Of a stretch of DNA of 64,000 nt, positions 1 to 64,000 are shown piece after piece. Source of the DNA: Phycisphaerae bacterium. Lineage in GTDB: Bacteria > Planctomycetota > Phycisphaerae > UBA1845 > Fen-1342. How positions within the stretch are numbered: the first letter of the stretch is position 1; each line of letters opens with the position of its first letter. The stretch covers positions 1 to 64,000 of the forward strand of contig JAGNKU010000014.1 of the NCBI GenBank assembly GCA_017999985.1, given 5' to 3'. The position numbers and the translations under genes were made by a program. The notes below the pieces were generated by a model, which saw only the letters and a program-made list of their open reading frames with translations, made no database searches and had not been told where the DNA came from.

Positions 1-236
1 ACCCATGCGGGAGATAATGCGCAGGCCTGAGGCAAAGCGCAAATTAAGATCGTGTTAAACCCGCGTGTGTTTTTCGCATGCCCTAGCAAGTCGAGTGCCG
101 AACAGAATTGATGGTGTCCCCAGATTCGGAGACCGATCACCCACAACATCCTGGTTCTCTTTGACGATGAGCTTTTCTACAGAGCAAGAATGTCCCCATT
201 AATCGCGGACCCGGAATGATGATCGAGGCACGTGCG

Positions 237-851
237 ATGGACGCCAATGTGAAGTTGTTGTGCGAGGAATTTGAGTTCTGGGCCTCGGCATATCAGCGCC
301 GAGGAAGTGAGTACTATGAGAACGGCTGGGAGACCGATTTCCCCGGATACCGCGAACTGATGCATCTCGGGCAGGAAGCGATGAACCCGTGGACCATGAC
401 GAGCGCGACGCTCGCGTGCCTGGAGACATGTTGGGCGATCTCCAATGAGTGCACCGAGATGCTGGACTACGCGCAAGAGCATCTTGACGAGTGTTGGAAG
501 ACTCTGGTCGCACTCTCACAATCGCAGTTGTCAGATGTGCGCTGGCAGGTGTACATGGCCATGGAACACGCTGGGCCACGTGCCGAACCGTATCTGCGGC
601 GCGGGCTGGAGGACTTGAACGATCGCTGTCGGCAGTACGCCCTGCTTGCGCTGGCCAACTGTAATCCGGCTGACGCGCGGGCGATCGCGGAGCGTTTCTT
701 GAAAGACGCGGATCCTTACATGCGACAAGCGACTATCCGAATGGTCCTGGCGACTGGGGATTCCGAGTTTGTGGCCCAGGTCCGGCAGGTGCTCCTGCAA
801 GACCCCGTGGAGCACGTGCGTAATGACGCGCGGCGCCGCTTGCCGGAGTGA
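237..851 (+). CDS. HEAT-repeat-like hypothetical protein
   Basis: A protein of about 204 residues, helical throughout, with no signal peptide or membrane segment, so probably cytoplasmic. The second half shows HEAT/PBS-lyase-like units: a segment near residue 105 (LSDVRWQVYMAMEH), one near 135 (NDRCRQYALLALANC) and one near 165 (DPYMRQATIRMVLATGD). Each is a helix pair with conserved Arg and Ala positions. Such repeats usually bind other proteins, but no partner can be named. An upstream ATG at 216 is possible. The start at 237 is preferred because GAGG at 225-228 sits 8 nt before it. It is isolated on its strand, with no operon context. Confidence 0.72.
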   Translation: MDANVKLLCEEFEFWASAYQRRGSEYYENGWETDFPGYRELMHLGQEAMNPWTMTSATLACLETCWAISNECTEMLDYAQEHLDECWKTLVALSQSQLSDVRWQVYMAMEHAGPRAEPYLRRGLEDLNDRCRQYALLALANCNPADARAIAERFLKDADPYMRQATIRMVLATGDSEFVAQVRQVLLQDPVEHVRNDARRRLPE

Positions 852-861
852 TTGGAACTGG

Positions 862-881
862 CAGCCTGTGATCGCAGGCTG
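862..881 (+). terminator. Short hairpin after the HEAT-like gene
   Basis: Perfect 7-bp inverted repeat CAGCCTG/CAGGCTG with a 6-nt loop, 10 nt after the stop codon. There is no U-tract, so it may be an mRNA 3' end stem and not an intrinsic terminator. Confidence 0.35.
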
Positions 882-1031
882 AGAGGCACAGCCACCAAGT
901 CACGGTAACGATGTGTCCGCCGGTGGAGGTCGGGCCGGGGCGGGTCGTCCTGGCGACGGTCACGCACTACAGCAGCTTCGTGCTGCGGCTGTGCGTGGCG
1001 GCTGGCCGCGCACTGGCGTGCGGGGTTGTGA

Positions 1032-1562
1032 TTACCGGGGTGACTTGCCGGCGTCGGCGAAACGCTTCAGAATCAGGCGCACTGCCTGCGACAACCGCGC
1101 CTTCCGTACGGCGGGATCGAGCGATGGGTCGAGCTTGGCCTCCGCGTAGCCGCGCCAGATGTGTTTACCCGTCGCCGGGTCGAGCACGTCGATGACCAGG
1201 GCTCCCTCGGAGTGCACCGGCGCGAAGCTCGACTCGCGCATGCCGCCGCGGGTTCTTTCAGTCACGGCGTAATCCACTGCGATGTCCGGCTTCCCATCGG
1301 TCAGCTGCTTGTAGCCCTTGCGGCCGAGCTCTTCGCCGATCAGTTGCCGGACGAGCGCATCGTGCTCCGCCGATAGGACCTTTTCGTACCGCAGCCCCAT
1401 CTTGGCTTCGGGCGCCCAGGTCCATGTCTCGCCCATGCCATCGAACCGAATGCCCGGGCCATACGCGGACTCGATCCGCATCGGAGCACAGCCCAGCAGC
1501 GACAGCGGCAGCAGCAACAGACCGGCGGTAGCACACAACCGGCAGGACGTTCGTGCGTTCAT
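1032..1562 (-). CDS. DUF4136 family lipoprotein
   Basis: Predicted lipoprotein of 176 residues. The N-terminus has a hydrophobic signal followed by a lipobox (LSLLGC), so the mature protein should be lipid-anchored. The rest fits the DUF4136 pattern: an early FDG...TWTWAPEA segment, a central helix ending in GYKQL, then PDIAVDY, a strand with GALVIDVLDPATGKHIWRG, and a C-terminal helix RKARLSQAVRLILKRF. The function of the family is not known. The start at 1562 is chosen because GGGAG lies 7 nt upstream and the signal peptide begins there; the longer open frame has an Arg-rich leader with no signal character. It is divergent from mltA. Confidence 0.82.
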   Translation of the reverse strand: MNARTSCRLCATAGLLLLPLSLLGCAPMRIESAYGPGIRFDGMGETWTWAPEAKMGLRYEKVLSAEHDALVRQLIGEELGRKGYKQLTDGKPDIAVDYAVTERTRGGMRESSFAPVHSEGALVIDVLDPATGKHIWRGYAEAKLDPSLDPAVRKARLSQAVRLILKRFADAGKSPR

Positions 1563-1666
1563 CCGACATCTCCCACATGACGCCGCCCGACTCCGCCGCC
1601 GGGCCCTTCGGCGACATTGTAACGCAGCGGGCGCGGTCCGCATCCGGCACCAGTATTCACAAGCCG

Positions 1667-1695
1667 TTGTAATTCCGTGGACCGCATGTCAGAAT
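1667..1695 (+). promoter_or_regulatory. Candidate sigma-70-like promoter for mltA
   Basis: TTGTAA (1667-1672), 17-nt spacer, CAGAAT (1690-1695); each box matches four of six consensus bases. It lies about 45 nt before the mltA start. This is pattern matching only. Confidence 0.33.
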
Positions 1696-1746
1696 CCGCG
1701 CTTCGCGTGGTCTGCCCTGATCGCGGCTGTGTGGAAGGAGCCGAGC

Positions 1747-2961
1747 ATGTTGCGCGTTGCCCTCATTGTCGGTCTGGTTGTCGTCACCGTGGGTCTGTGG
1801 GGTTGCCCGCCGCCAGAGCAACTGCCGCCGTACACGCCCCCGGAGGGCAAGGACTACGGCAAGCCGCTGCCGCCCGGGGCGCTCGCGCTGCGCAAGATTT
1901 CCCCCAAGGATTACCCGGATTTCGGCCTGGCCTTCGACAACCGCGCCGGGCTGGAAGAGGCCATCCGCCACAGCCTCAGCTACCTCGCCAAACCGTCGAG
2001 CCACAAGTATTTCCCCTACGGCGAGATAACGCACGCACGGGCGGTGGCTTCGCTCGAACGGTTTCTCGAAATCCTGCCACGCGTGAACTCGCCGGCGGAA
2101 TTGAACAAAGCCGTGCGTGACAACTTCGAGGTCTACCAGTCAGTCGGTTGCGACGACCGGGGGACGGTGTACTTCACCGGCTACTACACCCCCATCTTCG
2201 AAGGGCGCCGGCAGCGGGAGGGGGCATTCCGCTATCCGCTCTACTCATTGCCGCCGGACTTGGTGAAGGACGAGGAGGGGCAGGCGCTCGGGCAGCGCCG
2301 GCCTGATGGCGGGATGAACCCGACCTATCCGACGCGGCGCCAGATCGAGGAAGGCCGGCTGCTGGACGGCCTGGAGATTGCGTACCTGAAGTCGCCCTTC
2401 GAGGCGTACGTCGTGACGGTGCAGGGTTCAGCGAAGCTGCGGCTGGGCGACGGCTCGATGTACGAGCTCGGCTACGCCGGCAACAACGGACATGCCTACA
2501 CGCCGATTGCGCTGGCGATGGTCAACGACGGCGTTATCAGACGTAACGAAATCTCGCTGCAGACGATGCTGCGTTACTTCGAGCGACACCCTGAGCAGGC
2601 ATACAAGTATTGCTGGCGGAATGACCGCTACGTGTTCTTCAAGGAAGCGCCTGGCGGCCCGTTCGGGAGCATCGGTGTGCCCGTTACGCCGTTCCGCAGC
2701 CTCGCGACCGACAAGCAGATCTTTCCGCGGGCGTGCCTGGCATTCGTAAAATCGAAGCTGCCCATGGTTTACAATGAGAAGGTCGTTCAGGCACCGTTCT
2801 CCGCGTTTGCCTGCGACCAAGACACCGGCGGGGCGATTCGGGCGGCGGGGCGGTCTGACATCTTCATGGGGGTGGGGCCGTCGGCGGAGGCGATCGCCGG
2901 GCGAACCGGGTCGGAGGGCGCTTTGTACTACATCTTCGTTCGTGAGGGCGCACGACCGTAA
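1747..2961 (+). CDS. mltA: Membrane-bound lytic murein transglycosylase A
   Basis: Peptidoglycan lytic transglycosylase of about 404 residues that cleaves the MurNAc-GlcNAc bond to give 1,6-anhydro ends. It begins with a lipoprotein signal (lipobox-like VTVGLWGC), so it should be membrane-anchored facing the periplasm. The MltA domain is recognisable from GYYTPIFEGRR, VQGSAKLRLGDG and the Asn-rich NNGHAYTPI segment. The C-terminal 3D domain carries the Asp set, including ACDQDTGGAIRAAGRSDIF, with the final Asp as expected catalytic acid. The ATG at 1747 is chosen because AAGGAG (1735-1740) lies 6 nt before it and it starts the signal peptide. The open frame extends far upstream through antisense-like sequence, which is not believed to be coding. 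Confidence 0.93.
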   Translation: MLRVALIVGLVVVTVGLWGCPPPEQLPPYTPPEGKDYGKPLPPGALALRKISPKDYPDFGLAFDNRAGLEEAIRHSLSYLAKPSSHKYFPYGEITHARAVASLERFLEILPRVNSPAELNKAVRDNFEVYQSVGCDDRGTVYFTGYYTPIFEGRRQREGAFRYPLYSLPPDLVKDEEGQALGQRRPDGGMNPTYPTRRQIEEGRLLDGLEIAYLKSPFEAYVVTVQGSAKLRLGDGSMYELGYAGNNGHAYTPIALAMVNDGVIRRNEISLQTMLRYFERHPEQAYKYCWRNDRYVFFKEAPGGPFGSIGVPVTPFRSLATDKQIFPRACLAFVKSKLPMVYNEKVVQAPFSAFACDQDTGGAIRAAGRSDIFMGVGPSAEAIAGRTGSEGALYYIFVREGARP

Positions 2962-2987
2962 CAGCGCACGATTCCGGAGGAAAAAAG

Positions 2988-3016
2988 TTGACGCGGCCAA
3001 CTTTCCGATAGAGAAT
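2988..3016 (+). promoter_or_regulatory. Candidate promoter upstream of the sigma factor gene
   Basis: TTGACG (2988-2993), 17-nt spacer, GAGAAT (3011-3016), preceded by an A-tract (2981-2986) that could act as an UP element. It implies a leader of about 200 nt before the start at 3221, and the dyad at 3110-3129 would lie inside that leader. Confidence 0.42.
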
Positions 3017-3109
3017 ACAGTCGTACATAGCAGCGGTCCCGACCGGTATTCGGTGCGGGGCCGGTAGCTGAGAAGTAGCGAGAACAACAGAAAAAGCAAC
3101 TACGGTCGG

Positions 3110-3129
3110 TCGAACGATCATTCGTTCGA
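3110..3129. promoter_or_regulatory. Perfect dyad in the sigma factor leader
   Basis: Eight-base arms TCGAACGA and TCGTTCGA separated by TCAT, about 90 nt before the sigma factor start. It may be an operator or an RNA stem. No cognate regulator is identified. Confidence 0.4.
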
Positions 3130-3220
3130 AACAATCCTTATCCATCCGCCTCATCACGACCGAACGGAGCTGCGGGCTTCCAGTCTTTGCCCGCATTTGT
3201 GCCCCGGATGAGGTGTGCCG

Positions 3221-4909
3221 ATGGATCGCTTCCGCCTCTCTTCTATTGCATCGCTCTGTGAGCAGCTCAAGCGCGGCCCGAATCGTCTCTGCCTGCGCCA
3301 ACTGCTCGGGATCGAATTCCTGCTCTCGCTGATTGAGGCGCACAAGCAGTACCCCTTCGAATTCGTCTGCAACGCCATCACCGGCTTTCGGCCGACCCAC
3401 GAAGGCGATGGTCACGGCCGCTTGCTGGATGGCGAACTCTTGATCACCGACCTGGTCCTGCTGGCGGAAGACCTGAGCGAGAACGCCCGGCTTCCGCTGA
3501 ATGCCTGGATCGAGCCGGTATACACAGTGGCGGACTTGGCGGAGCGGTTCGACGTCAGCACGAAGACGATCTTCCGCTGGCGTCGTCGGGGACTGGCGGG
3601 CTGGAAACTGCGGGGGACGGACGAACGCATGCGACTCCTATTTGCCGATCGATGCGTGCGGCGATTCGTGGCGCAGAACGCGGACCTGGTGACGCGCGGG
3701 AGCAACTTCTCCCAGCTCACCCGGCCGGAGCGCGAAGGGATCGTCGCTCGGGCGGCGGAACTCGTGGCTGGCGGCGGCCGGACGGTCAACGCCGTAGCGC
3801 GGCAGATCGCCGCGGAGTCCGGTCGGGCGGTCGAGACCATCCGCCTGATTCTGAAACATTACGACGAAGCCCACCCCAACGCGGGCGTGTTCAACCGCTC
3901 GCCGCTGCAGGTGGAGGTGGACGATCAACGTCTGGCGGTCTGGGAAGCGTACGTCGATGGCGAGACCGTCGAAGCGCTGGCACGGCGTTTCGGCAAGACG
4001 GTCGCGTGGATCTACCGCACGATCACCCAGATGCGCGCCCGGGAAATGCGGGCCCGGAGAATCGAATACGTAGGGAGCCCGGAATTCGATGCGCCGGATG
4101 CCGACGAAGCGATTCTCAGTTCGGCGCTTTCCGGCCCGCTTCAACAGGAGCTCGCGGTGTCGCCGCGGCGTGTGCCCGCCGGGTTGCCCCCGTATCTGGC
4201 GCAGCTCTTCCGCATCCCGCTGCTGACGCGCGAGGGTGAGTTCGTGCTGTTCCGCCAGATGAACTACCTGCGGCACAAGGCGCAGATGGCGCTCGATGCG
4301 CTGGATCCTGACCATGTGCGGCCGGCGCAGCTCGACGAAATCGAAGCGCTGCTCGACGAGGCCGCCCGGATCAAGGGGCGCATCGTCCAAGCCAACCTGC
4401 GGCTGGTGGTCAGCATCGCCAAGCGCCACTTGGCGCCCGGCCAGGACCTCTTCGAGCTGATCAGCGACGGCAACGTCTCACTGATGCGCGCGGTGGACAA
4501 GTTCGACTACGCGCGCGGCTTCAAGTTCAGCACGTACGCGTCGTGGGCGGTCATGAAGAACTTCGCCCGCTCGATCCCGGAGCAGCGCCGGCACGGCGAG
4601 CGCTACCAGACCGGCTGGGACACGTACCTGGATGCGATCGGCACGGCGCCGCGCGAGGACAGCGACAACGAGGAAGTGCTCGCGCTGCGTGGGACCGTCG
4701 AGCGCATGCTGGCCACGCTCGACGCGCGCGAACGTAGCATCCTGCGGCAGCGCTATGGCCTGGACGACGCCGGTGAACCACAGACGCTGGAGCAGATCGG
4801 CCGGCGGTTCGGGGTTTCGAAGGAACGGATTCGCCAGCTCGAGGCGCGGGCCATGACGAAGTTGCGCGGCGGTTTCGAGGCGGATGTGCAGCGGCTGCTG
4901 GGCGCCTGA
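3221..4909 (+). CDS. Sigma-70 family factor with three N-terminal HTH segments
   Basis: RNA polymerase sigma factor of about 562 residues. The last 230 residues hold region 2 (IVQANLRLVVSIAKRH; FELISDGNVSLMRAVDKF; GFKFSTYASWAVMKNF) and region 4 (LDARERSILRQRYGL; TLEQIGRRFGVSKERIRQLE). Between them region 3 is almost absent, replaced by a short acidic linker. The first 300 residues are unusual for sigma factors and contain three helix-turn-helix-like segments: YTVADLAERFDVSTKTIFRW near 104, RTVNAVARQIAAESGRAVE near 189, and ETVEALARRFGKTVAWIYRT near 245. It is probably an alternative sigma factor with extra DNA or regulator contacts; which promoters it reads is unknown. ATG 3221 is preferred over GTG 3215 because TGAGG lies 7 nt upstream. 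A terminator follows directly. Confidence 0.88.
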   Translation: MDRFRLSSIASLCEQLKRGPNRLCLRQLLGIEFLLSLIEAHKQYPFEFVCNAITGFRPTHEGDGHGRLLDGELLITDLVLLAEDLSENARLPLNAWIEPVYTVADLAERFDVSTKTIFRWRRRGLAGWKLRGTDERMRLLFADRCVRRFVAQNADLVTRGSNFSQLTRPEREGIVARAAELVAGGGRTVNAVARQIAAESGRAVETIRLILKHYDEAHPNAGVFNRSPLQVEVDDQRLAVWEAYVDGETVEALARRFGKTVAWIYRTITQMRAREMRARRIEYVGSPEFDAPDADEAILSSALSGPLQQELAVSPRRVPAGLPPYLAQLFRIPLLTREGEFVLFRQMNYLRHKAQMALDALDPDHVRPAQLDEIEALLDEAARIKGRIVQANLRLVVSIAKRHLAPGQDLFELISDGNVSLMRAVDKFDYARGFKFSTYASWAVMKNFARSIPEQRRHGERYQTGWDTYLDAIGTAPREDSDNEEVLALRGTVERMLATLDARERSILRQRYGLDDAGEPQTLEQIGRRFGVSKERIRQLEARAMTKLRGGFEADVQRLLGA

Positions 4910-4940
4910 CGAGCCAATCGGTCCTCTTCTCTCACGACAG

Positions 4941-4979
4941 ACCCCGCCGGGAGCGGCAGCTCCGGCGGGGTGCTTTTTT
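4941..4979 (+). terminator. Rho-independent terminator of the sigma factor gene
   Basis: GC-rich stem (ACCCCGCCGG..., one bulged G) around a GGCA-containing loop, followed by TTTTTT. It starts about 30 nt after the stop codon. Confidence 0.88.
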
Positions 4980-5264
4980 GGGGGCATTCGGGCGTTGGTG
5001 GCGGGGCAAACCGGCGCGCCGACAACCGAGAGATGTTCTTGCACGGTCCGATAATATAAAGCTTTCGCACCCGTGGAATGGCGATGTACTTCTGGGGACC
5101 GCTAATTCTTTGCGAATTCGCCGGTTCTTGACGCTTTAGAGTGGAAATCCGGGGGTTATCCGGGCCTAGAAGTGAATGCGGAGGTCTGTTTCCAGTTCGC
5201 GTGCGTAGTTCGAGGTGCGCGGCTCGAACCCCGTCGGTTGACTGCGACCATGAGGAGGCGCGGA

Positions 5265-5840
5265 ATGCAAGCGCGAAGAGTGTTGACGGGCGCCGGGCTG
5301 ATTGCCTTGGCGTTCGTGGTGGGATCCGCAGCTGCGGACGATATTCGTCCGCCGTACTGGGCTGGCCAGGTCGCCACGTCGCTCGCATCGTGGGAGTCCC
5401 TGACAACGGATCCGACGCCGCTGCTCGAAAAGTTGCGCGATCCGGTCAACAGCGCGCTGGTTCTGGCTGGGGCGATCAGTTCGGATGTGGTCTGGCAGCA
5501 TGAAGGCGCCGGCTATCGCGGCGCGTCGTCATTTGCGGCCGGATTCGACGTGCGCGCCGAGCAGCCGGGGCACCGCAACGTGTGGGTTCAGCTTGCGTGG
5601 ATGGTCGATCAGACCGCCGCGCGTCCGATGGCGGGGAATGCTGGGCCAAGCGTGAAGACGACGGCAGCCTCGGAGAGCATCCTCGCACCGACGAACCCGG
5701 AGGCGCCGTTCGGAGACGCATGGTTCCATCAGCCGCGTGTTGAGCCGGCACCGGCGCAGGAGCTGGTGCGGGCTCACGGCAACATCATGGGCGGCGGGCT
5801 GGTAAACGCCGGGTCGGTGATGCTGGTACGGGGGCGGTAG
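5265..5840 (+). CDS. Small exported protein of unknown function
   Basis: About 191 residues. An N-terminal signal peptide (MQARRVLTGAGLIALAFVVG then SAAADD) predicts export. The mature start has RPPYWAGQVATSLASWES, a Pro/Trp-rich opening often seen on secreted planctomycete beta-sandwich proteins. Later come strands such as RNVWVQLAWMVDQ. No PEP-CTERM tail, lipobox or catalytic motif is visible. ATG 5265 is chosen over 5250 because AGGAGG (5253-5258) lies 6 nt before it. It is monocistronic between two intrinsic terminators. No function can be assigned. Confidence 0.7.
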   Translation: MQARRVLTGAGLIALAFVVGSAAADDIRPPYWAGQVATSLASWESLTTDPTPLLEKLRDPVNSALVLAGAISSDVVWQHEGAGYRGASSFAAGFDVRAEQPGHRNVWVQLAWMVDQTAARPMAGNAGPSVKTTAASESILAPTNPEAPFGDAWFHQPRVEPAPAQELVRAHGNIMGGGLVNAGSVMLVRGR

Positions 5841-5864
5841 CCCGGAACAGTCGATAGTTCACCC

Positions 5865-5899
5865 ACGGGACGGCGGGTTGCGGCTCGCCGTCCCGTTTT
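5865..5899 (+). terminator. Intrinsic terminator after the small exported protein
   Basis: Eleven-base arms ACGGGACGGCG and CGCCGTCCCGT with a 10-nt loop, then a short T-run ending at 5899. It may also serve the convergent macro-domain gene. Confidence 0.82.
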
Positions 5900-5915
5900 C
5901 GTTGCGCGGCCGGCG

Positions 5916-6455
5916 TCATGTTGACCGGATGCGGGCGCGCAGTGCCGTGGCGGTCGCGTGGTCGGCCGAGCCGAAGAACACAAATACCACGCGCTCGATA
6001 TTCGGGTGGCGCGCCAGGAACTCGGCGGTCGTGCGCAGGGCGATCTCCGTCGCCGCCTCGAACGGGTAGCCGTAGATGCCGGTGCTGATGGCTGGGAACG
6101 CGACGGTCCGCAGGCCGTTTTCGCACGCCACTTCGAGCGAGCGGCGATAGCAGGAGGCCAGCAACTCTGGCTCGCCGCGCCGGCCGCCGCCGTAGACGGG
6201 ACCGACGGTGTGGATGATGTAGCGCGCGGGGAGGTTGAACCCGGGCGTGATCTTGGCATCGCCGGTGTCACAGCCACCAAGCTGGCGGCAGGCGGCCTGA
6301 AGCTGGGCCGCGCCGGCCGCGCGGTGGATGGCGCCGTCGACGCCGCCGCCGCCGGCCAGGGCGCGGTTGGCCGCGTTGACGATGGCGTCGACGGCCAGCC
6401 TGGTGATGTCACCCTGCTGCAGTTCGATGCGTGACCAGACGTCGGTGGTGGACAT
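5916..6455 (-). CDS. Macro-domain protein (O-acetyl-ADP-ribose deacetylase type)
   Basis: Single macro domain, 179 residues, that should bind ADP-ribose and probably hydrolyse O-acetyl-ADP-ribose or ADP-ribosyl esters. Signatures in order: [20 protein letters not shown] with the conserved Asn, [43 protein letters not shown] and [13 protein letters not shown]. These match the bacterial MacroD/YmdB-like group and include the Asn and Asp linked to activity. The start at 6455 has a strong GAGGAG 6 nt upstream; the longer open frame (to 6989) runs into the antisense of polA and is rejected. It is divergent from polA. Confidence 0.93.
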
Positions 6456-6566
6456 GAGTGGCTCCTCGCGGTATTCGCGCGTATTGTCGCATGGCGCTCG
6501 GTCGGCGGCAAAAGGAACCGCGAAGCGGCGATTTCGGCGCGGCGGGCGGGCCAGTACCATGGGGGC

Positions 6567-9335
6567 ATGCCGAAGACGCTCTACATCATCGATGGCCACG
6601 CGCAGATCTACCGCGCGTATTTCGCACCGTTCCGCACGCTGAACGCGCCGAGCGGCGAGCCGACGCGCGCGACGCACGTCTTCTGCCAGATGCTGCTGAA
6701 TATGCTGCGCGACCGCCGGCCGGATTATCTCGTGATGGTGCTCGACGCGGACGAGCGCAAGCTGCTGCGGCGGCAGATCTACCCGAACTACAAGGCCCAC
6801 CGCGACCCGCCGCCCGAGGACCTCGCCCCGCAGGAAGACCGCATCATCAGCGTGCTGGCGGCCGCCGGCGTGCCCATGTTGCGGCGCGAGGGATTCGAGG
6901 CGGACGACATCATTGCCACGCTCGTCAAGCGACTCGCCAGCCAGGAACTCGACATCTTCGTGGTGTCGCGCGACAAGGATCTCGATCAACTCCTGCGTGA
7001 CGGCGTGTCGCTGTATGACCCGATGAAGGACGAGGTCATCACCGCGGACGGGCTTTTCGAGCTGAAAGGCTGGCGGCCGGAGCAGGCCGTCGAGGCCCAG
7101 ATTCTCACCGGTGACAGCGTGGACAACGTCCCCGGCGTGCCCGGCATCGGGCCCAAGACCGCGGCCAAGTTGCTACAGCAATACGCGACGGCGGCGGGCG
7201 TCGTCGCGCATGCGGATGAATTGACGCCCAAGCAGCGGGAGAACGTGCTGGCGTTCGCGCCGCACATGGACCTGACGCGCGAGCTCGTGACCCTTCGTAC
7301 GGATGTGCCCATCGATTTTGACCTCGCCGCCGCGGAGTGCGCCCGTTTTGACTGGCGGCGTGTCCGACCGATTCTTGCCGAGCTGGGTCTGCGGCGCCTG
7401 CTGGAGCAACTGCCCGATGATGCGCTGGACGGCGAGCCGGCGCCGTCCCCGGATGCGTCCGTGCCGGCCGCGGCGCGGACGCCGGCCGTGGCTGGCGCGC
7501 CCCTCTCCGCCGCCGCGCTGCGCGAACCCGCGGGTGGCGACTACCGCCTGATTGAAACGCCGGAGAAGCTGGCGGAGTTCGCGGCCAAGCTGGCGCGGCA
7601 ACCGGAATTCGCCCTGGACACCGAGACGACCAGCGTGAGCCCGATCGATGCCGAACTGGTGGGCCTGTCGTTCGCGTGGCAGGTGGGCGTCGGCTACTAC
7701 ATTCCTGTGCAGTGCGTCTATGGGCGGACACTGCCGCTCGACCTGGTGCGGGCGAAACTGGCGCCGATCCTCGCGGATGCGACGAAACGCAAGGTAGGCC
7801 AGAACCTGAAATACGATCTCAACGTCCTGCGCAACGCGGGGCTGCCCGTCGCCGGTCCGCTGTTCGATACGATGATTGCGGCATTCGTGATCGACCCTGC
7901 CCGCAACGCGTACAACCTCGACAGCCTCGCGCGCGGTTTGTTCGGCTACACGAAGATTCCGACGACCGACCTGATCGGCAAGGGCAAGCAGCAACTCCGC
8001 ATGGACCAGGTCCCGGTCGAGCAGATCGCCGAATACGCGGCCGAGGACGCGGACTATACCTGGCGCCTGCGGCTGCTGTTCGAGCCGCAGATCGCCCCGT
8101 TGGGCATGGAGCGCCTGTTCTACGAGACGGAGATGCCGCTCGTCAGCGTGCTGACCGACATGGAGCACCATGGCATCCGCATCGATACCGACCTGCTGCG
8201 CGAACTCAGCCGCACGCTGGCGGCCCGTGCCGCCACCATTGTGAACGAGGTGCATCGCCTCGCCGGCACGCCGTTTAATCTCGATTCGCCGAAGCAGCTC
8301 GCCGAAGTCCTGTTCGACAAGCTCGGCTACCGCGTGGTGCGGAAGACCAAGACGACGCGTTCGACGGACGCCGAGACGCTCGAGATCCTGCACCAGGAGA
8401 CGAACCAGCCGATCTTCGCGCTGCTGCTGGAGTACCGCGAGATCCAGAAGCTGCGCGGGACGTACGTGGACGCGCTGCCGGCGGAGCTGAGTCGGCGGAC
8501 CGGCCGCGTCCACACGAGCTACCACCAGACCGGCACCGTGACCGGCCGGCTGTCGAGCAGTGAGCCGAACCTGCAGAACATCCCCGTCCGGACGGAGGCC
8601 GGCCGGCAGATTCGGCGGGCGTTCGTGCCGCGGAGCGCGGACGAGCTGCTGGTCGTGGCCGATTATTCACAGATCGAGCTGCGGGTGCTCGCGCATTTCT
8701 GCGAGGACGAAGCGCTCATGGGAGCGTTCGTGGCCGATCAGGACATTCACGCGTTCGTGGCGGCGGAGATTAACGGGGTGCCGCTGGCGGAGGTGACGAA
8801 GGAGATGCGCGGCCGGGCGAAGGCCGTGAACTTCGGTATCATCTACGGGCAGACGGCGTTCGGGCTTGCACAGGCGACGGGGATGAGCCGCACCGAAGCG
8901 CAGGCCTTCATCGACGCGTACTTCACGCGCTACCCACGTATTCGCGAGTTCATCGACCGCTGCATCGCCGACGCGAAGCGCGATGGGTACGTGCAGACGA
9001 TCCTGGGCCGGCGGCGACCGATCGAGAATCTCACGTCGAGCAACGCGAGCGTCCGCGCCCAGGCCGAGCGCTTCGCGGTGAACACAGTCATTCAGGGCTC
9101 GGCCGCCGACCTGATCAAGATCGCGATGATCGAGCTGCACCGGCGGATCGCGTGCGAGTCGTTGCCGCTGCGCATGCTGCTGCAGGTGCACGATGAGCTG
9201 GTCTGCGAAGCCCCGCGCGCGGCCGCCCCGGCGATGACGGCGGTCATGCGCGCGGTGATGGGTGGGGCGATGAAGCTGCGCGTGCCGCTGAAGGTCGACG
9301 TGGCGACGGGGGAAAACTGGCTGGAGGCGAAGTGA
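6567..9335 (+). CDS. polA: DNA polymerase I
   Basis: Full-length DNA polymerase I, 922 residues, acting in Okazaki fragment processing and excision repair. The N-terminal 5'-nuclease domain (about 1-290) starts [15 protein letters not shown] and carries [10 protein letters not shown] and the helix-hairpin-helix [13 protein letters not shown]. After an Ala/Pro-rich linker comes a DnaQ-like 3'-5' exonuclease near 345 with [12 protein letters not shown], so the proofreading acidic residues are present. The polymerase domain has motif [17 protein letters not shown] near 697, motif [17 protein letters not shown] and motif [14 protein letters not shown] near 873. It starts at ATG 6567 after a G-rich stretch. 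Downstream there is no terminator but a cluster of simple repeats. Confidence 0.97.
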
Positions 9336-9344
9336 CGGAGGGGC

Positions 9345-9411
9345 GGGATCGAGGGATCAAGGGAATGAGGGTGCGGGGGAAAGGGAACAGGGGATGGGGA
9401 ACAGGGAACGG
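9345..9411. repeat. G-rich simple-repeat cluster after polA
   Basis: Two related units stand side by side: GGGATCGA/GGGATCAA/GGGAATGA (9345-9371) and GGGAACAG copies (9383-9411). Four GGG tracts with 5-nt loops in the first block could fold as a G-quadruplex. Both unit families also occur inside ileS (58.7-60.4 kb). Confidence 0.8.
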
Positions 9412-9497
9412 CTGCCGCGGAGCGCGGTACGGCCGCTCTTGGCGCGTAGGGTGCGCCGTTTGTCGGTCCTGCGGGACAACTCAGGCCGAACGAGGCG

Positions 9498-9584
9498 TCT
9501 CTGTGAATCTCTGTGTCCTCGGCGCCTCTGAGGTGATCTGTTGCGGCGCCCCCTTATCAGCCTATCTCGTTATCACCTTATCAC
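9498..9584. repeat. Two further simple-repeat blocks before ridA
   Basis: TCTCTGTG units with a related CTCTGAG (9498-9532) and TTATCA/CTATC units (9553-9584). The second block runs into the 3' end of ridA. Together with the G-rich block, four short-unit families fill most of the polA-ridA spacer. Confidence 0.6.
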
Positions 9585-10051
9585 TCGCCGATGGCGAAGG
9601 TGATGTCCACCTCGACCGTCGAGTTGAGCGGCAGTTCCGCGACGCCGACCGCGGCGCGGGCGTGCCGGCCGGCGTCACCGAAAACCTCGACCAGGAAATC
9701 GCTCGCGCCGTTGGCGACCTTGTGCTGGTCCGTGAAGCCGGCATTCGACGCGACGTACACCGCCACCTTCAGCACGCGCGTGATCTGGTCCAGCCCGCCG
9801 GCCACTTCCGCCGCCGCGGCGAGCGCGTTCAGCGTGCACACGCGGGCCGCCGCCTGGGCGTCCTCGAGCGTGCGTCCGTCGGGGCCGCCGACCTTTCCGG
9901 CGTAGGCGAGCTGGCCGGCGCGCATGGGAATCTGGCCGCTCAGCGTGATGGTGTGGCCGTAACGCAGGGCGGGCACATAGGCGCCGACCGGCTTGGTGAC
10001 GGGGGGCAGGGTCAGCCCCAGGGCTTGCAGGCGTTCACTCGGTTTGCTCAT
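9581..10051 (-). CDS. RidA/YjgF-family protein
   Basis: RidA-superfamily protein, about 156 residues. RidA proteins deaminate reactive enamine/imine intermediates, but many subgroups have other roles. Visible are GAYVPALRYGHTITLSGQIP, the LNALAAAAEVAGGLDQITRV helix with VYVAS, and HARAAVGVAELP, whose Arg aligns with the active Arg of RidA. In the last strand (STVEVDITFAIG) an Asp stands where RidA has Glu. The start at 10051 overlaps the end of scpA by 17 nt, so it is probably co-translated with scpA. The longer frame to 10192 is antisense noise. Confidence 0.88.
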   Translation of the reverse strand: MSKPSERLQALGLTLPPVTKPVGAYVPALRYGHTITLSGQIPMRAGQLAYAGKVGGPDGRTLEDAQAAARVCTLNALAAAAEVAGGLDQITRVLKVAVYVASNAGFTDQHKVANGASDFLVEVFGDAGRHARAAVGVAELPLNSTVEVDITFAIGE

Positions 10052-10967
10052 CAGTGATCTCCGGCTCGGGCTCGTCCACGAGCTGCAATCGGGGCGCGTT
10101 TGTGGGCTGCCGCGCGGAATCATCCGCGAGCGGCGGCGCGAGTTCGTCGCCGGAAAACGCGGGTTCGTCCGCGGCCTCCGGTTCGGGTTCATCCACGGGC
10201 TGGATCAGGAAGATGTAGATTGTGCCGAACACGGCTTCCTGCTCGGCACGGATGCGGTGCGAACGAATCAGCTCCAGCATGGCCAGGAAGCGGCCGACGA
10301 CCTGCAGGCGGTCCGGCTGGCCGTCGAACAGTGTCTCGAACGTCGACGGGCCTTCGCGCTCCAGAATGCTGAGGACTTCGGCGATATGCAGCTCGATCGG
10401 GACTTCGTCGTAGCGCACTGAGTGCAGGCCGGGGCCGCGACCAATCGCCGCCATGACCTTGCCGAATGCGGAGAGCAGGTCCCAGACCTGCACTTCCTCG
10501 AGCTGCACGCCCTCGAGCTCCTTGGGCAGATCGCACGGCCGGCGCACGTAGCGCTGCGCGCGGTTGTCGGCGGAGGTGCCCAGCGCGCGGGCCGCGTCCT
10601 TGAAGCGCTTGTATTCCAGCAATTGCCGGACGAGCGGGGCGCGCGGGTCGGTGCTGTCGTCGAGATCCTCGATGGGCGGCGTCGGCAGCAGCGAACGCGA
10701 CTTCAGCTCGACGAGCGTCGCCGCCATGACGAGGAATTCGCCGACGGCATCGGGGTCGAGCTGTTCGAGCAGGTGCACGTGCGCGAGGTACTGGTCAGTG
10801 AGACTGGCGATGGGGATGTCGAGAATGTCCACCTCGTCCCGGCGGATAAGAAACAGCAGCAGATCGAGCGGGCCGCTGAAGACGTCGAGCTGTACGCGGT
10901 AGTCGGACAAAACGCTCTCACTCGTCGCCGGTGGGGCTACAGGGTCGCCGCCCGGACGATGCCGCAC
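10035..10967 (-). CDS. scpA: Segregation and condensation protein A
   Basis: Kleisin subunit of the bacterial SMC condensin complex. The N-terminal SMC-contact region reads YRVQLDVFSGPLDLLLFLIRR, followed by VDILDIPIASLTDQYL and the helix GEFLVMAATLVELKSRSLLP, all typical of ScpA. A winged-helix part follows (STFETLFDG...VGRFLAMLELIRSH). The last 55 residues are an acidic Pro/Glu/Asp-rich tail (DEPEPE occurs twice), longer than usual. The start is uncertain: GTG 10967 overlaps trpS by 31 nt, and TTG 10910 (giving MSDYRVQL) would fit the family better. No scpB is present in the window. Confidence 0.9.
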   Translation of the reverse strand: MRHRPGGDPVAPPATSESVLSDYRVQLDVFSGPLDLLLFLIRRDEVDILDIPIASLTDQYLAHVHLLEQLDPDAVGEFLVMAATLVELKSRSLLPTPPIEDLDDSTDPRAPLVRQLLEYKRFKDAARALGTSADNRAQRYVRRPCDLPKELEGVQLEEVQVWDLLSAFGKVMAAIGRGPGLHSVRYDEVPIELHIAEVLSILEREGPSTFETLFDGQPDRLQVVGRFLAMLELIRSHRIRAEQEAVFGTIYIFLIQPVDEPEPEAADEPAFSGDELAPPLADDSARQPTNAPRLQLVDEPEPEITDEQTE

Positions 10968-11911
10968 GCGTCGCGGACTTCGGCCATGACCTCCTCGGCC
11001 ACGGCCCGCGCCCGCCGGGCGCCGCCGCGCAGTATATCCTCGACGTCATCGGGGCGGGCGAGCCACTGCGCGCGGATTTCGCGGCGGCTGCCGAAGCGTT
11101 CCTCGTAGAGCTCGACGAGCCGCTTCTTGGCCTCGCCGTAACCCATGCCGCCGGCGCGGTAACGCTGCTCCCACTGGGCGAGTTCGGCAGGCTCGGCGAG
11201 GAGTTTCAGCAGGGCGAAGACGTTGCAGGTCTCGGGGTGCTTGGGCTGTTCGACCGGGGTGCTGTCGGTCTTGATGGCCATGATCTTCTTCTTCATGGCC
11301 TTGGCCTCGCCGAAGAGCTCGATGATGTTGCCGTAGCTCTTGCTCATCTTCTGGCCGTCGATGCCGGGGACGATGGCGGTCTCGTTGAGGCGCGGTTCGG
11401 GGCGCTTGAAGACGGGGCGGAACGTCTGGTTGAAGTAGCCGGCCATGTCCTGCGTGAACTCGATGTGCTGCAACTGGTCGCGGCCGACCGGGACGATGTC
11501 GCTGCGGTAGATGAGAATATCGGCGGCCATGAGCAGCGGGTAGCAGTACACGCCCATGTTGGGGACAATGCCCTTGGCGACGTGGTCCTTGTAGGTCGTG
11601 GCGCGGTCGAGCAGGCCCTTGCCCGTGACGGTGCCGAGAATCCAGGCGAGCTCGGTGACTTCGGGCACGTCGCTCTGGCGGAAGAGGTTGATGCGGTTGG
11701 GATCGAGCCCCATCGTCAGGTAGTCGATGGCGACGTTGCGGGTGAGCTGGCGCAGGTGCTCGGCGTCGTGGACCGTCGTGAGCGAGTGATAGTTGGCGAT
11801 GAAGTAGAAGCCCTCGTGCTCCAGCTGAAGCTCGATGTGCTGCTTCATCGCCCCGAAGTAGTTGCCGAGGTGCAGCTCTCCGGTCGGCTTGATTCCCGAC
11901 AGTGCGCGCAT
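10937..11911 (-). CDS. trpS: Tryptophanyl-tRNA synthetase
   Basis: Class I aminoacyl-tRNA synthetase, 324 residues, charging tRNA-Trp. The HIGH-type motif is GELHLGNY after MRALSGIKPT; the KMSKS loop is GIDGQKMSKSYGN; GVYCYPLLMAADILIY and VGRDQLQHIE complete the TrpRS signature. The start at 11911 has GGAGG 5 nt upstream. It is the first gene of an overlapping trpS-scpA-ridA run. The 271 nt between it and the upstream phosphorylase gene hold no feature I can support. Confidence 0.97.
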   Translation of the reverse strand: MRALSGIKPTGELHLGNYFGAMKQHIELQLEHEGFYFIANYHSLTTVHDAEHLRQLTRNVAIDYLTMGLDPNRINLFRQSDVPEVTELAWILGTVTGKGLLDRATTYKDHVAKGIVPNMGVYCYPLLMAADILIYRSDIVPVGRDQLQHIEFTQDMAGYFNQTFRPVFKRPEPRLNETAIVPGIDGQKMSKSYGNIIELFGEAKAMKKKIMAIKTDSTPVEQPKHPETCNVFALLKLLAEPAELAQWEQRYRAGGMGYGEAKKRLVELYEERFGSRREIRAQWLARPDDVEDILRGGARRARAVAEEVMAEVRDACGIVRAATL

Positions 11912-12182
11912 CCCAACCTCCAGTGCGTCGGCCCCGCCGCCGCCACGTGCAGGCACGGCCAAGTTACGGGGCAGTAGACCACGAGTGCGGCGGGGATACA
12001 AGGGTGGAACGGTGGCGGGGGGCGCAAACGGTGCGCCGCGACTAAGTTCAGCGCACGGGACGGCGCGGCTGCAGCTGGCCGGCGAGTCGGGCGGCCCGGG
12101 GCGCTTCCGCGTGGTGCGCGCGCTAACTATTGACGGATGCGCGGCTTGCAGCGGGGTGTGCCGGGCAAGAGGTAGCCAGGCC

Positions 12183-15100
12183 TCACGCAAGCCATACGTC
12201 GAGGCGCGTGTAGTCGCGGTTGCGGAGGCGCTGGGCGCGGTCGCCCGTGAGGCGCGGGGCCTCGATCGGATCGCTGTTGTCCAGTTGGTAGCGTACGGGG
12301 TGGACTGCGTTTGGTCCGTACGTGTCGCGGCGCGCGGGGTTGTGATACACGAGCAGGACGGACCCGAGCAGGGTACACGCGAAGTGTCCCTCGGGGAGCT
12401 CGGTGTTCTGGCCGCGCCAGGTGATCGTGCGGCGAGCGGGGGCGAACCAGGCGCCGGGGAGTGCCGGTCGCAGAGTGAACCACAATTCGTTGGCGTCGAG
12501 CGTGAACGGGCTGGGACCGATCGTGAGCAACCGCCAGATGTGTATGAACTCAGCCGAGGAGCCGCTGAGGCGCGCGATGAAGCCGCGGCCGCGCGTGGCG
12601 GGGTCGGGGTTGGCGGAGGAGGCGATGAAGGAGCTGTTTTCCAGCACGCTGCGGCCATAGCGCTGCGGGTCGAGGAACGGGACGAGCATCGTGCGGGCGT
12701 CCTCGAAGAACTCCGCGTAGAGGCCGCGGCGAAGCAGCTCCAACAGGTACTTGTACGACATGTGCAGCCAGATCGACTCGTTCTCGAACCAGCCGCGCGT
12801 GAAGGTCCGCGCGCGGCCGATATCGGGCGGGCAGGCGTCGAGACACTCGTTGAGCTTGTACATGCCAAGGTCGGCGTCAAAGAGCGCGCTCCGGCGGACG
12901 GCGTGCCACACCGCGCGGGCGCGGGCGGGGTCGTCGATGATCCGCAGCCAGTGGACCTGACCTTCGAGGAACAACGGCAGCGGCTGAGCCGCGAAGTTGG
13001 TCGGCATGGACTTCGAGTCGTCCGTTGTCGTCGGCTTGTTGGCGTAGTACGTGTGGATCAGGCCGGTCTGCGGGTCAACGGAGAGCGACAACGCGCGTCG
13101 GGCGCGGGCTTCGACGCCGGCGAGCAGCAGCTTGAGCTGCGCGCCAGAGACCATTCCGGCATCCGCCGTCGTACGGTGCGCGATGCGGGCGCGGAATTGC
13201 TCGCGGAGCTTCGCGGCGTGCGACCAATCGAAGTCCGCGGACAAATCCGGGACGATGGCGGCGATGAGATCGGAGACTTCGATGGGCAAAGCCGTGTCCG
13301 GCGGGTCCGGGAGGGCGGCGCGCAGCCAGGACGCGAGGCGTGCCAACTCGGCCAGCTCGCAGGTCGATGAGCCGAACAGCCCGGGCAGGCCGTTCAGCGA
13401 GTCGTTCCAACCCGGGCGGCCGGCCTCCATTTCCAGGCCACGGCCATTCGGTCCGAGCGAGATGGCCTTGATCGCGAGCAGCGCGCAGAGCTTGCCGAAG
13501 ACGGTGACGGGCGCGAGCGGCGGCTGCGGCACGGGGCCGTCGGCAACGGCGCCAAGCTGCAGCGGACCATTCCGGCGGCGCACGAATTTGTCGGCGCGCG
13601 GGCGAACGAAAGCGCCGTCTTCGAACCAGCCGATGTCGGCCGTCTCCGTTAGCATGGATGGGACGCGGTCGGGATAGATGTCAGCGAACGCCTCGAGCAG
13701 ATCGACGATGTAAGTCCAGTGGTCGATCCAGTAGCCGCCTTCGTGGCCGTGGGCGACGAGGCGGCAGTCGCACTGCGCGAGGATGCGTTCGAGCCAGGCC
13801 TGGCGGTCCGGCATCACGACGGCGTGGCGATCGGCCCACGCGAGCAATTGGCCGGGCTGAAACGGGTGCTGCACGAGCGACTTCAATTCGGCCTCAGCCG
13901 CGGCGTCGGTCGTAGGGCACTCCAGGTCCGCGGGGTCGCCATCCGGCGGCAGCTCCCAGCGGTAGCCCTCAATGGCGAGCGGGTTGTAGCCGTCGGGCTG
14001 GAGCAGGTTGACAAACGTGCGAATCTCGAGGTCGCCGATCTCGGGAAAGAACCAGACGTCGCAGCGGCGGTTCTGACAGATATCGCGGTAGTTGCCCGCG
14101 CCGCTGGAAAGCGGGTGCGGGGGGAGGATGAAGTAGTTGTAGTCGCGCTCCAGGTCGCCGTGCCGGCGGGCGTAGAGATGCAGCAACGCCGGTCCGTTGC
14201 GCGTCGGCAGTACCCGCGGGACGCCGCCGCGGAGGACGTTGTCGAGCCAGTTCTGGCGCGTGTAGGCGTCGAGCAGCGGCAGGCTCGAAAAAGTGGCGGT
14301 GGGTTCGACGACGGACGTGACGAGGTCGCGGCTGGCAGCGCGAGCGGCGTCGAAGTCCGCGGCTTGGGTGAACTGCGGCAGGAAGCGCGCCAGAGCGTCT
14401 TCGCTCGGTGCGAAGCCGATGAGGGCGATCCACTCGATGGACTCGCCCGGCGCGAGGCGCGCCTCAATCGGGGCAAGCGCGCAAGGCAATCGGTTTTCCC
14501 AGAGTTGGGCGGAGCGGTCGAGACGCTCCGTGGCGATGAAGCGGCGCGGCGTAATGAGATCCTGCCCGCCGCCGAAGATCACGTGCGGATCAACGAAGGC
14601 CTCGATGGGCTTGAGCGTGCTGTCCGTGACGAGCCACGCGGCGTAGAAATGGCCGTGCGTCACGGGGGTGACTTCGGCCTCATCGTGTGCGACGACCTTG
14701 GCCGCGTAGAAGGGCACGTGGTCGCAGGCGAGGCGGACGGCGGCGTAGGCTTCGTGGATGTGCCGCAACTGCTTCATACCCAGGTCGGTGAAGCCGGCGG
14801 GCAGAATCAATGGCAGGCCGTCGAGCAATTCAAGCTGGCGAGCCTGGCGCGCGCGGTTCGTGACGCGCACACGCCGGACGAGCGCTCCAAGCGGTTGATT
14901 CACTGGTGAGAAATAGGCGACCTCAAAGTCGAGGCCGCCGGGCGCGCCGGTCTCGGTGAGCGTGAGGGCATCGGGCTCGATGGCCATGGCACGTTGGCCC
15001 TGCGCACCGCCCACGGGGTCGAGCGCGAATGGTTCGTAGTATTGGCCGTCGATCTTGCAGAACGTGCGAAAGCCCTGGACGCCGACGAGCTGGTAAGCCC

Positions 15101-15359
15101 AGGTCGCGGGCAGGAACTCGACGATGGCCTGGTCCTTGTTGTGGACGCCAAAAGAGACGATGGCCTGGGCCCGGTTGACGTACATGCACCAGAGCGGGAC
15201 GCCGGCGGGGCCGGCGACGCCGGGGAGGAAGCTGGAGAAGGCCGGTCCGCGGTCATAGCCGCGGATGAGGTAGCGGCCGTCGGCGTCGAGCACGTGGGAC
15301 GGCGGGGCAGTTGGGGGGCAGTCCAGTCGCTTCACGGGTGTCTTGTCCTGATGCGCCAC
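12183..15359 (-). CDS. GH94/GH149/GH161-type beta-glucan phosphorylase
   Basis: Large protein (1058 residues) without signal peptide, so cytoplasmic. It resembles inverting beta-glucoside phosphorylases usually annotated as cellobiose phosphorylase. Visible are an N-terminal beta-sandwich, GGYWIDHWTYIVDLLEAF with the expected general-acid Asp, GRPGWNDSLNGLPGLFGSS, and late aromatic motifs GWFENESIWLHMSYKYLLELLRRG and LPGAWFAPA. The length and the DHWTY motif fit GH149/GH161 (beta-1,3-glucan phosphorylases) better than classical 800-residue GH94 enzymes. The neighbours are GH17 enzymes and a sugar ABC importer. I infer phosphorolysis of imported beta-1,3-oligoglucans to glucose-1-phosphate. 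The substrate is not proven. The GTG start lies 6 nt after the permease stop, with AGGCGG upstream. Confidence 0.8.
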   Translation of the reverse strand: MAHQDKTPVKRLDCPPTAPPSHVLDADGRYLIRGYDRGPAFSSFLPGVAGPAGVPLWCMYVNRAQAIVSFGVHNKDQAIVEFLPATWAYQLVGVQGFRTFCKIDGQYYEPFALDPVGGAQGQRAMAIEPDALTLTETGAPGGLDFEVAYFSPVNQPLGALVRRVRVTNRARQARQLELLDGLPLILPAGFTDLGMKQLRHIHEAYAAVRLACDHVPFYAAKVVAHDEAEVTPVTHGHFYAAWLVTDSTLKPIEAFVDPHVIFGGGQDLITPRRFIATERLDRSAQLWENRLPCALAPIEARLAPGESIEWIALIGFAPSEDALARFLPQFTQAADFDAARAASRDLVTSVVEPTATFSSLPLLDAYTRQNWLDNVLRGGVPRVLPTRNGPALLHLYARRHGDLERDYNYFILPPHPLSSGAGNYRDICQNRRCDVWFFPEIGDLEIRTFVNLLQPDGYNPLAIEGYRWELPPDGDPADLECPTTDAAAEAELKSLVQHPFQPGQLLAWADRHAVVMPDRQAWLERILAQCDCRLVAHGHEGGYWIDHWTYIVDLLEAFADIYPDRVPSMLTETADIGWFEDGAFVRPRADKFVRRRNGPLQLGAVADGPVPQPPLAPVTVFGKLCALLAIKAISLGPNGRGLEMEAGRPGWNDSLNGLPGLFGSSTCELAELARLASWLRAALPDPPDTALPIEVSDLIAAIVPDLSADFDWSHAAKLREQFRARIAHRTTADAGMVSGAQLKLLLAGVEARARRALSLSVDPQTGLIHTYYANKPTTTDDSKSMPTNFAAQPLPLFLEGQVHWLRIIDDPARARAVWHAVRRSALFDADLGMYKLNECLDACPPDIGRARTFTRGWFENESIWLHMSYKYLLELLRRGLYAEFFEDARTMLVPFLDPQRYGRSVLENSSFIASSANPDPATRGRGFIARLSGSSAEFIHIWRLLTIGPSPFTLDANELWFTLRPALPGAWFAPARRTITWRGQNTELPEGHFACTLLGSVLLVYHNPARRDTYGPNAVHPVRYQLDNSDPIEAPRLTGDRAQRLRNRDYTRLDVWLA

Positions 15360-15365
15360 CGCCGC

Positions 15366-16274
15366 CTAGCCCTTCATTCCGGTGGTCGCGATGCCTTCGA
15401 TGAACGTGCGCTGGCTGATGAGGAAGAGGATCAGCAGCGGCGCGGTGACGAGCGTACAGGCGGCCATGAGCAGGTTCCAGGGGGTGCCGCCGTGCTGGGC
15501 CTGGTAAAACTGCAGGCCGAGCGCGAGGGTGAACAGGTCCTGGTGGTTGAGGTAGATCAGCGGGCCGATGAAATCATTCCAGACGTACATGGAGTGGAAC
15601 AGCGCGACGACGGCCAGCGCCGGTTTCGAAAGCGGCACGATGATCCGCCAGAAGATGCCCCAGTGGCCGAGGCCATCGAGGCGCGCCGCTTCGGAAAGGT
15701 CATTGGGAATCTGCGCGAAGAACTGCCGCAGCAGGAAGATGTTGAACGCGTTGCCGAAGATTGCGGGCACCCACAGCGGCTGCAAGGTGCCGATCCAGCC
15801 CAAGTACTTGAATACGAAATACGTCGGGATCATGATGGCCGGGAAGGGCACCATCATCGTTGCCAGCATGATCGCGAAAACCACGCCGCGGCCGCGCCAC
15901 GAGATCTTGGCAAAGCCGTAGGCGCAGAGTGCGCTGGACAGCACCATGCCGCCGACGCTCAGCAGCGCGACGATCAGGGTGTTCCGCAGGTAGAGGATGA
16001 AGTGCACGTTCTCGCTGGTGAGTACGCCCTCGTAGCCCGTCCGTTCGACACCGGACGGCTCGACGATCTTCTCCCGGCCGGCGTAGTAGTTCTCGTACAA
16101 GTACTGCGGGATCCGGGACGGCTCTTTCGGCAACAGCGAGAAATCCGCCGTTGTCACTTCCTCCTGCGGCTTGAGGCTCGACGCGACCATCCATGCAATC
16201 GGGGCGACGAACACCGTCGAAACAAGCGCGAGCACGAGCAGGGCCGACATGCGTCCGAGGCGGGATTCCCTCAT
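15366..16274 (-). CDS. Sugar ABC transporter permease, MalG type
   Basis: Inner-membrane permease, 302 residues, about six transmembrane helices. It carries the EAA loop for ATPase contact (IPNDLSEAARLDGLGHWGIFWRI...PLSKPALA). The unusually long periplasmic segment after helix 1 (residues about 35-90) is a feature of MalG/LacG-type proteins. The start at 16274 overlaps the MalF-type stop by ATGA, indicating translational coupling. No ATP-binding subunit lies in the operon, so it probably uses a shared MsmK/UgpC-like ATPase encoded elsewhere. Confidence 0.92.
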   Translation of the reverse strand: MRESRLGRMSALLVLALVSTVFVAPIAWMVASSLKPQEEVTTADFSLLPKEPSRIPQYLYENYYAGREKIVEPSGVERTGYEGVLTSENVHFILYLRNTLIVALLSVGGMVLSSALCAYGFAKISWRGRGVVFAIMLATMMVPFPAIMIPTYFVFKYLGWIGTLQPLWVPAIFGNAFNIFLLRQFFAQIPNDLSEAARLDGLGHWGIFWRIIVPLSKPALAVVALFHSMYVWNDFIGPLIYLNHQDLFTLALGLQFYQAQHGGTPWNLLMAACTLVTAPLLILFLISQRTFIEGIATTGMKG

Positions 16275-17173
16275 CGCAACCCTCCGCGGTAATGGACCAG
16301 GTTGCGGCTGAGGCGGAACGCCAGGGCCGTCAGCAGCAGGATGATGCCGAGCTGTATCCAGCTCAACAGGCACGCGTAGCCGAAACGTTGATGCAGAAAC
16401 GCCACGTCGTAGAGATACATCGTGTAGAAATACGCGTTCTGCCCCGGGCCGCCGTTGGGAATCATGATGTAGGGCACGGCGAACACCTGCCAGACAAAAA
16501 TGATGCCGAGCACCACGTTGAAGAAGATCGCCGGCGAGATCATCGGCAAGGTCACGTGACACAGTCGCTGCACGGGGCCCGCCCCGTCAACGTGCGCGGC
16601 TTCGTAGAGCGAGCGCGGCACGTCCTGCAGGCCCGCGAGGTAGATGACCACCGCGTTGCCGACGCTCCAGAAACTCAGCAGGATCATGCTGGGCATCGTC
16701 CAACGCGCGTCGCTCAGCCAGTTCGGTCCCGTGATCCCAATCCAGCCCAACGCGGTGTTGACCAGTCCGAAGCGGGAGTTGTACATCCACATCCAGACGA
16801 TCGCGACCGCCACCAGCGGAACGACCGTCGGTACGAAGATCAAGGCGCGCCACAGCGTACGGCCGGGCACGCGCACATTGAGCAGTACCGCCAACAAGAG
16901 CGCGATGAGCGTTCCCGCCGGGAGGGCGACGGCGGCGTAAAGCGCGGTGTTCTTCAGTGCCTGCCAGAACAACTGATCGCTCAGCAAGGCCCGCACGTTT
17001 TCCCAGCCCGTGAAGACCGGCCGGCGCAAGCCGTTGAACTCGCAGAAGCTCAGATAGCCGGAAAGTACGATCGGCAGCAGCAGGAACAGCGCGAAGCCGA
17101 TCAGCCACGGGCTGATCCAGGCCAGCCCGGTCAGCTCGGCGCGAAATGTGCAGCCGCGCGACCGGAGGCTCAT
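16271..17173 (-). CDS. Sugar ABC transporter permease, MalF/UgpA type
   Basis: Inner-membrane permease, 300 residues, with six predicted helices beginning LTGLAWISPWLIGFALFLLL. The EAA loop is VPRSLYEAAHVDGAGPVQRLCHVTLPMISPA. It partners the MalG-type permease downstream. The ATG at 17173 overlaps the stop of the substrate-binding protein by four bases (ATGA), so the three transporter genes are coupled. The longer upstream frame is an antisense-like extension into the binding-protein gene and is rejected. The substrate is inferred as beta-glucan oligosaccharide from neighbours. Confidence 0.92.
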   Translation of the reverse strand: MSLRSRGCTFRAELTGLAWISPWLIGFALFLLLPIVLSGYLSFCEFNGLRRPVFTGWENVRALLSDQLFWQALKNTALYAAVALPAGTLIALLLAVLLNVRVPGRTLWRALIFVPTVVPLVAVAIVWMWMYNSRFGLVNTALGWIGITGPNWLSDARWTMPSMILLSFWSVGNAVVIYLAGLQDVPRSLYEAAHVDGAGPVQRLCHVTLPMISPAIFFNVVLGIIFVWQVFAVPYIMIPNGGPGQNAYFYTMYLYDVAFLHQRFGYACLLSWIQLGIILLLTALAFRLSRNLVHYRGGLR

Positions 17174-18666
17174 GGATAGCTCTCCCCATAGCGCGCCAGG
17201 CCCTTGCGTGCCAGTTCGCTGAGTTGCGCGAGCCGTTTCTGACATTGCTCCAGCCGGGCGCGCGGCTCGACGCGCCCGCTCCAGATGTCGGCGTAGGCAG
17301 CTTCGAAATTGCCGCGCAGCGCGGTCCAGTTTGGCAGTGCGGGATCGGTATAGGCTCGCGGGCCGCGCGCCGCCTGGTCGTGGACCTCGACTGCTGGATT
17401 GGGATGCGTCGCGCTGAATTCCCGCGATGGCTCGACCAGCGGGCAATTCTTATAGTGGTTCCAGCAGATCCACTCGATCGGCCGCAACGGTGGCATCGGG
17501 TGTCGGACCGGGCCGGTCTCGGTTTCTTCCACGTAATATTCATATCCACGCTGCGGCTCGGATTTCCCGGACGGCACTTGCACCGGCGGGCTGGTGTAGA
17601 GCCAGGCGACGAAGGCCCAGGCCTCGTCCGCGTGCCGCGCGCCCGCCGGAATGACGAGCACGTCCTGCCCGCAATAGCCGACCGGCTCGCCGTCGATGGT
17701 CGGGAACGGAGCGGCGCCTAGATCAATGTCGGGGCCGTACTGGCGGACCATGTTCGCAAACCATGGACCTTGCTGCATCATCGCCAGCTTGCCGATCATG
17801 AACGGATTGTCGGGCGAGTTGAAGTTCGCGAAGCTGGATTCGAAGCTTTGGAGCTGCTCGAAGCCATACTCGCGGGCGAAATCCTGCACCCACTGGTACG
17901 CCCGAATGAAATGCGGGCCATCCACCTGGAACGAACCGCCCGGACCGTCGTGAAACGTACCGCCGAACCACAACGTCCACGTATTCCAGTACCAGCCCAG
18001 CGGCCAAGGCGCCCCAGGGACAAAACCCATCAGCTCGATGTTGCCCTTGGCGTCGCGGCGATGGAGGACGCGGCAATAGCCCTCGAGCTCCGCGATCGTC
18101 CGCGGGGCGCGTTCGGCGCTGTAACCCGCGGCCGCCAGCGGCTCGGCAAACTCGGCGAAGAGATCCTTGTTGTAATACAGCGCGAGTGACCAGGGCGTCA
18201 GCGGAATCGCGTAGAGGTGCTCATGATAGCGGCAGGCATTGTAATACACTGGCAGGATCGTCTGGGCGTTAATGCCGGCTTCCGCGGCGCGCTCGTCCAA
18301 CGCTTGCAGTGCGCCCCCGACGGCGAAGCCGGGCACGCGGTCGGGCCAGAGGCCGGCGAGATCGGGCGGATCACCTCCCCCGGCCGCGACCAGCGTCTTG
18401 ATTTCGATCTGGGTTGTGGCGATGTAGTCGACGTAGATGCCTTTCTCGACTCCGACGGTGTCGTTGAAGACGCCGCAGAGCCGGCGCATCGCTTCGCCTT
18501 CGAAGTCGGTCCACTTCTCCCAGTAGGTGACGACGGTGCGGTTCGGCGGGATCGGCCGGCTGGTGCGGGGGCCGAAGGCGACGAGGCCGAGGGCGGGAAT
18601 GACGAGCACGGCGCCGATGACCAGCTTCACGAGTCGCGTGTGCCAGGGTGTGCGGGTCGGGTCCAT
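17170..18666 (-). CDS. ABC transporter sugar-binding protein
   Basis: Extracytoplasmic solute-binding protein, about 498 residues. An N-terminal hydrophobic segment (LVKLVIGAVLVIPALGLVAF) anchors or exports it. The fold is read from VVTYWEKWTDFEGEAMRRL, DPPDLAGLWPDRVPGF, IPLTPWSLALYYNKDLF, GKLAMMQQGPWFANMV and ARHADEAWAFVAWLY, the usual order in family 1 binding proteins. It is longer than most such proteins (about 420-450), with an extra C-terminal helix-rich part. The ATG at 18666 lies 28 nt after the upstream hydrolase stop; a TTG at 18702 overlapping that gene is less likely. Confidence 0.9.
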   Translation of the reverse strand: MDPTRTPWHTRLVKLVIGAVLVIPALGLVAFGPRTSRPIPPNRTVVTYWEKWTDFEGEAMRRLCGVFNDTVGVEKGIYVDYIATTQIEIKTLVAAGGGDPPDLAGLWPDRVPGFAVGGALQALDERAAEAGINAQTILPVYYNACRYHEHLYAIPLTPWSLALYYNKDLFAEFAEPLAAAGYSAERAPRTIAELEGYCRVLHRRDAKGNIELMGFVPGAPWPLGWYWNTWTLWFGGTFHDGPGGSFQVDGPHFIRAYQWVQDFAREYGFEQLQSFESSFANFNSPDNPFMIGKLAMMQQGPWFANMVRQYGPDIDLGAAPFPTIDGEPVGYCGQDVLVIPAGARHADEAWAFVAWLYTSPPVQVPSGKSEPQRGYEYYVEETETGPVRHPMPPLRPIEWICWNHYKNCPLVEPSREFSATHPNPAVEVHDQAARGPRAYTDPALPNWTALRGNFEAAYADIWSGRVEPRARLEQCQKRLAQLSELARKGLARYGESYP

Positions 18667-18694
18667 CGTTCTCGTCAAGATCGATCGTTGTGGG

Positions 18695-20173
18695 TCATTC
18701 AAAACGGATGTCGTCGAGGTAGACGACCGCGCCGTGCGGGTTCAGGTCCCAGTTTGCATCCCAGCCGAAGCCGCCGATGATGTGTCGGAGGTCGGCGCCG
18801 CGCACGTCGAGCTCGTAGGCACGCCACGTTTCGTCGAGCCGACAGAGCTTGCTGCGCGGGTAGGCGAGTGAATCGCCATACGGGCCGTCGATGCCGCCGA
18901 CGGTGAATTTCACGCGGCAGGGACTGTCGGCGCGGGCCCAGAAGACCAGGCGGCGATAGCCGGTGAGGTTGTAGCCGCCGTCGGCGTAGCGCGCTTCACG
19001 GCCCCAGTTCTGATCCGGGTGCAACCAGCGGAGCGACGCCCAGCGGCAGGGTGGGCCGTAGTTGCACGTGTGCGGGCCGCGGCCCTTGTTCTCATAGACG
19101 ATGCGGATGCAGGTGCGGCCGGTGTGCGGGTTGGTGGTCCACTGTTCGTCGATCTGTACGTCGCCGCAGTCGCCGTCGAGGCCGCTTGGTGAGTAGTGGT
19201 TCTCGGCGTCGGCGCAATCGCGATAGATGTGGAAGGGTGCGCTGCGCGTGGAGGTCGGGGCGCGCGACGTGGGCGAGTCCGCCGCAGGCGCTGTGTCCGG
19301 CGCGGCGGGTGGAAATGGCTGGCGGGCCAGCACCTTGGGTTGGCGGTCGGCGTCGAATAGCCCCCAGTGCGGCTCGAATGGACGCCAGGTTTTCCAGGGT
19401 TGATCGAAGCCTTCGAAATACGCGAAGAACACGGGCGCGCGGGCGAGTTGGGTGTAGTACTCGGCCTGGTGTTCCGCGCTGAGCTGGCCGGCTGGATCAC
19501 GCGCGGTTGGCAGGCCGACTTCCTTGAACCAGATGAAGCGGCCGCTGCGGGCGAGGTCGTCGTAGGCGCCGCGTGTCCACCGGAGCGCGGACGCGGGTTC
19601 GTGGCGGCCGTGGAAGAACGGATGCGCGTTGGGGAAGACCCAGTCGCCGAGCTGAAGGATCTCGTCGTCGAGGTAGTCGTCGATCTCCTCGGTCGTTGTC
19701 ACGGGCTTGCCGGTCGCAGAGCGCATCTCGTTGAGCGCGGTACGCAGTTCCGCGAGTGTGTAACGCCGGCCGATACCTTCGTTGCCGACGCAGAGGCCGA
19801 GCACGAGCGGATGACGCGCGGCCGTCTTGGCATTCGCGATTTCCTCGGCGAGCCTGAAATCCCAGACACCGACGATGACGCCGCGAAAACCGGCGGCCGC
19901 CGCTTGCGAAACGGTCTCGCGGCCCTGTACGCCGGCGGAACCATAGGTGATGAGGCCGGTGAAGCCGGCTTTGCGCAGGGTGTCAAGGTCGGCGCGGATG
20001 CTCTCGGCGGTCGGTTGCTGGAGCAGGTCCGGATTGACGCCGGTGGGGGTGTAGCAGACCCAGACGAGCTGGCGTACCTGGGCTTGCCACTCGGCGGAGA
20101 CGCCGGGCGGGGCGGAGGAAGCGGTGACTGACGCGAACATGGTCGCGCTCAGAATTGCCATGATCGACGTCAT
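18695..20173 (-). CDS. GH17-type hydrolase with C-terminal carbohydrate-binding domain
   Basis: Secreted or anchored glycoside hydrolase, about 492 residues, with a hydrophobic N-terminus (IMAILSATMFASVTASS). The (beta/alpha)8 domain (about 30-310) shows LCVGNEG with Glu132 as probable acid/base and IWFKEVGLP with Glu218 as probable nucleophile. FAYFEGFDQPWKTW is a late-strand motif shared with the next gene's EAFDEPWKGG. After a Ser/Thr/Pro linker, residues 340-492 form a beta-rich domain (LVFWARADSPCRVKFTVGG; AVVYLDDIRFE) like galactose-binding or CBM-type modules. GH17 enzymes act on beta-1,3-glucans, which fits the operon. ATG 20161 is another possible start. Exact specificity is unknown. 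Confidence 0.82.
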   Translation of the reverse strand: MTSIMAILSATMFASVTASSAPPGVSAEWQAQVRQLVWVCYTPTGVNPDLLQQPTAESIRADLDTLRKAGFTGLITYGSAGVQGRETVSQAAAAGFRGVIVGVWDFRLAEEIANAKTAARHPLVLGLCVGNEGIGRRYTLAELRTALNEMRSATGKPVTTTEEIDDYLDDEILQLGDWVFPNAHPFFHGRHEPASALRWTRGAYDDLARSGRFIWFKEVGLPTARDPAGQLSAEHQAEYYTQLARAPVFFAYFEGFDQPWKTWRPFEPHWGLFDADRQPKVLARQPFPPAAPDTAPAADSPTSRAPTSTRSAPFHIYRDCADAENHYSPSGLDGDCGDVQIDEQWTTNPHTGRTCIRIVYENKGRGPHTCNYGPPCRWASLRWLHPDQNWGREARYADGGYNLTGYRRLVFWARADSPCRVKFTVGGIDGPYGDSLAYPRSKLCRLDETWRAYELDVRGADLRHIIGGFGWDANWDLNPHGAVVYLDDIRFE

Positions 20174-20207
20174 GCGGAGCGCCTGGTCGTGACTGGCCCG
20201 TTGCACG

Positions 20208-21176
20208 TCATTGCAGGGCGGCCTTGGGTGTGCGATCGGCCCGGTAGAGGCCCCAGTGCTTTTCGACATCGTCGGGGTGCTCACCGCCTTTCCACGGCTC
20301 GTCGAAGGCCTCGAAATAGAAGCTCGGGATGCGCTCCTGCGTCGTCCATGCGCGGAATTGCTCGTAGAAGACGCGCTGTTCCTGTTCGCCGGGCGTGCCC
20401 TGGATCAAGGTGGCCTGGTCGCCGGCGGTGTGCTTGCAGGTGGCCCAGCCGGCTTCGCCGAGGACGAGCGGGACGCCCGGGTGCTGCGCGGCGACGGCGG
20501 CGTACTGCTCTTGGGTGAACGCGAGCGCGCGGTCGAGTGTTTGGCCGTTCCACATGGCGTAGGCGTGAAGAGTGATGAAGTCGATCTCGTCGGCGATACG
20601 CTGGCTCTCCGGCGTCAGCCAGAAGCGGAAGTCGTCGGCGGTGGTGATGGGGACTCCGGTACTGGCGCGGGCCTGTCGCAGGTAGCCGATCAGCACGTCC
20701 GCGGCGACCTTGTGCGCAGACCAGAAGACCTGTGTCTCGTTGCCGACGCTGATCGCGCACACGATGTCGGGGAAACGCGTGGCCAGGTCGATCGCCGCCT
20801 GCAACTCAGCCTGGTTGGCCTCCACGGCTGCGGGCGTGTCTTCGGGTTCGATCCAGGCACCGACCATCAGACGCAGGTCGGGGTGCTCCTGGTGCATGAG
20901 CTCAGCAACGGTTTGAGCGGAGCCGCGGGCGCCGTACATGCGCAGCAGGCGCCAGTGGGCGGCCATGAGGCGCAGGTCTTCGGCGAGTTGCGCGCGTGTG
21001 GGCTGCACGCCCGCCGGATGCTGGCCAGCGCGATAAGGCCCGTAGGCGATGCCGGCCCCGGACCAGGCGGTGTGCGGAGGCAAGCGCAAGGGGCGCCGCG
21101 CGACGGTCGGCGGGTCGGAGGACGCAGCACACGAGGCGAACAGCAACAGGCAGAGCGTCGCCCAAGGAGTCTTCAT
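20208..21176 (-). CDS. GH17-type beta-1,3-glucanase-like lipoprotein
   Basis: First gene of the glucan operon, 322 residues. The N-terminus (MKTPWATLCLLLFASC) is a lipoprotein signal, so the enzyme should sit at the cell surface or in the periplasm. The GH17 barrel opens with GAGIAYGPYRAGQHP and RLLRMYGARG, has VGNETQ with Glu147 (acid/base) and LVLGEAGWATCK with Glu241 (nucleophile), and closes with SFYFEAFDEPWKGG. Length and motif order fit GH17 exo- or transglycosylase-type enzymes. GGAG lies 7 nt before the start. A candidate promoter is at 21320-21348. Confidence 0.87.
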   Translation of the reverse strand: MKTPWATLCLLLFASCAASSDPPTVARRPLRLPPHTAWSGAGIAYGPYRAGQHPAGVQPTRAQLAEDLRLMAAHWRLLRMYGARGSAQTVAELMHQEHPDLRLMVGAWIEPEDTPAAVEANQAELQAAIDLATRFPDIVCAISVGNETQVFWSAHKVAADVLIGYLRQARASTGVPITTADDFRFWLTPESQRIADEIDFITLHAYAMWNGQTLDRALAFTQEQYAAVAAQHPGVPLVLGEAGWATCKHTAGDQATLIQGTPGEQEQRVFYEQFRAWTTQERIPSFYFEAFDEPWKGGEHPDDVEKHWGLYRADRTPKAALQ

Positions 21177-21319
21177 GGGCTGCTCCGTCCGGCGGCTGCC
21201 ATGTCGTTGGCGCGCGTCCCAGTATCTGGTGTCTGTAAGTGTAGTGTTGCCGACGGCATAGTCTGGTGTTACGCAAGGGACGGCAATGACGTCACGTGGG
21301 ACAACACGGTCTTCTTTGC

Positions 21320-21351
21320 ATTCTACGGGTGCATTGTGGAAAGTGCAATGC
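21320..21351 (-). promoter_or_regulatory. Candidate promoter and overlapping dyad for the glucan operon
   Basis: On the minus strand TTGCAC (21348-21343), 17-nt spacer, TAGAAT (21325-21320). The inverted repeat GCATTG-N9-CAATGC (21331-21351) covers the -35 box and half the spacer, a place where a bound repressor would block polymerase. The predicted leader is about 137 nt. The rest of the 542-nt divergent region holds the dyad at 21503 and the lacI promoter; 21352-21500 shows nothing I recognise. Confidence 0.45.
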
Positions 21352-21502
21352 GCTTGAGAAGCGGCCGCGGAAACGATATGCGCGAGCGGCCAGCGCGCCG
21401 TCGTGGCGAGGCAGGTGGATCGGCGCTACGCCGGGTGGCGCGTCGGGCGGGCCGCTAGCGAGCGGGATCGAGAAGGTGTGCGGGGAAGCCAGCAGCGGGT
21501 TA

Positions 21503-21515
21503 TGAAACAGTTTCA
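21503..21515. promoter_or_regulatory. Candidate LacI-family operator palindrome
   Basis: TGAAAC-A-GTTTCA, a 13-nt palindrome around one central base, about 100 nt before the lacI promoter. Its architecture equals that of TGCAAC-A-GTTGCA at 38574-38586 downstream of the GH16 promoter. Confidence 0.45.
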
Positions 21516-21612
21516 GGGCCGCTGCGGAGCGGTGGGGGCAAGGTGGCGGCCCTTGGCAGTCTTTCTCTAAGTATTTATGGGACATTATGTTGAGACTACT
21601 GAGACTTTTTCG

Positions 21613-21641
21613 TTGACATCGGGGGGCGTGTGGCGTAATCT
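21613..21641 (+). promoter_or_regulatory. Candidate sigma-70 promoter of lacI-type gene
   Basis: Perfect TTGACA (21613-21618), 17-nt spacer, TAATCT (21636-21641), which keeps the key T, A and last T. It is preceded by the direct repeat TGAGACT-AC-TGAGACT (21591-21606). Transcription would start near 21648, just before the TTGCAG array. Confidence 0.6.
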
Positions 21642-21654
21642 GAAGTCTGAAAAA

Positions 21655-21708
21655 GTTGCAGGAACACTTGCAGAAAGAGTTGCAGACACATTTGCAGGCC
21701 CGTTGCAG
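21655..21708 (+). repeat. Five TTGCAG units with 12-nt period in the lacI leader
   Basis: TTGCAG occurs at 21656, 21668, 21680, 21692 and 21703 (steps 12, 12, 12, 11). The first, third and fifth are GTTGCA half-sites. The array lies between the predicted transcription start and the lacI ATG. It is also open in the lacI frame, where it would encode Leu-Gln every four residues. Confidence 0.8.
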
Positions 21709-21718
21709 TGGAGTGCGT

Positions 21719-22780
21719 ATGCCGTCCATTCGCAAGATTGCCGAGCAGGCGGGGGTTTCGATCAGCACGGTCTCGCGGGCGCTGAACAACGAGGGGTTGG
21801 TCAGTCCCGAGACACGCAAGCTGATTCTCTCGATCGCGAACCGGAATGGCTATGTAGCCAAAATGGGGCGCCGCATCACTACGAACGTGGCTCTGGCATT
21901 TACGCAGGAAATCACCGTGGCACATGCATTTGACTCCGCGGTGCTGGCTGGGGTGATGCGCGGGCTCGATGAGGGGCGCTTCAATCTGGTCTTGCTCAAC
22001 ATGCAGCGCGACAAGGAGGTGGGCGAGAACTACACGCAGTTCTTCATGCGCAAGGGCGTGCGCGGTGTCCTGCTGCGCACAACGCTGGATTCGCGCATGG
22101 TCTGCCAGGCCATCGCGGACGAGGGCTTCCCGCACGTCGTCATCAGCGAGCGGATCAGTACGCCGCGCGTGAACTACGTCGACTGCGATTCGAAGGCGGA
22201 CACGATTCGGGCGATGAACTACCTGGTGTCGCTCGGCCACCGCCGGATCGCGTTCGCGCTGCATACGGTGCCGGACCAGGATCACGCAGACCGGCTGGAG
22301 GGTTATCGCGAGGGGCTGGCACGGAACGAGCTGCCCTTCGACGAAAACCTGGTGCTGCGGCATCGCAACGGGCTGGCCGGGGGCGAGACGGTGATGGAGG
22401 TCGCGATGAGCATGCGGCCGCGGCCGACGGCGATCTTCTTCGCGGACCCGCTGCTGGCGATCGGGGCGGTGAACAAGGCCCATATGCTGGGTGTGCGGAT
22501 CCCCCAGGACATGTCGATCGTGGGGTTCGACGACACGAACATCCGGCACAGCGTGTATCCGCCGTTGACGGCCGTCTGTCAGGACGCGACCACGCTGGGG
22601 TTTGAGGCGGCCTTGTGGCTGACGCGCGTGCTGACGGGGGCGGTCCGGGGCAACTTGCGGAAGACGATCGCGACGTCGTTTGAGGTGAACCAGTCCACCG
22701 GCCCGGCGCCGACGGACGTGGCGGAGCCGGTAGCGTTGAGCGGCCGGCGGACACGGGCAGCGGCGCGGCCTGCGCCATAG
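21719..22780 (+). CDS. LacI-family transcriptional regulator
   Basis: Regulator of 353 residues. The N-terminal HTH is textbook Lac[21 protein letters not shown], then [20 protein letters not shown] as hinge approach. The periplasmic-binding-protein-like effector domain follows ([79 protein letters not shown]). It is divergent from the beta-glucan operon, so it is probably the local regulator responding to a glucan sugar (inference). ATG 21719 is chosen because GGAG lies 5 nt upstream. A TTG at 21656 would add 21 residues from the repeat array. The C-terminal tail of about 35 residues is Pro/Ala/Arg-rich and probably disordered. Confidence 0.95.
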
Positions 22781-22782
22781 AA

Positions 22783-23895
22783 GTGAGAACAGCGATGCGA
22801 ATGATGCGACAGGGTGCTGGTCAGCCAGGCGCGGGGCGCGCGACAGGCCGCGCGCGGGCGGCGTTTACGTTGATCGAACTGCTCGTGGTGGTGGCGATCA
22901 TCGCGCTGCTCATCTCGATCCTGCTGCCGGCGCTGGGCGGAGCGCGCAACCAGGCGCGCCTGGTCAAGTGCCTGGCAAACCTGCGCGCGACCGGCGAGGC
23001 GGCCATGGTGGTCGTGGCAGAGAACGGGCGTTTCCCGCTCGCGACCGACGAGATCGGGATCGCGGCGGCGGACCCGGGGCGCACGCGCTACGCATACTCC
23101 GAAGGGGAATTGCTGGCCTGGCCGGTCGCCGTGGCGCGCGGCGCGAGCATCCGCTACGGCACCAACTGGGACTGGGGCGTGCGGGCCACGTCGTACGCGG
23201 ACGCGCTGGCGAGCCGCGATCGGATGGCGATCGACCTGCCGATGGTCACCTGTCCGGCGGACATGGTCGGGATTGCCACGCCGTACTACCCCGGCAACTG
23301 GAACGGCAGCGACGGGTTGAAGGGCGCCGGGGATCCGGCCCATCCGCGGCCGAGCGCGGCGAACATGTCGTACTGGGGGCGGCTGAGCTATGGGATCAAC
23401 GAGGACGTGACCGGGGCGGAGGTGTGGTGGAGCAACGGTCCGGCCTGCTGGCGTGCCGGCAAGCTGCCGAGCGGCGACTGCGTGGATTGCTGGGGCGAAT
23501 TTGGTTACCCGCCCATGCACCCATGCGGCAACGCGGACTACGGCAAGCGGCTGCGCGGGAATCTGGACAAAGTGTACCGGCCGGGCGACGTGGGGCTGCT
23601 CTTCGAGTGCGGGCCGGATGTCGAGAACGTGGAAGCGTCGGGCCGGGCGAACCTGGTACTCAGTGCCGGGCAGAACAACGGTCCGTATTTGAGCGATTTT
23701 CTGAACTGGACGTGGGAAACCCACGCGCCGCGCATGCCGAGCGTGCGCCATCAGAAGTGGGTGTCGAACGTGCTGTTCACGGATATGCATGGGGCGACGA
23801 TCCGGCCGGGGCCCATCAACCCCACGACCGGGATGCCCAAGAGCTTCACGCCGCAAGTGCGGGTGTCGCCGTACCCGCCGGCGGAGTGCCCATAG
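22783..23895 (+). CDS. Type II secretion pseudopilin-like protein (DUF1559-like)
   Basis: Large pseudopilin of about 370 residues beginning 2 nt after lacI. A basic leader is followed by the class III signal [20 protein letters not shown], with Ala and not Gly at the processing position -1, then [23 protein letters not shown], as in the abundant planctomycete DUF1559-type proteins. The globular part has many Trp, Tyr and Cys residues. Near the end stands [16 protein letters not shown], a variant of the H-X9-DG motif. It should be processed by a prepilin peptidase and sit in the envelope. Its role is unknown; its position between the regulator and secreted glucanases suggests surface display or capture of glucan. 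Starts at 22795 or 22801 are also possible. Confidence 0.85.
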
Positions 23896-24008
23896 CGCAG
23901 CGCGCGGCGCGGGAGCGGTTCCCGGCCGCGAAGGAGGATAGGTGAAGCGCGTCTGGTCGGGCGTGCCGACGGTCACGCGGCTTCCGGAAGGGTAAGGAGG
24001 GCATCCTG

Positions 24009-24638
24009 ATGATGCTCGTGAATTGGCGTGTGGTGACGGTGGTGACGCTGCTGGCGTTCGCGTCGGTCGCGTCGGCGAACCTGGTGACGAACCCGGGATT
24101 CGAGGACGTGAATCCGGAAGGCAAGCCGGTCGGCTGGGACAACTGGGGCCTGACGTGGAGTGTGGACGCCACGCACGCGCAGGTCACGCAGCCCCCGATC
24201 GAGGGCAGCCGGATGGAGTTCATCATGGGGCCCTTCTGGGGGTTCCCCTATGCGAACTCCGGCATCGTCCAGACGATCCCGGCGGGCGTCGGTGAGACAT
24301 TCACGCTCAGCGCCTACAGCTACGCGACCTCGCTGATGCCGATGACCAACGGCGGGTTCGCGGTCGCCAAGATTGAGTTCTGGGACGCGACGCAGACGGT
24401 GATCGGCTTCAATGAAGTGATCATCGGCAACGAGAGCACGGTCCAGGACCAGTGGCAGCTCTACACGGTCAGCGCCGTGGCGCCGGCGGGCACCGTTGCC
24501 GTGCGGCCGGTGTTCATGTTCCTGCAGGCGAATGGGAATGACAGCACGGGCGCGGTCTACGTGGACGCGGTGAACTTCGTGCCGGAGCCGGCCAGCCTGC
24601 TGTTGCTGGCGGCGCTGGCGGTGCTGCGGCGGCGCTAG
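24009..24638 (+). CDS. PEP-CTERM protein with CBM4/9-like domain
   Basis: Exported protein, 209 residues: signal peptide (VVTVVTLLAFASVASA), a single beta-sandwich starting NLVTNPGFEDVNPEGKPVGW and ending DSTGAVYVDAVNFV, and the C-terminal sorting tag VPEPASLLLLAALAVLRRR. The sandwich resembles family 4/9 carbohydrate-binding modules, so glucan binding is plausible. The PEP-CTERM tag predicts exosortase handling and surface or matrix localisation. AAGGAGG lies 8 nt before the start. It shares the AVAPAGTVAVRP / AVAPAETVEARI strand pattern with the GH16 gene downstream. Confidence 0.88.
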   Translation: MMLVNWRVVTVVTLLAFASVASANLVTNPGFEDVNPEGKPVGWDNWGLTWSVDATHAQVTQPPIEGSRMEFIMGPFWGFPYANSGIVQTIPAGVGETFTLSAYSYATSLMPMTNGGFAVAKIEFWDATQTVIGFNEVIIGNESTVQDQWQLYTVSAVAPAGTVAVRPVFMFLQANGNDSTGAVYVDAVNFVPEPASLLLLAALAVLRRR

Positions 24639-24765
24639 GCGCCTGACGCGGCTGGGAGATGGTCCTGGGACGCGGCCGGTCGGAGGTCGCTGCCCCACGC
24701 TGGGAAGTTCTGCATGGCCGCCGCCAGGCGGCCACAGGACGGCTGTTACCCGTACGGAACTGCCA

Positions 24766-27024
24766 ATGCCGTCTGGCAGAGCGTTGAATCTGACGACTCT
24801 GGTGCGCGCCGCGGCCAGTTTGTGCGTGCTGGCCGCGGGTGCGTCCCGCGCGAGCGCGGCGTTGCTGAATCCCGGCTTCGAGCAGGGCAGCACGCTCATC
24901 TCGTGGAGCACATTCAACAACGTGAGCTCGAACGTCGCGGTCGCGACGACCACGCCGCACGGCGGCACCCGTGTCTGCAAGGTCTCCGGCGGGTACAACG
25001 GCAACCCGAACTGGTCGGGCCTGTACCAGAACCTGCCCGCGTTCGCGGGACAGATCTGGGAAGCGGGGGCGTGGGTGCGGCACAACACGGGCAACGCGCT
25101 GACGGGAACGGGCAACAGCCTGCGGATGAAGATCGAGTTCTATCGGGTCGCGGGCGGGCAGCATGGCGGCGCCGCTTTCCTGGACGAAACGGAGCTCGTG
25201 TCGCTGGACGGCAGCACGGTGCGGGACGTGTGGCTGCAACGGACCGTGCAGGCCGTGGCGCCGGCGGAGACGGTCGAGGCGCGGATCGCATTTGTGTTCA
25301 TGCAGAGCGGCAACGCGCCGGGCGCGGCGCTGATCGACGATGTGACGTTTGCGACGGTCGCCGGCCCGCAGACGGACTGGACGCTGATCTGGCAGGATGA
25401 ATTCGACGGATCCACTGTCGACACGACGAAATGGCGCGTGGAAAACCTGCATCTGAACAAGAACAACGAGCTCCAGTACTACGCCCCGGACGAGGTGTAC
25501 ATTCAAAGCGGCGAGCTGGTGCTGCGCAGCCGCCAGCGGTACTACTGCGGGTACGACGACGACGGTCATTGGGGCTGCTATAACTACACGTCGGGTTTGG
25601 TCGAGACGCGCGACCGCTTCGCGACGGGCTACGGACGGATCGAGGTGCGAGCGAAGCTGCCGTCAACGAAAGGGATCTGGCCGGCGCACTGGATGATGCC
25701 GGACGCCGGAGGCTGGCCGCCCGAGATCGACATCATGGAGCTGCTCGGCCACGAGCCGACACGCGTGTACATGAGCCACCATTGGGGGACGTGGCCGGAC
25801 GTGCAGACGGACACGGGCAGCTATGTAGGGCCGGATTTCTCCCAGGATTATCACGTCTTCGCAGTGGAGTGGTTCCCGGACCGGCTGGACTGGTACGTGG
25901 ATGATCTGCTCTGCTACCGCAGCACGATCGCCGTTCCACAGGAGCCGTTCTACATCATCCTGAACACGGCGGTGGGCGGGAACTGGCCGGGCAACCCGGA
26001 CGGCACGACGGTCTTCCCGCAGCATCACCGCATCGATTATGTGCGGGTCTATGTGCCCGCGGACCCCGGGCAGGCGACGGTGGCGGTGGCCGATGGTACG
26101 TCTGCGAGCGCGACGGCCGATGGAAGCGTGGAGCCGGACGAGTACGTCGGGGCCGTGAACGGGATTAACGCGGGCCTGGGCGATCGGATCGGGGAGAATT
26201 CGGTTTTCCACATTGACTCGCGTGCTGACGGTCGGCTGAATCTGGCGTTCGAGGCGGCCAATGCGTGGCCGACGGATGGCGCGACCGGCGTCGTGGTGTA
26301 TGTCGATTCGCGCGCGGGCGGCTGGGCGGCGACGGCGGATCTGCACGATGTCGGCACGCTGGCGCGGCGGCTGGTGTCCGGGCGGGGGTTGAATGGGGCG
26401 CGCGCGGACCTGTACTTCGCGCCGGGCTTCCGGCCGGACTACGCCATCTGCTTCGAGCCCAACCAGGTTTCGATCTTTGAGCTGCACGCGACGACGCACA
26501 CGCTGGTGAACGGGGCGCTGCTGGGGGCGGAAATCGACCTGCTGGGCGGCGCGGATGTGCGATATCGCATCGACGATGGCGGCCAAGGTGGGCGAATACG
26601 CGAATTCGAGGCTCGGCTGGCACACTTTGCGGTGCCGCAGGGCGGGAGCTTCCGGCTCATCGCGACGCTGCTCAATGGCGACACGGCGTTCCGGGCGAAC
26701 GAGTTCGTCGGCGTCGCGCCGGGCAATGCGTGGGACGGGTATTACAACCCGGGCCAGACGCCGGTGTTGCTGAAGACGGGTGATTTCCTGGAGTTCGAAT
26801 CGGCGGCGCGCTACGGCGATGCCGACGGCGACGGGGATGTGGATGCCGCGGACATCGCGGTGTTTGTGGAGTGTCTCGGCGGCCCCGGGGCGATGCCGGC
26901 TCCGCCGGCGCCGCTCGACGCGGACAGTTGTCTGAACAGCTTCGACGTGGACAGCGATGGCGACAGTGATCTCGCGGACTATGCGGCCCTGCAGCCGGAA
27001 GCAGGCAGTCCGCCTGGAGATTGA
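24766..27024 (+). CDS. GH16 laminarinase-like enzyme with CBM and dockerin-like domain
   Basis: Secreted multidomain hydrolase, 752 residues. A signal peptide is followed by a CBM4/9-like sandwich (about 32-200, LLNPGFEQGSTLISW). The GH16 domain (205-430) starts LIWQDEFDGSTVDTTKW and has the catalytic PPEIDIMEL (Glu320, Asp322, Glu325), GIWPAHWMM and FYIILNTAVGGNWPG, typical of endo-beta-1,3-glucanases. Residues 440-690 form another beta-rich domain of DOMON-like appearance (RLNLAFEAANAWP; IDSRAGGW). The C-terminus carries a dockerin-like EF-hand pair (DADGDGDVDAADIAVFV; DVDSDGDSDLADYAAL). It should degrade laminarin-like glucan outside the cell. No clear Shine-Dalgarno precedes ATG 24766, so the start is less sure. 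Confidence 0.92.
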   Translation: MPSGRALNLTTLVRAAASLCVLAAGASRASAALLNPGFEQGSTLISWSTFNNVSSNVAVATTTPHGGTRVCKVSGGYNGNPNWSGLYQNLPAFAGQIWEAGAWVRHNTGNALTGTGNSLRMKIEFYRVAGGQHGGAAFLDETELVSLDGSTVRDVWLQRTVQAVAPAETVEARIAFVFMQSGNAPGAALIDDVTFATVAGPQTDWTLIWQDEFDGSTVDTTKWRVENLHLNKNNELQYYAPDEVYIQSGELVLRSRQRYYCGYDDDGHWGCYNYTSGLVETRDRFATGYGRIEVRAKLPSTKGIWPAHWMMPDAGGWPPEIDIMELLGHEPTRVYMSHHWGTWPDVQTDTGSYVGPDFSQDYHVFAVEWFPDRLDWYVDDLLCYRSTIAVPQEPFYIILNTAVGGNWPGNPDGTTVFPQHHRIDYVRVYVPADPGQATVAVADGTSASATADGSVEPDEYVGAVNGINAGLGDRIGENSVFHIDSRADGRLNLAFEAANAWPTDGATGVVVYVDSRAGGWAATADLHDVGTLARRLVSGRGLNGARADLYFAPGFRPDYAICFEPNQVSIFELHATTHTLVNGALLGAEIDLLGGADVRYRIDDGGQGGRIREFEARLAHFAVPQGGSFRLIATLLNGDTAFRANEFVGVAPGNAWDGYYNPGQTPVLLKTGDFLEFESAARYGDADGDGDVDAADIAVFVECLGGPGAMPAPPAPLDADSCLNSFDVDSDGDSDLADYAALQPEAGSPPGD

Positions 27025-27120
27025 TCCAGCGTGGCCGGGATCGGATCGGCAGCGCAGCGAGAGTTGGGACAAGAACCGCCCGGCGGATTAGCGCGGGCAG
27101 GCAAGACAGGAGTGGTGAAC

Positions 27121-30100
27121 ATGGCAGCTCATCGGCACTGGGCAAGCTGGCTGGCGGTAGTCGCCGTGGCGGTGTGCAGCGCGTCCGTTTCGGCGGACGT
27201 CATCAACGAGAACTTCAACACGGTGACCGGTACGGGCGGCGGGCCGATCCTGGTCGGATCGGGCTTCAACTGGGTGAACAACTGGGACGACGGCATCACC
27301 GGCGAGTTTGGCTTTGCCGGCACGACCGGCTTCGCGCGGGTGGGAGCGGCGTCAGCGTACGGCGCCCCGAATGGCGGCGTGAACGGCACGGGTGCGGGCA
27401 TCCTCGACGTGACGGGCCTGACATACAACATGGTCGAAGAACCGTTCGACATGGTCACCGGCACGGGCGGCGGCCTGTTCCTGGTGGGCGACGGCACGGC
27501 GAACAAGACGGGCTACACGACGAACTGGGATAACGGAATTTACGGCGAGGCGGCGTTTGCCGGCACAAGCGACGGGGCGGTGATCGGGGTCAACGGCGGT
27601 GCGGTCGCGCAGGGGGTGGTCGGCGGCGGGGTGAGCAGCGGCGGTGGTCAGATCAGCATGAGCAAGGTGACGGTCGGCGCGGGGCACTGGTATGCCGGCC
27701 TGCAGTGGGACCTGGGTGCGATCCCGGGCGCGGCGCCGCTGTACAACCCGAACTTCGACGAAGACGGGATGGCGTACTGGAACCCGTGGGGCAATGCGCT
27801 GGTGGTCCCGGACTATGACGTGCCGACGACGGCCCATTCCGGCACGCACCTGCTGAAGATGTGGGGCAACTTCACCGGCGGCTACAACAACTCGGGCAAC
27901 TACCAGATTCTGCCGGCGCAGCCCGGGCAGGTCTGGCAACTCAGCGCGTTCACGCAGCACGTCTCGACGGATTCGCTCGTCGGGACGGAGAACCACGTGG
28001 ACATGGCGATCGAGTTCTGGGACGCGACGAGCATGCTGGACTCGACGGTGACGACGATCCTGAACTCGGCGTCGGCGACCAACACCTGGCTGGCGGCCGG
28101 ACCGATCCAGCTCACGGCCCCAGCGGGCACGACCAGCGTGCGCGTGGTGTTCCTGTTCGTGCAGGAGGATGGCGCGGACGCGGGGGCGGGCCTGGTGGAC
28201 ACGGTGACCTTCAAGATCATCGGCGGCCCGAGCGGTGTGGACCTGGCCGCGCACGCGCTGACCGCGAACGTCCGCGGGACGGCGAACACGGCGGACGGGC
28301 AGGTGCTCGGGCACTACCAGTTGCGGCTGGAAGACTCGGACGGTGATCGCCTGTACTTCTCGGGGATGGCGAACGGCAACTGGCAGAGCATCGGCGGCGC
28401 GTTGAATACGGCGACGGAGGCCAATGTCAACGGCGTGCCGGCGAGCGGCGTGTTTAATGTGCATTCGCCGTGGTTCCGCGTGGTCGTCGCGTTTGACGAC
28501 GATATCACGCCACGCTGGGGCACGGGTGGGACGCTGGACGTGGACAACCTGCTGCTGACGAACAGCAACTCGGCCGGCAGCAACTGGTATGCGGGCCTGC
28601 ACTGGAGCGATTTGCTGATCCCGGAGGCGGACCTCGGCACGCTGCGGCTGAATGCCGATGTGCTGGGCAACGTCCCGGGCGGCGCGTACCAGTTGCGGAT
28701 CGAGGCCAAGGTCGACGTCAGCGCGGGGATCAACGAGGCGTTCTCTTCGGTGACGGGTGACTGCGGCGCCGGTGGCGACTGCGTCTTCCTCGATCCCAAC
28801 GACGTCAGTGCCGGTACCACATACGGCTTCACCACCGACTGGGACAGCGGGATCAGCGGCGAAGGCGCGTACGGCGGTGTCTATGGCGGCACGACCGTCT
28901 GGACCGGCGGCGGCTTCTCGGCCCGGGGCCTGACGACGGGCGGCCAGACCGGCGCATGCGGCGAAATCCGCGTGGAGAACATCGTGCTGGGACCCACCGG
29001 CTCCGGCTGGTATGCCGGGCTGGACTGGAGCAACCAGGCGCTGGCCTCGACGGACCTCAGCCAGGTGATCCTCCAGGCGCACATCAAGGGCTCGACGGCG
29101 TCCGGTGGCACGCTCGGCAAGTATGAGCTGCGGATCGAAGACGCCGAGGGCGATCGCATGTACTGGCAGGTGACGGCGAACAACACCTGGCAACTCGTCG
29201 GCGGCGCGCTGAGCACCGCGACGGAAGGGCCGGCGCTGGATGGCGGCGGTGACGGCGTATTCGACCTGGATTCGTCGTCCTACGCGGTGGTCGTGTCGTT
29301 CATCGACGAGGCCACGTCCTGGCGCTGGGGCGGCGTGCTGCGCGTCGACAACCTGTTCCTGACGCCGGCGGTGACGCAGCAGGAACTGGGGCGCCTGACG
29401 TTCCATGAGACCGCCACCGGCAACTGGCAGACGGCCGGCGGGTTGCTGTCCGAGGCGGAATCCACCTTCCAGAACGTGGACGAGAATTTCAACACGGTCA
29501 CCGGCACCGGCGGCGGCGAATTCTGGGCCTCGGGCGGCAGCGTGACCTTCGGCGGGCAGCCGTGGGATGACGGGATCGAAGGCGAAGAGACCTTCGCGGG
29601 CACCTGGGGCAGCGGTACGCTCGGCACGGAAAGCGCGTACGGGTGCACCAGTTGCGGCGTGGGTGGCACCGGTGCCGGCGTCGTGAGTGTGACGGGCGGC
29701 GCCGGCGGTGGCAGCGGCGGCTGGTGGGCCGGCCTGACCTGGCTGGTGACACCGCCGGACTGGAGCGACCTCAGCCAGGTATTCTGCACGGCAAAGATCA
29801 AGGCGAGCAAGCTGGCGCCGTTCATGCTGCGGGTCGAGGACACGACGTATGGTGCGGCGAACCCGGTGTGGCTCGGGTTTACGCATACGCCGACGACGCT
29901 CGGCTTTGAGACGGTGGGCGGTCCGCTGTCGCAGGCGGTGCTGGGTTGCCCGAGCGGTTCGTGCCCGCCGTTCAACTTCAACGCGAGCACGTACCACGTG
30001 ACGCTGGTGATGTCCGGCAGCACGTGGGACACGGCCTGGGGCGGCGCGGGCAGCCTGACCATCGACGACCTGTTCTTCACGGGCATCGGGTTTTTTGACG

Positions 30101-30426
30101 CCGACTCGTACACCGTCACGCTCGCGTTCGACGACGAGGTGGCGACGTGGGGTGACGCCGGCCAGCTCAGGATCGACAACCTGGTGCTCGGTGCTGCGCC
30201 GACGAGTTGCGCGGGCGACCTCAACTGCGACGGCCAAGTGAGCTTCGCGGACATCAATGCGTTCGTGTTGTACCTGTCGAATTACCCGGTGTGGCAGACG
30301 ACGTACGCCGGTTGCGAACCGTTGAACGGCGATATCAACGGCGACGGCACGTATCCGTCGTTCGGCGACATCAACGCGTTCGTGACGCTGCTGAGCACGA
30401 ATCCGCTGCCGATTATGTGCCCGTAG
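27121..30426 (+). CDS. Giant secreted repeat protein with dockerin-like end
   Basis: Exported protein of 1101 residues, Gly/Thr/Asn/Asp-rich. A signal peptide (WLAVVAVAVCSASVSA) is followed by four copies of a roughly 50-residue module opening ENFNTVTGTGGG-type and closing with WDxGIxGExxFAGT-type, near residues 25, 105, 540 and 795. Between them are beta-sandwich segments (HWYAGLQWDLG; YQLRIE.. DSDGDRLYF; VVVAFDDDITPRWGTGGTLDVDNL) that also recur. The C-terminus is a dockerin-like EF-hand pair (GDLNCDGQVSFADINAFVL; GDINGDGTYPSFGDINAF). No catalytic motif is seen; a structural or carbohydrate-binding surface role is plausible. The start has AGGAG 8 nt upstream. Confidence 0.85.
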   Translation: MAAHRHWASWLAVVAVAVCSASVSADVINENFNTVTGTGGGPILVGSGFNWVNNWDDGITGEFGFAGTTGFARVGAASAYGAPNGGVNGTGAGILDVTGLTYNMVEEPFDMVTGTGGGLFLVGDGTANKTGYTTNWDNGIYGEAAFAGTSDGAVIGVNGGAVAQGVVGGGVSSGGGQISMSKVTVGAGHWYAGLQWDLGAIPGAAPLYNPNFDEDGMAYWNPWGNALVVPDYDVPTTAHSGTHLLKMWGNFTGGYNNSGNYQILPAQPGQVWQLSAFTQHVSTDSLVGTENHVDMAIEFWDATSMLDSTVTTILNSASATNTWLAAGPIQLTAPAGTTSVRVVFLFVQEDGADAGAGLVDTVTFKIIGGPSGVDLAAHALTANVRGTANTADGQVLGHYQLRLEDSDGDRLYFSGMANGNWQSIGGALNTATEANVNGVPASGVFNVHSPWFRVVVAFDDDITPRWGTGGTLDVDNLLLTNSNSAGSNWYAGLHWSDLLIPEADLGTLRLNADVLGNVPGGAYQLRIEAKVDVSAGINEAFSSVTGDCGAGGDCVFLDPNDVSAGTTYGFTTDWDSGISGEGAYGGVYGGTTVWTGGGFSARGLTTGGQTGACGEIRVENIVLGPTGSGWYAGLDWSNQALASTDLSQVILQAHIKGSTASGGTLGKYELRIEDAEGDRMYWQVTANNTWQLVGGALSTATEGPALDGGGDGVFDLDSSSYAVVVSFIDEATSWRWGGVLRVDNLFLTPAVTQQELGRLTFHETATGNWQTAGGLLSEAESTFQNVDENFNTVTGTGGGEFWASGGSVTFGGQPWDDGIEGEETFAGTWGSGTLGTESAYGCTSCGVGGTGAGVVSVTGGAGGGSGGWWAGLTWLVTPPDWSDLSQVFCTAKIKASKLAPFMLRVEDTTYGAANPVWLGFTHTPTTLGFETVGGPLSQAVLGCPSGSCPPFNFNASTYHVTLVMSGSTWDTAWGGAGSLTIDDLFFTGIGFFDADSYTVTLAFDDEVATWGDAGQLRIDNLVLGAAPTSCAGDLNCDGQVSFADINAFVLYLSNYPVWQTTYAGCEPLNGDINGDGTYPSFGDINAFVTLLSTNPLPIMCP

Positions 30427-30502
30427 CCGACGCGTCGGCTTCATGACGAAGTGCATCGCAGCCCGGTGGTTCCGGATGAAAGTCCGCAGCCGCCGGGCTG
30501 CG
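30425..30502. terminator. Convergent-gene junction with two inverted repeats
   Basis: A perfect 16-nt palindrome AGCCGACGCGTCGGCT (30425-30440) overlaps the stop codon of the repeat protein. Ten-base arms CGCAGCCCGG/CCGGGCTGCG (30457-30466, 30493-30502) follow. Neither has a U-tract. They probably act as bidirectional stems between the convergent genes. Confidence 0.5.
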
Positions 30503-30522
30503 GGCGTTGTTTCGCGGCGCTG

Positions 30523-33500
30523 CTACGACAGCAGCAGGGCGAGGTCGTCCCGAGTCAGGTTGCGGACGAGGCTGTTGTCAGCGGTGATGAGGGCGGCGGC
30601 GAGTTCGCGCTTCTGCTCCTGGAGCTCAAGGATGTGGGACTCCACGGTGTCGCGGGCGATGAGCCGGTAAGCGACGACCTTCTTCGTCTGACCGATGCGA
30701 TGTGTGCGGTCGATGGCCTGCGCCTCGACGGCTGGATTCCACCAGGGGTCGAGAATGAACACATAATCAGCGGCGGTCAGGTTCAGCCCGGTCCCGCCGG
30801 CCTTCAGGCTGATGAGGAACAGCGGGCAGGCAGGGTCGGATTGGAAGCGGTCCACGCAGACGGCCCGGCTGCGCGTCGCGCCGTCAAGGTACTCGTACGC
30901 CCAGCCGCGCCGATCCAGGACCTCACGGAGCAGGGCCAGCAGGCTTGTGAACTGCGAGAAAATCAGGGTCTTGTGCCCCTCGGCGATGAGTTCGGCGAGC
31001 ATCGGCAGGAGGGCCTCCAGTTTCGCCGACTCGGCCGCTTTCCGCGCGGGATCCAGCAGCGCCGGGTGGCAGGCGACCTGCCGCAGGCGCAGGAGTGCCT
31101 CGAGCACGTGCATCGTATTGCGGGCGACGCCGGTCTTCTCGACGCGGGCCAGCAGCGCGGCGCGGTAGTGGTCGCGCAGCTCGTTGTAGTATTTGCGCTG
31201 CTGCGCGCCCAGCTCGCAGTCGATGGTTTGTTCGCTGCGTGGCGGGAGTTCCCGGGCGACCTGGTCCTTGGTGCGCCGCAGCAAGAACGGTCGCACAGCG
31301 CGCTGGAGCAGGGCCAGCATCTGCGGATCGCGCTCCACGCCACGCCGTATGCCAAGGGCGTCGCGGAAGGCGCGCGCGGTGCCGAGCATGCCGGGATTGA
31401 GAAACTCGAACAGCGACCAGAGATCGCCGAGGTCGTTCTCCACGGGGGTGCCGGTCATGACCAGGCGGTGGCGGGCGCGCAGGACGCGGGCGGCCTTGGC
31501 ACTCAGAGAGTTGGGATTCTTGACGGCCTGGGCTTCGTCGAGGACGACGTAGTTGAATTCCACAGTGCTGAGAAACTCGATGTCGCGGCGCAACGTGCCG
31601 TAAGTGGAGAGCACGAGGTCGCAGTCGGGCAGGGCCTCCCGCCGGGTGTGGCGCACTAGGCCGGTGTAATCCAGGACGCGCAGGTCAGGGGCGAAGCGCT
31701 CGGCCTCGCGGGCCCAATTGAAGATCACTGAGCGCGGCGCGACGACCAGTGTCGGACCGGAATCGCCGGCGTGGCGCCGCGCGACGATCAGAGCCAGCAG
31801 TTGGATGGTCTTGCCCAGGCCCATGTCGTCGGCGAGGCAGCCGCCCCACTCGAACTCATGCAGGAATTGCAGCCAGCCGAGGCCCTCGCGCTGATAGGCG
31901 CGCAGCGTGCCGTTGAAGCCGGGGGGCTCCGGGTGGGCTTGGATCCCGGTGAAGCTCGGCAACCGCGCGCGGGCTGCGCTGAGCGCCGCGTCGCACTGGG
32001 CCTCGGGCAGCGCCGCGAGCAGGGCGTCGATCAGACCCAGCTGCGTCTTGGCGAAACGCACGCCCTCGCTGCGCACGTCCGCGAGTGCCAGCCAACGTTC
32101 GTGCCGGGCAAGCCAGTCTTCCGGCAGTACGCCGAGCGAGCCGTCGTCGAGGCGCACGAACTTCTCGCCGCGCCGGGCCGCGGCGAGCAGGGCCGGTAGC
32201 TCGGCGGTCTGCCCGTCGAAGTCGAGCTGGCCGTGCAGATCGAACCAGTCAATGCCGGAACTGATGCTCAACTGGAACTTGCCCGGGCGGCGGTAGCGGG
32301 CGGCGTTGCCAGTGACCTGCCAACCCTCGCCCACGAGCGTGATGACCAAGGCGGTGAGTCGTTTGCGCGGCACAAAGAGCCCGTAGTAGTCGTCCTGACG
32401 GCCGCCGAGGTCGAAGAAACGCTGCAAGTAGCGCTGTTCGGCATTGCTCTGGCGGCGGATGAGGCGTCGGCCGTCGGGGTCGGTGATCTGCCCGCCGCCA
32501 TCGCCCGGCGCAGCCACCACGTTGTCGTAGCGGAAGCGGAGTTCGGCGGCGGCGGGCTCGCTCTGCCAGCGCTTCTGCCGCTCGTCGATCTGCAGGCGAA
32601 GCTCGGGCACAGGCGCGAGGTCATCGATCTGTGTGATGTTCCATTCTGGCGGCCACTCGATCGGCGGGACGGCGGGCAGGCGCGCCAGTTCGGCGAGAAG
32701 CGTGGGCAGTTCCGTCGACTTGAAGTGAATGGCGTCGCAGCGTGCCAGCTGCGAAAGCCAGGATTCGCAATGATGCGCGTGAGTGCGGGTGATGACCTGC
32801 CCGCGGATGAGCAGCGCGGGCTCGCCTGGAATGAGGCCGGTGAGCGAGTCCAAAGCGCACCGCTCCGTGCCGCGGCGCAGTTGCGGAGTCAGGCGGTACT
32901 TGTCGCGGCGGCTCGTGGAGACAAACGCCACGGCCAGCTCCCAGGGCTCGCCAGGTTCCCATGTGAGCGGGACCAGCTCGTTTGGTGCCGGTCCGCGGAG
33001 CCGCAGCCGATCCGAGCGCATCAGGAGCGGGAGCAATTCGTCGTAGAGCGCGGCCGGTATGCGCCACTGCGATTCACTGCCGTACGATGTGTACCGGTAG
33101 TTGTCGTAGAATGAGCCGTATGCGCCGGGCGTGCCGGCGCCGATCAGCATCAGGCAGATCGTGCGGTCGATCGGGCTGGGGATGCGCAGGATGTCGAGTG
33201 GCGTGAGTGTCAGTTTCTTGACGGCGCCGAGTTGGCCGGACTTGAGCCGCTGCTGCTGCGAGATGCTCAGGACGAGCGAACCCGCGGCCAGGCTGGCGGC
33301 CGGTTCAACCACATAGAGCGGTTCAAGGGGGGTCGGGTCGCGGAATGGAGCGGAGGGCACCAGACGGTCTGGACTGCCCAGCGCACGCAGCTCGCGGACC
33401 CAGTTGGGCGGGCGTTTCGGCTTGGGTGCAGCCGCGGCCGGCTGTGGTTGGCGGAAATCCGGTGGAACCAATCGCAGGCCGCGCACCTGGGCCGGTGTTG

Positions 33501-33948
33501 CAATATCGTTGCCCGGGTACGCCGCGGATTCGGCCTCGCCGGCATCCCACGTTTCCAGCCACCCGCCCTCGAGCAAATCCACCATGATGTGCTTCGGCAG
33601 CCGACCGAGGGCCGCGAAAGAGGGGTCGGCCTCGGTCGCGAGCAGCGTGGCCCAGATGTGTTTACAGGGTTCGCCGGACCCATCCACGTATGGGCAGTCG
33701 CAATCGACCAGCACCGACCCCGTTGAGCTCGACAAGTAGATTTCGAGCGTGACATTGTAGGTCTGGCCGCCGTGGACCTTGGCTGTGACCCGGCCGTCTG
33801 GCTGAACGCGCAAACGGCGAACGGCACCGCGCTGGAAGTACTCGAGGCCGCGTGCGCGTACGCGGGCGTCGAATGATGCTGTAATGCGTCGCGTCAGTTC
33901 GCCCATGCGGCAGCCTGCGAGACCCCGCGGCTCTTCCACAGCCTGCAT
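30523..33948 (-). CDS. SNF2-family helicase with N-terminal SWIM zinc finger
   Basis: Swi2/Snf2-type ATPase of about 1141 residues, acting on DNA or protein-DNA complexes. The N-terminus has a SWIM finger (VDCDCPYVDGSGEPCKHIWA, CxC...CxH). The ATPase core lies in the last 480 residues: Walker A CLADDMGLGKTIQLLALI, Walker B VVLDEAQAVKNPNS, motif III MTGTPVENDLGDLW. The C-lobe has IFSQFTSLLALL, SLKAGGTGLNLTAADYVF and DRTHRIGQTKKVVAYR. This layout is the common bacterial SWIM-SNF2 type. No phage or defence neighbours are present, so it is probably a chromosomal remodeller or repair protein. The start is uncertain (33948 or 33906); neither has a strong ribosome site. Confidence 0.92.
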   Translation of the reverse strand: MQAVEEPRGLAGCRMGELTRRITASFDARVRARGLEYFQRGAVRRLRVQPDGRVTAKVHGGQTYNVTLEIYLSSSTGSVLVDCDCPYVDGSGEPCKHIWATLLATEADPSFAALGRLPKHIMVDLLEGGWLETWDAGEAESAAYPGNDIATPAQVRGLRLVPPDFRQPQPAAAAPKPKRPPNWVRELRALGSPDRLVPSAPFRDPTPLEPLYVVEPAASLAAGSLVLSISQQQRLKSGQLGAVKKLTLTPLDILRIPSPIDRTICLMLIGAGTPGAYGSFYDNYRYTSYGSESQWRIPAALYDELLPLLMRSDRLRLRGPAPNELVPLTWEPGEPWELAVAFVSTSRRDKYRLTPQLRRGTERCALDSLTGLIPGEPALLIRGQVITRTHAHHCESWLSQLARCDAIHFKSTELPTLLAELARLPAVPPIEWPPEWNITQIDDLAPVPELRLQIDERQKRWQSEPAAAELRFRYDNVVAAPGDGGGQITDPDGRRLIRRQSNAEQRYLQRFFDLGGRQDDYYGLFVPRKRLTALVITLVGEGWQVTGNAARYRRPGKFQLSISSGIDWFDLHGQLDFDGQTAELPALLAAARRGEKFVRLDDGSLGVLPEDWLARHERWLALADVRSEGVRFAKTQLGLIDALLAALPEAQCDAALSAARARLPSFTGIQAHPEPPGFNGTLRAYQREGLGWLQFLHEFEWGGCLADDMGLGKTIQLLALIVARRHAGDSGPTLVVAPRSVIFNWAREAERFAPDLRVLDYTGLVRHTRREALPDCDLVLSTYGTLRRDIEFLSTVEFNYVVLDEAQAVKNPNSLSAKAARVLRARHRLVMTGTPVENDLGDLWSLFEFLNPGMLGTARAFRDALGIRRGVERDPQMLALLQRAVRPFLLRRTKDQVARELPPRSEQTIDCELGAQQRKYYNELRDHYRAALLARVEKTGVARNTMHVLEALLRLRQVACHPALLDPARKAAESAKLEALLPMLAELIAEGHKTLIFSQFTSLLALLREVLDRRGWAYEYLDGATRSRAVCVDRFQSDPACPLFLISLKAGGTGLNLTAADYVFILDPWWNPAVEAQAIDRTHRIGQTKKVVAYRLIARDTVESHILELQEQKRELAAALITADNSLVRNLTRDDLALLLS

Positions 33949-34026
33949 GGTAATTGCCCGCCGAGACGGCGCCAAACGACGGCGCGTCGCGTGGTGGGCG
34001 CGGCAGCGGAGTCCGCGGGTTGGCGA

Positions 34027-35421
34027 TTACCCCGGGAAGTTCGTCTGGAGTGCGGCGAGGTCGTGCACGTCGACGTCCGTGTCGCCCTCCGTGTCCGCGG
34101 CGGCGCAGTCGGGCGCGGCGGGCACGCTCGGCCCGGTCAGACAGTTGATCAGTACGGCGTAAGCGCTGGGAGCGTAGTGGAAGTCCGCGATCACGACTTC
34201 GGCGTCCTGACCGTCGAGCGGGCCGGCGGGGTTATTGAGCCAGAGGTTCATCCGCACGGTCTCGCCGTCCGGCACCGGAATATCGCCGCCGGTGTAGCAC
34301 CAGCGCTGGATGACGTCTTCTTCTGCGGGGACGAGTGCGAAATCGCCGTAGTAGCTGGCGAAGCTGATGCGGTCGGGTTGCCAGTCGAACGTGTGCGTGG
34401 TGCGCTGGGTGGGGCCGACACAGTCCACCTCGAAGCGATAGAGATTGCCCGGCTGGTCCCACGGCTGAACGACGTACTGCGCATTGACCTTCGCGGGATC
34501 GCCCCAGCGACTGAACTCGACGTCGATTTCCTGGTCCTGCCCGGGCAACGCCGCAGCGGCGTACGTGTCCCAGGTGAACAGACCCAGCACGATCCGCGGG
34601 TCGAGCTCCGCGACGCACGTGTCGATCGTAAATACATACAAGCCGTAGCCGGGGGAATCGTGCCCGACCACCTCGCTGCATAGCCAGCGCCCATCACGGT
34701 GGGCGATGCGCAGGTGCAATCCCTCGGGCGCGACCCAGACGATCTCAGGATCAGCCGAGAAGTAGTTCCAACCGGGGCCGACGTGGGCGGCGTGCTTCAC
34801 GCTCCACGCGCGGCCGGCGAACGCGAGCGTGCGGGCCGGGGCCAGCCGGAGGTTGTCGATGTAGAGCGTGCCGTGGTTGGCCGGCAGATCTTCGAACAGC
34901 ACGGCGTAGATGTGGTCGAGATCGGTGTAGGCGTCGTTGTTCGAATCGCGCAGGTCGCCGACGTACATCGAGATCGTGGTCCACGTGTTCAGGGCGGTCG
35001 GGGCCGGCCAGCCTTCGGACCAGCCGAAGACGTCGTCCCAGATGCCGAGTACTTGTGGCAATGCGCCGGGTGACGCAACGTAGACGTCGGCGCGAATCTC
35101 GGCCACGCCGGCGACGATGCCCGGCAGATCAAAGGTGTGGCCATCAGACCAGTCGTGCCGCACTTCAACCTTGTCGTCTTCATTGGCCCACTGCAGCTTG
35201 AGCAGGCAGGTGCCGGCGGTCGCGGCGGGATCGGTGGTGCCGCACAGCGGCCAGGTGGGAGTGAGCCCGGCGTCGGGTGAGGTCACCACAAGATGACCGA
35301 CGTCCGCCTGTTCATAGCTGGCGAGCAACGTGTCGGCCGGTGCGCGGGCCGGGAGCAACGCCGCAGCGGCGAGGACCGTGCGCCAAGCTGTGCGGGCGCG
35401 GCGCGCAAGCGCTTTGAGCAT
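34027..35421 (-). CDS. Secreted GH16-fold protein with dockerin-like end
   Basis: Exported protein, 464 residues, with signal peptide ending near APA. The first 200 residues form a beta-rich domain with DLDHIYAVLFEDLPANHGTLYIDNLRL, like CBM11-type modules. Residues about 200-420 look like a distant GH16/concanavalin fold: WVAPEGLHLRIAHRDGRW, YGLYVFTID, QEIDVEFSRW and THTFDWQPDRISFASYYG. The motif is ExDxE (Glu298, Asp300, Glu302), the regular-strand form, and not the ExDxxE of the other two GH16 proteins here. The C-terminus has a single degenerate dockerin-like motif (DTEGDTDVDVHDLAAL). GGGAG lies 9 nt upstream. Activity is uncertain. Confidence 0.78.
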   Translation of the reverse strand: MLKALARRARTAWRTVLAAAALLPARAPADTLLASYEQADVGHLVVTSPDAGLTPTWPLCGTTDPAATAGTCLLKLQWANEDDKVEVRHDWSDGHTFDLPGIVAGVAEIRADVYVASPGALPQVLGIWDDVFGWSEGWPAPTALNTWTTISMYVGDLRDSNNDAYTDLDHIYAVLFEDLPANHGTLYIDNLRLAPARTLAFAGRAWSVKHAAHVGPGWNYFSADPEIVWVAPEGLHLRIAHRDGRWLCSEVVGHDSPGYGLYVFTIDTCVAELDPRIVLGLFTWDTYAAAALPGQDQEIDVEFSRWGDPAKVNAQYVVQPWDQPGNLYRFEVDCVGPTQRTTHTFDWQPDRISFASYYGDFALVPAEEDVIQRWCYTGGDIPVPDGETVRMNLWLNNPAGPLDGQDAEVVIADFHYAPSAYAVLINCLTGPSVPAAPDCAAADTEGDTDVDVHDLAALQTNFPG

Positions 35422-35477
35422 GGCGTGGCTCCCAACGTACACCTGCCATTATACGGCTGGCCGAGACAAACTCGGCG

Positions 35478-35514
35478 CGCAAACAGAAGGGGTGGCCACC
35501 GGCGCGGCCACCCC
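35478..35514 (-). terminator. Candidate terminator after the PEP-CTERM gene
   Basis: Nine-base arms GGGGTGGCC/GGCCACCCC (35489-35514) followed on the minus strand by an interrupted T-rich stretch (TTCTGTTTG). Confidence 0.55.
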
Positions 35515-35544
35515 ACTCGGTCATCAGTTACATTACTGCCGCGT

Positions 35545-36207
35545 CTAGCGCCGGCGAATGAATAGGCTCGCCAGGCCGAGCAGCAGCAGCGAAGCCGGTT
35601 CCGGTACCAGCGTGCCTTCGATCTGCACGTTGTCGATGAAGGCCTCGGAGGTCGAGCCGGCGAACGCGGCGGAGTTCACGACGATCTCCACGAACGCCGC
35701 GTACGCATCGTTGGGATACGCGCCGAAGGCGGGAACGGTCAGCGGCCCGCGCGTGAAGTTCTGGTACACGCCGCCGCTCCCGCTGACGATCGTCGCGAAG
35801 CCGGAGTCGGCCACGTAGCCGCCGACGGCGTTGAGAATCCCGATGCGGTAGATCATGACGCCGCCGGGACCGGGGTTGAAGAGCGCGTCAAAGGACAGGC
35901 TGACCGTGGAGCCGGGCGCCAGGGACGCGAGCCCGACGTTGGCGATGCTGTTCTGCGTGATCGCCGCGCTCGAGGCCGGGCCGCCCGCATAGATATGATG
36001 GGCCCACGCACCGAACTCGGGATTGGTGCTGTCACGCTCCGAGAGCGAACCGGCACCCGCGCCTTCGTTCCACATGTCCGAGTCGGTGGGGCCACCGGGG
36101 CCGGCCACCTCGAAACCGCCATTGCCGACGATCAGAGCCGCCGACGCCGGAACGACCGCGAACGCGAACAGGGCCGCAACACAAGTGAAGATACCGAAGC
36201 TGCGCAT
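35545..36207 (-). CDS. PEP-CTERM exported protein
   Basis: 220 residues: signal peptide (GIFTCVAALFAFAVVPASA), a beta-rich body beginning LIVGNGGFEVAGPGGPTDSDMW, and the tag LVPEPASLLLLGLASLFIRRR. The strand PGGVMIYRIGILN and the terminal SEAFIDNVQIEG suggest a single jelly-roll, possibly carbohydrate-binding. AGGAGG lies 6 nt before the start. It is the second PEP-CTERM protein of the window, sandwiched between two GH16-fold genes on the same strand. Confidence 0.87.
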   Translation of the reverse strand: MRSFGIFTCVAALFAFAVVPASAALIVGNGGFEVAGPGGPTDSDMWNEGAGAGSLSERDSTNPEFGAWAHHIYAGGPASSAAITQNSIANVGLASLAPGSTVSLSFDALFNPGPGGVMIYRIGILNAVGGYVADSGFATIVSGSGGVYQNFTRGPLTVPAFGAYPNDAYAAFVEIVVNSAAFAGSTSEAFIDNVQIEGTLVPEPASLLLLGLASLFIRRR

Positions 36208-36293
36208 GACTCTCCTCCTGACCGGATATCCATGGTCTTGCGGGATGAGTGGCACAGAACCGTTCCGCGCCTTTGCCCGCCAATGGGTCACCT

Positions 36294-38387
36294 TCATCGG
36301 CCGCCGCTCAGCAGCAGCACAAACGGGTTGATGTCGTCAAAGCCGAACGTGCCGTTCGTGTTGATGTCGCCGGCGTCCAGGTCGCAATCCGGGTACGTGG
36401 CCTGCCACAGTGTCGGGTTGGTGAGCGCCAGCACGAACGGATTGATGTCGCCAAAGCTGATGACGCCGTCGCAGTTCAGGTCGCCGACCAGCAGCGTCTG
36501 CTCCGCGGCCCCGCCGTTGAGCAGGCACACGTCATCGATCTCGATGTTCGAGATCGGGCCGTTGGTGCCGAGCAGCTCGAAGATCTGGCTGACCTGCCGC
36601 AGGTCCACGCCGGTGAAATCGCTCATGGGAATCTCGACCACGTGCCACTGTCCGTCGCGGACGAAGCCGTAGGGGTCTTGCCCGTTGGCGAACGTGATCC
36701 ACTTCTGCCCGATGTGCTCGACGTTCCCGCTCTTCATGCCGATCTTGAAGGTCACGGTGGACGTGGTCTTCAGGGCGAAGTGCAGGCGGCTCTGCGGATA
36801 GCGGAACGCGGTCAGGTTGTGCTTGATGCGCGGCATGAACGCGGCCCCGAACCAGTTGAGCCCGGGCGTGCTCTGCAGTGACAGGCAGGTCGTGCCCTCG
36901 TACGGGTGCGGCGTCATGGCCTGCAGCGTGTTTTCCCAGATCCAGAAATCCTCGTCGACGCCGAGCACCGCCTCGCCCGCGGTCTTGTGGGCGGCGGTCT
37001 CGGTGTAAATGCCATAGTTGCCGTACTCGGGCGTGGGCCGCGGGACGCTAGGCGACCAGTAGACGTTGTCGACGTCGATATCGAACGCGCCGGGCTGGCC
37101 AATGCCGCGCAGCATGAAGGCCTGGCCGATCGTGTTGAAGTCGATGTTGCCGAAACGGTTGAGCGGAATCAGGACCTCGTGCCACTGCCCGTCGCGCACC
37201 AGGCCGAACTGCTCGCCGCCATTGACGAGGTTGAGCCAGCTTTCGCCAGCCGCCGAACTCTTGATGCCGATGCCGAGCGTCATCGTGCCGGTGGTCTTCA
37301 TGTGCAGGTGCAGGTAGCCGTCGGAGTAGTCGCGCATGTTGCGGTCGTTGCGGCAGAAGACGCCGAGGCCGAACCAGTCGCCGGGGGCGACGTGGAAGCG
37401 CCAGGCGCTGTCGCCTTCGTACGGCGGCGCGGCGGCGATCGTGACGTTGTGCCACGCAAAGAGGTCGCAGTCCACGTCGTACTGGAGCGCGTTCTCCACC
37501 GGCGTTGTCTCGGTGAAGACGCCGAAGTTGCCCGACTCCGCGGTGTCGTCGCCGTAATAGAGCTCGGTGTAGCCGTTGTCGTACAGCCGGACCCAGTCCA
37601 CGCTGTACGGCGCGGGGAAGGGGGCCGTGATCTGCGCGGGGTCGAGGATCTCGACGAAGTTGATGCCACCGACCGCGAGATTCAGCAGGATGAACATCGG
37701 GCGATGAAACTCTTCGAGCGAGTTTGGCTCGATCGCAGTGATGTCCATTGCCCAGTACGGCACACCATCCAGCGACGCGGTAAGCATCTGCGGCGTCCAG
37801 CTCAGCCTGTACGTGTGGTAGTCCAGGTTGAGATCGACGGGCGGCGTGATGTTGTTGCCGTAGGAGGCGTAGGAGCCGTTGTAGTCCCAATGGGCGGCGG
37901 CGTACACGCGGCGGTTCACGACGCCGTCGAGGATGGCCTGATGATGACCCATCTCGAGGATGTCGATTTCGCCGCACGCCGGCCAGGTGTGCTGCCCGAT
38001 GTTCTGCCCCAGCAGCCAGAAGGCGGGCCACAGGCCGTTCTGCAGGTTGGGGATCTTGATGCGGGCCTCGAGCGTGCCGTAGCGGAAGGCGAAACGGCCG
38101 TGCGTCTTGAGCCGCGCGGACGTGAACTGCTTGCCTTCGTACGGCTCGCGCAGGCCCTGGATGACGAGGTGGCCGTCCGCGACCCACACGTTCTCGGGTC
38201 GGGCGGTGTAGAACTGGAGCTCCTGGTTGCCGAAACCGCTGCCGCCGACGTCGTAGGTCCAGGTGTTCAGGTCCAGCGCGGTACCGTCGAACTCGTCGGA
38301 CCAGACCGGCGTCTGCGCCTGGCACAGCACAGCCGTGGCCACGGCCAGCAGAACGAACGCTACGCAGCATGTCTTGTTGCGGTGCAT
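36294..38387 (-). CDS. GH16 beta-glucanase with two CBM-like domains and dockerin-like end
   Basis: Secreted endo-glucanase, 697 residues. After the signal peptide the GH16 domain (about 26-270) shows VWSDEFDGTALDLNTW, GLWPAFWLLG and CGEIDILEM (Glu140, Asp142, Glu145), the laminarinase-type ExDxxE. Two similar modules follow, each opening with YG..TETTPVE / YGIYTETAAHK and carrying WFGLGVF / WFGAAFM and a GLVRDGQWHEV / GFVRDGQWHVV strand, which look like carbohydrate-binding domains. The end is a dockerin-like pair (GDLNCDGVISFGDINPFVL; GDINTNGTFGFDDINPFVL). GGAGG lies 9 nt before the start. A strong promoter and possible operator lie 190-250 nt upstream. Confidence 0.93.
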   Translation of the reverse strand: MHRNKTCCVAFVLLAVATAVLCQAQTPVWSDEFDGTALDLNTWTYDVGGSGFGNQELQFYTARPENVWVADGHLVIQGLREPYEGKQFTSARLKTHGRFAFRYGTLEARIKIPNLQNGLWPAFWLLGQNIGQHTWPACGEIDILEMGHHQAILDGVVNRRVYAAAHWDYNGSYASYGNNITPPVDLNLDYHTYRLSWTPQMLTASLDGVPYWAMDITAIEPNSLEEFHRPMFILLNLAVGGINFVEILDPAQITAPFPAPYSVDWVRLYDNGYTELYYGDDTAESGNFGVFTETTPVENALQYDVDCDLFAWHNVTIAAAPPYEGDSAWRFHVAPGDWFGLGVFCRNDRNMRDYSDGYLHLHMKTTGTMTLGIGIKSSAAGESWLNLVNGGEQFGLVRDGQWHEVLIPLNRFGNIDFNTIGQAFMLRGIGQPGAFDIDVDNVYWSPSVPRPTPEYGNYGIYTETAAHKTAGEAVLGVDEDFWIWENTLQAMTPHPYEGTTCLSLQSTPGLNWFGAAFMPRIKHNLTAFRYPQSRLHFALKTTSTVTFKIGMKSGNVEHIGQKWITFANGQDPYGFVRDGQWHVVEIPMSDFTGVDLRQVSQIFELLGTNGPISNIEIDDVCLLNGGAAEQTLLVGDLNCDGVISFGDINPFVLALTNPTLWQATYPDCDLDAGDINTNGTFGFDDINPFVLLLSGGR

Positions 38388-38573
38388 CGCTTCACGCCTC
38401 CATCGTCTCGGGCTCAGCGCCGCGGGTGGTCCACGCAGCCCTTCGCTTCGCGAACCGCTCGTCGTCTTTGCGAATCGGCCGTCGTTCCGTTGGGGGCCTG
38501 GGCTGCGGGCGACGGCGCGAACCGCCGCGCGTGCAGCGGCGCAGAACAATCACGGGCAGAGCGGCGCGGCGCC

Positions 38574-38598
38574 TGCAACAGTTGCATGAACTGTTTCA
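38574..38598 (-). promoter_or_regulatory. Two adjacent palindromes at the GH16 transcription start
   Basis: TGCAACAGTTGCA (38574-38586) is a perfect 13-nt palindrome around one base. TGAACTGTTTCA (38587-38598) directly abuts it and is one base short of the TGAAACTGTTTCA form of the 21503 palindrome. They occupy about +2 to +26 of the predicted transcript. Confidence 0.5.
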
Positions 38599-38606
38599 TC
38601 GCGCCC

Positions 38607-38636
38607 AGCATACCGATATTCGCTCGCGTGTGTCAA
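38607..38636 (-). promoter_or_regulatory. Candidate sigma-70 promoter of the GH16 gene
   Basis: On the minus strand perfect TTGACA (38636-38631), 18-nt spacer, TATGCT (38612-38607). The leader to the GH16 start is about 210 nt. In the 407-nt divergent region, 38640-38780 shows nothing else I can name. Confidence 0.62.
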
Positions 38637-38794
38637 CGCATTCCGCGTTTCGCGTCGCGGCGGACTCACCATTTTGCGGGCGCGTCGAGGGTCGAGTTGG
38701 GTGCACGACCGATAGAATGGCTGGCGGCGCTGGGTTGAGCGCCGCCCGCCGCTGGCGGGAGTTATCGGACAGCGCGGCATCGCGGAGGACCGTT

Positions 38795-39343
38795 GTGCGA
38801 CACTGGCGATGGGTAGCGGGGCTGTGCGTGGCGGCGGGGTGGCTCTTGGGCGGTTGTCCCACGACGGGCACGCCCGGCGCTACGACAGACGACCCCAACG
38901 TGGTGGCGGAAGACCCGAACGAGACCACGTTCGCGGACTGCTACCTCGTGACGGATGGCGACGCGCGCGAGGCGGAAGTTCTCCGGCTGGTGAACATCGA
39001 GCGCGCCGCGGTGGGCGCGCCGGCGCTGGAGTGGAGCGCTGCGCTTGCGGCCCAGGCGGAAGAGGCGTGCTGCGCGATGATCCACTACGGGTATTTCGCG
39101 CACGAGAACCCGGTCACAGGTTCGACGCCGGACGATCGCTTTGTCGCGTCGGGGTTCGCGGGGACGACGTATGGCGAGAACATCGCGGCGGGGCAGACGA
39201 CGCCGCAGCGCGTGGTCGAAGCGTGGATGGATAGTCCCGGGCATCGCGCGAACATGCTCGATGCGAACTTCACGCACCTGGGTGTCGCGGTGCGCCTGGG
39301 TGGGGCGTACAACATCTACTGGGTGCAGTTCTTCGGGGGGTAA
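38795..39343 (+). CDS. CAP-domain (SCP-like) lipoprotein
   Basis: 182 residues. The N-terminus (WVAGLCVAAGWLLGGC) is a lipoprotein signal. The CAP domain starts EAEVLRLVNIERAAVGAPAL and has HYGYFAHENPVTGSTPDDR, TYGENIAAGQ, VVEAWMDSPGHRANMLD and HLGVAVRLGGAYNIYWVQFFGG, with the conserved His and Glu residues. Bacterial CAP proteins are extracellular, with diverse and mostly unknown roles. The GTG start at 38795 is chosen because GGAGG lies 6 nt upstream and the signal begins there; the frame is open much further upstream. Confidence 0.9.
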   Translation: MRHWRWVAGLCVAAGWLLGGCPTTGTPGATTDDPNVVAEDPNETTFADCYLVTDGDAREAEVLRLVNIERAAVGAPALEWSAALAAQAEEACCAMIHYGYFAHENPVTGSTPDDRFVASGFAGTTYGENIAAGQTTPQRVVEAWMDSPGHRANMLDANFTHLGVAVRLGGAYNIYWVQFFGG

Positions 39344-39409
39344 GCGAGGACGCGGGGCCCTGTCGCACTGTGGCTGTGGCGGGCCAGTAATCGTGGCAGG
39401 CCAATGAAA

Positions 39410-41641
39410 TCAGCGGGGCTGCGGTGGCGGACCGGTCGGCGGCTTCACGGGCGCGGGGGTGAAATCAACCGTGCCGCTCGCGCGGTCCACGCCGACGCTG
39501 AAGTTGCGGTCGGCCCAGTTCGGCGAATCGGGCGGATCGAGCCATTGTGAATCGTTCTTGAGATCGCCCCAGTACGTGTCGTCGCCGCCGATATCGAGGA
39601 AGAGGGCCAGCGAGGTTGTTTCCGCGAAATACGTCGATACGCCGTCGCGGGCGCGGAAGCCTTCCGCGTTCATCGCGAATCCGGGTTGAAGACCGGCTTT
39701 TTCCTTTTCGCGGCGGGCGACGTCCACCTCGTAGCGGTCGCGGCCGGCGAGGTCCATTACCATGGAGATACTGCGGTTGATCGAGTACGAGAGCCCGCTG
39801 CCGTCCACGTGATAGAGGTCGTCGCCGGCGATGTCGAGCAGCAGGCCGATGCTGAAGTCGTGAGCCCAGGCGAGGCTGCTGTGCGAGTTCTCCTCCGCCA
39901 GGTGCTGGTCGTTGCCGGCCTCGTCGATGCAGACGCCGATGCAGAAATGCGCACCCGTGCCCTGCGAGTAGACGCAGCCGTGGTACTGGTCGTCGCCGGC
40001 GCGATCGTGAAGGATGCCAATGCCGAACCAGTAGCCGGTGCCCATGGACCAGTTGCCGGCGGTGTAGGTGTCGCTGCCTTCACCGTCGAGGAGGGCGCCG
40101 AGGCCGCCGGCCCAGGAGTGGCCGTCGCTGCCGTCGCCGCGCCGGCCCATGCCGCAGCCTTGGACGTTGGAGACGCCGACGTCGAGGCCGGGCGAGTGGT
40201 ACGAGGGGCGACCGGTGACGCTGTGCTTGCGCTCGGCGGTGTACGTGTCGTCGCCGCTGCGGTCCGCTAGCACGCCGACGCCGGCGACGCCACCGAGGCC
40301 CTGGCCGTCGCACTCGATGTTGTAGTGATCATGCCCGAACGTGTCGAAGAGCAGTCCGATGCCGAAGTAGCCGCAGCCCTGGGCGCTACACTTTGCGTGA
40401 TAGACATCGTTGCCGTTCAGGTCCACAAGCAAGCCCATTCCGAATTGCCCGACCCCCTGCGCATAGCGTCCGCCGGCGTATACGTCATCGCCGCTCACGT
40501 CCATGAGGATACCCACGCCGCAGAGCCCGGCGCCCTGGCGCGGCGCATCCGGATAGTAGCGCTGGCGCGTCGAGGAGGCGATCGGTCCATATTCGTCGTC
40601 ACCCATGACATCGAGCAGGACGCTGATGGAGTGCGTGGGTGATGTCGCAGCGACGGCGCCGACGTACTCGCAGTTGCCACCTAGGTCGACAATCAGCAGA
40701 CTGTCGGTGCCGTCGATCTCGAAGCCCCCGGCAGGAAGCCATCCCACTGGACGGGTGTGGGGCGATGGCAAGCAGCCGCGCAAGCGAATCCAGCCCCAAG
40801 GCGTTTCCCAGTCGAAGGCAAAGTCGCCCAACTCCATGAGTGGTAGCGCCGTGAGCCGAATGCTTGCGAGGTCGAGCGCATCAACGGCTTTCTGGGCGGC
40901 GTACCACATGGATGCCTCGTCCCACGTGCGGGCGACGTCGTCGAACTCTGGGCAATAGTCGACCGCGTCGATCATTTCTTCGCCGATGTTGAATCGTGTG
41001 GCGACGACTTGGCGGTCGTGGGGATCGACTTTGCGGAAGGCCAGCTCGGCCCAGCGATGGGCTTCGATCAGGTTCAGGACAAGCTGGCCGAGGATCGGGC
41101 TCACTTCCGCGGGCACCGTCTTGACGGCTTCGCGCAGGTGGTCGGCGATGCGCGGGTAGGGCAGCTCCATGCCGAACGTGAAGCCCCGCGTGTCGCGGCG
41201 TTCGAGCTCGTAGATCTTCAGAATGGCCTCTTCGAGTGGGACCTCGGGGGCGATCGTATTGGCCGAGTAGCCGCGGAAACCGCCGAATTTGGGGTCGATA
41301 CCCAGACGCTGCACGGCCTGGAACAGGCTGCCGCCGAGCGTGCGGTTGCCGGTGTTCGTCGCACTCTTGTTCAGCTCCGCTGGATCGAGCTTCGTCCACG
41401 CCGCCTCAGCGAGGCTGCGAGCGTAGGTGATGCTGTCGAGCGGTTCGGCGAAGAGGGCGTCAAACGCGCGCAGCTTGTACTCGGCGGTTGGCCAGCGCGG
41501 CCACCACGCCTTCGGCGTCCAGCCGAGATCATCACGCCGCAGGCCCACGAATGCGAGCGTCTCATCGAGGGCGTCGGGTGGTTGGGCCAGGGACGGCAGG
41601 CTGCCGAGCAGGGCGGCGAGCAAGGCCATGCGGATCGTCAT
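39410..41641 (-). CDS. Exported GDD-repeat protein, probable beta-solenoid
   Basis: 743 residues with signal peptide (MALLAALLGSLPSLA). The first 300 residues are helical with no known family. From about 305 to 690 there are at least ten tandem units of 22-30 residues of the form GxGxLxDxxGDDxYxxxxxxQGxG, for example VGILMDVSGDDVYAGGRYAQG, GIGILHDRAGDDQYHGCVYSQG and SIGLLLDIAGDDLYHVDGSG. The Asp-Asp-Tyr turn and regular period suggest a beta-solenoid, possibly calcium-binding like RTX repeats. No catalytic motif is visible. CTCCC (GGGAG on the coding strand) lies 8 nt upstream of the start. The function is unknown. Confidence 0.83.
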   Translation of the reverse strand: MTIRMALLAALLGSLPSLAQPPDALDETLAFVGLRRDDLGWTPKAWWPRWPTAEYKLRAFDALFAEPLDSITYARSLAEAAWTKLDPAELNKSATNTGNRTLGGSLFQAVQRLGIDPKFGGFRGYSANTIAPEVPLEEAILKIYELERRDTRGFTFGMELPYPRIADHLREAVKTVPAEVSPILGQLVLNLIEAHRWAELAFRKVDPHDRQVVATRFNIGEEMIDAVDYCPEFDDVARTWDEASMWYAAQKAVDALDLASIRLTALPLMELGDFAFDWETPWGWIRLRGCLPSPHTRPVGWLPAGGFEIDGTDSLLIVDLGGNCEYVGAVAATSPTHSISVLLDVMGDDEYGPIASSTRQRYYPDAPRQGAGLCGVGILMDVSGDDVYAGGRYAQGVGQFGMGLLVDLNGNDVYHAKCSAQGCGYFGIGLLFDTFGHDHYNIECDGQGLGGVAGVGVLADRSGDDTYTAERKHSVTGRPSYHSPGLDVGVSNVQGCGMGRRGDGSDGHSWAGGLGALLDGEGSDTYTAGNWSMGTGYWFGIGILHDRAGDDQYHGCVYSQGTGAHFCIGVCIDEAGNDQHLAEENSHSSLAWAHDFSIGLLLDIAGDDLYHVDGSGLSYSINRSISMVMDLAGRDRYEVDVARREKEKAGLQPGFAMNAEGFRARDGVSTYFAETTSLALFLDIGGDDTYWGDLKNDSQWLDPPDSPNWADRNFSVGVDRASGTVDFTPAPVKPPTGPPPQPR

Positions 41642-41757
41642 CGGCGGTTCTCCCAGATGCCGGCTGCGCGGTGCGCGCGAAAAGCGCCAAGTGGAACGAC
41701 GGCCGGCGTGGTGTACCCCTGCGTGGCAGCACCTGTCAACGCGGCGGCGAAACGCAG

Positions 41758-41789
41758 CGAGCCGGGCCCGCGTACGCGGACCCGGCTCG
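41758..41789 (-). terminator. Long GC hairpin after the Cys-rich gene
   Basis: Fifteen-base arms (one mismatch) beginning CGAGCCGGG and ending CCCGGCTCG, with a TA loop. Only a weak T-stretch follows on the minus strand. It lies 50 nt after the stop of the downstream Cys-rich gene. Confidence 0.55.
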
Positions 41790-41841
41790 CATGAAGTCAC
41801 ACGACGATCTCCGCGGTATGCGGAGCGTCATTCAACGGACA

Positions 41842-42333
41842 TCAGGCGGCGCGCTTGCAGCCCGCCTGCTTGCCGGGGCACTGGCCTTGGCACTTCTCGG
41901 CACACTTGGCCGGGCACTGGCCCTGGCACTTCTCGGCGCACTTGCCGGCGCACTGCTGCTGGCACTGGTCGCCGCACTTGCCCTGGCATTTGCCTTGGCA
42001 CTGCCCGTCGCATTTGCCCTGGCACTTGCAGTTCTCACAGCACTGGCCCTGGCACTGCCCGCCGCACCCACAGGGGCATCCGTTGCTCTTGGCGGCGTTG
42101 GCGGCCGCGCCGGAGCAGCCCGGGGCGCACTTGCTGATGTCACGGCAGATGCAGCCATGCCCATCGGCACTGCGATCGCCGCAGATACACTTGTCGACGG
42201 TCGGCGCCGCGTCCTGCACGGCCACCGGTGTCGGCTGGTTGATGGGGCTGGACCCGAGCCACTGCGGCCCAAGCGCCAGCGCGGTGGCCACGCAGCCAAC
42301 CGCGACCATTACCAATACAACGTTCTTGTTCAT
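41842..42333 (-). CDS. Exported Cys-rich tetrapeptide-repeat protein
   Basis: 163 residues. An N-terminal hydrophobic segment (VVLVMVAVGCVATALALG) exports or anchors it. The last 100 residues hold about 27 cysteines; the final 60 are nearly pure four-residue repeats of C-x-x-x type (CQGKCDGQCQGKCQGK, CAEKCQGQCPAKCAEK), rich in Gln, Gly and Lys. No known metallothionein family is recognised, but the density and CxxxC spacing suggest metal binding or a disulfide-linked rod. AGGAG lies 6 nt before the start; the longer frame upstream is rejected. A second Cys-rich gene lies 92 nt upstream on the same strand. Confidence 0.8.
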   Translation of the reverse strand: MNKNVVLVMVAVGCVATALALGPQWLGSSPINQPTPVAVQDAAPTVDKCICGDRSADGHGCICRDISKCAPGCSGAAANAAKSNGCPCGCGGQCQGQCCENCKCQGKCDGQCQGKCQGKCGDQCQQQCAGKCAEKCQGQCPAKCAEKCQGQCPGKQAGCKRAA

Positions 42334-42425
42334 GAGACTCTCCTTCGAATTCGTATGAAGCGCATCGGTACTCGAAGAACCCACCGCGCGCGCTGCGCGC
42401 AGTGACGCCACGGAGAGTCAGCGCA

Positions 42426-42872
42426 TCATTTCAACCAGACGGCCGTCTGAGCCAGGCGTGCATTGTGTGAGTCGGGCAACCCCGGCGGATCGTGCCCGGA
42501 CCGCACCGCGAGGGTCCCGCACGTGGGCGCGGGCGCGACGTCGCGAATGATGTCCGGTGCGGGGGTGACACTCGCGGTCAGAGAGCGCTCCGGCGTAGGC
42601 GATGCTGGCGGACCAAGAGGCTCCTTGATCGGACGGCACTTGCACTCCGCGCAGTGGCGGCTCGGTGCGGGCTGCGCCGGTGCCTGCCGTCCGCAGCGCG
42701 ACGCGCAGGCCGATTTCACAGCACAACAGCCCTTCGACGGGCCACGGGCCGGAGCGCAGACCGGCGTCCGGCCGGCGCGCGCAGCCTCAGGACGCATGCG
42801 GCATGCCGCCAGACAGCACGGCGTCAGCGTGTGCGTGAGGAGGCAAACGAGAGCAATCAGCTTCGGCACCAT
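42426..42872 (-). CDS. Small exported Cys-rich protein
   Basis: 148 residues. It starts MVPKLIALVCLLTHTLTPCC, a signal peptide with a CC pair at its end. About 13 further cysteines follow in pairs and triplets (GPSKGCCAVKSACASRCGR, HCAECKCRP); the last 70 residues are Pro/Ala/Thr-rich and probably disordered. No family is recognised. It may bind metal in the periplasm. There is no Shine-Dalgarno, but a promoter-like sequence ends about 7 nt before the start, so the mRNA may be leaderless. It stands just upstream of the other Cys-rich gene and may form a cassette with it. Confidence 0.62.
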   Translation of the reverse strand: MVPKLIALVCLLTHTLTPCCLAACRMRPEAARAGRTPVCAPARGPSKGCCAVKSACASRCGRQAPAQPAPSRHCAECKCRPIKEPLGPPASPTPERSLTASVTPAPDIIRDVAPAPTCGTLAVRSGHDPPGLPDSHNARLAQTAVWLK

Positions 42873-42880
42873 TGCTATAG

Positions 42881-42910
42881 AGTATATCGACCTCTGCGCC
42901 GTCGGGGCAA
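42881..42910 (-). promoter_or_regulatory. Candidate promoter giving a near-leaderless transcript
   Basis: On the minus strand TTGCCC (42910-42905), 18-nt spacer, TATACT (42886-42881). Transcription would begin near 42874, next to the ATG at 42872. Confidence 0.48.
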
Positions 42911-42981
42911 CCAGATACGAAATCCCAGTGGATGCCACGGTCGCCGTTCGAGTTATCGGGCCTCGGCTCGCCCCTGACTGC

Positions 42982-45900
42982 CTACCGGTCCTTCTCCGGC
43001 ACACCCATACCGCTGCGGTCCGGGTAAGGCGGACGCTTCGGCGGTACGTACGGGTTCCGGGCAATCTCGGTCTTCATCAGCTCGATCGCCTGGTCCAGTT
43101 GCGGGTCGCCGCCGTCCACCATCAAGGCCGGGTCGTCAATTACCTCGACATCCGGGTCCACGCCGTGGCCTTCGACGCCCCACGTGCCGTTTAGCTTGAA
43201 GAAGGCGAAGGTGGGGACGGTGACGACGGCGCCGTCGATGAGGCTCGGGTTGCCGCTGATGCCGACGAGACCGCCCCACGTGCGCATGCCGATCAGCTTT
43301 CCGAGCCGGGCCTGACGGAAATAGAACGGGAACGCGTCGCCGCCGGAGCCGGCCAAGCCGTTAATGAGCATGCACTTCGGGCCGGGGTGGGCGTCGTCGG
43401 GGCTGGGCCAGTCGCGGCCGTCACGGCGTGCCCAGTAATTCGTCATCGGGCGGTTGAGCAGCTCGATGAAGCGGTGAGGGAGTTGGCCGCCGCCGTTCCA
43501 GCGTTCGTCGATAATCAGGGCAGCCTTGCCGCGCTGGCCGTAGAACTGGCGGAACAGCTCGTTCTGGCCGTCGATGCCGGTGTCGGGCACATGGATGTAG
43601 CCGATCTGGTTGTTTGACTGCTGCGCCACGTAGGCCCGGTTCTTTTCGACCCAGGCACGGTAGCGCAGCTCCATGTCGCGGCCGCTGTCGATGAGCGTGA
43701 CGAGCACGTCGCGCTGGCCGGTGTAGGTCGGGCCGGTTTCCTCGGATTTCTCGTCCTTGTCTTTGTCTTTTTCGTCGCCTTCCTTCTTCTCGCCGGTGGC
43801 AGGCGCGGTGGCGGGCTTGAGCTCGAGGACGGGCTTGTCGCTGACGGTGAGCGTCACGGTGCGGCCGGGCGGCAGGGCCTGGAACGCGGCCCAGGGGTCC
43901 TGCGTCACGTCGATGGGCACGCCGTTGAGCGCCAGCAGGTAGTCGCCCTCGCGCACGTTGATGCCCGGCTGGCTGAGCGGGCCGCGGGCGTCGAGGTCGA
44001 ACACGCCGCCGTGGATGATCTTCTGGATCCGGTAGGCGCCGCCCTGCAGCTCGAAGTCGCAGCCGAGGAGACCGACGGGCACTTCGCGCGTGTCGTCGGG
44101 GCCGCCGCCCCAGTAATAGGCGTGGCCGACGTTCAGCTCGGCGATGAGCTCGCGGATGACATAGGTCACGTCGGCGCGCGACACGCAGTCGTCGATCATC
44201 TTGATGTAGTGGTCGCGCATCGCCGGCCAGTTCACGCCGTGCATGTTGGGGTCATAGAAGAAATCGCGTTGCAGGCGCCAGGCCTCGATGAAGAGCTGCC
44301 GCCACTCGGCGCGCGGGTCGATGAGCGCGCTCAGGCCGTCGAGCGGCAGCGTCTTTTCGAACTTCTGGTCCGCTGCCGCGTCGACGATGGCGAACGTGCC
44401 GTCCTTGGCGACCAGCAGCTTTTTGCCGTCGGCGGACAGGCTGAAGCCGCCAGAGCCGTCGAGGACCGTCTTCTCCTCCTTTTTCTCGTCGTGGATGTCG
44501 AAGAGCTTGATGGCCGGCGGTCCGTCGCGGCCGCGGCGGCCCTGGCGCACGTACAGGAGCTTGCCATCGGAGTTGACCGCGAGGTGAGTGAATGCACCCG
44601 GCGGGACCGGTAGCAGAACGGCGCGCAGCTCGAAGTCGTCAAGCTCGATCTTGAGCGGCTTCTTTTCGTCCTTTTTGTCGTCCTTCTTCTCGTCCGCCTT
44701 ATCCGCCGGCTTGGACTCGGCCGCTGCCTGGTCCGCGGGTTTTTCGGCGGACTGCTCCTCATCTGCTTTCGGAGCCGCGTCGTCCTTGGGCTGCTCCTTG
44801 GGCTTGCTCTCGCCTTCCTTCTTCTCCTCTTTGTCCTTCTCTTTGTCCTTGGCGTCGTCCTTCCAGGTCTCTTCGTCGCTCTTCGGCGCCCAGGGCGAGC
44901 CGACCTCCGCGCGCAGCGGGACGACGACCAGCGTGTCGGTCGATGTGTAGACGAACGAGTTACCAATGTCCTCGTAGATCGGGTTCTCGAAGCGTCGGTT
45001 GCTCGCGAAGTACAGATAGTCGCCCTTGCGATCGAACGCCGGCCAACTGTCATTGAACATGCCGGTGGTCACCTGGTGCTTTTCGGCCGTCGGCACGTGA
45101 TACAGCCAGATGGACATCTGCGTGATGTCGCCAGTGCGGGAATATGCGATCCAGTTGGAGTCGTGCGACCAGCTCGCTTGTGGCTGTGCGGCCCAGGGGT
45201 CCGTGTCGATGAGTTTCACCTCGCCGGCCGCGGTGGTCGGCTGCGTGCCGGCGTCCTTGTCCGCGTCGGCGTCCTTCTTCTCCGCTCCGATGTCGCTCGG
45301 CAACGTGTACAGGTACAGCGCGCCAGTCTTGTCCGTGAACAGTATGTGCTTGGAATCCGGCGACCACGTCGTGTAGATGCGATAGGCGTTGCCATCATGC
45401 GTCAGTTGGCGCGCCTCACCCTGGCCGTCGGATTGCCGGAGGTAGAGCTCGTACTCGCCGGTGGCGTCGGAGAAGTACACAATCCAACGACCGTCGGGGC
45501 TCCAGCTCGGCGAGCGCTCGGCGACGCCGCTGGTGCGCGTGAGGTTGCGCGGCGAGCCTTTCTCGGCCGGCACGGTCCAGATGTCGCCGCGGGCCTCGAA
45601 GACGGCGCGCTTGCCGGTGGCGGAGATGTCGCTGCTGGCGATGAAGCCCCGCACGTCCGTGTGCTGCGGCCGGATTGCCGGCAGGTCGCCGGGGACCATG
45701 ACATCGATGCTGCGGCTGCGGCCGGTCTTGAGATCAAGCAGGTAGAGCTTGGCGCCGTTCTGGAAGACGATCTCGCCATCGCCGGTGGGGCCGGGGCCGA
45801 TCGCGGGCCACTTCACGTCGAAGTCCTTGAAGTCTGTGACCGCCGCGCGCTGGCCGCTCTTGGTGTCATAGACCCAGATATTCATGCGGTGCGTGGGGCC

Positions 45901-46608
45901 GTCATCGGAGAGATAGTAGATCTTCTCGCCATGCCACATGGGCTGGCTGTCGGTGCCCGCCCAGTCGGTGATCTTCTTCGACGTGTGGTCGCGGAGATTG
46001 AAAAGCCAGATGTCGGTTGCCATGCCACCCATGTAGCGCTTCCACGTCGAGAAATCGACCGTGTGCGGCGTGTATGCGAGCCAGGTGCCATCGGGGCTGA
46101 TGGAGCCGAGCGCGCCGTAGGGCACCGGCAGCTTCTCAGGCATCCCTCCCGTAACCGCGACGGTCAGGAGGTCTTGCTGGCGCGCCAGGCCGCCGTAGCC
46201 GGAGGCGAAGAACAACAGGCGCTGGCCATCCGGGGTCCAGTCGCAGAGGATTTCGCCCGTGGGGTGATGGGTGACACACACGGGCACGCCGCCCTCGAGC
46301 GGAATGGTATACAAATCCTGGTTGCCGCCGTAGTTCGCGGCAAAGGCCACGCTTCTGCCATCCGGGCTGAAGCGCGGGAACGCAGCGCCGACGCCGGGGC
46401 TGGTCAGCGGCGTGGCCAGGCCGCCGTCGCGCGGTACGAGCCACAAACCACCTCGGTACGAGAAGACGATTTGAGTGACGCTGACGTCGGGGTAGCGCAT
46501 CATCCCCGCGTGGGGGCGTCGATCGGCCCGGGCCGCGGGCGACGTGGCAAGCGTCGTCAACAGGACAGCCGTGAACGAAATCAGAAACACGCGCGACGTA
46601 CGTGGCAT
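42982..46608 (-). CDS. Tricorn-like protease (S41 family) with propellers and PDZ
   Basis: Exported protein of 1208 residues. After a signal peptide come two WD-like propellers with repeated FSPDGRSVAF / WSPDGRWIVYFSD strands. Residues about 575-650 are an almost pure Lys/Asp/Glu/Pro/Ala segment inside the second propeller. The protease half has ELNVGHAYYWGG (His of the tricorn active site), a PDZ-like domain (GPLSQPGINVREGDYLLALNGVPID), NGLAGSGGDAFPFYF with the nucleophilic Ser, and WGVEGHGVDPDVEV. A second charged stretch (about 965-985) follows the PDZ part. It probably trims peptides in the periplasm. ATG 46608 has GAGGA 6 nt upstream. No partner aminopeptidase is nearby. Confidence 0.92.
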   Translation of the reverse strand: MPRTSRVFLISFTAVLLTTLATSPAARADRRPHAGMMRYPDVSVTQIVFSYRGGLWLVPRDGGLATPLTSPGVGAAFPRFSPDGRSVAFAANYGGNQDLYTIPLEGGVPVCVTHHPTGEILCDWTPDGQRLLFFASGYGGLARQQDLLTVAVTGGMPEKLPVPYGALGSISPDGTWLAYTPHTVDFSTWKRYMGGMATDIWLFNLRDHTSKKITDWAGTDSQPMWHGEKIYYLSDDGPTHRMNIWVYDTKSGQRAAVTDFKDFDVKWPAIGPGPTGDGEIVFQNGAKLYLLDLKTGRSRSIDVMVPGDLPAIRPQHTDVRGFIASSDISATGKRAVFEARGDIWTVPAEKGSPRNLTRTSGVAERSPSWSPDGRWIVYFSDATGEYELYLRQSDGQGEARQLTHDGNAYRIYTTWSPDSKHILFTDKTGALYLYTLPSDIGAEKKDADADKDAGTQPTTAAGEVKLIDTDPWAAQPQASWSHDSNWIAYSRTGDITQMSIWLYHVPTAEKHQVTTGMFNDSWPAFDRKGDYLYFASNRRFENPIYEDIGNSFVYTSTDTLVVVPLRAEVGSPWAPKSDEETWKDDAKDKEKDKEEKKEGESKPKEQPKDDAAPKADEEQSAEKPADQAAAESKPADKADEKKDDKKDEKKPLKIELDDFELRAVLLPVPPGAFTHLAVNSDGKLLYVRQGRRGRDGPPAIKLFDIHDEKKEEKTVLDGSGGFSLSADGKKLLVAKDGTFAIVDAAADQKFEKTLPLDGLSALIDPRAEWRQLFIEAWRLQRDFFYDPNMHGVNWPAMRDHYIKMIDDCVSRADVTYVIRELIAELNVGHAYYWGGGPDDTREVPVGLLGCDFELQGGAYRIQKIIHGGVFDLDARGPLSQPGINVREGDYLLALNGVPIDVTQDPWAAFQALPPGRTVTLTVSDKPVLELKPATAPATGEKKEGDEKDKDKDEKSEETGPTYTGQRDVLVTLIDSGRDMELRYRAWVEKNRAYVAQQSNNQIGYIHVPDTGIDGQNELFRQFYGQRGKAALIIDERWNGGGQLPHRFIELLNRPMTNYWARRDGRDWPSPDDAHPGPKCMLINGLAGSGGDAFPFYFRQARLGKLIGMRTWGGLVGISGNPSLIDGAVVTVPTFAFFKLNGTWGVEGHGVDPDVEVIDDPALMVDGGDPQLDQAIELMKTEIARNPYVPPKRPPYPDRSGMGVPEKDR

Positions 46609-46823
46609 GGGGAGTCCTCTCATGGTGTCGGGGGTGCTGCAGCGCATGCGGGGTCACCGGCATAAAGGCAGCCGAGCCTCCCGAGGCGTCGGCCGATGAT
46701 AATAGACTGCGTCAACCACGCGCGGGCGTCAATCGCCCTGACAAGTTCCGACGTTCGCACGCGGCTGCCAGCGCCCCCGTCGGACGCTTGGGGATCGGGC
46801 CGCCGGCATGCTAAACTGACCCG

Positions 46824-48779
46824 ATGGGCGTGATCCGGCTACAGAACGTCGCCAAGCAATTCGGGGCGCGGGTCGTCCTCGAAGACGTGACACTGGACCT
46901 GCACTCCAACCAGATCGCGGCGCTGGTGGGCGCCAACGGGGTCGGCAAGACCACGCTCTTCCGGCTGATCGCCGGCCAGTTTCCGCCGGACAGCGGGACG
47001 GTTACGGTCTCCAAGGGGCTGGAGGTGGGCTATCTGCCGCAGGAGCCGGACATCGCGGCGGGGGCGACGCTGCGGGACGCGGTGGCCGAAGCCTTTGCGG
47101 ACCTGGTCGAGCTGGAACGCAAGCTGCAGCGCCTGTCCGAGCAGATCGCCGCCGAGCACGACGCCCCGCACCTGCACGACCTGATGGCCCAGTATGACCG
47201 CCTGCGGGCACGGTTCGAGGCGGCCGGCGGGTACACCTTCGAGACACGGCTCAACGAGGTGCTGGGCGGGCTGGGCTTCACCGTCGCGGATTACGACCTG
47301 CCGGTCACGGCGCTGTCCGGCGGGCAGAAGTGCCGAGCGGCGCTGGCGAAGCTACTGTTGCAGGAGCGGCAGTTCCTTTTGCTCGACGAGCCGACCAATC
47401 ACCTGGACATCGACGCCGTGCGGTGGCTGGAGAAGTTCCTGGCCGGGCATCACGGCGGGGCGGTGATCGTCTCGCACGACCGGTACCTGCTGGACCGGCT
47501 GGCGGAGCGGACGATCGAGTGCGTCGGGCGCGGCGTGCGTTCGTATCCAGGCAACTACACGAATTTCGTGCAGGCCCGCGAGGTCCGGCGGCTGACGCAG
47601 CAGCGCGAGTACGAGAAAGACCGCGAGTTCATCGCCAAGGAGCAGGAGTTCATCGCGCGGCATCTCGCCGGACAGCGCACGAAGGAGGCCCAGGGACGCC
47701 GGACGCGGTTGGAACGCCGGATCAAGGCCGGCGAGTTCACGCTCGAGCGCCCGGATGAGCAGCAGTTGGTGAAGCTGGAGTTCTCGGGTGCGAAGCCAGC
47801 CAAGGGAGGGGCGACGAAGCGCGTCAAGGAGCTCATCCGCCTGGAGGGCCTGCGCAAGCAGTACGGCGACAAGCTGCTGTTTGCCGACCTCGACCTGACG
47901 GTGTACACGGGGCAGCGGCTGGGCATCACGGGGCCGAACGGGACGGGCAAGACGACGCTGCTGCGGATCATTCTGGGCCAGGTGGCGCCCGACGCGGGCA
48001 GCGTGTACGTTGCGCCGGCGGAGCGGATTGGCTATTTCGCGCAGGACTCGGAGGAACTTGACCCGGACAAGACGATCGTGGACGAGATCTGTGCGGTGCG
48101 GCCGGATTTCCTGGAACGCGACGCGCGGCACTACGCTGGGCGGTTTTTGTTCACGGACGAGGACCCGTTCAAGAAGGTGCGGCAGCTTTCAGGCGGGGAG
48201 CAGTCGCGCGTGCGGTTCATGAAGCTGATGCTCGCGGCGCCCGAAGTGCTGATTCTCGACGAGCCGACGAACCACCTGGACATTCCGTCGCGCGAGGCGC
48301 TGGAGGCGGCACTGCTGGAGTTCCCCGGGACGATCATCACCGTGAGCCACGACCGCTACTTCCTGGACCGGATCGCCGAGCGGCTGCTCGTGATGCGGCT
48401 GGAGGAGGTGAAGCTCTACAGCGGCAATTACTCGTACTATATCGCGCAAATCGAGTCGGCGCGGGCAGCGGAGGAGGCGGCGCGCGAGGCCGAGCGTGCG
48501 GTGGCACGGGAGAAGGCGGAACGGGCCCGCGGGCGTGGTAAGCGCCGGAATGCGGACGGCACGGAGGTGCGCTCGCCGTACGCGAAGCTGAGGGTGGAAG
48601 AGCTGGAGGCGCTCATCACCGAGCGCGAGCAGCGCCTGGCGAAGCTGCAGGAGCGTTTCGGCGATCCGCAGGTCTACCGCGACCCGGCGGCGATCACGCA
48701 GTTGCGGGCAGAGTATGACATGCTGCGAGAAGAACTCACCGCAGCCGAGGAAGCTTGGCTTGAGAAGATGGACAAGTAG
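46824..48779 (+). CDS. ABC-F family ATPase (Uup/EttA type)
   Basis: Soluble ABC-F protein, 651 residues, with two nucleotide-binding domains and no membrane segments. NBD1: Walker A GANGVGKTTL, signature LSGGQKCRAALAKL, Walker B FLLLDEPTNHLDID. NBD2: GPNGTGKTTL, LSGGEQSRVRFMKL, LILDEPTNHLDIP. The inter-domain linker (EYEKDREFIAKEQEFIARH...KEAQGRRTRLERR) is the helical P-site-tRNA-interaction type. A C-terminal coiled coil (EELEALITEREQRLAKLQERF) resembles Uup. Such proteins act on stalled ribosomes. It is convergent with the methyltransferase gene, with 6 nt between them. Confidence 0.94.
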   Translation: MGVIRLQNVAKQFGARVVLEDVTLDLHSNQIAALVGANGVGKTTLFRLIAGQFPPDSGTVTVSKGLEVGYLPQEPDIAAGATLRDAVAEAFADLVELERKLQRLSEQIAAEHDAPHLHDLMAQYDRLRARFEAAGGYTFETRLNEVLGGLGFTVADYDLPVTALSGGQKCRAALAKLLLQERQFLLLDEPTNHLDIDAVRWLEKFLAGHHGGAVIVSHDRYLLDRLAERTIECVGRGVRSYPGNYTNFVQAREVRRLTQQREYEKDREFIAKEQEFIARHLAGQRTKEAQGRRTRLERRIKAGEFTLERPDEQQLVKLEFSGAKPAKGGATKRVKELIRLEGLRKQYGDKLLFADLDLTVYTGQRLGITGPNGTGKTTLLRIILGQVAPDAGSVYVAPAERIGYFAQDSEELDPDKTIVDEICAVRPDFLERDARHYAGRFLFTDEDPFKKVRQLSGGEQSRVRFMKLMLAAPEVLILDEPTNHLDIPSREALEAALLEFPGTIITVSHDRYFLDRIAERLLVMRLEEVKLYSGNYSYYIAQIESARAAEEAAREAERAVAREKAERARGRGKRRNADGTEVRSPYAKLRVEELEALITEREQRLAKLQERFGDPQVYRDPAAITQLRAEYDMLREELTAAEEAWLEKMDK

Positions 48780-48785
48780 CTCGGC

Positions 48786-49481
48786 TCACCGCACGGCCAC
48801 GTTCACCAGCAGCGGCGCCAGCACGCCCATTTTGCGCTGGCGGAGCGTCGCGAAGCCGGCGGCGGTGATCATGTCGCGCGTCTCGCTCCAGCTCGCGTGA
48901 TGCACGTTCGTTTCCACGTGGGACACGGCCACGTCAAAGACGACCCAGCCCACGACGTTATCCCGGAAGCCGTCCACCAGCAGCAGCAGGCCACCCGGAC
49001 GCAGGACGCGCCGGAACTCGCGGATAACCGCCGGCTGGTGCGGGTAGTGGTGGAAGGAATTACAGCAGGTCAGCACGTCGAACGTCTCGTCGTTGAACGG
49101 CAGCCGCTCGGCGTCGCCCTGGACGGCGTGCAGCTTGGCGGCGTGCGGCACGGCACCGACTTTGTCCGCGAGGTGGCGGACCATCTCGGCCGAATAATCG
49201 AGGCCGATGAGCTGGGCCGCGTTGGGCTGCTCAGACAGGAGCGTGATTAGCGTGCCCGTGCCACAGCCGACGTCGAGCAGCCGATAGGGCCCTGACGCAC
49301 GGGTACTCTGCCAGCGCGCGATTTCTTCGTAGCACGCCCGCACCGCCGGGAAGAAGACCAGCTCGTTCAGCCACGACCGGTCATAGCTCAGCGCCCAGCG
49401 GTCGAAGTGGGCGCGGGCCGCACGGCGGATCGTCGCGTGGCGTTCGGAATGCAGCGGCTCGGCCGATGGGGTGCGGGTCAT
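48786..49481 (-). CDS. SAM-dependent methyltransferase
   Basis: Class I methyltransferase, about 231 residues, UbiE-like. Motif I is YRLLDVGCGTGTLITLL, followed by LIGLDYSAEMVRHLADKV, the acidic GDAERLPFNDETFDVLTCCNSFHHYP and EFRRVLRPGGLLLLVDGF. The N-terminal helix HFDRWALSYDRSWL is usual for the family. The substrate cannot be read from sequence. The C-terminus (GVLAPLLVNVAVR) is hydrophobic. The start at 49481 is the first ATG; a GTG at 49529 has no better ribosome site. Neighbours give no pathway. Confidence 0.9.
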   Translation of the reverse strand: MTRTPSAEPLHSERHATIRRAARAHFDRWALSYDRSWLNELVFFPAVRACYEEIARWQSTRASGPYRLLDVGCGTGTLITLLSEQPNAAQLIGLDYSAEMVRHLADKVGAVPHAAKLHAVQGDAERLPFNDETFDVLTCCNSFHHYPHQPAVIREFRRVLRPGGLLLLVDGFRDNVVGWVVFDVAVSHVETNVHHASWSETRDMITAAGFATLRQRKMGVLAPLLVNVAVR

Positions 49482-49583
49482 GACGGATGTACCACTCCTG
49501 GGGCGCACGTCGCCGGCCTGCAGGCTCACCAGGGGGAGATGTTCGAGTATCTTGCCCCTCGCTGCAAGACGACGGACCGCAGC

Positions 49584-50594
49584 CTAATTGCCGTCGAGGA
49601 TCTTGCCCAACCCGCCGAGAATGCTGCCTTCGCCGGTCTGCTTACCGGCCACGCCGCCGGTGGCGTGGATGCGGTCGGCGAGGCGCACGAACGGGAGCGA
49701 TTGGAGCCAGATGTCGCCGGGGCCGGTGAGCGTCGCGAAGAACAGGCCCTCGCCGCCGAAGAGCGTGTTCTTCAGGCCGCCGACGAACTTGATGTCGTAA
49801 GTCACGGACGGCTGAAACGCGACGATGCAGCCGGTGTCGACGCGCAGGGTCTCGCCAGGCTGCAGGCGGCGCTGGTGCAGGGTGCCGCCGGCGTGGACGA
49901 AGGCCAGCCCGTCGCCGGTCAGGCGCTGGAGGATGAAGCCTTCACCGCCGAAGAGCCCGGCGCCGAGGCGCTTGGTGAAGGCGACGCCGATGCTGACACC
50001 ACGGGCGGCGCAGAGGAACGAGTTCTTCTGGCAGAGCAGTTCGCCGCCGAGTTGCCCGAGATCCATCGGGACGATCTTCCCGGGGTAGGGGGCCGCGAAC
50101 GCCACCTGCTGCTTGTTCGAGCCGCCGTTCTTGAACGTGGTCATGAACAGTGATTCGCCCGTCAGGACGCGTTTGCCGGCGGCGAAGACCTTGCCGAGCA
50201 GGCCCTGGTCCTGGGCGCTGGGGTCGCCGAACACGGTCTCCATCCGGATGGCGGACGTCATGTACATCATGGCGCCCGCGTCGGCGATGACCGTCTCACC
50301 GGGGTCCAGCTCCACCTCCACGAACTGCATGTCGTCGCCGGTGATCTTGTAGTCGATTACGTCGCTGCGGCGGCCGGTGGGGACGGGGGGCCGAACGGCG
50401 GTGATGTCCGGTGCCGGGCCGCGCAGGCCCGCGATGTGCCGGGCGGCGGTCCACGAGCTGAGTCCGGGGCCGTAGACGAGCGTGTCACCGCCCTGCAGGC
50501 TGGGCAGCCGGCTGAGCAGGACCTCCTGGGTGAGCGGCCCAACGGCCTGCCCGTTTTCCGCGTAGAACCATTCAGCCTGGGACATATCGGTCAT
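49584..50594 (-). CDS. GYF_2-AIM24 domain fusion protein
   Basis: 336 residues. Residues about 8-55 form a GYF_2 domain ([37 protein letters not shown]), a peptide-binding fold. After a Pro-rich linker, residues 78-325 match the AIM24/TIGR00266 family: [24 protein letters not shown], a run of Gly-rich strands, [22 protein letters not shown], and [24 protein letters not shown]. The family forms double beta-helix assemblies of uncertain role. No signal peptide, so probably cytoplasmic. The fusion suggests recruitment to a Pro-rich partner. Confidence 0.9.
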
Positions 50595-50658
50595 CTCAGG
50601 TGCCGTCCCGGCGGCGGGAGTGGCCCAATCATGTTGCGCGGCACCGGGTCCAGGGAGA

Positions 50659-51201
50659 TTAGCGAGGCTCCTCAGGCGCGTCGGACATTGGCTCCAGCTC
50701 CACCATGTCGGCCTCCGGCGGCAACGGCTTGAACTCAGCCGGCGGCGGCGTGGCGGGTTCCATGTGCGTCAGGGTTGAGGGTGCCGGAGACGGCGAGATG
50801 TACGTCGTGCGCGGCGACGTGTAGGTGGGGGTCGGCTCGGTGTAGTACGTTGGCTCGCGGACCGACCGTGCGCGGCGGATGATCTGGTTGCTGCCCACGT
50901 CGTTCGTGCGGATCGAGAGGTAATCGGGGATGCTGATCGTGTTGTTCTTGCCCCAGAACTCGATGCGGTAGATCGTCACGTTGTCTTCGACGGTGATCGT
51001 GTTGTCATTGCCGATGATCGACAGCTTCAGGATCCGCGACCCGGGCAGGATGGTGAGGCTGTTGCCGTGGCCCGTAATGCCCACGTCCCCGAAATACTGC
51101 TCGCTGCGCTGGCTGGCCTGACCAACGATGGGATTTGATGCACAACCCGTACCCGCCACGAGCAACCCAGCCGACAAGGCGACGATTAGTAGTGTTCTCA
51201 T
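50659..51201 (-). CDS. Lipoprotein with DUF3060-like beta repeats
   Basis: 180 residues. Lipoprotein signal ([17 protein letters not shown]). The middle shows a regular short-strand pattern ([42 protein letters not shown]) with G-x-N-N/S turns, like a small beta-helix of the DUF3060 kind. The last 70 residues are Pro/Thr/Glu-rich and disordered ([15 protein letters not shown]), probably a wall-spanning linker. ATG 51201 is preferred over 51207 because GAGG lies 8 nt upstream. The function is unknown. Confidence 0.8.
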
Positions 51202-51329
51202 GCCCATATCCTCGCTTCCGTGCCTGTGTTTCCCTTGTGTTCGGCCGCGCCAAACAATGCTGGCCACGAGGCCCGCGCAGTGTACCCCGGCGCGCCGCCG
51301 CAAGCCAGTCCGCCAAGGCCCGCCGCCCG

Positions 51330-52130
51330 TCACTTGGCCGACGAGCCGGCCACCGACGTGTCCGCCTCATCCTGCAACTGCCGGAGTGCCCGGCGCCGCA
51401 ACTGGGTCAACGGACGGGCCAGCGCGCGGTGCAGGCGGATCCAGATGCTCAGACGCTCGACAGCCTGGCGTTCGCCCGGCGTCAGCAGGTCGGGCCTGAG
51501 ACGGCGCTTGTGTTTCACGCAGTGGTAATAGTCGCCATGCTGAAATCGTGCCAGCAGCCAGCGGACCGGACGGCAGCGCCGCCAGCCCACCGGCGGCAGA
51601 TACAGTGAAATCTGGAAGTCGATGAGGTACGGCCGGCCGTCATCGCCGACGAGGATGTTCTGCCGCTTGTTCAGGTCCACGTAGGCGATGTGCCGCGCGT
51701 GCAGCGTACGCACGAGCGTGAACAGCTCGTCGAAGAACGTGTCGGACACGGCTTCGCGGCGGCCAAGTGGATGGCCGGGCACAAACGCGTGCATGAAGCC
51801 CGTTTCGCCCACGGGGCCGACCAGGGCGGGCACGCCAGCCAGATCCGCGGTGGCGCGATACAGTTGAATTTCCCGCCGGGCGAGGAATCTGCCCGCCCAA
51901 AGCAGGGACAGCCCGAAGCAGTCGGTCACGCGATTCATCTTCAGCACGGCGAGGCCGTGCGGTCCGCGATAGAGGCCCGTGGCGGCGAAGAAGTCGTGCT
52001 TGAACGTTTCCACGAGCGTGTAGTCCTGACCGGCACAGCGGGCGGTGGGCGGAAGCTGGCCGGTGGGCAGCGCGTACAGCCAAGGGTGACGCAGCCGGGG
52101 TTTGCGCATTGTCCGCGGGGGAGTGGTCAC
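51330..52130 (-). CDS. Atypical kinase, Kdo/LPS-kinase-like
   Basis: 266 residues, no membrane segment. It has a kinase-like core: GPHGLAVLKMNR with a candidate ATP-binding Lys, a helix with EIQLYR, the catalytic loop HARHIAYVDLNKRQNILVGD and the metal-binding DFQISLY where DFG is expected. The layout resembles WaaP/KdkA-type lipopolysaccharide kinases and RIO-like kinases. The substrate could be a lipid-A-core sugar or another small molecule. The start is GTG 52130 or ATG 52109, neither with a good ribosome site. A promoter and structured RNA lie 130-300 nt upstream. Confidence 0.75.
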   Translation of the reverse strand: MTTPPRTMRKPRLRHPWLYALPTGQLPPTARCAGQDYTLVETFKHDFFAATGLYRGPHGLAVLKMNRVTDCFGLSLLWAGRFLARREIQLYRATADLAGVPALVGPVGETGFMHAFVPGHPLGRREAVSDTFFDELFTLVRTLHARHIAYVDLNKRQNILVGDDGRPYLIDFQISLYLPPVGWRRCRPVRWLLARFQHGDYYHCVKHKRRLRPDLLTPGERQAVERLSIWIRLHRALARPLTQLRRRALRQLQDEADTSVAGSSAK

Positions 52131-52257
52131 GGTGGGCGATTATAACGGCGACCGTGAATCGTGCCGGCGCGATGGCCGGTCGCTCCGGACTCCAGCGCGG
52201 TCGTGTCGTGGCAGCGCGAGTGATGGGGTGACACGCGGGTGGGGGAGAATCGGCGAA

Positions 52258-52394
52258 GTCCAAATATAAGGCGTGCGGCACCCTGTGGGTATTGGCGCGG
52301 TCTAAGGGTGCCGCAGCGAGTGGAAGCAAGTTGTTAACCGGAAGGAACTTGTGTCGCCTTGACGGTTTCCCGTCTAGTCTGGCGGTTCCTCCGC
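52258..52394 (-). ncRNA. Candidate structured RNA or kinase leader
   Basis: On the minus strand four stem-loops follow each other directly: GCGG-AGGAA-CCGC (52394-52382), GACGG-GAAA-CCGTC with a GNRA loop (52374-52361), CAAGTT/AACTTG (52351-52327), and an 11-bp stem with core GCGGCACCCT/AGGGTGCCGC (52315-52274), then ATAT-rich sequence. A promoter ends about 7 nt before the first stem. It matches no RNA class I know, and I see no ORF. It may be a free RNA of about 137 nt or the 5' part of the kinase mRNA. The remaining spacer (52131-52257) shows nothing recognised. Confidence 0.5.
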
Positions 52395-52400
52395 ATCATT

Positions 52401-52428
52401 AGTATATCGCCGGCTGTGTGACTTTCAA
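52401..52428 (-). promoter_or_regulatory. Candidate sigma-70 promoter for the structured RNA/kinase
   Basis: On the minus strand TTGAAA (52428-52423), 16-nt spacer, TATACT (52406-52401), both five of six consensus bases. Confidence 0.6.
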
Positions 52429-52472
52429 CCGTCTTGGCGCGCAAATCTCGGAAAACTCAACACTTTCTCGCC

Positions 52473-55070
52473 TCACGGACGCGTCGGCACGTCCGATAGC
52501 TCGGTGCGCAGCTCCCGGGCGAGACCGCTCCAGCGGGATTCCGGGAACGCTGCCAGAAACTCATCCAGTCGCAGTCGCGCGTCAGCCCGCGCCGCCGCTC
52601 CGTAACCGCCGTAAAGCAGCAACGCCGCCTCGACGAGCGGGAGTTCATTCGGCAACTGCCTGCGGGAGTGCAACAAGCGCAACGCCGCGAGCGCGCGGTC
52701 GAACTCGCGTGCCTTGGGCACGGGCTCGCCGGCGGCCGAACGCTTGACCCACTCCACCGCGGTTGTCATATCCCCATCACGAAGGCTGACCAGCATGGAG
52801 GCGAGGCAGGCCAGCGGGTTCTGCGGGTCTGCTGACAGCAGGTCGCGCGCGGCTTCTGCAGTCATCGCGTCGCCGGCCAATGCCAGCGCCCAGACGAAAT
52901 AGGACCGGAACTCGCGGCGGTCGGGGGCGCGCTCGAGGGCGTCGCTCCACGCCGGCACGGCGTCCTGCGGGCGACCGGACTGCAGACAGACTTCGTGATA
53001 GCCGCGGAGCGCCGTGTAATTAGTTGGGTCGTCGCGAATCAGGGCGTCATAGACCTTGGTGGCCTGGTCCCAGTGATGGCTGCGCAGGTGATATTCGGCC
53101 AGGATCAGGCCGGCTTGGGCGTTCGTGGGATCTGCGTGAAGGACTTCGCTGATGAGCTGGTATCCGACTGCCCCCTCGCCGTAGCGGATCTGGCACAGGG
53201 CCATGCCCATCTTGGCCAGCGGTGGTGGATTGCCGGCCTCGAAGGCGCGGGCAAATTTCGCGCAGGCCTCCGAGTCGCGCTCGAGCGTGAACAGCAACAG
53301 CGCGCCGTAATCGGTGAAGTGCGCGCTGCGCAGGACTGGATCGTCCGGCAGGTGTGCTTCGCACCGCCGATAGGCGTCTTCGGCGTCCGTGTACTGGTCC
53401 AGCGCCTGGTATGCATGGGCAAGGTGTCGCCACGTGTCGAACGTGTCCGGCGCCAGTTGCCTGGCCAGTTCGGCCTGCGCCAATCCCTGGGCGGCAGCCC
53501 CGGCCCGGAGGAACGCCTCGGCAAGTCGGCCGTGGAGAGCGGCTCGGGCGCGGTCGTCGCTGAACTGCGCGGCGAGGTGCTCTGAATCGGCCAACGCGGC
53601 CAACGTCTCGCGTGTCAGGGCTCGGAAGTGCGCGGCTTGGCTTTGACCCTGCGGAATACGTGCCAGCTCATCCGCGGGCAGGGGGTGACTTTGTGCGGCT
53701 TCGTATGTGGCGGCCAGCGCTTCGAGGGCCCGCGGGTCGTTCGGGTGCGTATCCGCCAGGTGCCGCGCACGCCGGACGCTGCTGCGTGCCGTTGCACACC
53801 GAGGAATGTCCAGGAAGACGAACAGGCCCGCCAGCCCGACGACGATGAGATGCGTCACGGGCGACGCGCGCAGCAGGCCGCGGGGTGTCAGTGATGCGAG
53901 CCAAGACAGCAGTACCGCCCCGAGGACCAGCGCGCCCCCCATGAGCGGCAGGTACAGGTCACGGTCAGCGGGCGCGCTGCCGTGCCAGGCCGACAGCCCG
54001 ACCGCTGGCAGCAACGTGGCCCAGACCCATGCCCAGCCGAGCAACACAGGCCGCAGCGGCGGTCTGCGCCAGGCCAGAGTCGTGTGCACGGCACTGGCGA
54101 GCAGCAGCAGCAATCCGCCCCAGACACGCGGGTCGTTCCAGGTGACACCCGGATCGGGCAGCACGGCAAACGGCTGGTCGATGGGCAGGCAGCCCATCCG
54201 GAAGTACGCCCAGATCGCTACCGCGCCACGCGAAAAGGCGGCTGCGCCAAGGCCGGCCGCGTCGCCCTCGACGCTGCCCCACGTGCTTAGCTTCGCGAAG
54301 GCGACACACAGGGCGGTGATGATGTACAAGCGCGGTGTGACCAATGCGCGGCGCCATCCGTGCGTGGTCAGCTCCAGCACGATCGCGAGCAGAATCCAGC
54401 CGACGATGGGTTTCGAGAGCATCGCGAGCAGGAGCGCTGCGGTCGACACCGCGAAATAGAGCGAACGCCTTAGCTCAAGCGCGCGAACGTGCAGGCCGAG
54501 CGCAAGCAGTGCGAAGCCGCCGGAGAGCAGCCCCGCCCGCTCGAGATCGCCGGCCCAGGTGCCGACGAGTGCGGGGTGCAGGGCCCATAGCAGCGCCAAA
54601 CCCCACGTCAGCAGCGTGGCGGCAACGGCCGCGCTGCTGCCACGCCGCAGCAGGAGCGTCAGGACCCACCAGAGCAGCAGGGCATTCGCGGCGTGCAAGA
54701 GCAAGTCGGTCCGGCGAAAGCTGACGGGGTCGCCGCGGCTGAATTCCCACTCCACGGCGTACGTGAGCGGTGCGACGGGCGCGAACAGACCACGGGGAAC
54801 GCGCCGGCAGATCGAGGCGAGGCGGTCCGGGAGAGTGGTTCCCCCGCGTCCTGGGCCAGCGGCGTTGGGATTCACGTCCGGGTCACGCAGGACGCGCTGT
54901 ACGTGGGCGTCGCATTGCCAGGGATTGCCCAGGTGCGACAGGCCGGTCACGATGACCGCGACAACCAGGATCGCGCCGTGCAGCGCAATAACCCAGTGCG
55001 CAACGCCGCCGGTCCCGACAGCGGGCCCCAGCGATACGCCGGCCGGCGGTGGAGCCGGGTCAGAAGTCAT
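52473..55070 (-). CDS. Multi-pass membrane protein with TPR domain (TMTC-like)
   Basis: 865 residues. The N-terminal half has about ten transmembrane helices (VIALHGAILVVAVIVTGL, LLLHAANALLLWWVLTLLL, VTHLIVVGLAGLFVFLDI) with loop motifs LWALHPALVGTWAGDLERAGLLSG and ADRDLYLPLMG. These resemble the planctomycete and eukaryotic TMTC proteins, GT-C-fold O-mannosyltransferase-like, with TPRs. The C-terminal half carries TPR units (DTWRHLAHAYQALDQYTDAEDAYRR; AGLILAEYHLRSHHWDQATKVYDAL). It may glycosylate or assemble envelope proteins; this is inference from fold. No Shine-Dalgarno is evident at 55070. Confidence 0.8.
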   Translation of the reverse strand: MTSDPAPPPAGVSLGPAVGTGGVAHWVIALHGAILVVAVIVTGLSHLGNPWQCDAHVQRVLRDPDVNPNAAGPGRGGTTLPDRLASICRRVPRGLFAPVAPLTYAVEWEFSRGDPVSFRRTDLLLHAANALLLWWVLTLLLRRGSSAAVAATLLTWGLALLWALHPALVGTWAGDLERAGLLSGGFALLALGLHVRALELRRSLYFAVSTAALLLAMLSKPIVGWILLAIVLELTTHGWRRALVTPRLYIITALCVAFAKLSTWGSVEGDAAGLGAAAFSRGAVAIWAYFRMGCLPIDQPFAVLPDPGVTWNDPRVWGGLLLLLASAVHTTLAWRRPPLRPVLLGWAWVWATLLPAVGLSAWHGSAPADRDLYLPLMGGALVLGAVLLSWLASLTPRGLLRASPVTHLIVVGLAGLFVFLDIPRCATARSSVRRARHLADTHPNDPRALEALAATYEAAQSHPLPADELARIPQGQSQAAHFRALTRETLAALADSEHLAAQFSDDRARAALHGRLAEAFLRAGAAAQGLAQAELARQLAPDTFDTWRHLAHAYQALDQYTDAEDAYRRCEAHLPDDPVLRSAHFTDYGALLLFTLERDSEACAKFARAFEAGNPPPLAKMGMALCQIRYGEGAVGYQLISEVLHADPTNAQAGLILAEYHLRSHHWDQATKVYDALIRDDPTNYTALRGYHEVCLQSGRPQDAVPAWSDALERAPDRREFRSYFVWALALAGDAMTAEAARDLLSADPQNPLACLASMLVSLRDGDMTTAVEWVKRSAAGEPVPKAREFDRALAALRLLHSRRQLPNELPLVEAALLLYGGYGAAARADARLRLDEFLAAFPESRWSGLARELRTELSDVPTRP

Positions 55071-55177
55071 AGGTGTGTGTTATCGCCGCTGGCCCGCCGC
55101 GCGGCAAGCACGGCGTGGCAAGCGGCCGAGCGCGGTGGCGGTGGAGCCGCTGGAAGCGGACTTACGCATTATTAAAC

Positions 55178-55222
55178 TTGCTCCACCGATCTAGAACCCC
55201 TACAATTGGCGCGCGGTATAAT
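55178..55222 (+). promoter_or_regulatory. Candidate promoter(s) of the HNH gene
   Basis: TTGCTC (55178-55183), 17-nt spacer, TACAAT (55201-55206). A second, perfect -10 TATAAT stands at 55217-55222 without a clear -35. Confidence 0.5.
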
Positions 55223-55256
55223 GAGAACCGCAACGGGTAGTTGCGGGAGGTGAATG

Positions 55257-55886
55257 ATGATCGCCGCCGAGTCGGCCCTGTCGGCAAACGTGCTCCTGCT
55301 CAATCGGCTGTACATGGCCGTGCGGGTGGTGAGTGCGCGCCGCGCGCTGACGCTGCTGTATCGCGAACTGGCGGAGGTCGTCTCGGTCGATGACGGCCAG
55401 TATCTCGCGTACGACTTCAACGACTGGGTGGAGGTCAGCCAGGCCAAGCGCCAGTTCGAGCCGGAGCGCTACGACTGGGTGCGGACGGTGCGCTTCCAGA
55501 TCGCCGTCCCAAAGATCATCCGCCTGCTCGGCTACGACAAGCTGCCGGCGGTGGGCGTCAAGCTCAACCGCCGGAACCTGTTCGCGCGCGATCAGAACCG
55601 CTGCCAGTATTGCGGGAAGCGGTATGCGACCACGGAGTTGAGTTTGGATCACGTCATTCCGCGGTCGCAGGGCGGCGACAACTCGTGGGAAAACATTGTC
55701 TGTGCCTGCATCCACTGCAACGTGAAGAAGGGCGGCCGCACGCCACAGCAGGCGCACATGACGCTCATCAACCACCCGGTGAAGCCGAAGCGCTCGCCGG
55801 TCCTGACCATCAAGCTCTCGGACTCGAAGTACGCGAGCTGGAAGCAATTCCTCGATTTTGCCTACTGGAACGTGGAGCTGAAGTAA
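55257..55886 (+). CDS. HNH endonuclease family protein
   Basis: 209 residues. The N-terminal part (ANVLLLNRLYMAVRVVSARRALTLLYR...VVSVDDGQYLAYDFNDW) is the conserved leader of a widespread chromosomal HNH family. The HNH core has CQYCGKRYATTELSLDHVIPRSQGG, then ENIVCACIHCNVKKGGRTP, with two CxxC zinc pairs and the catalytic His. The role of the family is not known; it is common in planctomycetes and cyanobacteria and is not tied to a mobile element here. ATG 55257 is preferred over 55254 because GGGAGG lies 6 nt before it. Confidence 0.93.
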   Translation: MIAAESALSANVLLLNRLYMAVRVVSARRALTLLYRELAEVVSVDDGQYLAYDFNDWVEVSQAKRQFEPERYDWVRTVRFQIAVPKIIRLLGYDKLPAVGVKLNRRNLFARDQNRCQYCGKRYATTELSLDHVIPRSQGGDNSWENIVCACIHCNVKKGGRTPQQAHMTLINHPVKPKRSPVLTIKLSDSKYASWKQFLDFAYWNVELK

Positions 55887-55976
55887 CCCGGGTTGACGAC
55901 CGGGCGGACGGGCCGTATCGTCACCGGCCCAGTGGCAGGGAAGCTGTGTCGTGGAGCCCGTATTGGGGTTGCAGGC

Positions 55977-56315
55977 ATGTCCGTCCAACAGTGGTCCGAG
56001 ACCGTCGTGCTGGGTGAGTTGGGGGATGATCCGCAGTTCACGGATGACCTGGCGGCGATCGTCGACCAGTGCACGCGCGACCCGCGCCAGGACGTGCTCA
56101 TCAATCTGAACGCGGTCAACTACCTGAACTCGTCCAACATCGCCCAACTGCTGAAGCTGCGGAAACTGGTGATGATCACCAACCAGCGCCGCCTGAAGCT
56201 GGCCGGTGTGAACACGCAAGTCTGGGGCGTGTTCCTGGTCACCGGGCTCGACCGCATCTTCGAGTTCGTGGACGACGTGCCTAGCGGGTTGGCCAGCCTG
56301 CAGATGGGGGACTGA
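55977..56315 (+). CDS. STAS-domain protein (anti-sigma factor antagonist-like)
   Basis: 112 residues, a single STAS domain. The fold is read from ETVVLGELGDD, DVLINLNAVNYLNSSNIAQLLKLRKLV and RRLKLAGVNTQVWGVFLVTGLDRIFEF. The serines in LNSSN occupy the site that is phosphorylated in SpoIIAA-like proteins. It should take part in a partner-switching circuit, but no anti-sigma kinase or phosphatase gene is adjacent. The start at 55977 fits family length; the longer frame from 55893 is less likely. It lies 90 nt after the HNH gene and may be co-transcribed. Confidence 0.9.
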   Translation: MSVQQWSETVVLGELGDDPQFTDDLAAIVDQCTRDPRQDVLINLNAVNYLNSSNIAQLLKLRKLVMITNQRRLKLAGVNTQVWGVFLVTGLDRIFEFVDDVPSGLASLQMGD

Positions 56316-56359
56316 GCCGGGGGACTGCCTCATTGAGAGTGACTGACCGCAGAGGTGGT

Positions 56360-56376
56360 ACGGGCGTCCCGCCCGT
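56360..56376. repeat. REP-like palindrome
   Basis: ACGGGCG-TCC-CGCCCGT, 7-bp arms with 3-nt centre, within a GC-rich stretch between convergent STAS and PHP genes. It may be a repeated extragenic element or a transcription stem; only one copy is seen here. Confidence 0.45.
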
Positions 56377-56471
56377 CGCGGGAGCGGGCAAGATGTCGGT
56401 ACCATCCAGCTTGGATTGATTTTGAGGCACTGCGCCAGCGTCCGGTGGGGGCTGTGCCTCGCAACCGCCGC

Positions 56472-57419
56472 TTACGCCGGCAGGGCCCGGGCAAACCCGC
56501 GGATCAGAAGATCCTGGTGCTTGTGATACCCCAGGCACACCAGCGGATAAAGCGTCTTGCCGGCCTGCTGGACCGTGCGACAGACGAACCGTTCCCAGCG
56601 ACTGGTGGCCTCGGCCATGCGGCGTTCGACATTCTTCTGGAGCACGACCCACACGTCTTCGCGCAACTTCTCCGGGGTGCCGAACCCGCCGCAACAGGCG
56701 ACCTGGCCGGCGCGGATGTTTCGCAGCGCTTCGGCCACGGTGGTGCCCTCGGTCAGCGTGTAGGTGGTCCCGACGCGGTCGGTATGCGTATCGCTGCCGG
56801 CGACGAGGACCTTGTTATGGTCGCGGGTGGCGTGCCAAGCGAAGGCGTTGTGCGCGTAGCTGCGCGTGCCGTTGAGCCCCTCGAAAACGTCGAACAGCTC
56901 GAGCATGGCTTCGATCTGCCAGGAGGTCAGGACGCGGTGCTGCGACGTCCACGTCATGTGGTTGAGGACGTAGAGCTTGTCGATCTGGCGGAGATACGGG
57001 ATCAGGTCGTAGATGTTGCCGCGGAGGCGCTGGATTTCGCGGTGCTGGGCCTCGTTGTGATCGAAGACGTTGATGTGGACTACCGTGCCGTCCTCGGGGA
57101 AGCGGGCGGAAACCTCTTCGCCGAAGATGAAGTCCGCGCGGGGACCGAGGCGATCCACCAGGGCGAGGCAGCCGTCGATGGAGTCGTGATCGGTGATCGT
57201 CACGTAGTCCATCCCGCGGGCCTTCGCGCGGCGATAGAGATCCTCCGGCTCGCACAGGGGGTGGTAGACGAGGCCGGGCAACCAGCGCAGGGTCTCGTAC
57301 GAAAACGTCGAGTGGCAGTGCAGGTCGATCCGCACGCCCGGACGTTGGTCAAAACACACGCGCTGCCCGCTTTCACGGCGGGCAGTGTATTCGAGAAGGG
57401 GCGTCAGCAAGTCACTCAT
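56472..57419 (-). CDS. PHP-domain phosphoesterase
   Basis: 315 residues, no signal peptide. Metal-binding PHP motifs are present: RIDLHCHSTFSY, MDYVTITDHDSIDG, FGEEVSARF, then HINVFDH, YVLNHMTW and LVAGSDTHTDRVG. These fit a trinuclear-metal phosphoesterase acting on a small phosphate ester or nucleotide. The first 30 residues and last 60 (RMAEATSRWERFVCRTVQQAG) are helical additions; this form is typical of planctomycete and cyanobacterial PHP proteins. Its substrate is unknown. GGAG lies 9 nt before the start. Confidence 0.9.
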   Translation of the reverse strand: MSDLLTPLLEYTARRESGQRVCFDQRPGVRIDLHCHSTFSYETLRWLPGLVYHPLCEPEDLYRRAKARGMDYVTITDHDSIDGCLALVDRLGPRADFIFGEEVSARFPEDGTVVHINVFDHNEAQHREIQRLRGNIYDLIPYLRQIDKLYVLNHMTWTSQHRVLTSWQIEAMLELFDVFEGLNGTRSYAHNAFAWHATRDHNKVLVAGSDTHTDRVGTTYTLTEGTTVAEALRNIRAGQVACCGGFGTPEKLREDVWVVLQKNVERRMAEATSRWERFVCRTVQQAGKTLYPLVCLGYHKHQDLLIRGFARALPA

Positions 57420-57534
57420 CTATTGCAGCTCCAATGCCGGTACGGATGGGCATTGTGGGGAGGGATTGTAAGCGTTTCGTGCTCCGGGCGTAAAGAATCC
57501 CTTCGGTATGTCGTGCCGCGTTGGATGTCCGCCG

Positions 57535-60500
57535 CTAGGCCGGCACGATGCCGAGCGTGACCTCGTGGCCTTCGATCCGCGCCGTCTGGGTCTCCGTGCC
57601 GGCGGGCGGTGCGGAGTGGTGGATTATAGCGGCGAGGCACTCGTTCTGGATGGTATTCGCATAGCGGGCCGCAATATCCAGCACGGGCGCCGGGCCAGTC
57701 ACGTATAAGGCGACGCGTGCCTCGTAGGCCAGTTTCTGGCTCTTGCGCAGTTCCTGCACCTGGTGGATCAACTCACGGCACAGCCCCTCGTCGCGCAGCT
57801 CCGGGGTGAGTTCGGTTTTGACGACTACGACGCCACCACGGCCCTGGGCCGCGGACCAGCCGGGCTTCGCCTCCAGCCGGACGGCGACCTCCTGCTCGGT
57901 AAGGTGCACGGCCTGGCCTGCGACGGTCACGGTCAGCATGCCGGTCTCGACGAGCGCCTTACGGGCGGCGGTCGGCTCCAGCGCGGTGAGGGCGGCAGCG
58001 ACCTCTTTGGCGAGCTTGCCGAACTTCGGGCCGATGGCCTTGAAGTCGGGCTTGATCTGGTAGGTCACGTACTGCTCGGCCTCGGTCGTAAAGCCGACCT
58101 GCTTGATGTTCAGCTCTTCCGCGATAAGTGCGCTATGTGACTGCAGCCACTCCGTATGCTCTCGGCGGGCGAGGATGATCTCGGCCCGGGCGAGCGGCTG
58201 GCGGACCTTGAGCTTCGCGGCCGTACGCGCGGCGCGGCCGAGGGAGACGATCTGGCGGACAAGGTCCATCTCCTGCGCGAGCCCCTCGTCGATGAGCGTC
58301 TCATCGGCCGTCGGGTAGTCGCACAGGTGAACGGAGATCGGCTGCCCTTCGCCGCTGCGTGGCTCCGTGGCTGCGTGGCTTTGGTTGATGAGGTTCTGGT
58401 ACATCGTCTCCGCGAAGAACGGCGTGAACGGAGCGATGAGCTGGCTGAGCGTCCAGAGTACGCCATAGAGCGTGTGGTACGCGTCCCACTTGTCCTGGTC
58501 TTTCTGGCCGCGCCAGAAGCGCTCGCGCGAGCGGCGGACGTACCAGTTCGAGAGGCCGTCGACGAAATCGTTGATCCGGCCGGCGGCGGGGTAGTTTTCG
58601 AAGCGATCCATGTTCGCGCGGACGTCGCGGATGGTGCGGTGCAGCTCGCTGATGATCCAGCGATCGAGCTCGGAGCGCTCGGCGGCGGGTCGCCAGCTTG
58701 TTCCCTGTTGCCTGTTCCCTGTTCCCTCGATCGCAAAGCCGTCGATGTTCGCGTAGATGTTGAAGAAGCTGAAGACGTTGTAGAGGCGCACGAGGAACTC
58801 GCGCTGCGCGTCGCGGATGTTGGCCTCCTGGAAGCGGACGGAGGTCCAGGGGGCCTGCGCGCTGAAGAAGTACCAGCGCATCGCGTCTGCGCCGTAGTGG
58901 TCGAAGATGTACGTCGGCTCCTTGTAGTTCTTCGTCCGCTTCGACATCTTCAGCCCGTCCTCGCCCATGACGTGGCCGAGGACGATGCAGGTCTTGTACG
59001 GCATGGGGTACGCGCGCGGAGCATTGGGTGACCCCGGCTTGAACAGCAGCGTACTGATCGCCAGTAGCCCGTAGAACCAGCCGCGCGTCTGGTCGATAGC
59101 CTCGCTGATGAAGTCGGCGGGGAAGCGCTTCGAGAAAGTCTGCACGCTGTTGTCCGCGTGCGGGAAACCCCACTGTGCGAACGGCATGCTGCCGGCGTCC
59201 CACCAGCAGTCGATGACTTCCGGGACGCGCCGCATGCGGGCGGTGGCCGTTCCCTGTTCCCTGTTCCCTGTTCCCTGATCCACAAACGGGCTGTCATACG
59301 TCCACGCGTCGATGTACGGCTTGTGGACCCGCAGGTGATCGGGGATCGTCGGATCTTCGCGTTTCGCCTGCTCCCAGACGCCGCCATCGGTGGCGCCGGG
59401 CTTGGCCAGCAGTTCCGCGTACGAGCCGATTGCTTCCATCTTGCCGGTCTTCTCGCAGACCCAGATCGGCAGCGGCGTGCCCCAGTAACGCTCGCGCGAC
59501 AGCGCCCAGTCCACGTTGTTGCGCAGGAAATCGCCGAAGCGGCCTTCCTGGATGTGCTCGGGCAGCCAATTGACCGCGTCGTTGTTCTTGAGAAATTCCT
59601 CTTTGAACTGGCTTGTGCGGACGAACCAGCTCTGCCGGGCGTACTGGATGAGCGGGTCATCTTCCGACCGCGGGCAGAAGGGGTACTCGTGCTCGATCGT
59701 CGCCTGGTGATACAGGACGCCGCGCTCTTTCAGCTCCTGCATGATCTCCTTGTCGCAGTCCTTTACCCAGCGGCCCTGGTACTTTGCGGGGGCCTCCGCA
59801 CTGAAGTTGCCGTCGGGCTTTACTGCGTTGATCAGCGGGATGGCGTCGAAATCGGCGAACCGCTGCCGCTCGTCCTGGAGCAGCAGGAAGTCCACTTCGC
59901 CGTACGCCGGCGCGATGTGCACGATGCCCGTGCCGGTCTCCAGGTCGATGAAGTCGGCGGGGACCACGCGCCAGGCGATGGCTTGCACGCTGCCGTCCTT
60001 GCACGCGGCGGTCTGGCTGGCCATCGTGCGGGCATAGCAGTCGAATGGCGGCGCATAGCGCAGGCCGATCAGGTCGCTGCCTTTGCACACGCCGATGGCT
60101 TCGAAGTCGTGCTTCGTCTTGCTGGCGACGTCGGCAACCAGCGGGCTGGCGATGTAGAAGCACTCGTTGGTCGTCTTGTCGCGCATCAGGGCGTAGTCGA
60201 TGTCCGGGCCGACGGCGGCGAAGTGGTTGCTGATCAGCGTCCAGGGCGTCGTCGTCCAGACAAGGAGCGAAACGCGCTGAGAGGGATCGAGGGATCCAGG
60301 GATCGAGGGATCAAGGTGCGGCGGTGGGCGGCCTTCGCTCGACCCCTTGATCCCTGGATCCCTTGATCCCTTCTCCGGCACCAGCGGGAACCGGATGTAC
60401 ACCGACGGGTCCTGCACCGTTCGGTAGCCCTCGCCGACCTCGCCGGCGGAGAGGGCCGTGCCGCCCTGGGCCCACCACCAGACGACCTTGTGGCCCTGGT

Positions 60501-61017
60501 AGAGCAGGCCGCGCTCGAAGAGCGTCTTCAGGCTCCACCACACGCTCTCGACATAGCTTTGATGGAACGTGACGTACGCGTCCTCGAGGTTCACCCAGAA
60601 CCCGAGCCGGCGGGTCATCTGCTCCCATTCGCGGGTGTAGCGGAAGACGCTCTCGATGCATTTGCGGACGAATTTCTCGACGCCGTAGGCCTCGATTTCC
60701 TCTTTCGTGTGGATGCCAATGCCCTTGCAGACCTCGACCTCGACGGGCAGGCCGTGGGTGTCCCAGCCGGCTTTACGCTCGACGAGCTTGCCGCACATGG
60801 TCTGATAGCGCGGGAAGAGGTCCTTGATGGCGCGCGTCAGGCAGTGCCCGGGGTGCGGCAGGCCGTTGGCGGTCGGGGGGCCCTCGTAGAAGACGAAGCG
60901 CGCAGCCTCCCGGCGCTGGTCCAGTGAGCGCTGGAAAATGTTGTGCCGCTCCCAGAATTCGAGCACGCGTTCTTCGGATTCAGGAAAGCTGAACTGAGCG
61001 GGCAGCGGCGCGAACAT
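57535..61017 (-). CDS. ileS: Isoleucyl-tRNA synthetase with repeat-derived insertions
   Basis: Class I synthetase, 1160 residues, charging tRNA-Ile and editing Val. HIGH-type motif PTANGLPHPGH near 55; editing domain around LLVWTTTPWTLISN; VPEVIDCWWDAGSMPFAQWGF; KMSKR loop MGEDGLKMSKRTKNY near 690; anticodon region SELDRWIISELHRTIRDV. Length and motifs fit the eukaryote-like (type 2) group. The usual CxxC pair before TALS is absent (VVWWWAQGGTALSAGEV). Four segments are translated simple repeats: after RFPLVPEKG (about 37 residues), DQGTGNREQGT, EGTGNRQQGT and QSHAATEPRSGEG. All lie in loops between conserved blocks and keep frame. GGAGGT precedes the start. Confidence 0.95.
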   Translation of the reverse strand: MFAPLPAQFSFPESEERVLEFWERHNIFQRSLDQRREAARFVFYEGPPTANGLPHPGHCLTRAIKDLFPRYQTMCGKLVERKAGWDTHGLPVEVEVCKGIGIHTKEEIEAYGVEKFVRKCIESVFRYTREWEQMTRRLGFWVNLEDAYVTFHQSYVESVWWSLKTLFERGLLYQGHKVVWWWAQGGTALSAGEVGEGYRTVQDPSVYIRFPLVPEKGSRDPGIKGSSEGRPPPHLDPSIPGSLDPSQRVSLLVWTTTPWTLISNHFAAVGPDIDYALMRDKTTNECFYIASPLVADVASKTKHDFEAIGVCKGSDLIGLRYAPPFDCYARTMASQTAACKDGSVQAIAWRVVPADFIDLETGTGIVHIAPAYGEVDFLLLQDERQRFADFDAIPLINAVKPDGNFSAEAPAKYQGRWVKDCDKEIMQELKERGVLYHQATIEHEYPFCPRSEDDPLIQYARQSWFVRTSQFKEEFLKNNDAVNWLPEHIQEGRFGDFLRNNVDWALSRERYWGTPLPIWVCEKTGKMEAIGSYAELLAKPGATDGGVWEQAKREDPTIPDHLRVHKPYIDAWTYDSPFVDQGTGNREQGTATARMRRVPEVIDCWWDAGSMPFAQWGFPHADNSVQTFSKRFPADFISEAIDQTRGWFYGLLAISTLLFKPGSPNAPRAYPMPYKTCIVLGHVMGEDGLKMSKRTKNYKEPTYIFDHYGADAMRWYFFSAQAPWTSVRFQEANIRDAQREFLVRLYNVFSFFNIYANIDGFAIEGTGNRQQGTSWRPAAERSELDRWIISELHRTIRDVRANMDRFENYPAAGRINDFVDGLSNWYVRRSRERFWRGQKDQDKWDAYHTLYGVLWTLSQLIAPFTPFFAETMYQNLINQSHAATEPRSGEGQPISVHLCDYPTADETLIDEGLAQEMDLVRQIVSLGRAARTAAKLKVRQPLARAEIILARREHTEWLQSHSALIAEELNIKQVGFTTEAEQYVTYQIKPDFKAIGPKFGKLAKEVAAALTALEPTAARKALVETGMLTVTVAGQAVHLTEQEVAVRLEAKPGWSAAQGRGGVVVVKTELTPELRDEGLCRELIHQVQELRKSQKLAYEARVALYVTGPAPVLDIAARYANTIQNECLAAIIHHSAPPAGTETQTARIEGHEVTLGIVPA
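58354..58381 (-). repeat. In-frame octamer repeat in ileS
   Basis: Three GCTGCGTG/GCTCCGTG units (plus-strand reading). Translated, it yields the SHAATEPRS insertion just before the conserved VHLCDYP block. Confidence 0.8.
58700..58727 (-). repeat. In-frame heptamer repeat in ileS, copy 1
   Basis: Four GTTCCCT units (second is GTTGCCT), 28 nt. It encodes EGTGNRQQGT between the IDGF and ERSELDRW blocks. The coding strand has GGG tracts with 4-nt loops. Confidence 0.88.
59249..59276 (-). repeat. In-frame heptamer repeat in ileS, copy 2
   Basis: Four perfect GTTCCCT units, 28 nt, encoding DQGTGNREQGT before MRRVPEVIDCW. The coding strand reads GGGAACA four times, a standard G-quadruplex pattern. 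Confidence 0.9.
60283..60370 (-). repeat. In-frame inverted octamer-repeat cluster in ileS
   Basis: Plus strand: GGGATCGA/GGGATCCA/GGGATCGA/GGGATCAA (60283-60316), then after a 26-nt centre the complementary CCTTGATCC-type units (60343-60370). The arms 60291-60316 and 60345-60370 pair with two mismatches. It encodes the insertion after RFPLVPEKG. Confidence 0.9.
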
Positions 61018-61089
61018 TCATACCTCCGCGGGACAAGAGCGACGTACGTCCGCGAAATCCTACACCATACAGAATCCCGGCCGCGCCTG

Positions 61090-62550
61090 CTACGGGCCGC
61101 CCGCAGCCGGTGACGTTGCCACCGCCGCGGTCTTGGCGGCCGGTTCGTTGCCGGCGACCGGGCCGTGGTCCTGAAACAGGCGAATCGCACGCCAGCGCTG
61201 ACCGTGCCACCGCCACCACAAGACGACGCCCACAACGATGATGTACAGCGTGCACATCGACCACGGGCCGTTCAGGCCCCACCCGGGTGCCAGAGCAACG
61301 GTCGCGTAGCCGCCGGCGACGAAGATGCCCCAGCAGCAGACGGCCATGAGAATCGCCATGAAGCGCGTATCGCCGGCGCCACGCAGAGCGTTCATGTATG
61401 TGATGCCCATCGCGTCGAAGATCTGGAACACTGCGGCCCAGATCAGCACGTGCCCGCCGGCGCGAATGACCAGCGGATCGGTGTTGAAGATGGCGATCAG
61501 CGGTTCGCGGGCGAGCAGGAACAGCAGCCCGACCGCGCCCATGTAGATCATGTTCAAGGCGAGGGCGATGCGGGCGCGCCACATGGCTTCTTCCGGCCGG
61601 CCAGCCCCGATGGCGAACCCGACCTGCGAGCAGAGGGCGATGCCGACGCCGATCGCGGGCATGAAGGACAGGTGCATGAGCTGGAGCCCGACGTTGCTGG
61701 CGGCCGTGGTGTTCACACCGAGCGGCGGCACAATCAGCAGGAGGAACACGGCCCACGAGCCGATGTCTACCAGCCATTGCACGCCGGTCGGGCCGCCGAT
61801 CCGCAACAGGCCGGCCAGTTTCTCCCAGCGCAGGCCGAGTGAATGGCGCGTGCCGAATTGGGTGTCGGTCTCGCGGTGGAGGATGGCCACCACGAGCACT
61901 CCGACGCGCACCAGCCAGCCAATCACGGTGGCCAGGGCCGCGCCGGCGACGCCCATGCGGGGGCAGCCCAGGTGCCCGAAGATAAACAACCAGTTGCCGG
62001 CGACGTTGACGACCAACGCGGCGAGGATGGCCACGAGGGCGATGCGCGGGCGCTGAATGCCGTTGAAGAAGCCCTCCAGGCCAATGCAGAGGACCGACGG
62101 CACGAGGCTCCACAGGGCGATGCGCACGTACGCGACTTCCATCTCGACCATCCCGGGCGAATGCTGGCCGAGTTGCGTCAGCGGCGTGAACCAGGTCGCG
62201 GTCGTGGCGGCCAGGGGGGCGGTGATCAGCCCCAGCGCCAGGGCGATGTACAGGCTTTGCCACGCGTAGCCGCCGGCCTCGCGGGGCTGGCCGCGGCCCA
62301 CGGCCTGGGCGACAAACGTCTGTGTCGCGGTGGCAATGCCAAGGCCCAGACAGCCCAGCACGAACACGAACATGGTGGCGGGTGAGATGGCGGCCTGCGC
62401 CTCGGTCCCGAGCTGCGACACCATGACGAAGTCGACAAAGGTCATGAGCATGCGGGAGACCGTCATGGCGACAATCGGCAGCGCGAGGCGTACGAGCTCG
62501 CGCAGCGCGGTGCCCGTCGTCCACTCGGGATGCTCAACGGTCGTCGTCAC
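61090..62550 (-). CDS. MATE-family efflux transporter
   Basis: Inner-membrane exporter, 486 residues, about 12 helices in two homologous halves. N-half begins LVRLALPIVAMTVSRMLMTFVDFVMVSQLG, C-half LLRIGGPTGVQWLVDIGSW, both typical of MATE (DinF/NorM-like) proteins; AAISPATMFVFVLGCLGLGI and VAQAVGRGQPREA are family signatures. It would extrude organic cations or drugs by Na+ or H+ exchange. The C-terminal 25 residues are Ala/Pro-rich and cytoplasmic. The start is GTG 62550. A strong intrinsic terminator lies only 44 nt upstream, so expression may depend on attenuation or its own start signal. Confidence 0.93.
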   Translation of the reverse strand: MTTTVEHPEWTTGTALRELVRLALPIVAMTVSRMLMTFVDFVMVSQLGTEAQAAISPATMFVFVLGCLGLGIATATQTFVAQAVGRGQPREAGGYAWQSLYIALALGLITAPLAATTATWFTPLTQLGQHSPGMVEMEVAYVRIALWSLVPSVLCIGLEGFFNGIQRPRIALVAILAALVVNVAGNWLFIFGHLGCPRMGVAGAALATVIGWLVRVGVLVVAILHRETDTQFGTRHSLGLRWEKLAGLLRIGGPTGVQWLVDIGSWAVFLLLIVPPLGVNTTAASNVGLQLMHLSFMPAIGVGIALCSQVGFAIGAGRPEEAMWRARIALALNMIYMGAVGLLFLLAREPLIAIFNTDPLVIRAGGHVLIWAAVFQIFDAMGITYMNALRGAGDTRFMAILMAVCCWGIFVAGGYATVALAPGWGLNGPWSMCTLYIIVVGVVLWWRWHGQRWRAIRLFQDHGPVAGNEPAAKTAAVATSPAAGGP

Positions 62551-62593
62551 GGCAGTACGCCTTTCCCGCCCGGGGTCGTCCCCGGGGAGTACG

Positions 62594-62628
62594 AAAAAAA
62601 GCCCCGGCAGTCGGTTGGCTGCCGGGGC
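62594..62628 (-). terminator. Strong intrinsic terminator upstream of the MATE gene
   Basis: On the minus strand a perfect 10-bp stem GCCCCGGCAG/CTGCCGGGGC with 8-nt loop, followed by seven T. It ends the transcript from the 62781-62810 promoter, after the small ORF. Confidence 0.9.
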
Positions 62629-62656
62629 GGTTGGCTTTCGCAGGCTGCGGGCGAGT

Positions 62657-62722
62657 CTACGGCGGCGCGGGTGACCCCGGCACGAACACGGGCTCCAGGT
62701 TCCAGGTAATCAACGGGCCCAT
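62657..62722 (-). CDS. Candidate 21-residue small protein or leader peptide
   Basis: ATG to TAG, 66 nt, encoding a peptide that begins MGPLITWNLEPVF and ends GSPAPP. GAGGA lies 5 nt before the ATG. A promoter (62781-62810) lies about 60 nt upstream and an intrinsic terminator starts 28 nt after the stop, so the unit is a complete tiny gene on its own. The peptide is hydrophobic with Pro and Trp but too short for a confident membrane helix. It could be a regulatory leader for the MATE gene or a free small protein. No homologue is recalled. Confidence 0.5.
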   Translation of the reverse strand: MGPLITWNLEPVFVPGSPAPP

Positions 62723-62780
62723 CGGCTTCCTCGCAGCGCGAGCCGGTCGCGACGCATCGCAACCGCTCCACGAACAATCC

Positions 62781-62810
62781 AGTATGCTCACCACTGGCCC
62801 ATCCTGTCAA
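62781..62810 (-). promoter_or_regulatory. Candidate promoter of the small gene
   Basis: On the minus strand perfect TTGACA (62810-62805), 18-nt spacer, CATACT (62786-62781). The transcript would start near 62774 and end at the 62594 terminator, about 180 nt. Confidence 0.58.
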
Positions 62811-62894
62811 GGCGGTGGTCATCATCAGTGGTGCATCCTTTGCGGTGGCCGTAGAATGTGATGGCAGAGACTTCCGGCTGCACGGGTGAACCGC

Positions 62895-64000
62895 ATGCAC
62901 GCAACACGGCTGTGCCTTGTGCTCTTGCTCGGCCTGGGTGCCGCCGTGACCCACGCGCAAATCGTGCAGGGCCAGGTGGTCGGCATCGGTTTCCAGACCT
63001 CCAAGGGGCCGGTGATTCGCGAGGGGCAATGGTTCCCCATACTCGTCACCCTGCAATGCCAGGGCAGCCAGGTGTTCAGCGGCGAGCTGCGGGTCGAGAC
63101 GGCCGACTTGGACGGTGACCGCGTCGCGTATACGCAACCGCAGGTCACCCTCGCCGGCGAGGGCGGCCCGCCGAAACGGTTCTGGTGCTACGCGGTGGCC
63201 GAGGCGTTGAACGAACTGCCGACGGCCGTGGACCTCGTCAGCGACCAGGACGCGCTGGTGGCCGAGCTGCCGCTGCCGGCGCAGCCCGTCGCGACGCTTG
63301 TGAGCGAGGACTTGCTCATCCTGGACCTCAGCTATCCGCATGTGACGCGCCTGGACGGCCTCGAAAGCAGCACTTGGTCGCCCGGGGAACGCACGGAGGG
63401 GCGGCGGGAGTTTTACCGCAACGTGGTCGTGGCGCACCTGCCGGCGGCGGACCTGCCGGACCGGTGGTGGGGCCTCGAGGCGGTGGATGTCGTGATCTGG
63501 GACAAGCCGGACCCGGTCGTGCTCAGCATTGCGCAGCGCGACGCGCTGCGCGCGTGGGTCCGCGCGGGCGGGCAACTGATCATCGGCGTCGGGCCGCAGT
63601 GGGGCGCGCTGCGCAAAAGCGACCTGGCCGACATTCTGCCGCTGGCCGGCGAGGGCGCGACCGTCGAGGTCACGCGGCTCCCGGCGCTGTTCGACAACGT
63701 CGCGCCTTCCACCTGGCGCACGCGGGAGTTCCGCACGCCGGTGGCCGTCACGACCGCGCAGCCGGCGGCGGGCGCCTTTCGCACGCTGGGCGATTTCGGC
63801 CCGACGGGGGCGCTCGCGCTGGTGACGATGCGGCTGGTCGGGTCCGGGCGCGTGGTGACGTTGGCCGGCGGACTGGCGGACATGCTCGACCAGGCACCGC
63901 TCGAGGTGGACAAGTTGGTGGGGGCGCTGATCGATTTGAACCGCTATCCGACCGTGTTCAAGGACAAGGAAGCGGAGACGCTGCACTATGGACTCGATGA
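62895..64000 (+). CDS. Exported hypothetical protein, 3' end beyond window
   Basis: At least 368 residues, open to the window edge. Signal peptide (MHATRLCLVLLLGLGAAVTHA). The first 130 residues are a beta-rich domain (VIREGQWFPILVTLQCQG; FSGELRVETADLDGDRV). Residues about 200-245 contain VVIWDKPDPVVLSIAQRDAL and RAWVRAGGQLIIGVG, the pattern of class I glutamine-amidotransferase-like folds found in planctomycete envelope proteins, here without an evident catalytic Cys. A GTG at 62886 is another start. A long antisense frame covers part of this gene and is rejected. The full-length function is unknown. Confidence 0.82.
   Translation, partial: MHATRLCLVLLLGLGAAVTHAQIVQGQVVGIGFQTSKGPVIREGQWFPILVTLQCQGSQVFSGELRVETADLDGDRVAYTQPQVTLAGEGGPPKRFWCYAVAEALNELPTAVDLVSDQDALVAELPLPAQPVATLVSEDLLILDLSYPHVTRLDGLESSTWSPGERTEGRREFYRNVVVAHLPAADLPDRWWGLEAVDVVIWDKPDPVVLSIAQRDALRAWVRAGGQLIIGVGPQWGALRKSDLADILPLAGEGATVEVTRLPALFDNVAPSTWRTREFRTPVAVTTAQPAAGAFRTLGDFGPTGALALVTMRLVGSGRVVTLAGGLADMLDQAPLEVDKLVGALIDLNRYPTVFKDKEAETLHYGLD

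Follow-up and report, generated by a model that had tools for sequence, protein, structure and literature searches.

A conserved small RNA of a planctomycete order, probably a new base-pairing family, with complementarity to the mraZ-rsmH spacer

The RNA gene and its neighborhood

We analyzed a 64,000-nt stretch of the genome of a Phycisphaerae bacterium (contig JAGNKU010000014.1; here, the window). Between a gene for a TPR protein (52473-55070) and a gene for a kinase-like protein (51330-52130), and on the same strand as both, lies the gene of an apparently non-coding RNA of about 133 nt (Table 1). The preliminary description of this region reported a near-consensus promoter, TTGAAA-N16-TATACT, which we confirmed on the minus strand at positions 52428-52423 and 52406-52401. 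A promoter scan of the region gave one promoter-like site, compared with a mean of 0.2 in shuffled sequences. The pattern TTGnnn-N16-TATACT is invariant in the window's family, whereas the promoter is weaker or unresolved in the other families of the order. At the other end of the gene is a U-rich tail, absent from the preliminary description. The tail is weak in the window (CTTATATTT) compared with the CTTTTTT of most relatives, and a scan for consensus terminators missed the site because the loop is about 20 nt long. The predicted length of the RNA is 128 to 137 nt in 26 family loci.

Table 1. Features of the RNA gene in the window (positions in the 64,000-nt stretch)
Feature	Position	Strand	Basis or remark
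-35 element TTGAAA	52423..52428	-	TTGnnn in 27/27 family loci
-10 element TATACT	52401..52406	-	TATACT and 16-nt spacer in 27/27 family loci
sRNA gene, ~133 nt	52262..52394	-	5' end inferred from promoter, 3' end from U-rich tail
5' domain, sequence-variable, usually a structured hairpin	52333..52394	-	Family alignment and folding
Seed CUUCCACUCGCUGCGGC, nearly invariant, complementary to mraZ-rsmH spacer	52310..52326	-	Conservation and target scans
Terminator hairpin, 5' arm GCUGCGGCACCCU	52305..52317	-	Forms a 13-bp helix containing one bulge
Terminator loop with invariant GACCGCGCCAA	52285..52304	-	Conservation in homologues
Terminator hairpin, 3' arm AGGGUGCCGCA-C-GC	52271..52284	-	Conservation, helix
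U-rich tail, CUUAUAUUU in the window and CUUUUUU in the majority of relatives	52262..52270	-	Alignment

The kinase-like protein matches Pfam Pkinase weakly (17.6 bits) and partly resembles NCBIfam PRK09188/PRK12274. Its gene starts 132 nt downstream of the RNA on the same strand, and a kinase gene is found within about 1.5 kb in 21/27 family loci. It is tempting to see the RNA as a cis-acting leader or attenuator of this gene, one of the two readings first offered, but a cis-regulatory leader is expected to be followed by the same gene, on its own strand, from locus to locus, and this is not what the loci contain. A terminator stands between the RNA and the kinase; in six family loci the stretch fetched, a short contig end in two cases, contains no kinase; in one locus the kinase is reversed, and in five it is about 700-800 nt away. 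Outside the family, a kinase is near the RNA in 1/79 loci, at a contig end and in the opposite orientation. Kinase and TPR genes are the usual neighbors in the family; in other families different genes flank the RNA, in either orientation. The kinase association is accidental to one family, and the changing neighborhood largely refutes the leader reading, to which we give next to no weight. Since the neighbors differ between families and the RNA has its own terminator, we regard it as an autonomous RNA gene. The other initial reading, a stable small RNA, has gained from the conserved promoter and terminator, the autonomous location, the conservation across the order, and compensatory changes.

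A variable 5' domain and a near-invariant 3' module

A BLAST search with the region found the RNA in 27/27 genomes of the family, with best E values from 5e-86 (the window's own genome) to 3e-17. The family alignment shows three zones: the invariant promoter, a variable 5' domain of about 60 nt, and a nearly unchanging 3' module, CUUCCACUCGCUGCGGCACCCU-nn-GACCGCGCCAA-n-AGGGUGCCGCACGCCUUUUUU. Searched with a covariance model of this module, 101/114 genomes of the order, whose members are uncultured planctomycetes, gave a match, as did 63/65 of those of good quality, nearly always once per genome; the filters were strict, so a genome with no match may still have the RNA. Across 397 genomes sampled from the class there were 87 matches, all within the order and none outside it. 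The module is highly constrained, with 49/87 columns at least 95% identical among 90 homologues. An exact-pattern scan of 84,980 species returned 92 stretches, and the 80 listed are nearly all labeled Phycisphaerae or Planctomycetota.

Contigs of three metagenome-assembled genomes, labeled Alphaproteobacteria, Chloroflexi, and Phycisphaera mikurensis (L200, L206, and L198, respectively), carry this order-specific RNA, and for this reason we think that their labels are probably wrong. The RNA could thus serve as a marker for checking taxonomic labels. A diverged second copy is found in a few genomes (L141, L140, and L143, in G030, G077, and G063).

The 139-nt RNA has a predicted folding energy of -47.7 kcal/mol (z -3.0), matched by 1/200 dinucleotide shuffles. 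Four consecutive stems were originally proposed, and the sequence does contain all four (GCGG/CCGC, GACGG-GAAA-CCGTC, AAGTT/AACTT, and TGCGGCACCCT/AGGGTGCCGCA). However, the last hairpin alone, the terminator, is conserved, and we rejected the four stems as a single structural unit. In the minimum-energy fold, stems 1 and 3 are unused as drawn, and a single long hairpin (CGGAGGAAC..GTTCCTTCCG), which encloses the GAAA stem, makes up the 5' part. Among the 27 family members, the first ~60 nt vary freely in sequence and are mostly structured (median z -2.56; 21/27 below -1). Since the 5' domains of the family fold in differing ways, conservation does not extend to the first three stems.

The terminator helix, 13 bp with one bulge, is paired in 99.9% of cells across 89 distinct homologues. 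Relatives lacking compensatory changes were to count against the structure; such changes are present, if modestly, with double-sided changes at 2 pairs in 5 cells, which 0/500 shuffles reach. They convert A-U to G-C in four homologues and C-G to U-A in one. This is the stricter count, which omits two doubtful homologues (L146 and L147) together with L144 and L145, and so falls from 5 pairs and 9 cells. Covariation is thin because the stem is nearly invariant; in fact, 7/13 pairs never vary. The seed spans the edge of this structure, with its 5' half single-stranded (mean unpaired probability of CUUCCACUC, 0.58-0.78) and its 3' half forming the base of the terminator stem.

Complementarity to the mraZ-rsmH spacer

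When the family genomes were searched with the RNA by BLAST, secondary matches fell repeatedly on the seed, several of them in a single rsmH leader. In several genomes these matches share one position, just upstream of rsmH (mraW) and downstream of mraZ, on the sense strand (MraZ and MraW identified by Pfam). In the window's genome, the sequence GCCGCAGCGAGUGGAAGC pairs with the seed in a perfect 18-bp duplex (region G000:C7:28368-28388).

We found rsmH in 111/114 genomes of the order and examined 69 rsmH loci, from 25/26 family genomes (G025 was left out, as its start region is unreadable) and 44/85 genomes of other families, of which 40 were hand-picked for quality and spread. Eight loci with no upstream mraZ at E 1e-6 were left out, giving 61 spacers. 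A site matching the seed complement at 13/15 or more positions is present in 24/61 mraZ-rsmH regions, 9/25 in the family and 15/36 in other families. One of the loci left out (G076) also has a 13/15 site. Sixty permuted 15-mers matched at most 0 regions in the family and 1 in the other families, and the antisense strand of the 61 regions has no seed site. When 15-nt windows were slid along the whole RNA, a single peak appeared on the seed (25/61), with at most 1 elsewhere. In other orders of the same class, which gave no match to the RNA, 0/30 regions upstream of rsmH (23 with mraZ) have the site, the best being 12/15; the difference from 24/61 is significant by Fisher's test (p 2e-5) with genomes treated as independent despite shared phylogeny. 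The complementarity is specific, strand-biased, and order-restricted.

Among ten aligned family leaders, no other 16-nt window is as well conserved as the site itself (0.91, compared with a mean of 0.56). The seed-site duplex has a predicted energy of -39 to -47 kcal/mol in 9/25 family genomes, a value reached by 0/100 shuffles in each. Words of 11 nt up to CUCGCUGCGGC are enriched in the spacers, so that the complementarity extends into the base of the terminator stem. Within the long (320-784 nt), structured spacers, the site lies at different places: about 200-253 nt after the mraZ stop in the family, 117-185 nt after it in f6, and mostly about 25-61 nt after it in f7, where three sites are within the last codons of mraZ. 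In a family other than f7, about 120 nt separate the site from the conserved start region of rsmH downstream of it. Altogether, these patterns suggest that the mraZ-rsmH message is a likely target of the RNA.

Other candidate sites

Many spacers have no good site (37/61, including 16/25 in the window's family), and the seed is identical in nearly all genomes. Family f8 retains the RNA. Among six of its genomes that we examined, no mraZ was detected beside rsmH at E 1e-6 and no site was present; the arrangement is lost or moved in these six. Therefore, further targets must exist. They do not appear to form a large exact-match regulon, since the 11-nt seed complement is only slightly overrepresented genome-wide, with 181 occurrences (27 of them RNA genes) compared with 131 of the reversed word. 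Apart from the RNA gene, the window's genome has 12 copies of the exact 11-mer, one in the rsmH leader and 11 in other places; these 11 are mostly inside long reading frames, as are eight sites in G022 and one in G006. We saw no change in the seed matched by a change in the target, and most of the target site in the window's genome is paired when the fold of its spacer is predicted.

Three f8 genomes have a perfect 15-mer complement of the seed in a ribonucleotide reductase-like frame (L413, L420, and L421), possibly a coding coincidence. Four family genomes with no spacer site (G023, G026, G019, and G008; L298, L286, L300, and L299) have a 13-14/15 seed complement at a shared position within the rsmH codons, near +262. 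Since codon use could account for both sets, we did not include either among the targets. In G024, a word one base off the target site, CGCAGCGAGCGGAAG, is present in about 75 copies and seems to be a dispersed repeat with no relation to the RNA.

The terminator loop may also take part in pairing. Its invariant GACCGCGCCAA has complements in 11/61 spacers, against background means of 0.17 (family; maximum 2) and 0.33 (other families; maximum 6), which is suggestive of a second pairing, and there is no consistent geometry between these sites and those of the seed. We noticed by eye a GUGGGUA hairpin loop in 8/10 aligned family leaders, which could pair with the loop UACCCAC of the RNA.

What kind of RNA is it?

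The RNA was said at first to match no known class, and this holds for Rfam 15: none of its 4227 families matched the 64 kb at the gathering score, and the best match of a relaxed scan was a viral element (E 5.2) far under its own gathering score. Like 6S RNA (RF00013), it is a widely conserved, promoter-driven small RNA, but it is shorter and the window has no RF00013 match; with a separate 6S-like RNA elsewhere in the genome, we rejected this class. The 6S-like RNA (G000:C11:51061-51242) scores 44.7 bits, just under the gathering score of 46.4, and RNAs of this type are found in 20/27 family genomes, five of them above the cutoff. CsrA is present in the window's genome, and CsrB/RsmZ-type sponges of CsrA are also small non-coding RNAs. 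However, a sponge of this type needs repeated conserved GGA hairpins, and by inspection the conserved 3' module does not have any GGA motif. Family spacers (e.g., L278, G000:C7) hold several hairpins with GGAUG/GGAAG motifs, which we take to resemble CsrA sites. Base-pairing sRNAs encoded in trans often act with the help of Hfq or ProQ. A canonical Hfq was not detected in the window's genome, where one match reached 15.2 bits (cutoff, 27) inside a 729-aa frame.

Several features of the RNA are those of a trans-encoded sRNA. It has its own promoter in 27/27 family loci and a 3' intrinsic terminator in 90 homologues; its gene lies on a different contig from the putative target (C14 and C7, respectively) and is independent of its neighbors; and its conserved seed is half accessible and complementary to 24/61 spacers. 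From this comparison of genomes, we judge with reasonable confidence that the RNA represents a new family of a known kind, the trans-acting base-pairing sRNAs, not in Rfam.

A model for the RNA and the alternatives

We think it probable that the RNA is a trans-encoded regulator whose seed pairs with the mraZ-rsmH spacer in the message of the division and cell wall (dcw) cluster. From the sequence patterns, we infer transcription, pairing in the cell, and a regulatory outcome. A sigma-70-type promoter would give a transcript of ~130 nt with a variable 5' hairpin and a near-invariant 3' module that combines seed and intrinsic terminator, and the seed would pair with 11-18 nt on the sense strand of the spacer between mraZ and rsmH (mraW). 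The site does not coincide with a ribosome-binding site. Its distance from the rsmH start, which shifts between families, argues against a simple block of ribosome binding, and the site positions fit spacer processing better than a blocked rsmH ribosome-binding site. The most likely outcome is altered processing or stability of the long, structured spacer, which would lead to unequal expression of mraZ and of rsmH and the downstream genes. Since the pairing reaches the lower terminator stem, binding may also open that stem.

There is a precedent in Rhodobacter sphaeroides, where, according to the cited portions of two studies, the sRNA StsR binds UpsM and the dcw 5' leader (PMC5089854; PMC8307010), and its pairing opens the target for RNase E, promotes cleavage, and alters expression of the dcw division genes (PMC8307010). 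As far as those portions go, StsR is a trans-acting sRNA with a binding site in an untranslated part of a dcw message, as we propose for the planctomycete RNA. The two differ in that StsR/UpsM is alphaproteobacterial and Hfq-bound, whereas the planctomycete RNA is from another phylum with canonical Hfq not detected, and in that the StsR site is in the 5' leader of mraZ, whereas the planctomycete site falls at the stop codon of mraZ or beyond it. We regard the planctomycete RNA as a possible analogue; no sequence relation is claimed, and no Rfam family matched.

The roles could also be reversed, with the spacer, or an RNA processed from it, acting as a sponge that controls the sRNA, whose main targets would be elsewhere. 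The length and structure of the spacers (320-784 nt) fit this idea, as does a seed constraint stronger than one target in 24/61 genomes would demand, and UpsM of Rhodobacter is, in the portions cited above, an abundant dcw-leader RNA bound by StsR. On the other hand, no terminator or separate promoter has been shown for a spacer RNA, and no other conserved target set was found. We give the sponge a small but real chance, well below that of regulation of the dcw message by the sRNA.

Two further alternatives are improbable, in our view about equally so. In the first, the shared word would be the DNA- or RNA-binding site of one protein, maintained at both loci by selection, and the RNAs would never pair. 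MraZ, a DNA-binding regulator, is one candidate for such a protein, and the f7 site is close to mraZ. But the site is always on the sense strand (24 to 0), the word in the RNA gene lies inside the transcript, about 70 nt past the -10 element, and the complementarity runs through the base of the terminator stem. In the second, this would be a housekeeping RNA whose conserved 3' module attaches to a protein or to the ribosome, with an incidental match to the spacer. That would suit an RNA that is near-universal and mostly single copy, with a terminator stem whose sequence is nearly invariant yet unneeded for target pairing. It is countered by the peak in the scan, the strand bias, the permutation control, and the restriction to the order.

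A stronger form of the regulatory model can be drawn, which we put forward as a tentative idea that may well prove wrong. The RNA would be a dedicated, order-defining riboregulator of the dcw cluster, with seed and terminator fused into a single near-invariant module, so that pairing with the target would extend to the lower end of the terminator stem. It would split the expression of mraZ and rsmH from within the spacer between them, without canonical Hfq; where the spacer site is lost, the seed would have moved to other sites, for instance inside rsmH.

Significance for planctomycete biology

Our search of the open-access full-text literature on planctomycete sRNAs, and on mraZ/mraW together with small RNA, found no report of this RNA. 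In the cited part of one survey, 8 sRNA families are listed for the Planctomycetes-Verrucomicrobia-Chlamydiae group, compared with 345 for the Proteobacteria (PMC9029176). The RNA described here is probably a new family of a known kind whose likely target was unexpected. That target belongs to a reduced gene cluster: according to the cited sections of another study, Planctomycetota divide without FtsZ, and no more than three dcw genes, mraW among them, are retained across the whole Planctomycetes-Verrucomicrobia-Chlamydiae superphylum (PMC12283558). The planctomycete RNA would parallel the StsR/UpsM case, as reported in the portions cited, in another phylum. A near-universal RNA of the order that is complementary to the mraZ-rsmH region offers a testable handle on how the reduced dcw cluster is controlled.

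What the first reader, a model, noticed from the sequence alone, without database searches (positions are those of the whole stretch)
58354..60370. Isoleucyl-tRNA synthetase invaded by four in-frame simple-repeat insertions
Three different repeat units (GTTCCCT heptamers twice, GGGATCNA octamers with an inverted partner, GCTSCGTG octamers) sit in loops between conserved ileS blocks and stay in frame, adding about 10-37 residues each. An essential enzyme taking up several short-unit repeats is unusual and points to an active repeat-spreading process. The GGGAACA copies on the coding strand also have the spacing of mRNA G-quadruplexes.
Basis: partly seen in the sequence, partly recalled or inferred. 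Interest (0 to 1): 0.75.

Follow-up and report, generated by a model that had tools for sequence, protein, structure and literature searches.

The report
Selfish repeat elements inside essential enzymes
The only isoleucyl-tRNA synthetase gene of this planctomycete carries four in-frame pieces that look like leftover ends of a previously unrecognised family of small mobile elements (a four-helix-bundle "IVP" gene between inverted blocks of four 7- or 8-base repeats), which suggests an origin for the puzzling 7-8-base repeats known from cyanobacteria and xanthomonads.

Summary
Confirmed: the single-copy ileS (57535-61017, -) carries four in-frame insertions of three short units, each array about four copies: a GGGATCNA inverted pair, two GGGAACA arrays and one AGCCACGN array. 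All fall in low-confidence loops of a predicted structure. The units recur genome-wide (29, 30 and 41 hits; reversed controls 0).

[quoted passage not shown] Complementary inverted arrays, period 7 or 8 only, most often four copies, flank 47 of 88 IVP genes (mostly Planctomycetota, also Cyanobacteriota and others) against 2 of 2859 control positions; a Hydrogenedentota set gave 15 of 26. A Nostoc plasmid carries the same GGGAACA arms. Unit similarity tracks IVP similarity.

In this genome GGGAACA and AGCCACG arms enclose IVP genes inside dnaE2. In 16 of 16 in-gene IVPs the host frame reads through the IVP gene without stops (8 of 72 intergenic). IleRS relatives carry different repeats, even transposase domains, in the same loops.

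Best reading: the ileS insertions are solo arms and one hairpin derived from IVP elements, tolerated because they stay open and fall in loops. How the elements move is unknown; no reverse transcriptase was found.

The parts
57535..61017 (-). ileS, isoleucyl-tRNA synthetase, 1160 aa; the single IleRS gene found in the assembly
   Evidence: ORF; Pfam tRNA-synt_1, Anticodon_1, DUF5915; single copy
60277..60375 (-). Insertion A: hairpin of inverted GGGATCNA arrays (about 4 units per arm, 22-nt loop), aa 215-247, just before the editing-domain motif WTTTPWT
   Evidence: arms 60282-60315 / 60338-60371; fold -73.6 kcal/mol; low-pLDDT coil 218-227; unit recurs genome-wide
59249..59281 (-). Insertion B: solo array of four GGGAACA units (coding strand), within aa 580-593, in the loop before MRRVPEVID
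   Evidence: low pLDDT 584-586; same unit flanks an IVP gene in dnaE2 of this genome and on a Nostoc sp. C052 plasmid
58699..58727 (-). Insertion C: solo array of four GGGAACA units (one GGCAACA), within aa 764-774, before the anticodon-binding domain
   Evidence: low pLDDT 766-772
58354..58380 (-). Insertion D: solo array of AGCCACGN units (4, last degenerate), within aa 878-893
   Evidence: low pLDDT 880-890; unit recurs 41 times, control 0; same unit flanks a broken IVP gene in dnaE2
9345..9410 (+). Mixed arrays of the same families (GGGATCNA then GGGAACA), probably intergenic, just after a TGA stop
   Evidence: locus L050

Best explanation
The insertions are derivatives of a family of small mobile elements. 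The full element (about 500 bp) is a left array of about four 7- or 8-bp units, an IVP gene, and a right array of the reverse-complement unit. As RNA or single-stranded DNA the arms can pair into a stem of about 30 bp that closes on the IVP gene. Shorter forms are a hairpin (two arms, short loop: insertion A) and solo arrays (insertions B, C, D). Full elements lie mostly between or inside genes in sense orientation. Inside genes they persist only where the length keeps the host frame, the host-frame reading is stop-free and the site is a loop, so the ribosome translates through. Shown by sequence: association of arms with IVP genes, co-variation of unit with IVP, presence/absence between congeners, a solo array at the site of a full element, read-through frames, loop positions. 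Inferred: that the element moves as a unit, that solo and hairpin forms derive from it, that the IVP protein (a pentameric, Avd-like four-helix bundle) binds the repeats and mobilises them in cis and in trans, and that the enlarged IleRS is functional.
For: Complementary inverted 7/8-bp arrays flank 27 of 61 planctomycete IVP genes against 0 of 2685 control positions on the same contigs. With named plasmids and other genomes: 47 of 88 against 2 of 2859; period 7 (25) or 8 (22) only, although 6-9 were allowed; four copies the commonest number on both sides (22 of 47 each); median span 515 bp. Hydrogenedentota set 15 of 26. Same GGGAACA/TGTTCCC arms on Nostoc plasmid pC052_D. IVP identity correlates with unit similarity (Mantel r 0.31, 0 of 2000 permutations). 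In G034 two IVP elements interrupt the atp operon and are absent from congener G030, which keeps a solo four-unit array exactly where the right arm of one lies. Orientation: 48 sense/sense, 7 antisense/antisense. In-gene IVPs: 16 of 16 stop-free in the host frame against 8 of 72 intergenic, Fisher 5e-12; 11 of them are dnaE2-loop cases found by tblastn without requiring an open frame. All four ileS insertions coincide with low-pLDDT segments.
Against: No movement was observed. The moving step is unknown: no reverse transcriptase (PF00078) in this genome, and only IVP/Avd families match the IVP protein. About half of IVP genes lack a detectable inverted pair, although 48 of 61 in the first set have at least one array nearby. 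This genome has many GGGATCNA arrays, but none of its six IVP hits has GGGATC arms. No target-site duplication could be established from the empty sites. The unit/IVP correlation may partly reflect host relatedness. The in-gene class is partly defined by an open host frame, except for the 11 dnaE2-loop cases.
Confidence: 0.8

Rival explanations
1. Ordinary minisatellites: each array arose locally by replication slippage and grew in place, with no mobile element involved.
For: Short tandem units of variable copy number, some with point variants.
Against: The same three units recur at many places, with reversed controls at 0; such arrays pair as inverted arms around one gene family; copy number clusters at four; the same unit occurs in another phylum next to the same gene family.
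Confidence: 0.07
2. RAYT/REP system: the repeats are moved by Y1 (IS200-like) tyrosine transposases, as REPs are thought to be.
For: Y1 transposase domains are translated inside IleRS of relatives L108 and L122 above the Pfam cut-off, and similar segments are seen in L103 and L111; this genome has 7 Y1 hits.
Against: None of the 7 own-genome Y1 loci is flanked by an inverted array pair, and the Y1-bearing IleRS loops contain no such short arrays. The two classes share sites, not sequences.
Confidence: 0.06
3. G-quadruplex regulatory elements selected for four G-tracts, as considered for GGGNATC repeats in Xanthomonas and Nostoc (PMC4692102).
For: Four-unit preference; two of the four ileS sites match a G3 motif on the coding strand; published circular dichroism of related repeats.
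Against: Units without GGG have the same four-copy mode (24 of 52 arms); AGCCACGN has no G-tract; the arms are inverted around a gene.
Confidence: 0.04
4. Reverse-transcriptase-driven element of the DGR kind, using the Avd-like IVP.
For: IVP also matches the bAvd model; the sense bias would fit an RNA step.
Against: No PF00078 reverse transcriptase in this 98.65%-complete genome; an enzyme acting in an ancestor is not excluded.
Confidence: 0.1
5. The insertions are functional extensions of IleRS kept by selection on the protein.
For: Insertions recur at the same loops in relatives.
Against: Content differs completely between lineages, from simple repeats to a transposase domain; parts of the segments are predicted with very low confidence.
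Confidence: 0.04

Closest known systems
23S rRNA intervening sequences (IVS) encoding IVP
   Same: Same protein family (PF05635/TIGR02436), inserted within a gene; from general knowledge also flanked by inverted repeats that form a stem
   Different: Hosts here are protein genes and operon spacers; arms are arrays of about four 7/8-bp units; the host frame reads through; RNA cleavage not known
Rickettsia palindromic elements (RPE; PMC10969869)
   Same: In-frame selfish insertions in unrelated protein genes
   Different: RPEs are about 150-bp elements that encode a conserved peptide; here units are 7-8 bp, in many families, with an associated IVP gene
REP/RAYT REPtrons (PMC3733652)
   Same: Dispersed short repeats with a dedicated protein gene flanked by them; REPs also occur inside genes
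   Different: The protein is a four-helix-bundle IVP, not a Y1 transposase; repeats are tandem, not single palindromes; no association with Y1 genes here
Heptamer repeats of Xanthomonas (GGGAATC) and Nostoc (GGGGAYT) (PMC4692102) and TAACTGA repeats of Beggiatoaceae and cyanobacteria (PMC4679880)
   Same: 7-bp units; PMC4692102 reports a four-unit preference, paired inverted copies in Xanthomonas and location between aligned ORFs
   Different: That study generally did not find them with mobile elements; here arrays of the same build flank IVP genes. Whether those exact families derive from IVP elements was not tested
Avd, accessory protein of diversity-generating retroelements
   Same: IVP matches the bAvd-like model; homology noted in PMC10053308
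   Different: No reverse transcriptase in this genome; template/variable repeats were not looked for

Membership tests
IVP element with inverted tandem arms (as defined here) | 7- or 8-bp units, about four copies per array | tested here: met
   all four ileS insertions
IVP element with inverted tandem arms (as defined here) | IVP gene between the arms | tested here: not met
   no IVP hit in ileS; the ileS pieces are solo arrays and one hairpin. GGGAACA and AGCCACG arms do flank IVP genes in dnaE2 of the same genome, so derivation is inferred
23S rRNA IVS | located in a 23S rRNA gene | tested here: not met
   hosts of the ileS derivatives and in-gene IVPs are protein genes: ileS, dnaE2, restriction-modification genes
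23S rRNA IVS | encodes an IVP-family protein | tested here: met
   dnaE2 element: PF05635, E 7.9e-37; not so for the ileS derivatives
23S rRNA IVS | cut out of RNA by RNase III without ligation | not testable with these tools
   no RNA data
Diversity-generating retroelement | reverse transcriptase | tested here: not met
   no PF00078 hit in the genome
REP/RAYT | repeats associated with a Y1 transposase gene | tested here: not met
   0 of 7 Y1 loci flanked by an inverted array pair
Rickettsia palindromic element | in-frame insertion in unrelated protein genes | tested here: met
   ileS, dnaE2; genes reading as valS, argS, dnaE1, fumC, lpxB
Rickettsia palindromic element | homology to the Rickettsia families and their conserved peptide | not tested
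   -
Intein | intein domain in the insertion | tested here: not met
   no such Pfam hit in ileS, its relatives or dnaE2

The most novel reading that the evidence does not exclude
A previously unrecognised class of prokaryotic mobile element in which a four-helix-bundle protein, without a nuclease, transposase or reverse transcriptase of its own, recognises 7/8-bp tandem units and spreads them; some lineages have IVP genes that stay open in the host's other frame, so that they can live inside polymerase and restriction-modification genes and be translated through.
Probability: 0.5. Interest if true: 0.93.

Novelty: new variant of a known kind. Interest (0 to 1): 0.82.

Why it matters
Short 7-bp repeats have been described in cyanobacteria and xanthomonads without a known source. 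A link to IVP genes gives a concrete, testable source and a role for a large protein family of unknown function. It may also explain why IVP appears among CRISPR-associated genes in a large survey (PMC10910872): IVP elements sit between cas genes on cyanobacterial plasmids. Residence in frame in essential genes such as ileS, and read-through of a nested gene in another frame, is an unusual way for selfish DNA to persist.

Tried and rejected
Five '-' loci had been wrongly taken as '+'; they were re-oriented, and the one apparent antisense in-gene case (L188) proved to be sense. Arm detection does not depend on strand, but the orientation counts were not rerun and are approximate. One further 'in gene' call there (L233) was the IVP's own ORF and was dropped. 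A reverse-transcriptase route was tested and not supported; a RAYT association was tested and not found. Vertical inheritance of dnaE2-loop IVPs was tested by host/IVP identity: Mantel r 0.18, p 0.22, inconclusive and compatible with repeated invasion. Target-site duplications were looked for at the empty sites without a clear answer. Literature searches in the held library found no paper linking IVP to these repeats; most subscription papers and preprints are not held, so this absence is weak evidence.

Full report
Observation. The minus-strand ORF 57535-61017 is a full-length IleRS, the only one found in the assembly. It holds all five period-7/8 tandem arrays that Tandem Repeats Finder reports in the window. 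They form four insertions, all in frame. Insertion A is an inverted pair of GGGATCNA arrays (fold -73.6 kcal/mol). B and C are GGGAACA arrays and D is an AGCCACGN array. Each array has about four units. In an AlphaFold2 model (mean pLDDT 83.6) the four insertions coincide with four of the six stretches below pLDDT 50: 218-227, 584-586, 766-772 and 880-890.

Genome-wide. Two-unit patterns give 29 (GGGAACA), 30 (GGGATCNA) and 41 (AGCCACGN) hits, with 0 for each reversed pattern. Arrays or hairpins also lie in frame in other genes that I read as valS (two), argS, dnaE1, fumC, lpxB and a citrate-lyase-alpha-like gene (these names are my reading of the translations, whereas ileS and dnaE2 were checked with Pfam). 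The solo arrays in those genes have the same strand of the unit on the coding strand as in ileS.

Relatives. The closest IleRS sequences come from Phycisphaerae MAGs. Of the loci printed, each matches in one reading frame over the synthetase, with insertions at recurrent loops but different content by lineage. In L108 and L122 a Y1 transposase domain above the Pfam cut-off is translated inside IleRS; L111 matches below the cut-off and L103 resembles these by eye only. The loops are therefore general landing places.

The element. In dnaE2 of this genome, inverted GGGAACA arrays enclose an IVP gene, and inverted AGCCACG arrays enclose a second IVP gene with one internal TGA. IVP genes of relatives showed inverted 7/8-bp arrays with a different unit per element: 27 of 61 against 0 of 2685 control positions on the same contigs. 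More genomes and 12 plasmid loci from named records gave 47 of 88 against 2 of 2859; only periods 7 and 8 occurred and four copies was the mode. A Hydrogenedentota set gave 15 of 26. Nostoc sp. C052 plasmid pC052_D carries the same GGGAACA unit in its arms. IVP similarity correlates with unit similarity.

Movement. G034 and G030 share a genus code. G034 has IVP elements between the atp genes (gene names read from the translations). G030 lacks both, and at the first site keeps only a four-unit array where the right arm lies. This fits gain or loss of elements and the making of solo arrays; the direction is not known. Orientation relative to neighbouring genes is strongly sense: 48 sense/sense against 7 antisense/antisense (with simple gene calls and a few mis-oriented loci).

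Life inside genes. Sixteen IVPs lie inside a host ORF: dnaE2 (11 in one loop, 2 in another) and three genes with Eco57I-type methylase domains, i.e. restriction-modification genes. In the fifteen checked directly the host uses the same other frame of the IVP gene, and all sixteen have no stop in that frame, against 8 of 72 intergenic IVPs (Fisher 5e-12). Eleven dnaE2-loop cases were found by tblastn without requiring an open frame, so selection for read-through is the likely reason. In the IVP tree the restriction-modification cases fall outside the dnaE2 group, which suggests that read-through arose more than once; the tree is short and many forks are unresolved.

Mechanism. IVP is a four-helix bundle related to Avd (PDB 2gsc match; bAvd match; PMC10053308, whose reference list names the 2gsc paper's pentameric assembly). 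I infer that it binds the repeated units. No reverse transcriptase was found and Y1 genes are not associated with the arrays, so the moving step is unknown. G-quadruplexes do not explain the four-unit rule.

Known work. The nearest precedents are rRNA IVS, Rickettsia palindromic elements (PMC10969869) and REP/RAYT systems, which also occur inside genes (PMC3733652). Heptamer repeats with a four-unit preference and inverted pairs are described in Xanthomonas and were generally not found with mobile elements (PMC4692102). I found no paper in the held library that links such repeats to IVP.

Verdict. The ileS insertions are best read as remnants of IVP elements.

Noticed in passing
L108, L122 (also L103, L111), IleRS loops: Y1/RAYT-like transposase domains translated inside IleRS, in L111 with a GSIGVPPVPSAQS-like repeat peptide in more than ten copies.
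   Followed up: partly
L203 (G034, atp operon): Two IVP elements between ATP synthase genes, absent in a congener.
   Followed up: yes
L267, L270, L275 (cyanobacterial plasmids): IVP elements between cas6 and cas4 and between cas10 and a Cmr3-family gene, which may explain IVP in surveys of CRISPR-associated genes.
   Followed up: partly
L195, L215, L222: Read-through IVP elements inside genes with Eco57I-type methylase domains, two of them with TaqI_C.
   Followed up: partly
L154 (G000:C7:135205): A GGGATC array in frame just before a pilin-like motif (LRAFTLVEVLIVIVVIG).
   Followed up: no
L102: Record titled Rhodothermaeota, but the phylum search centred on its genome (G057) returned genomes of records titled Hydrogenedentota, so the title may be wrong.
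   Followed up: no
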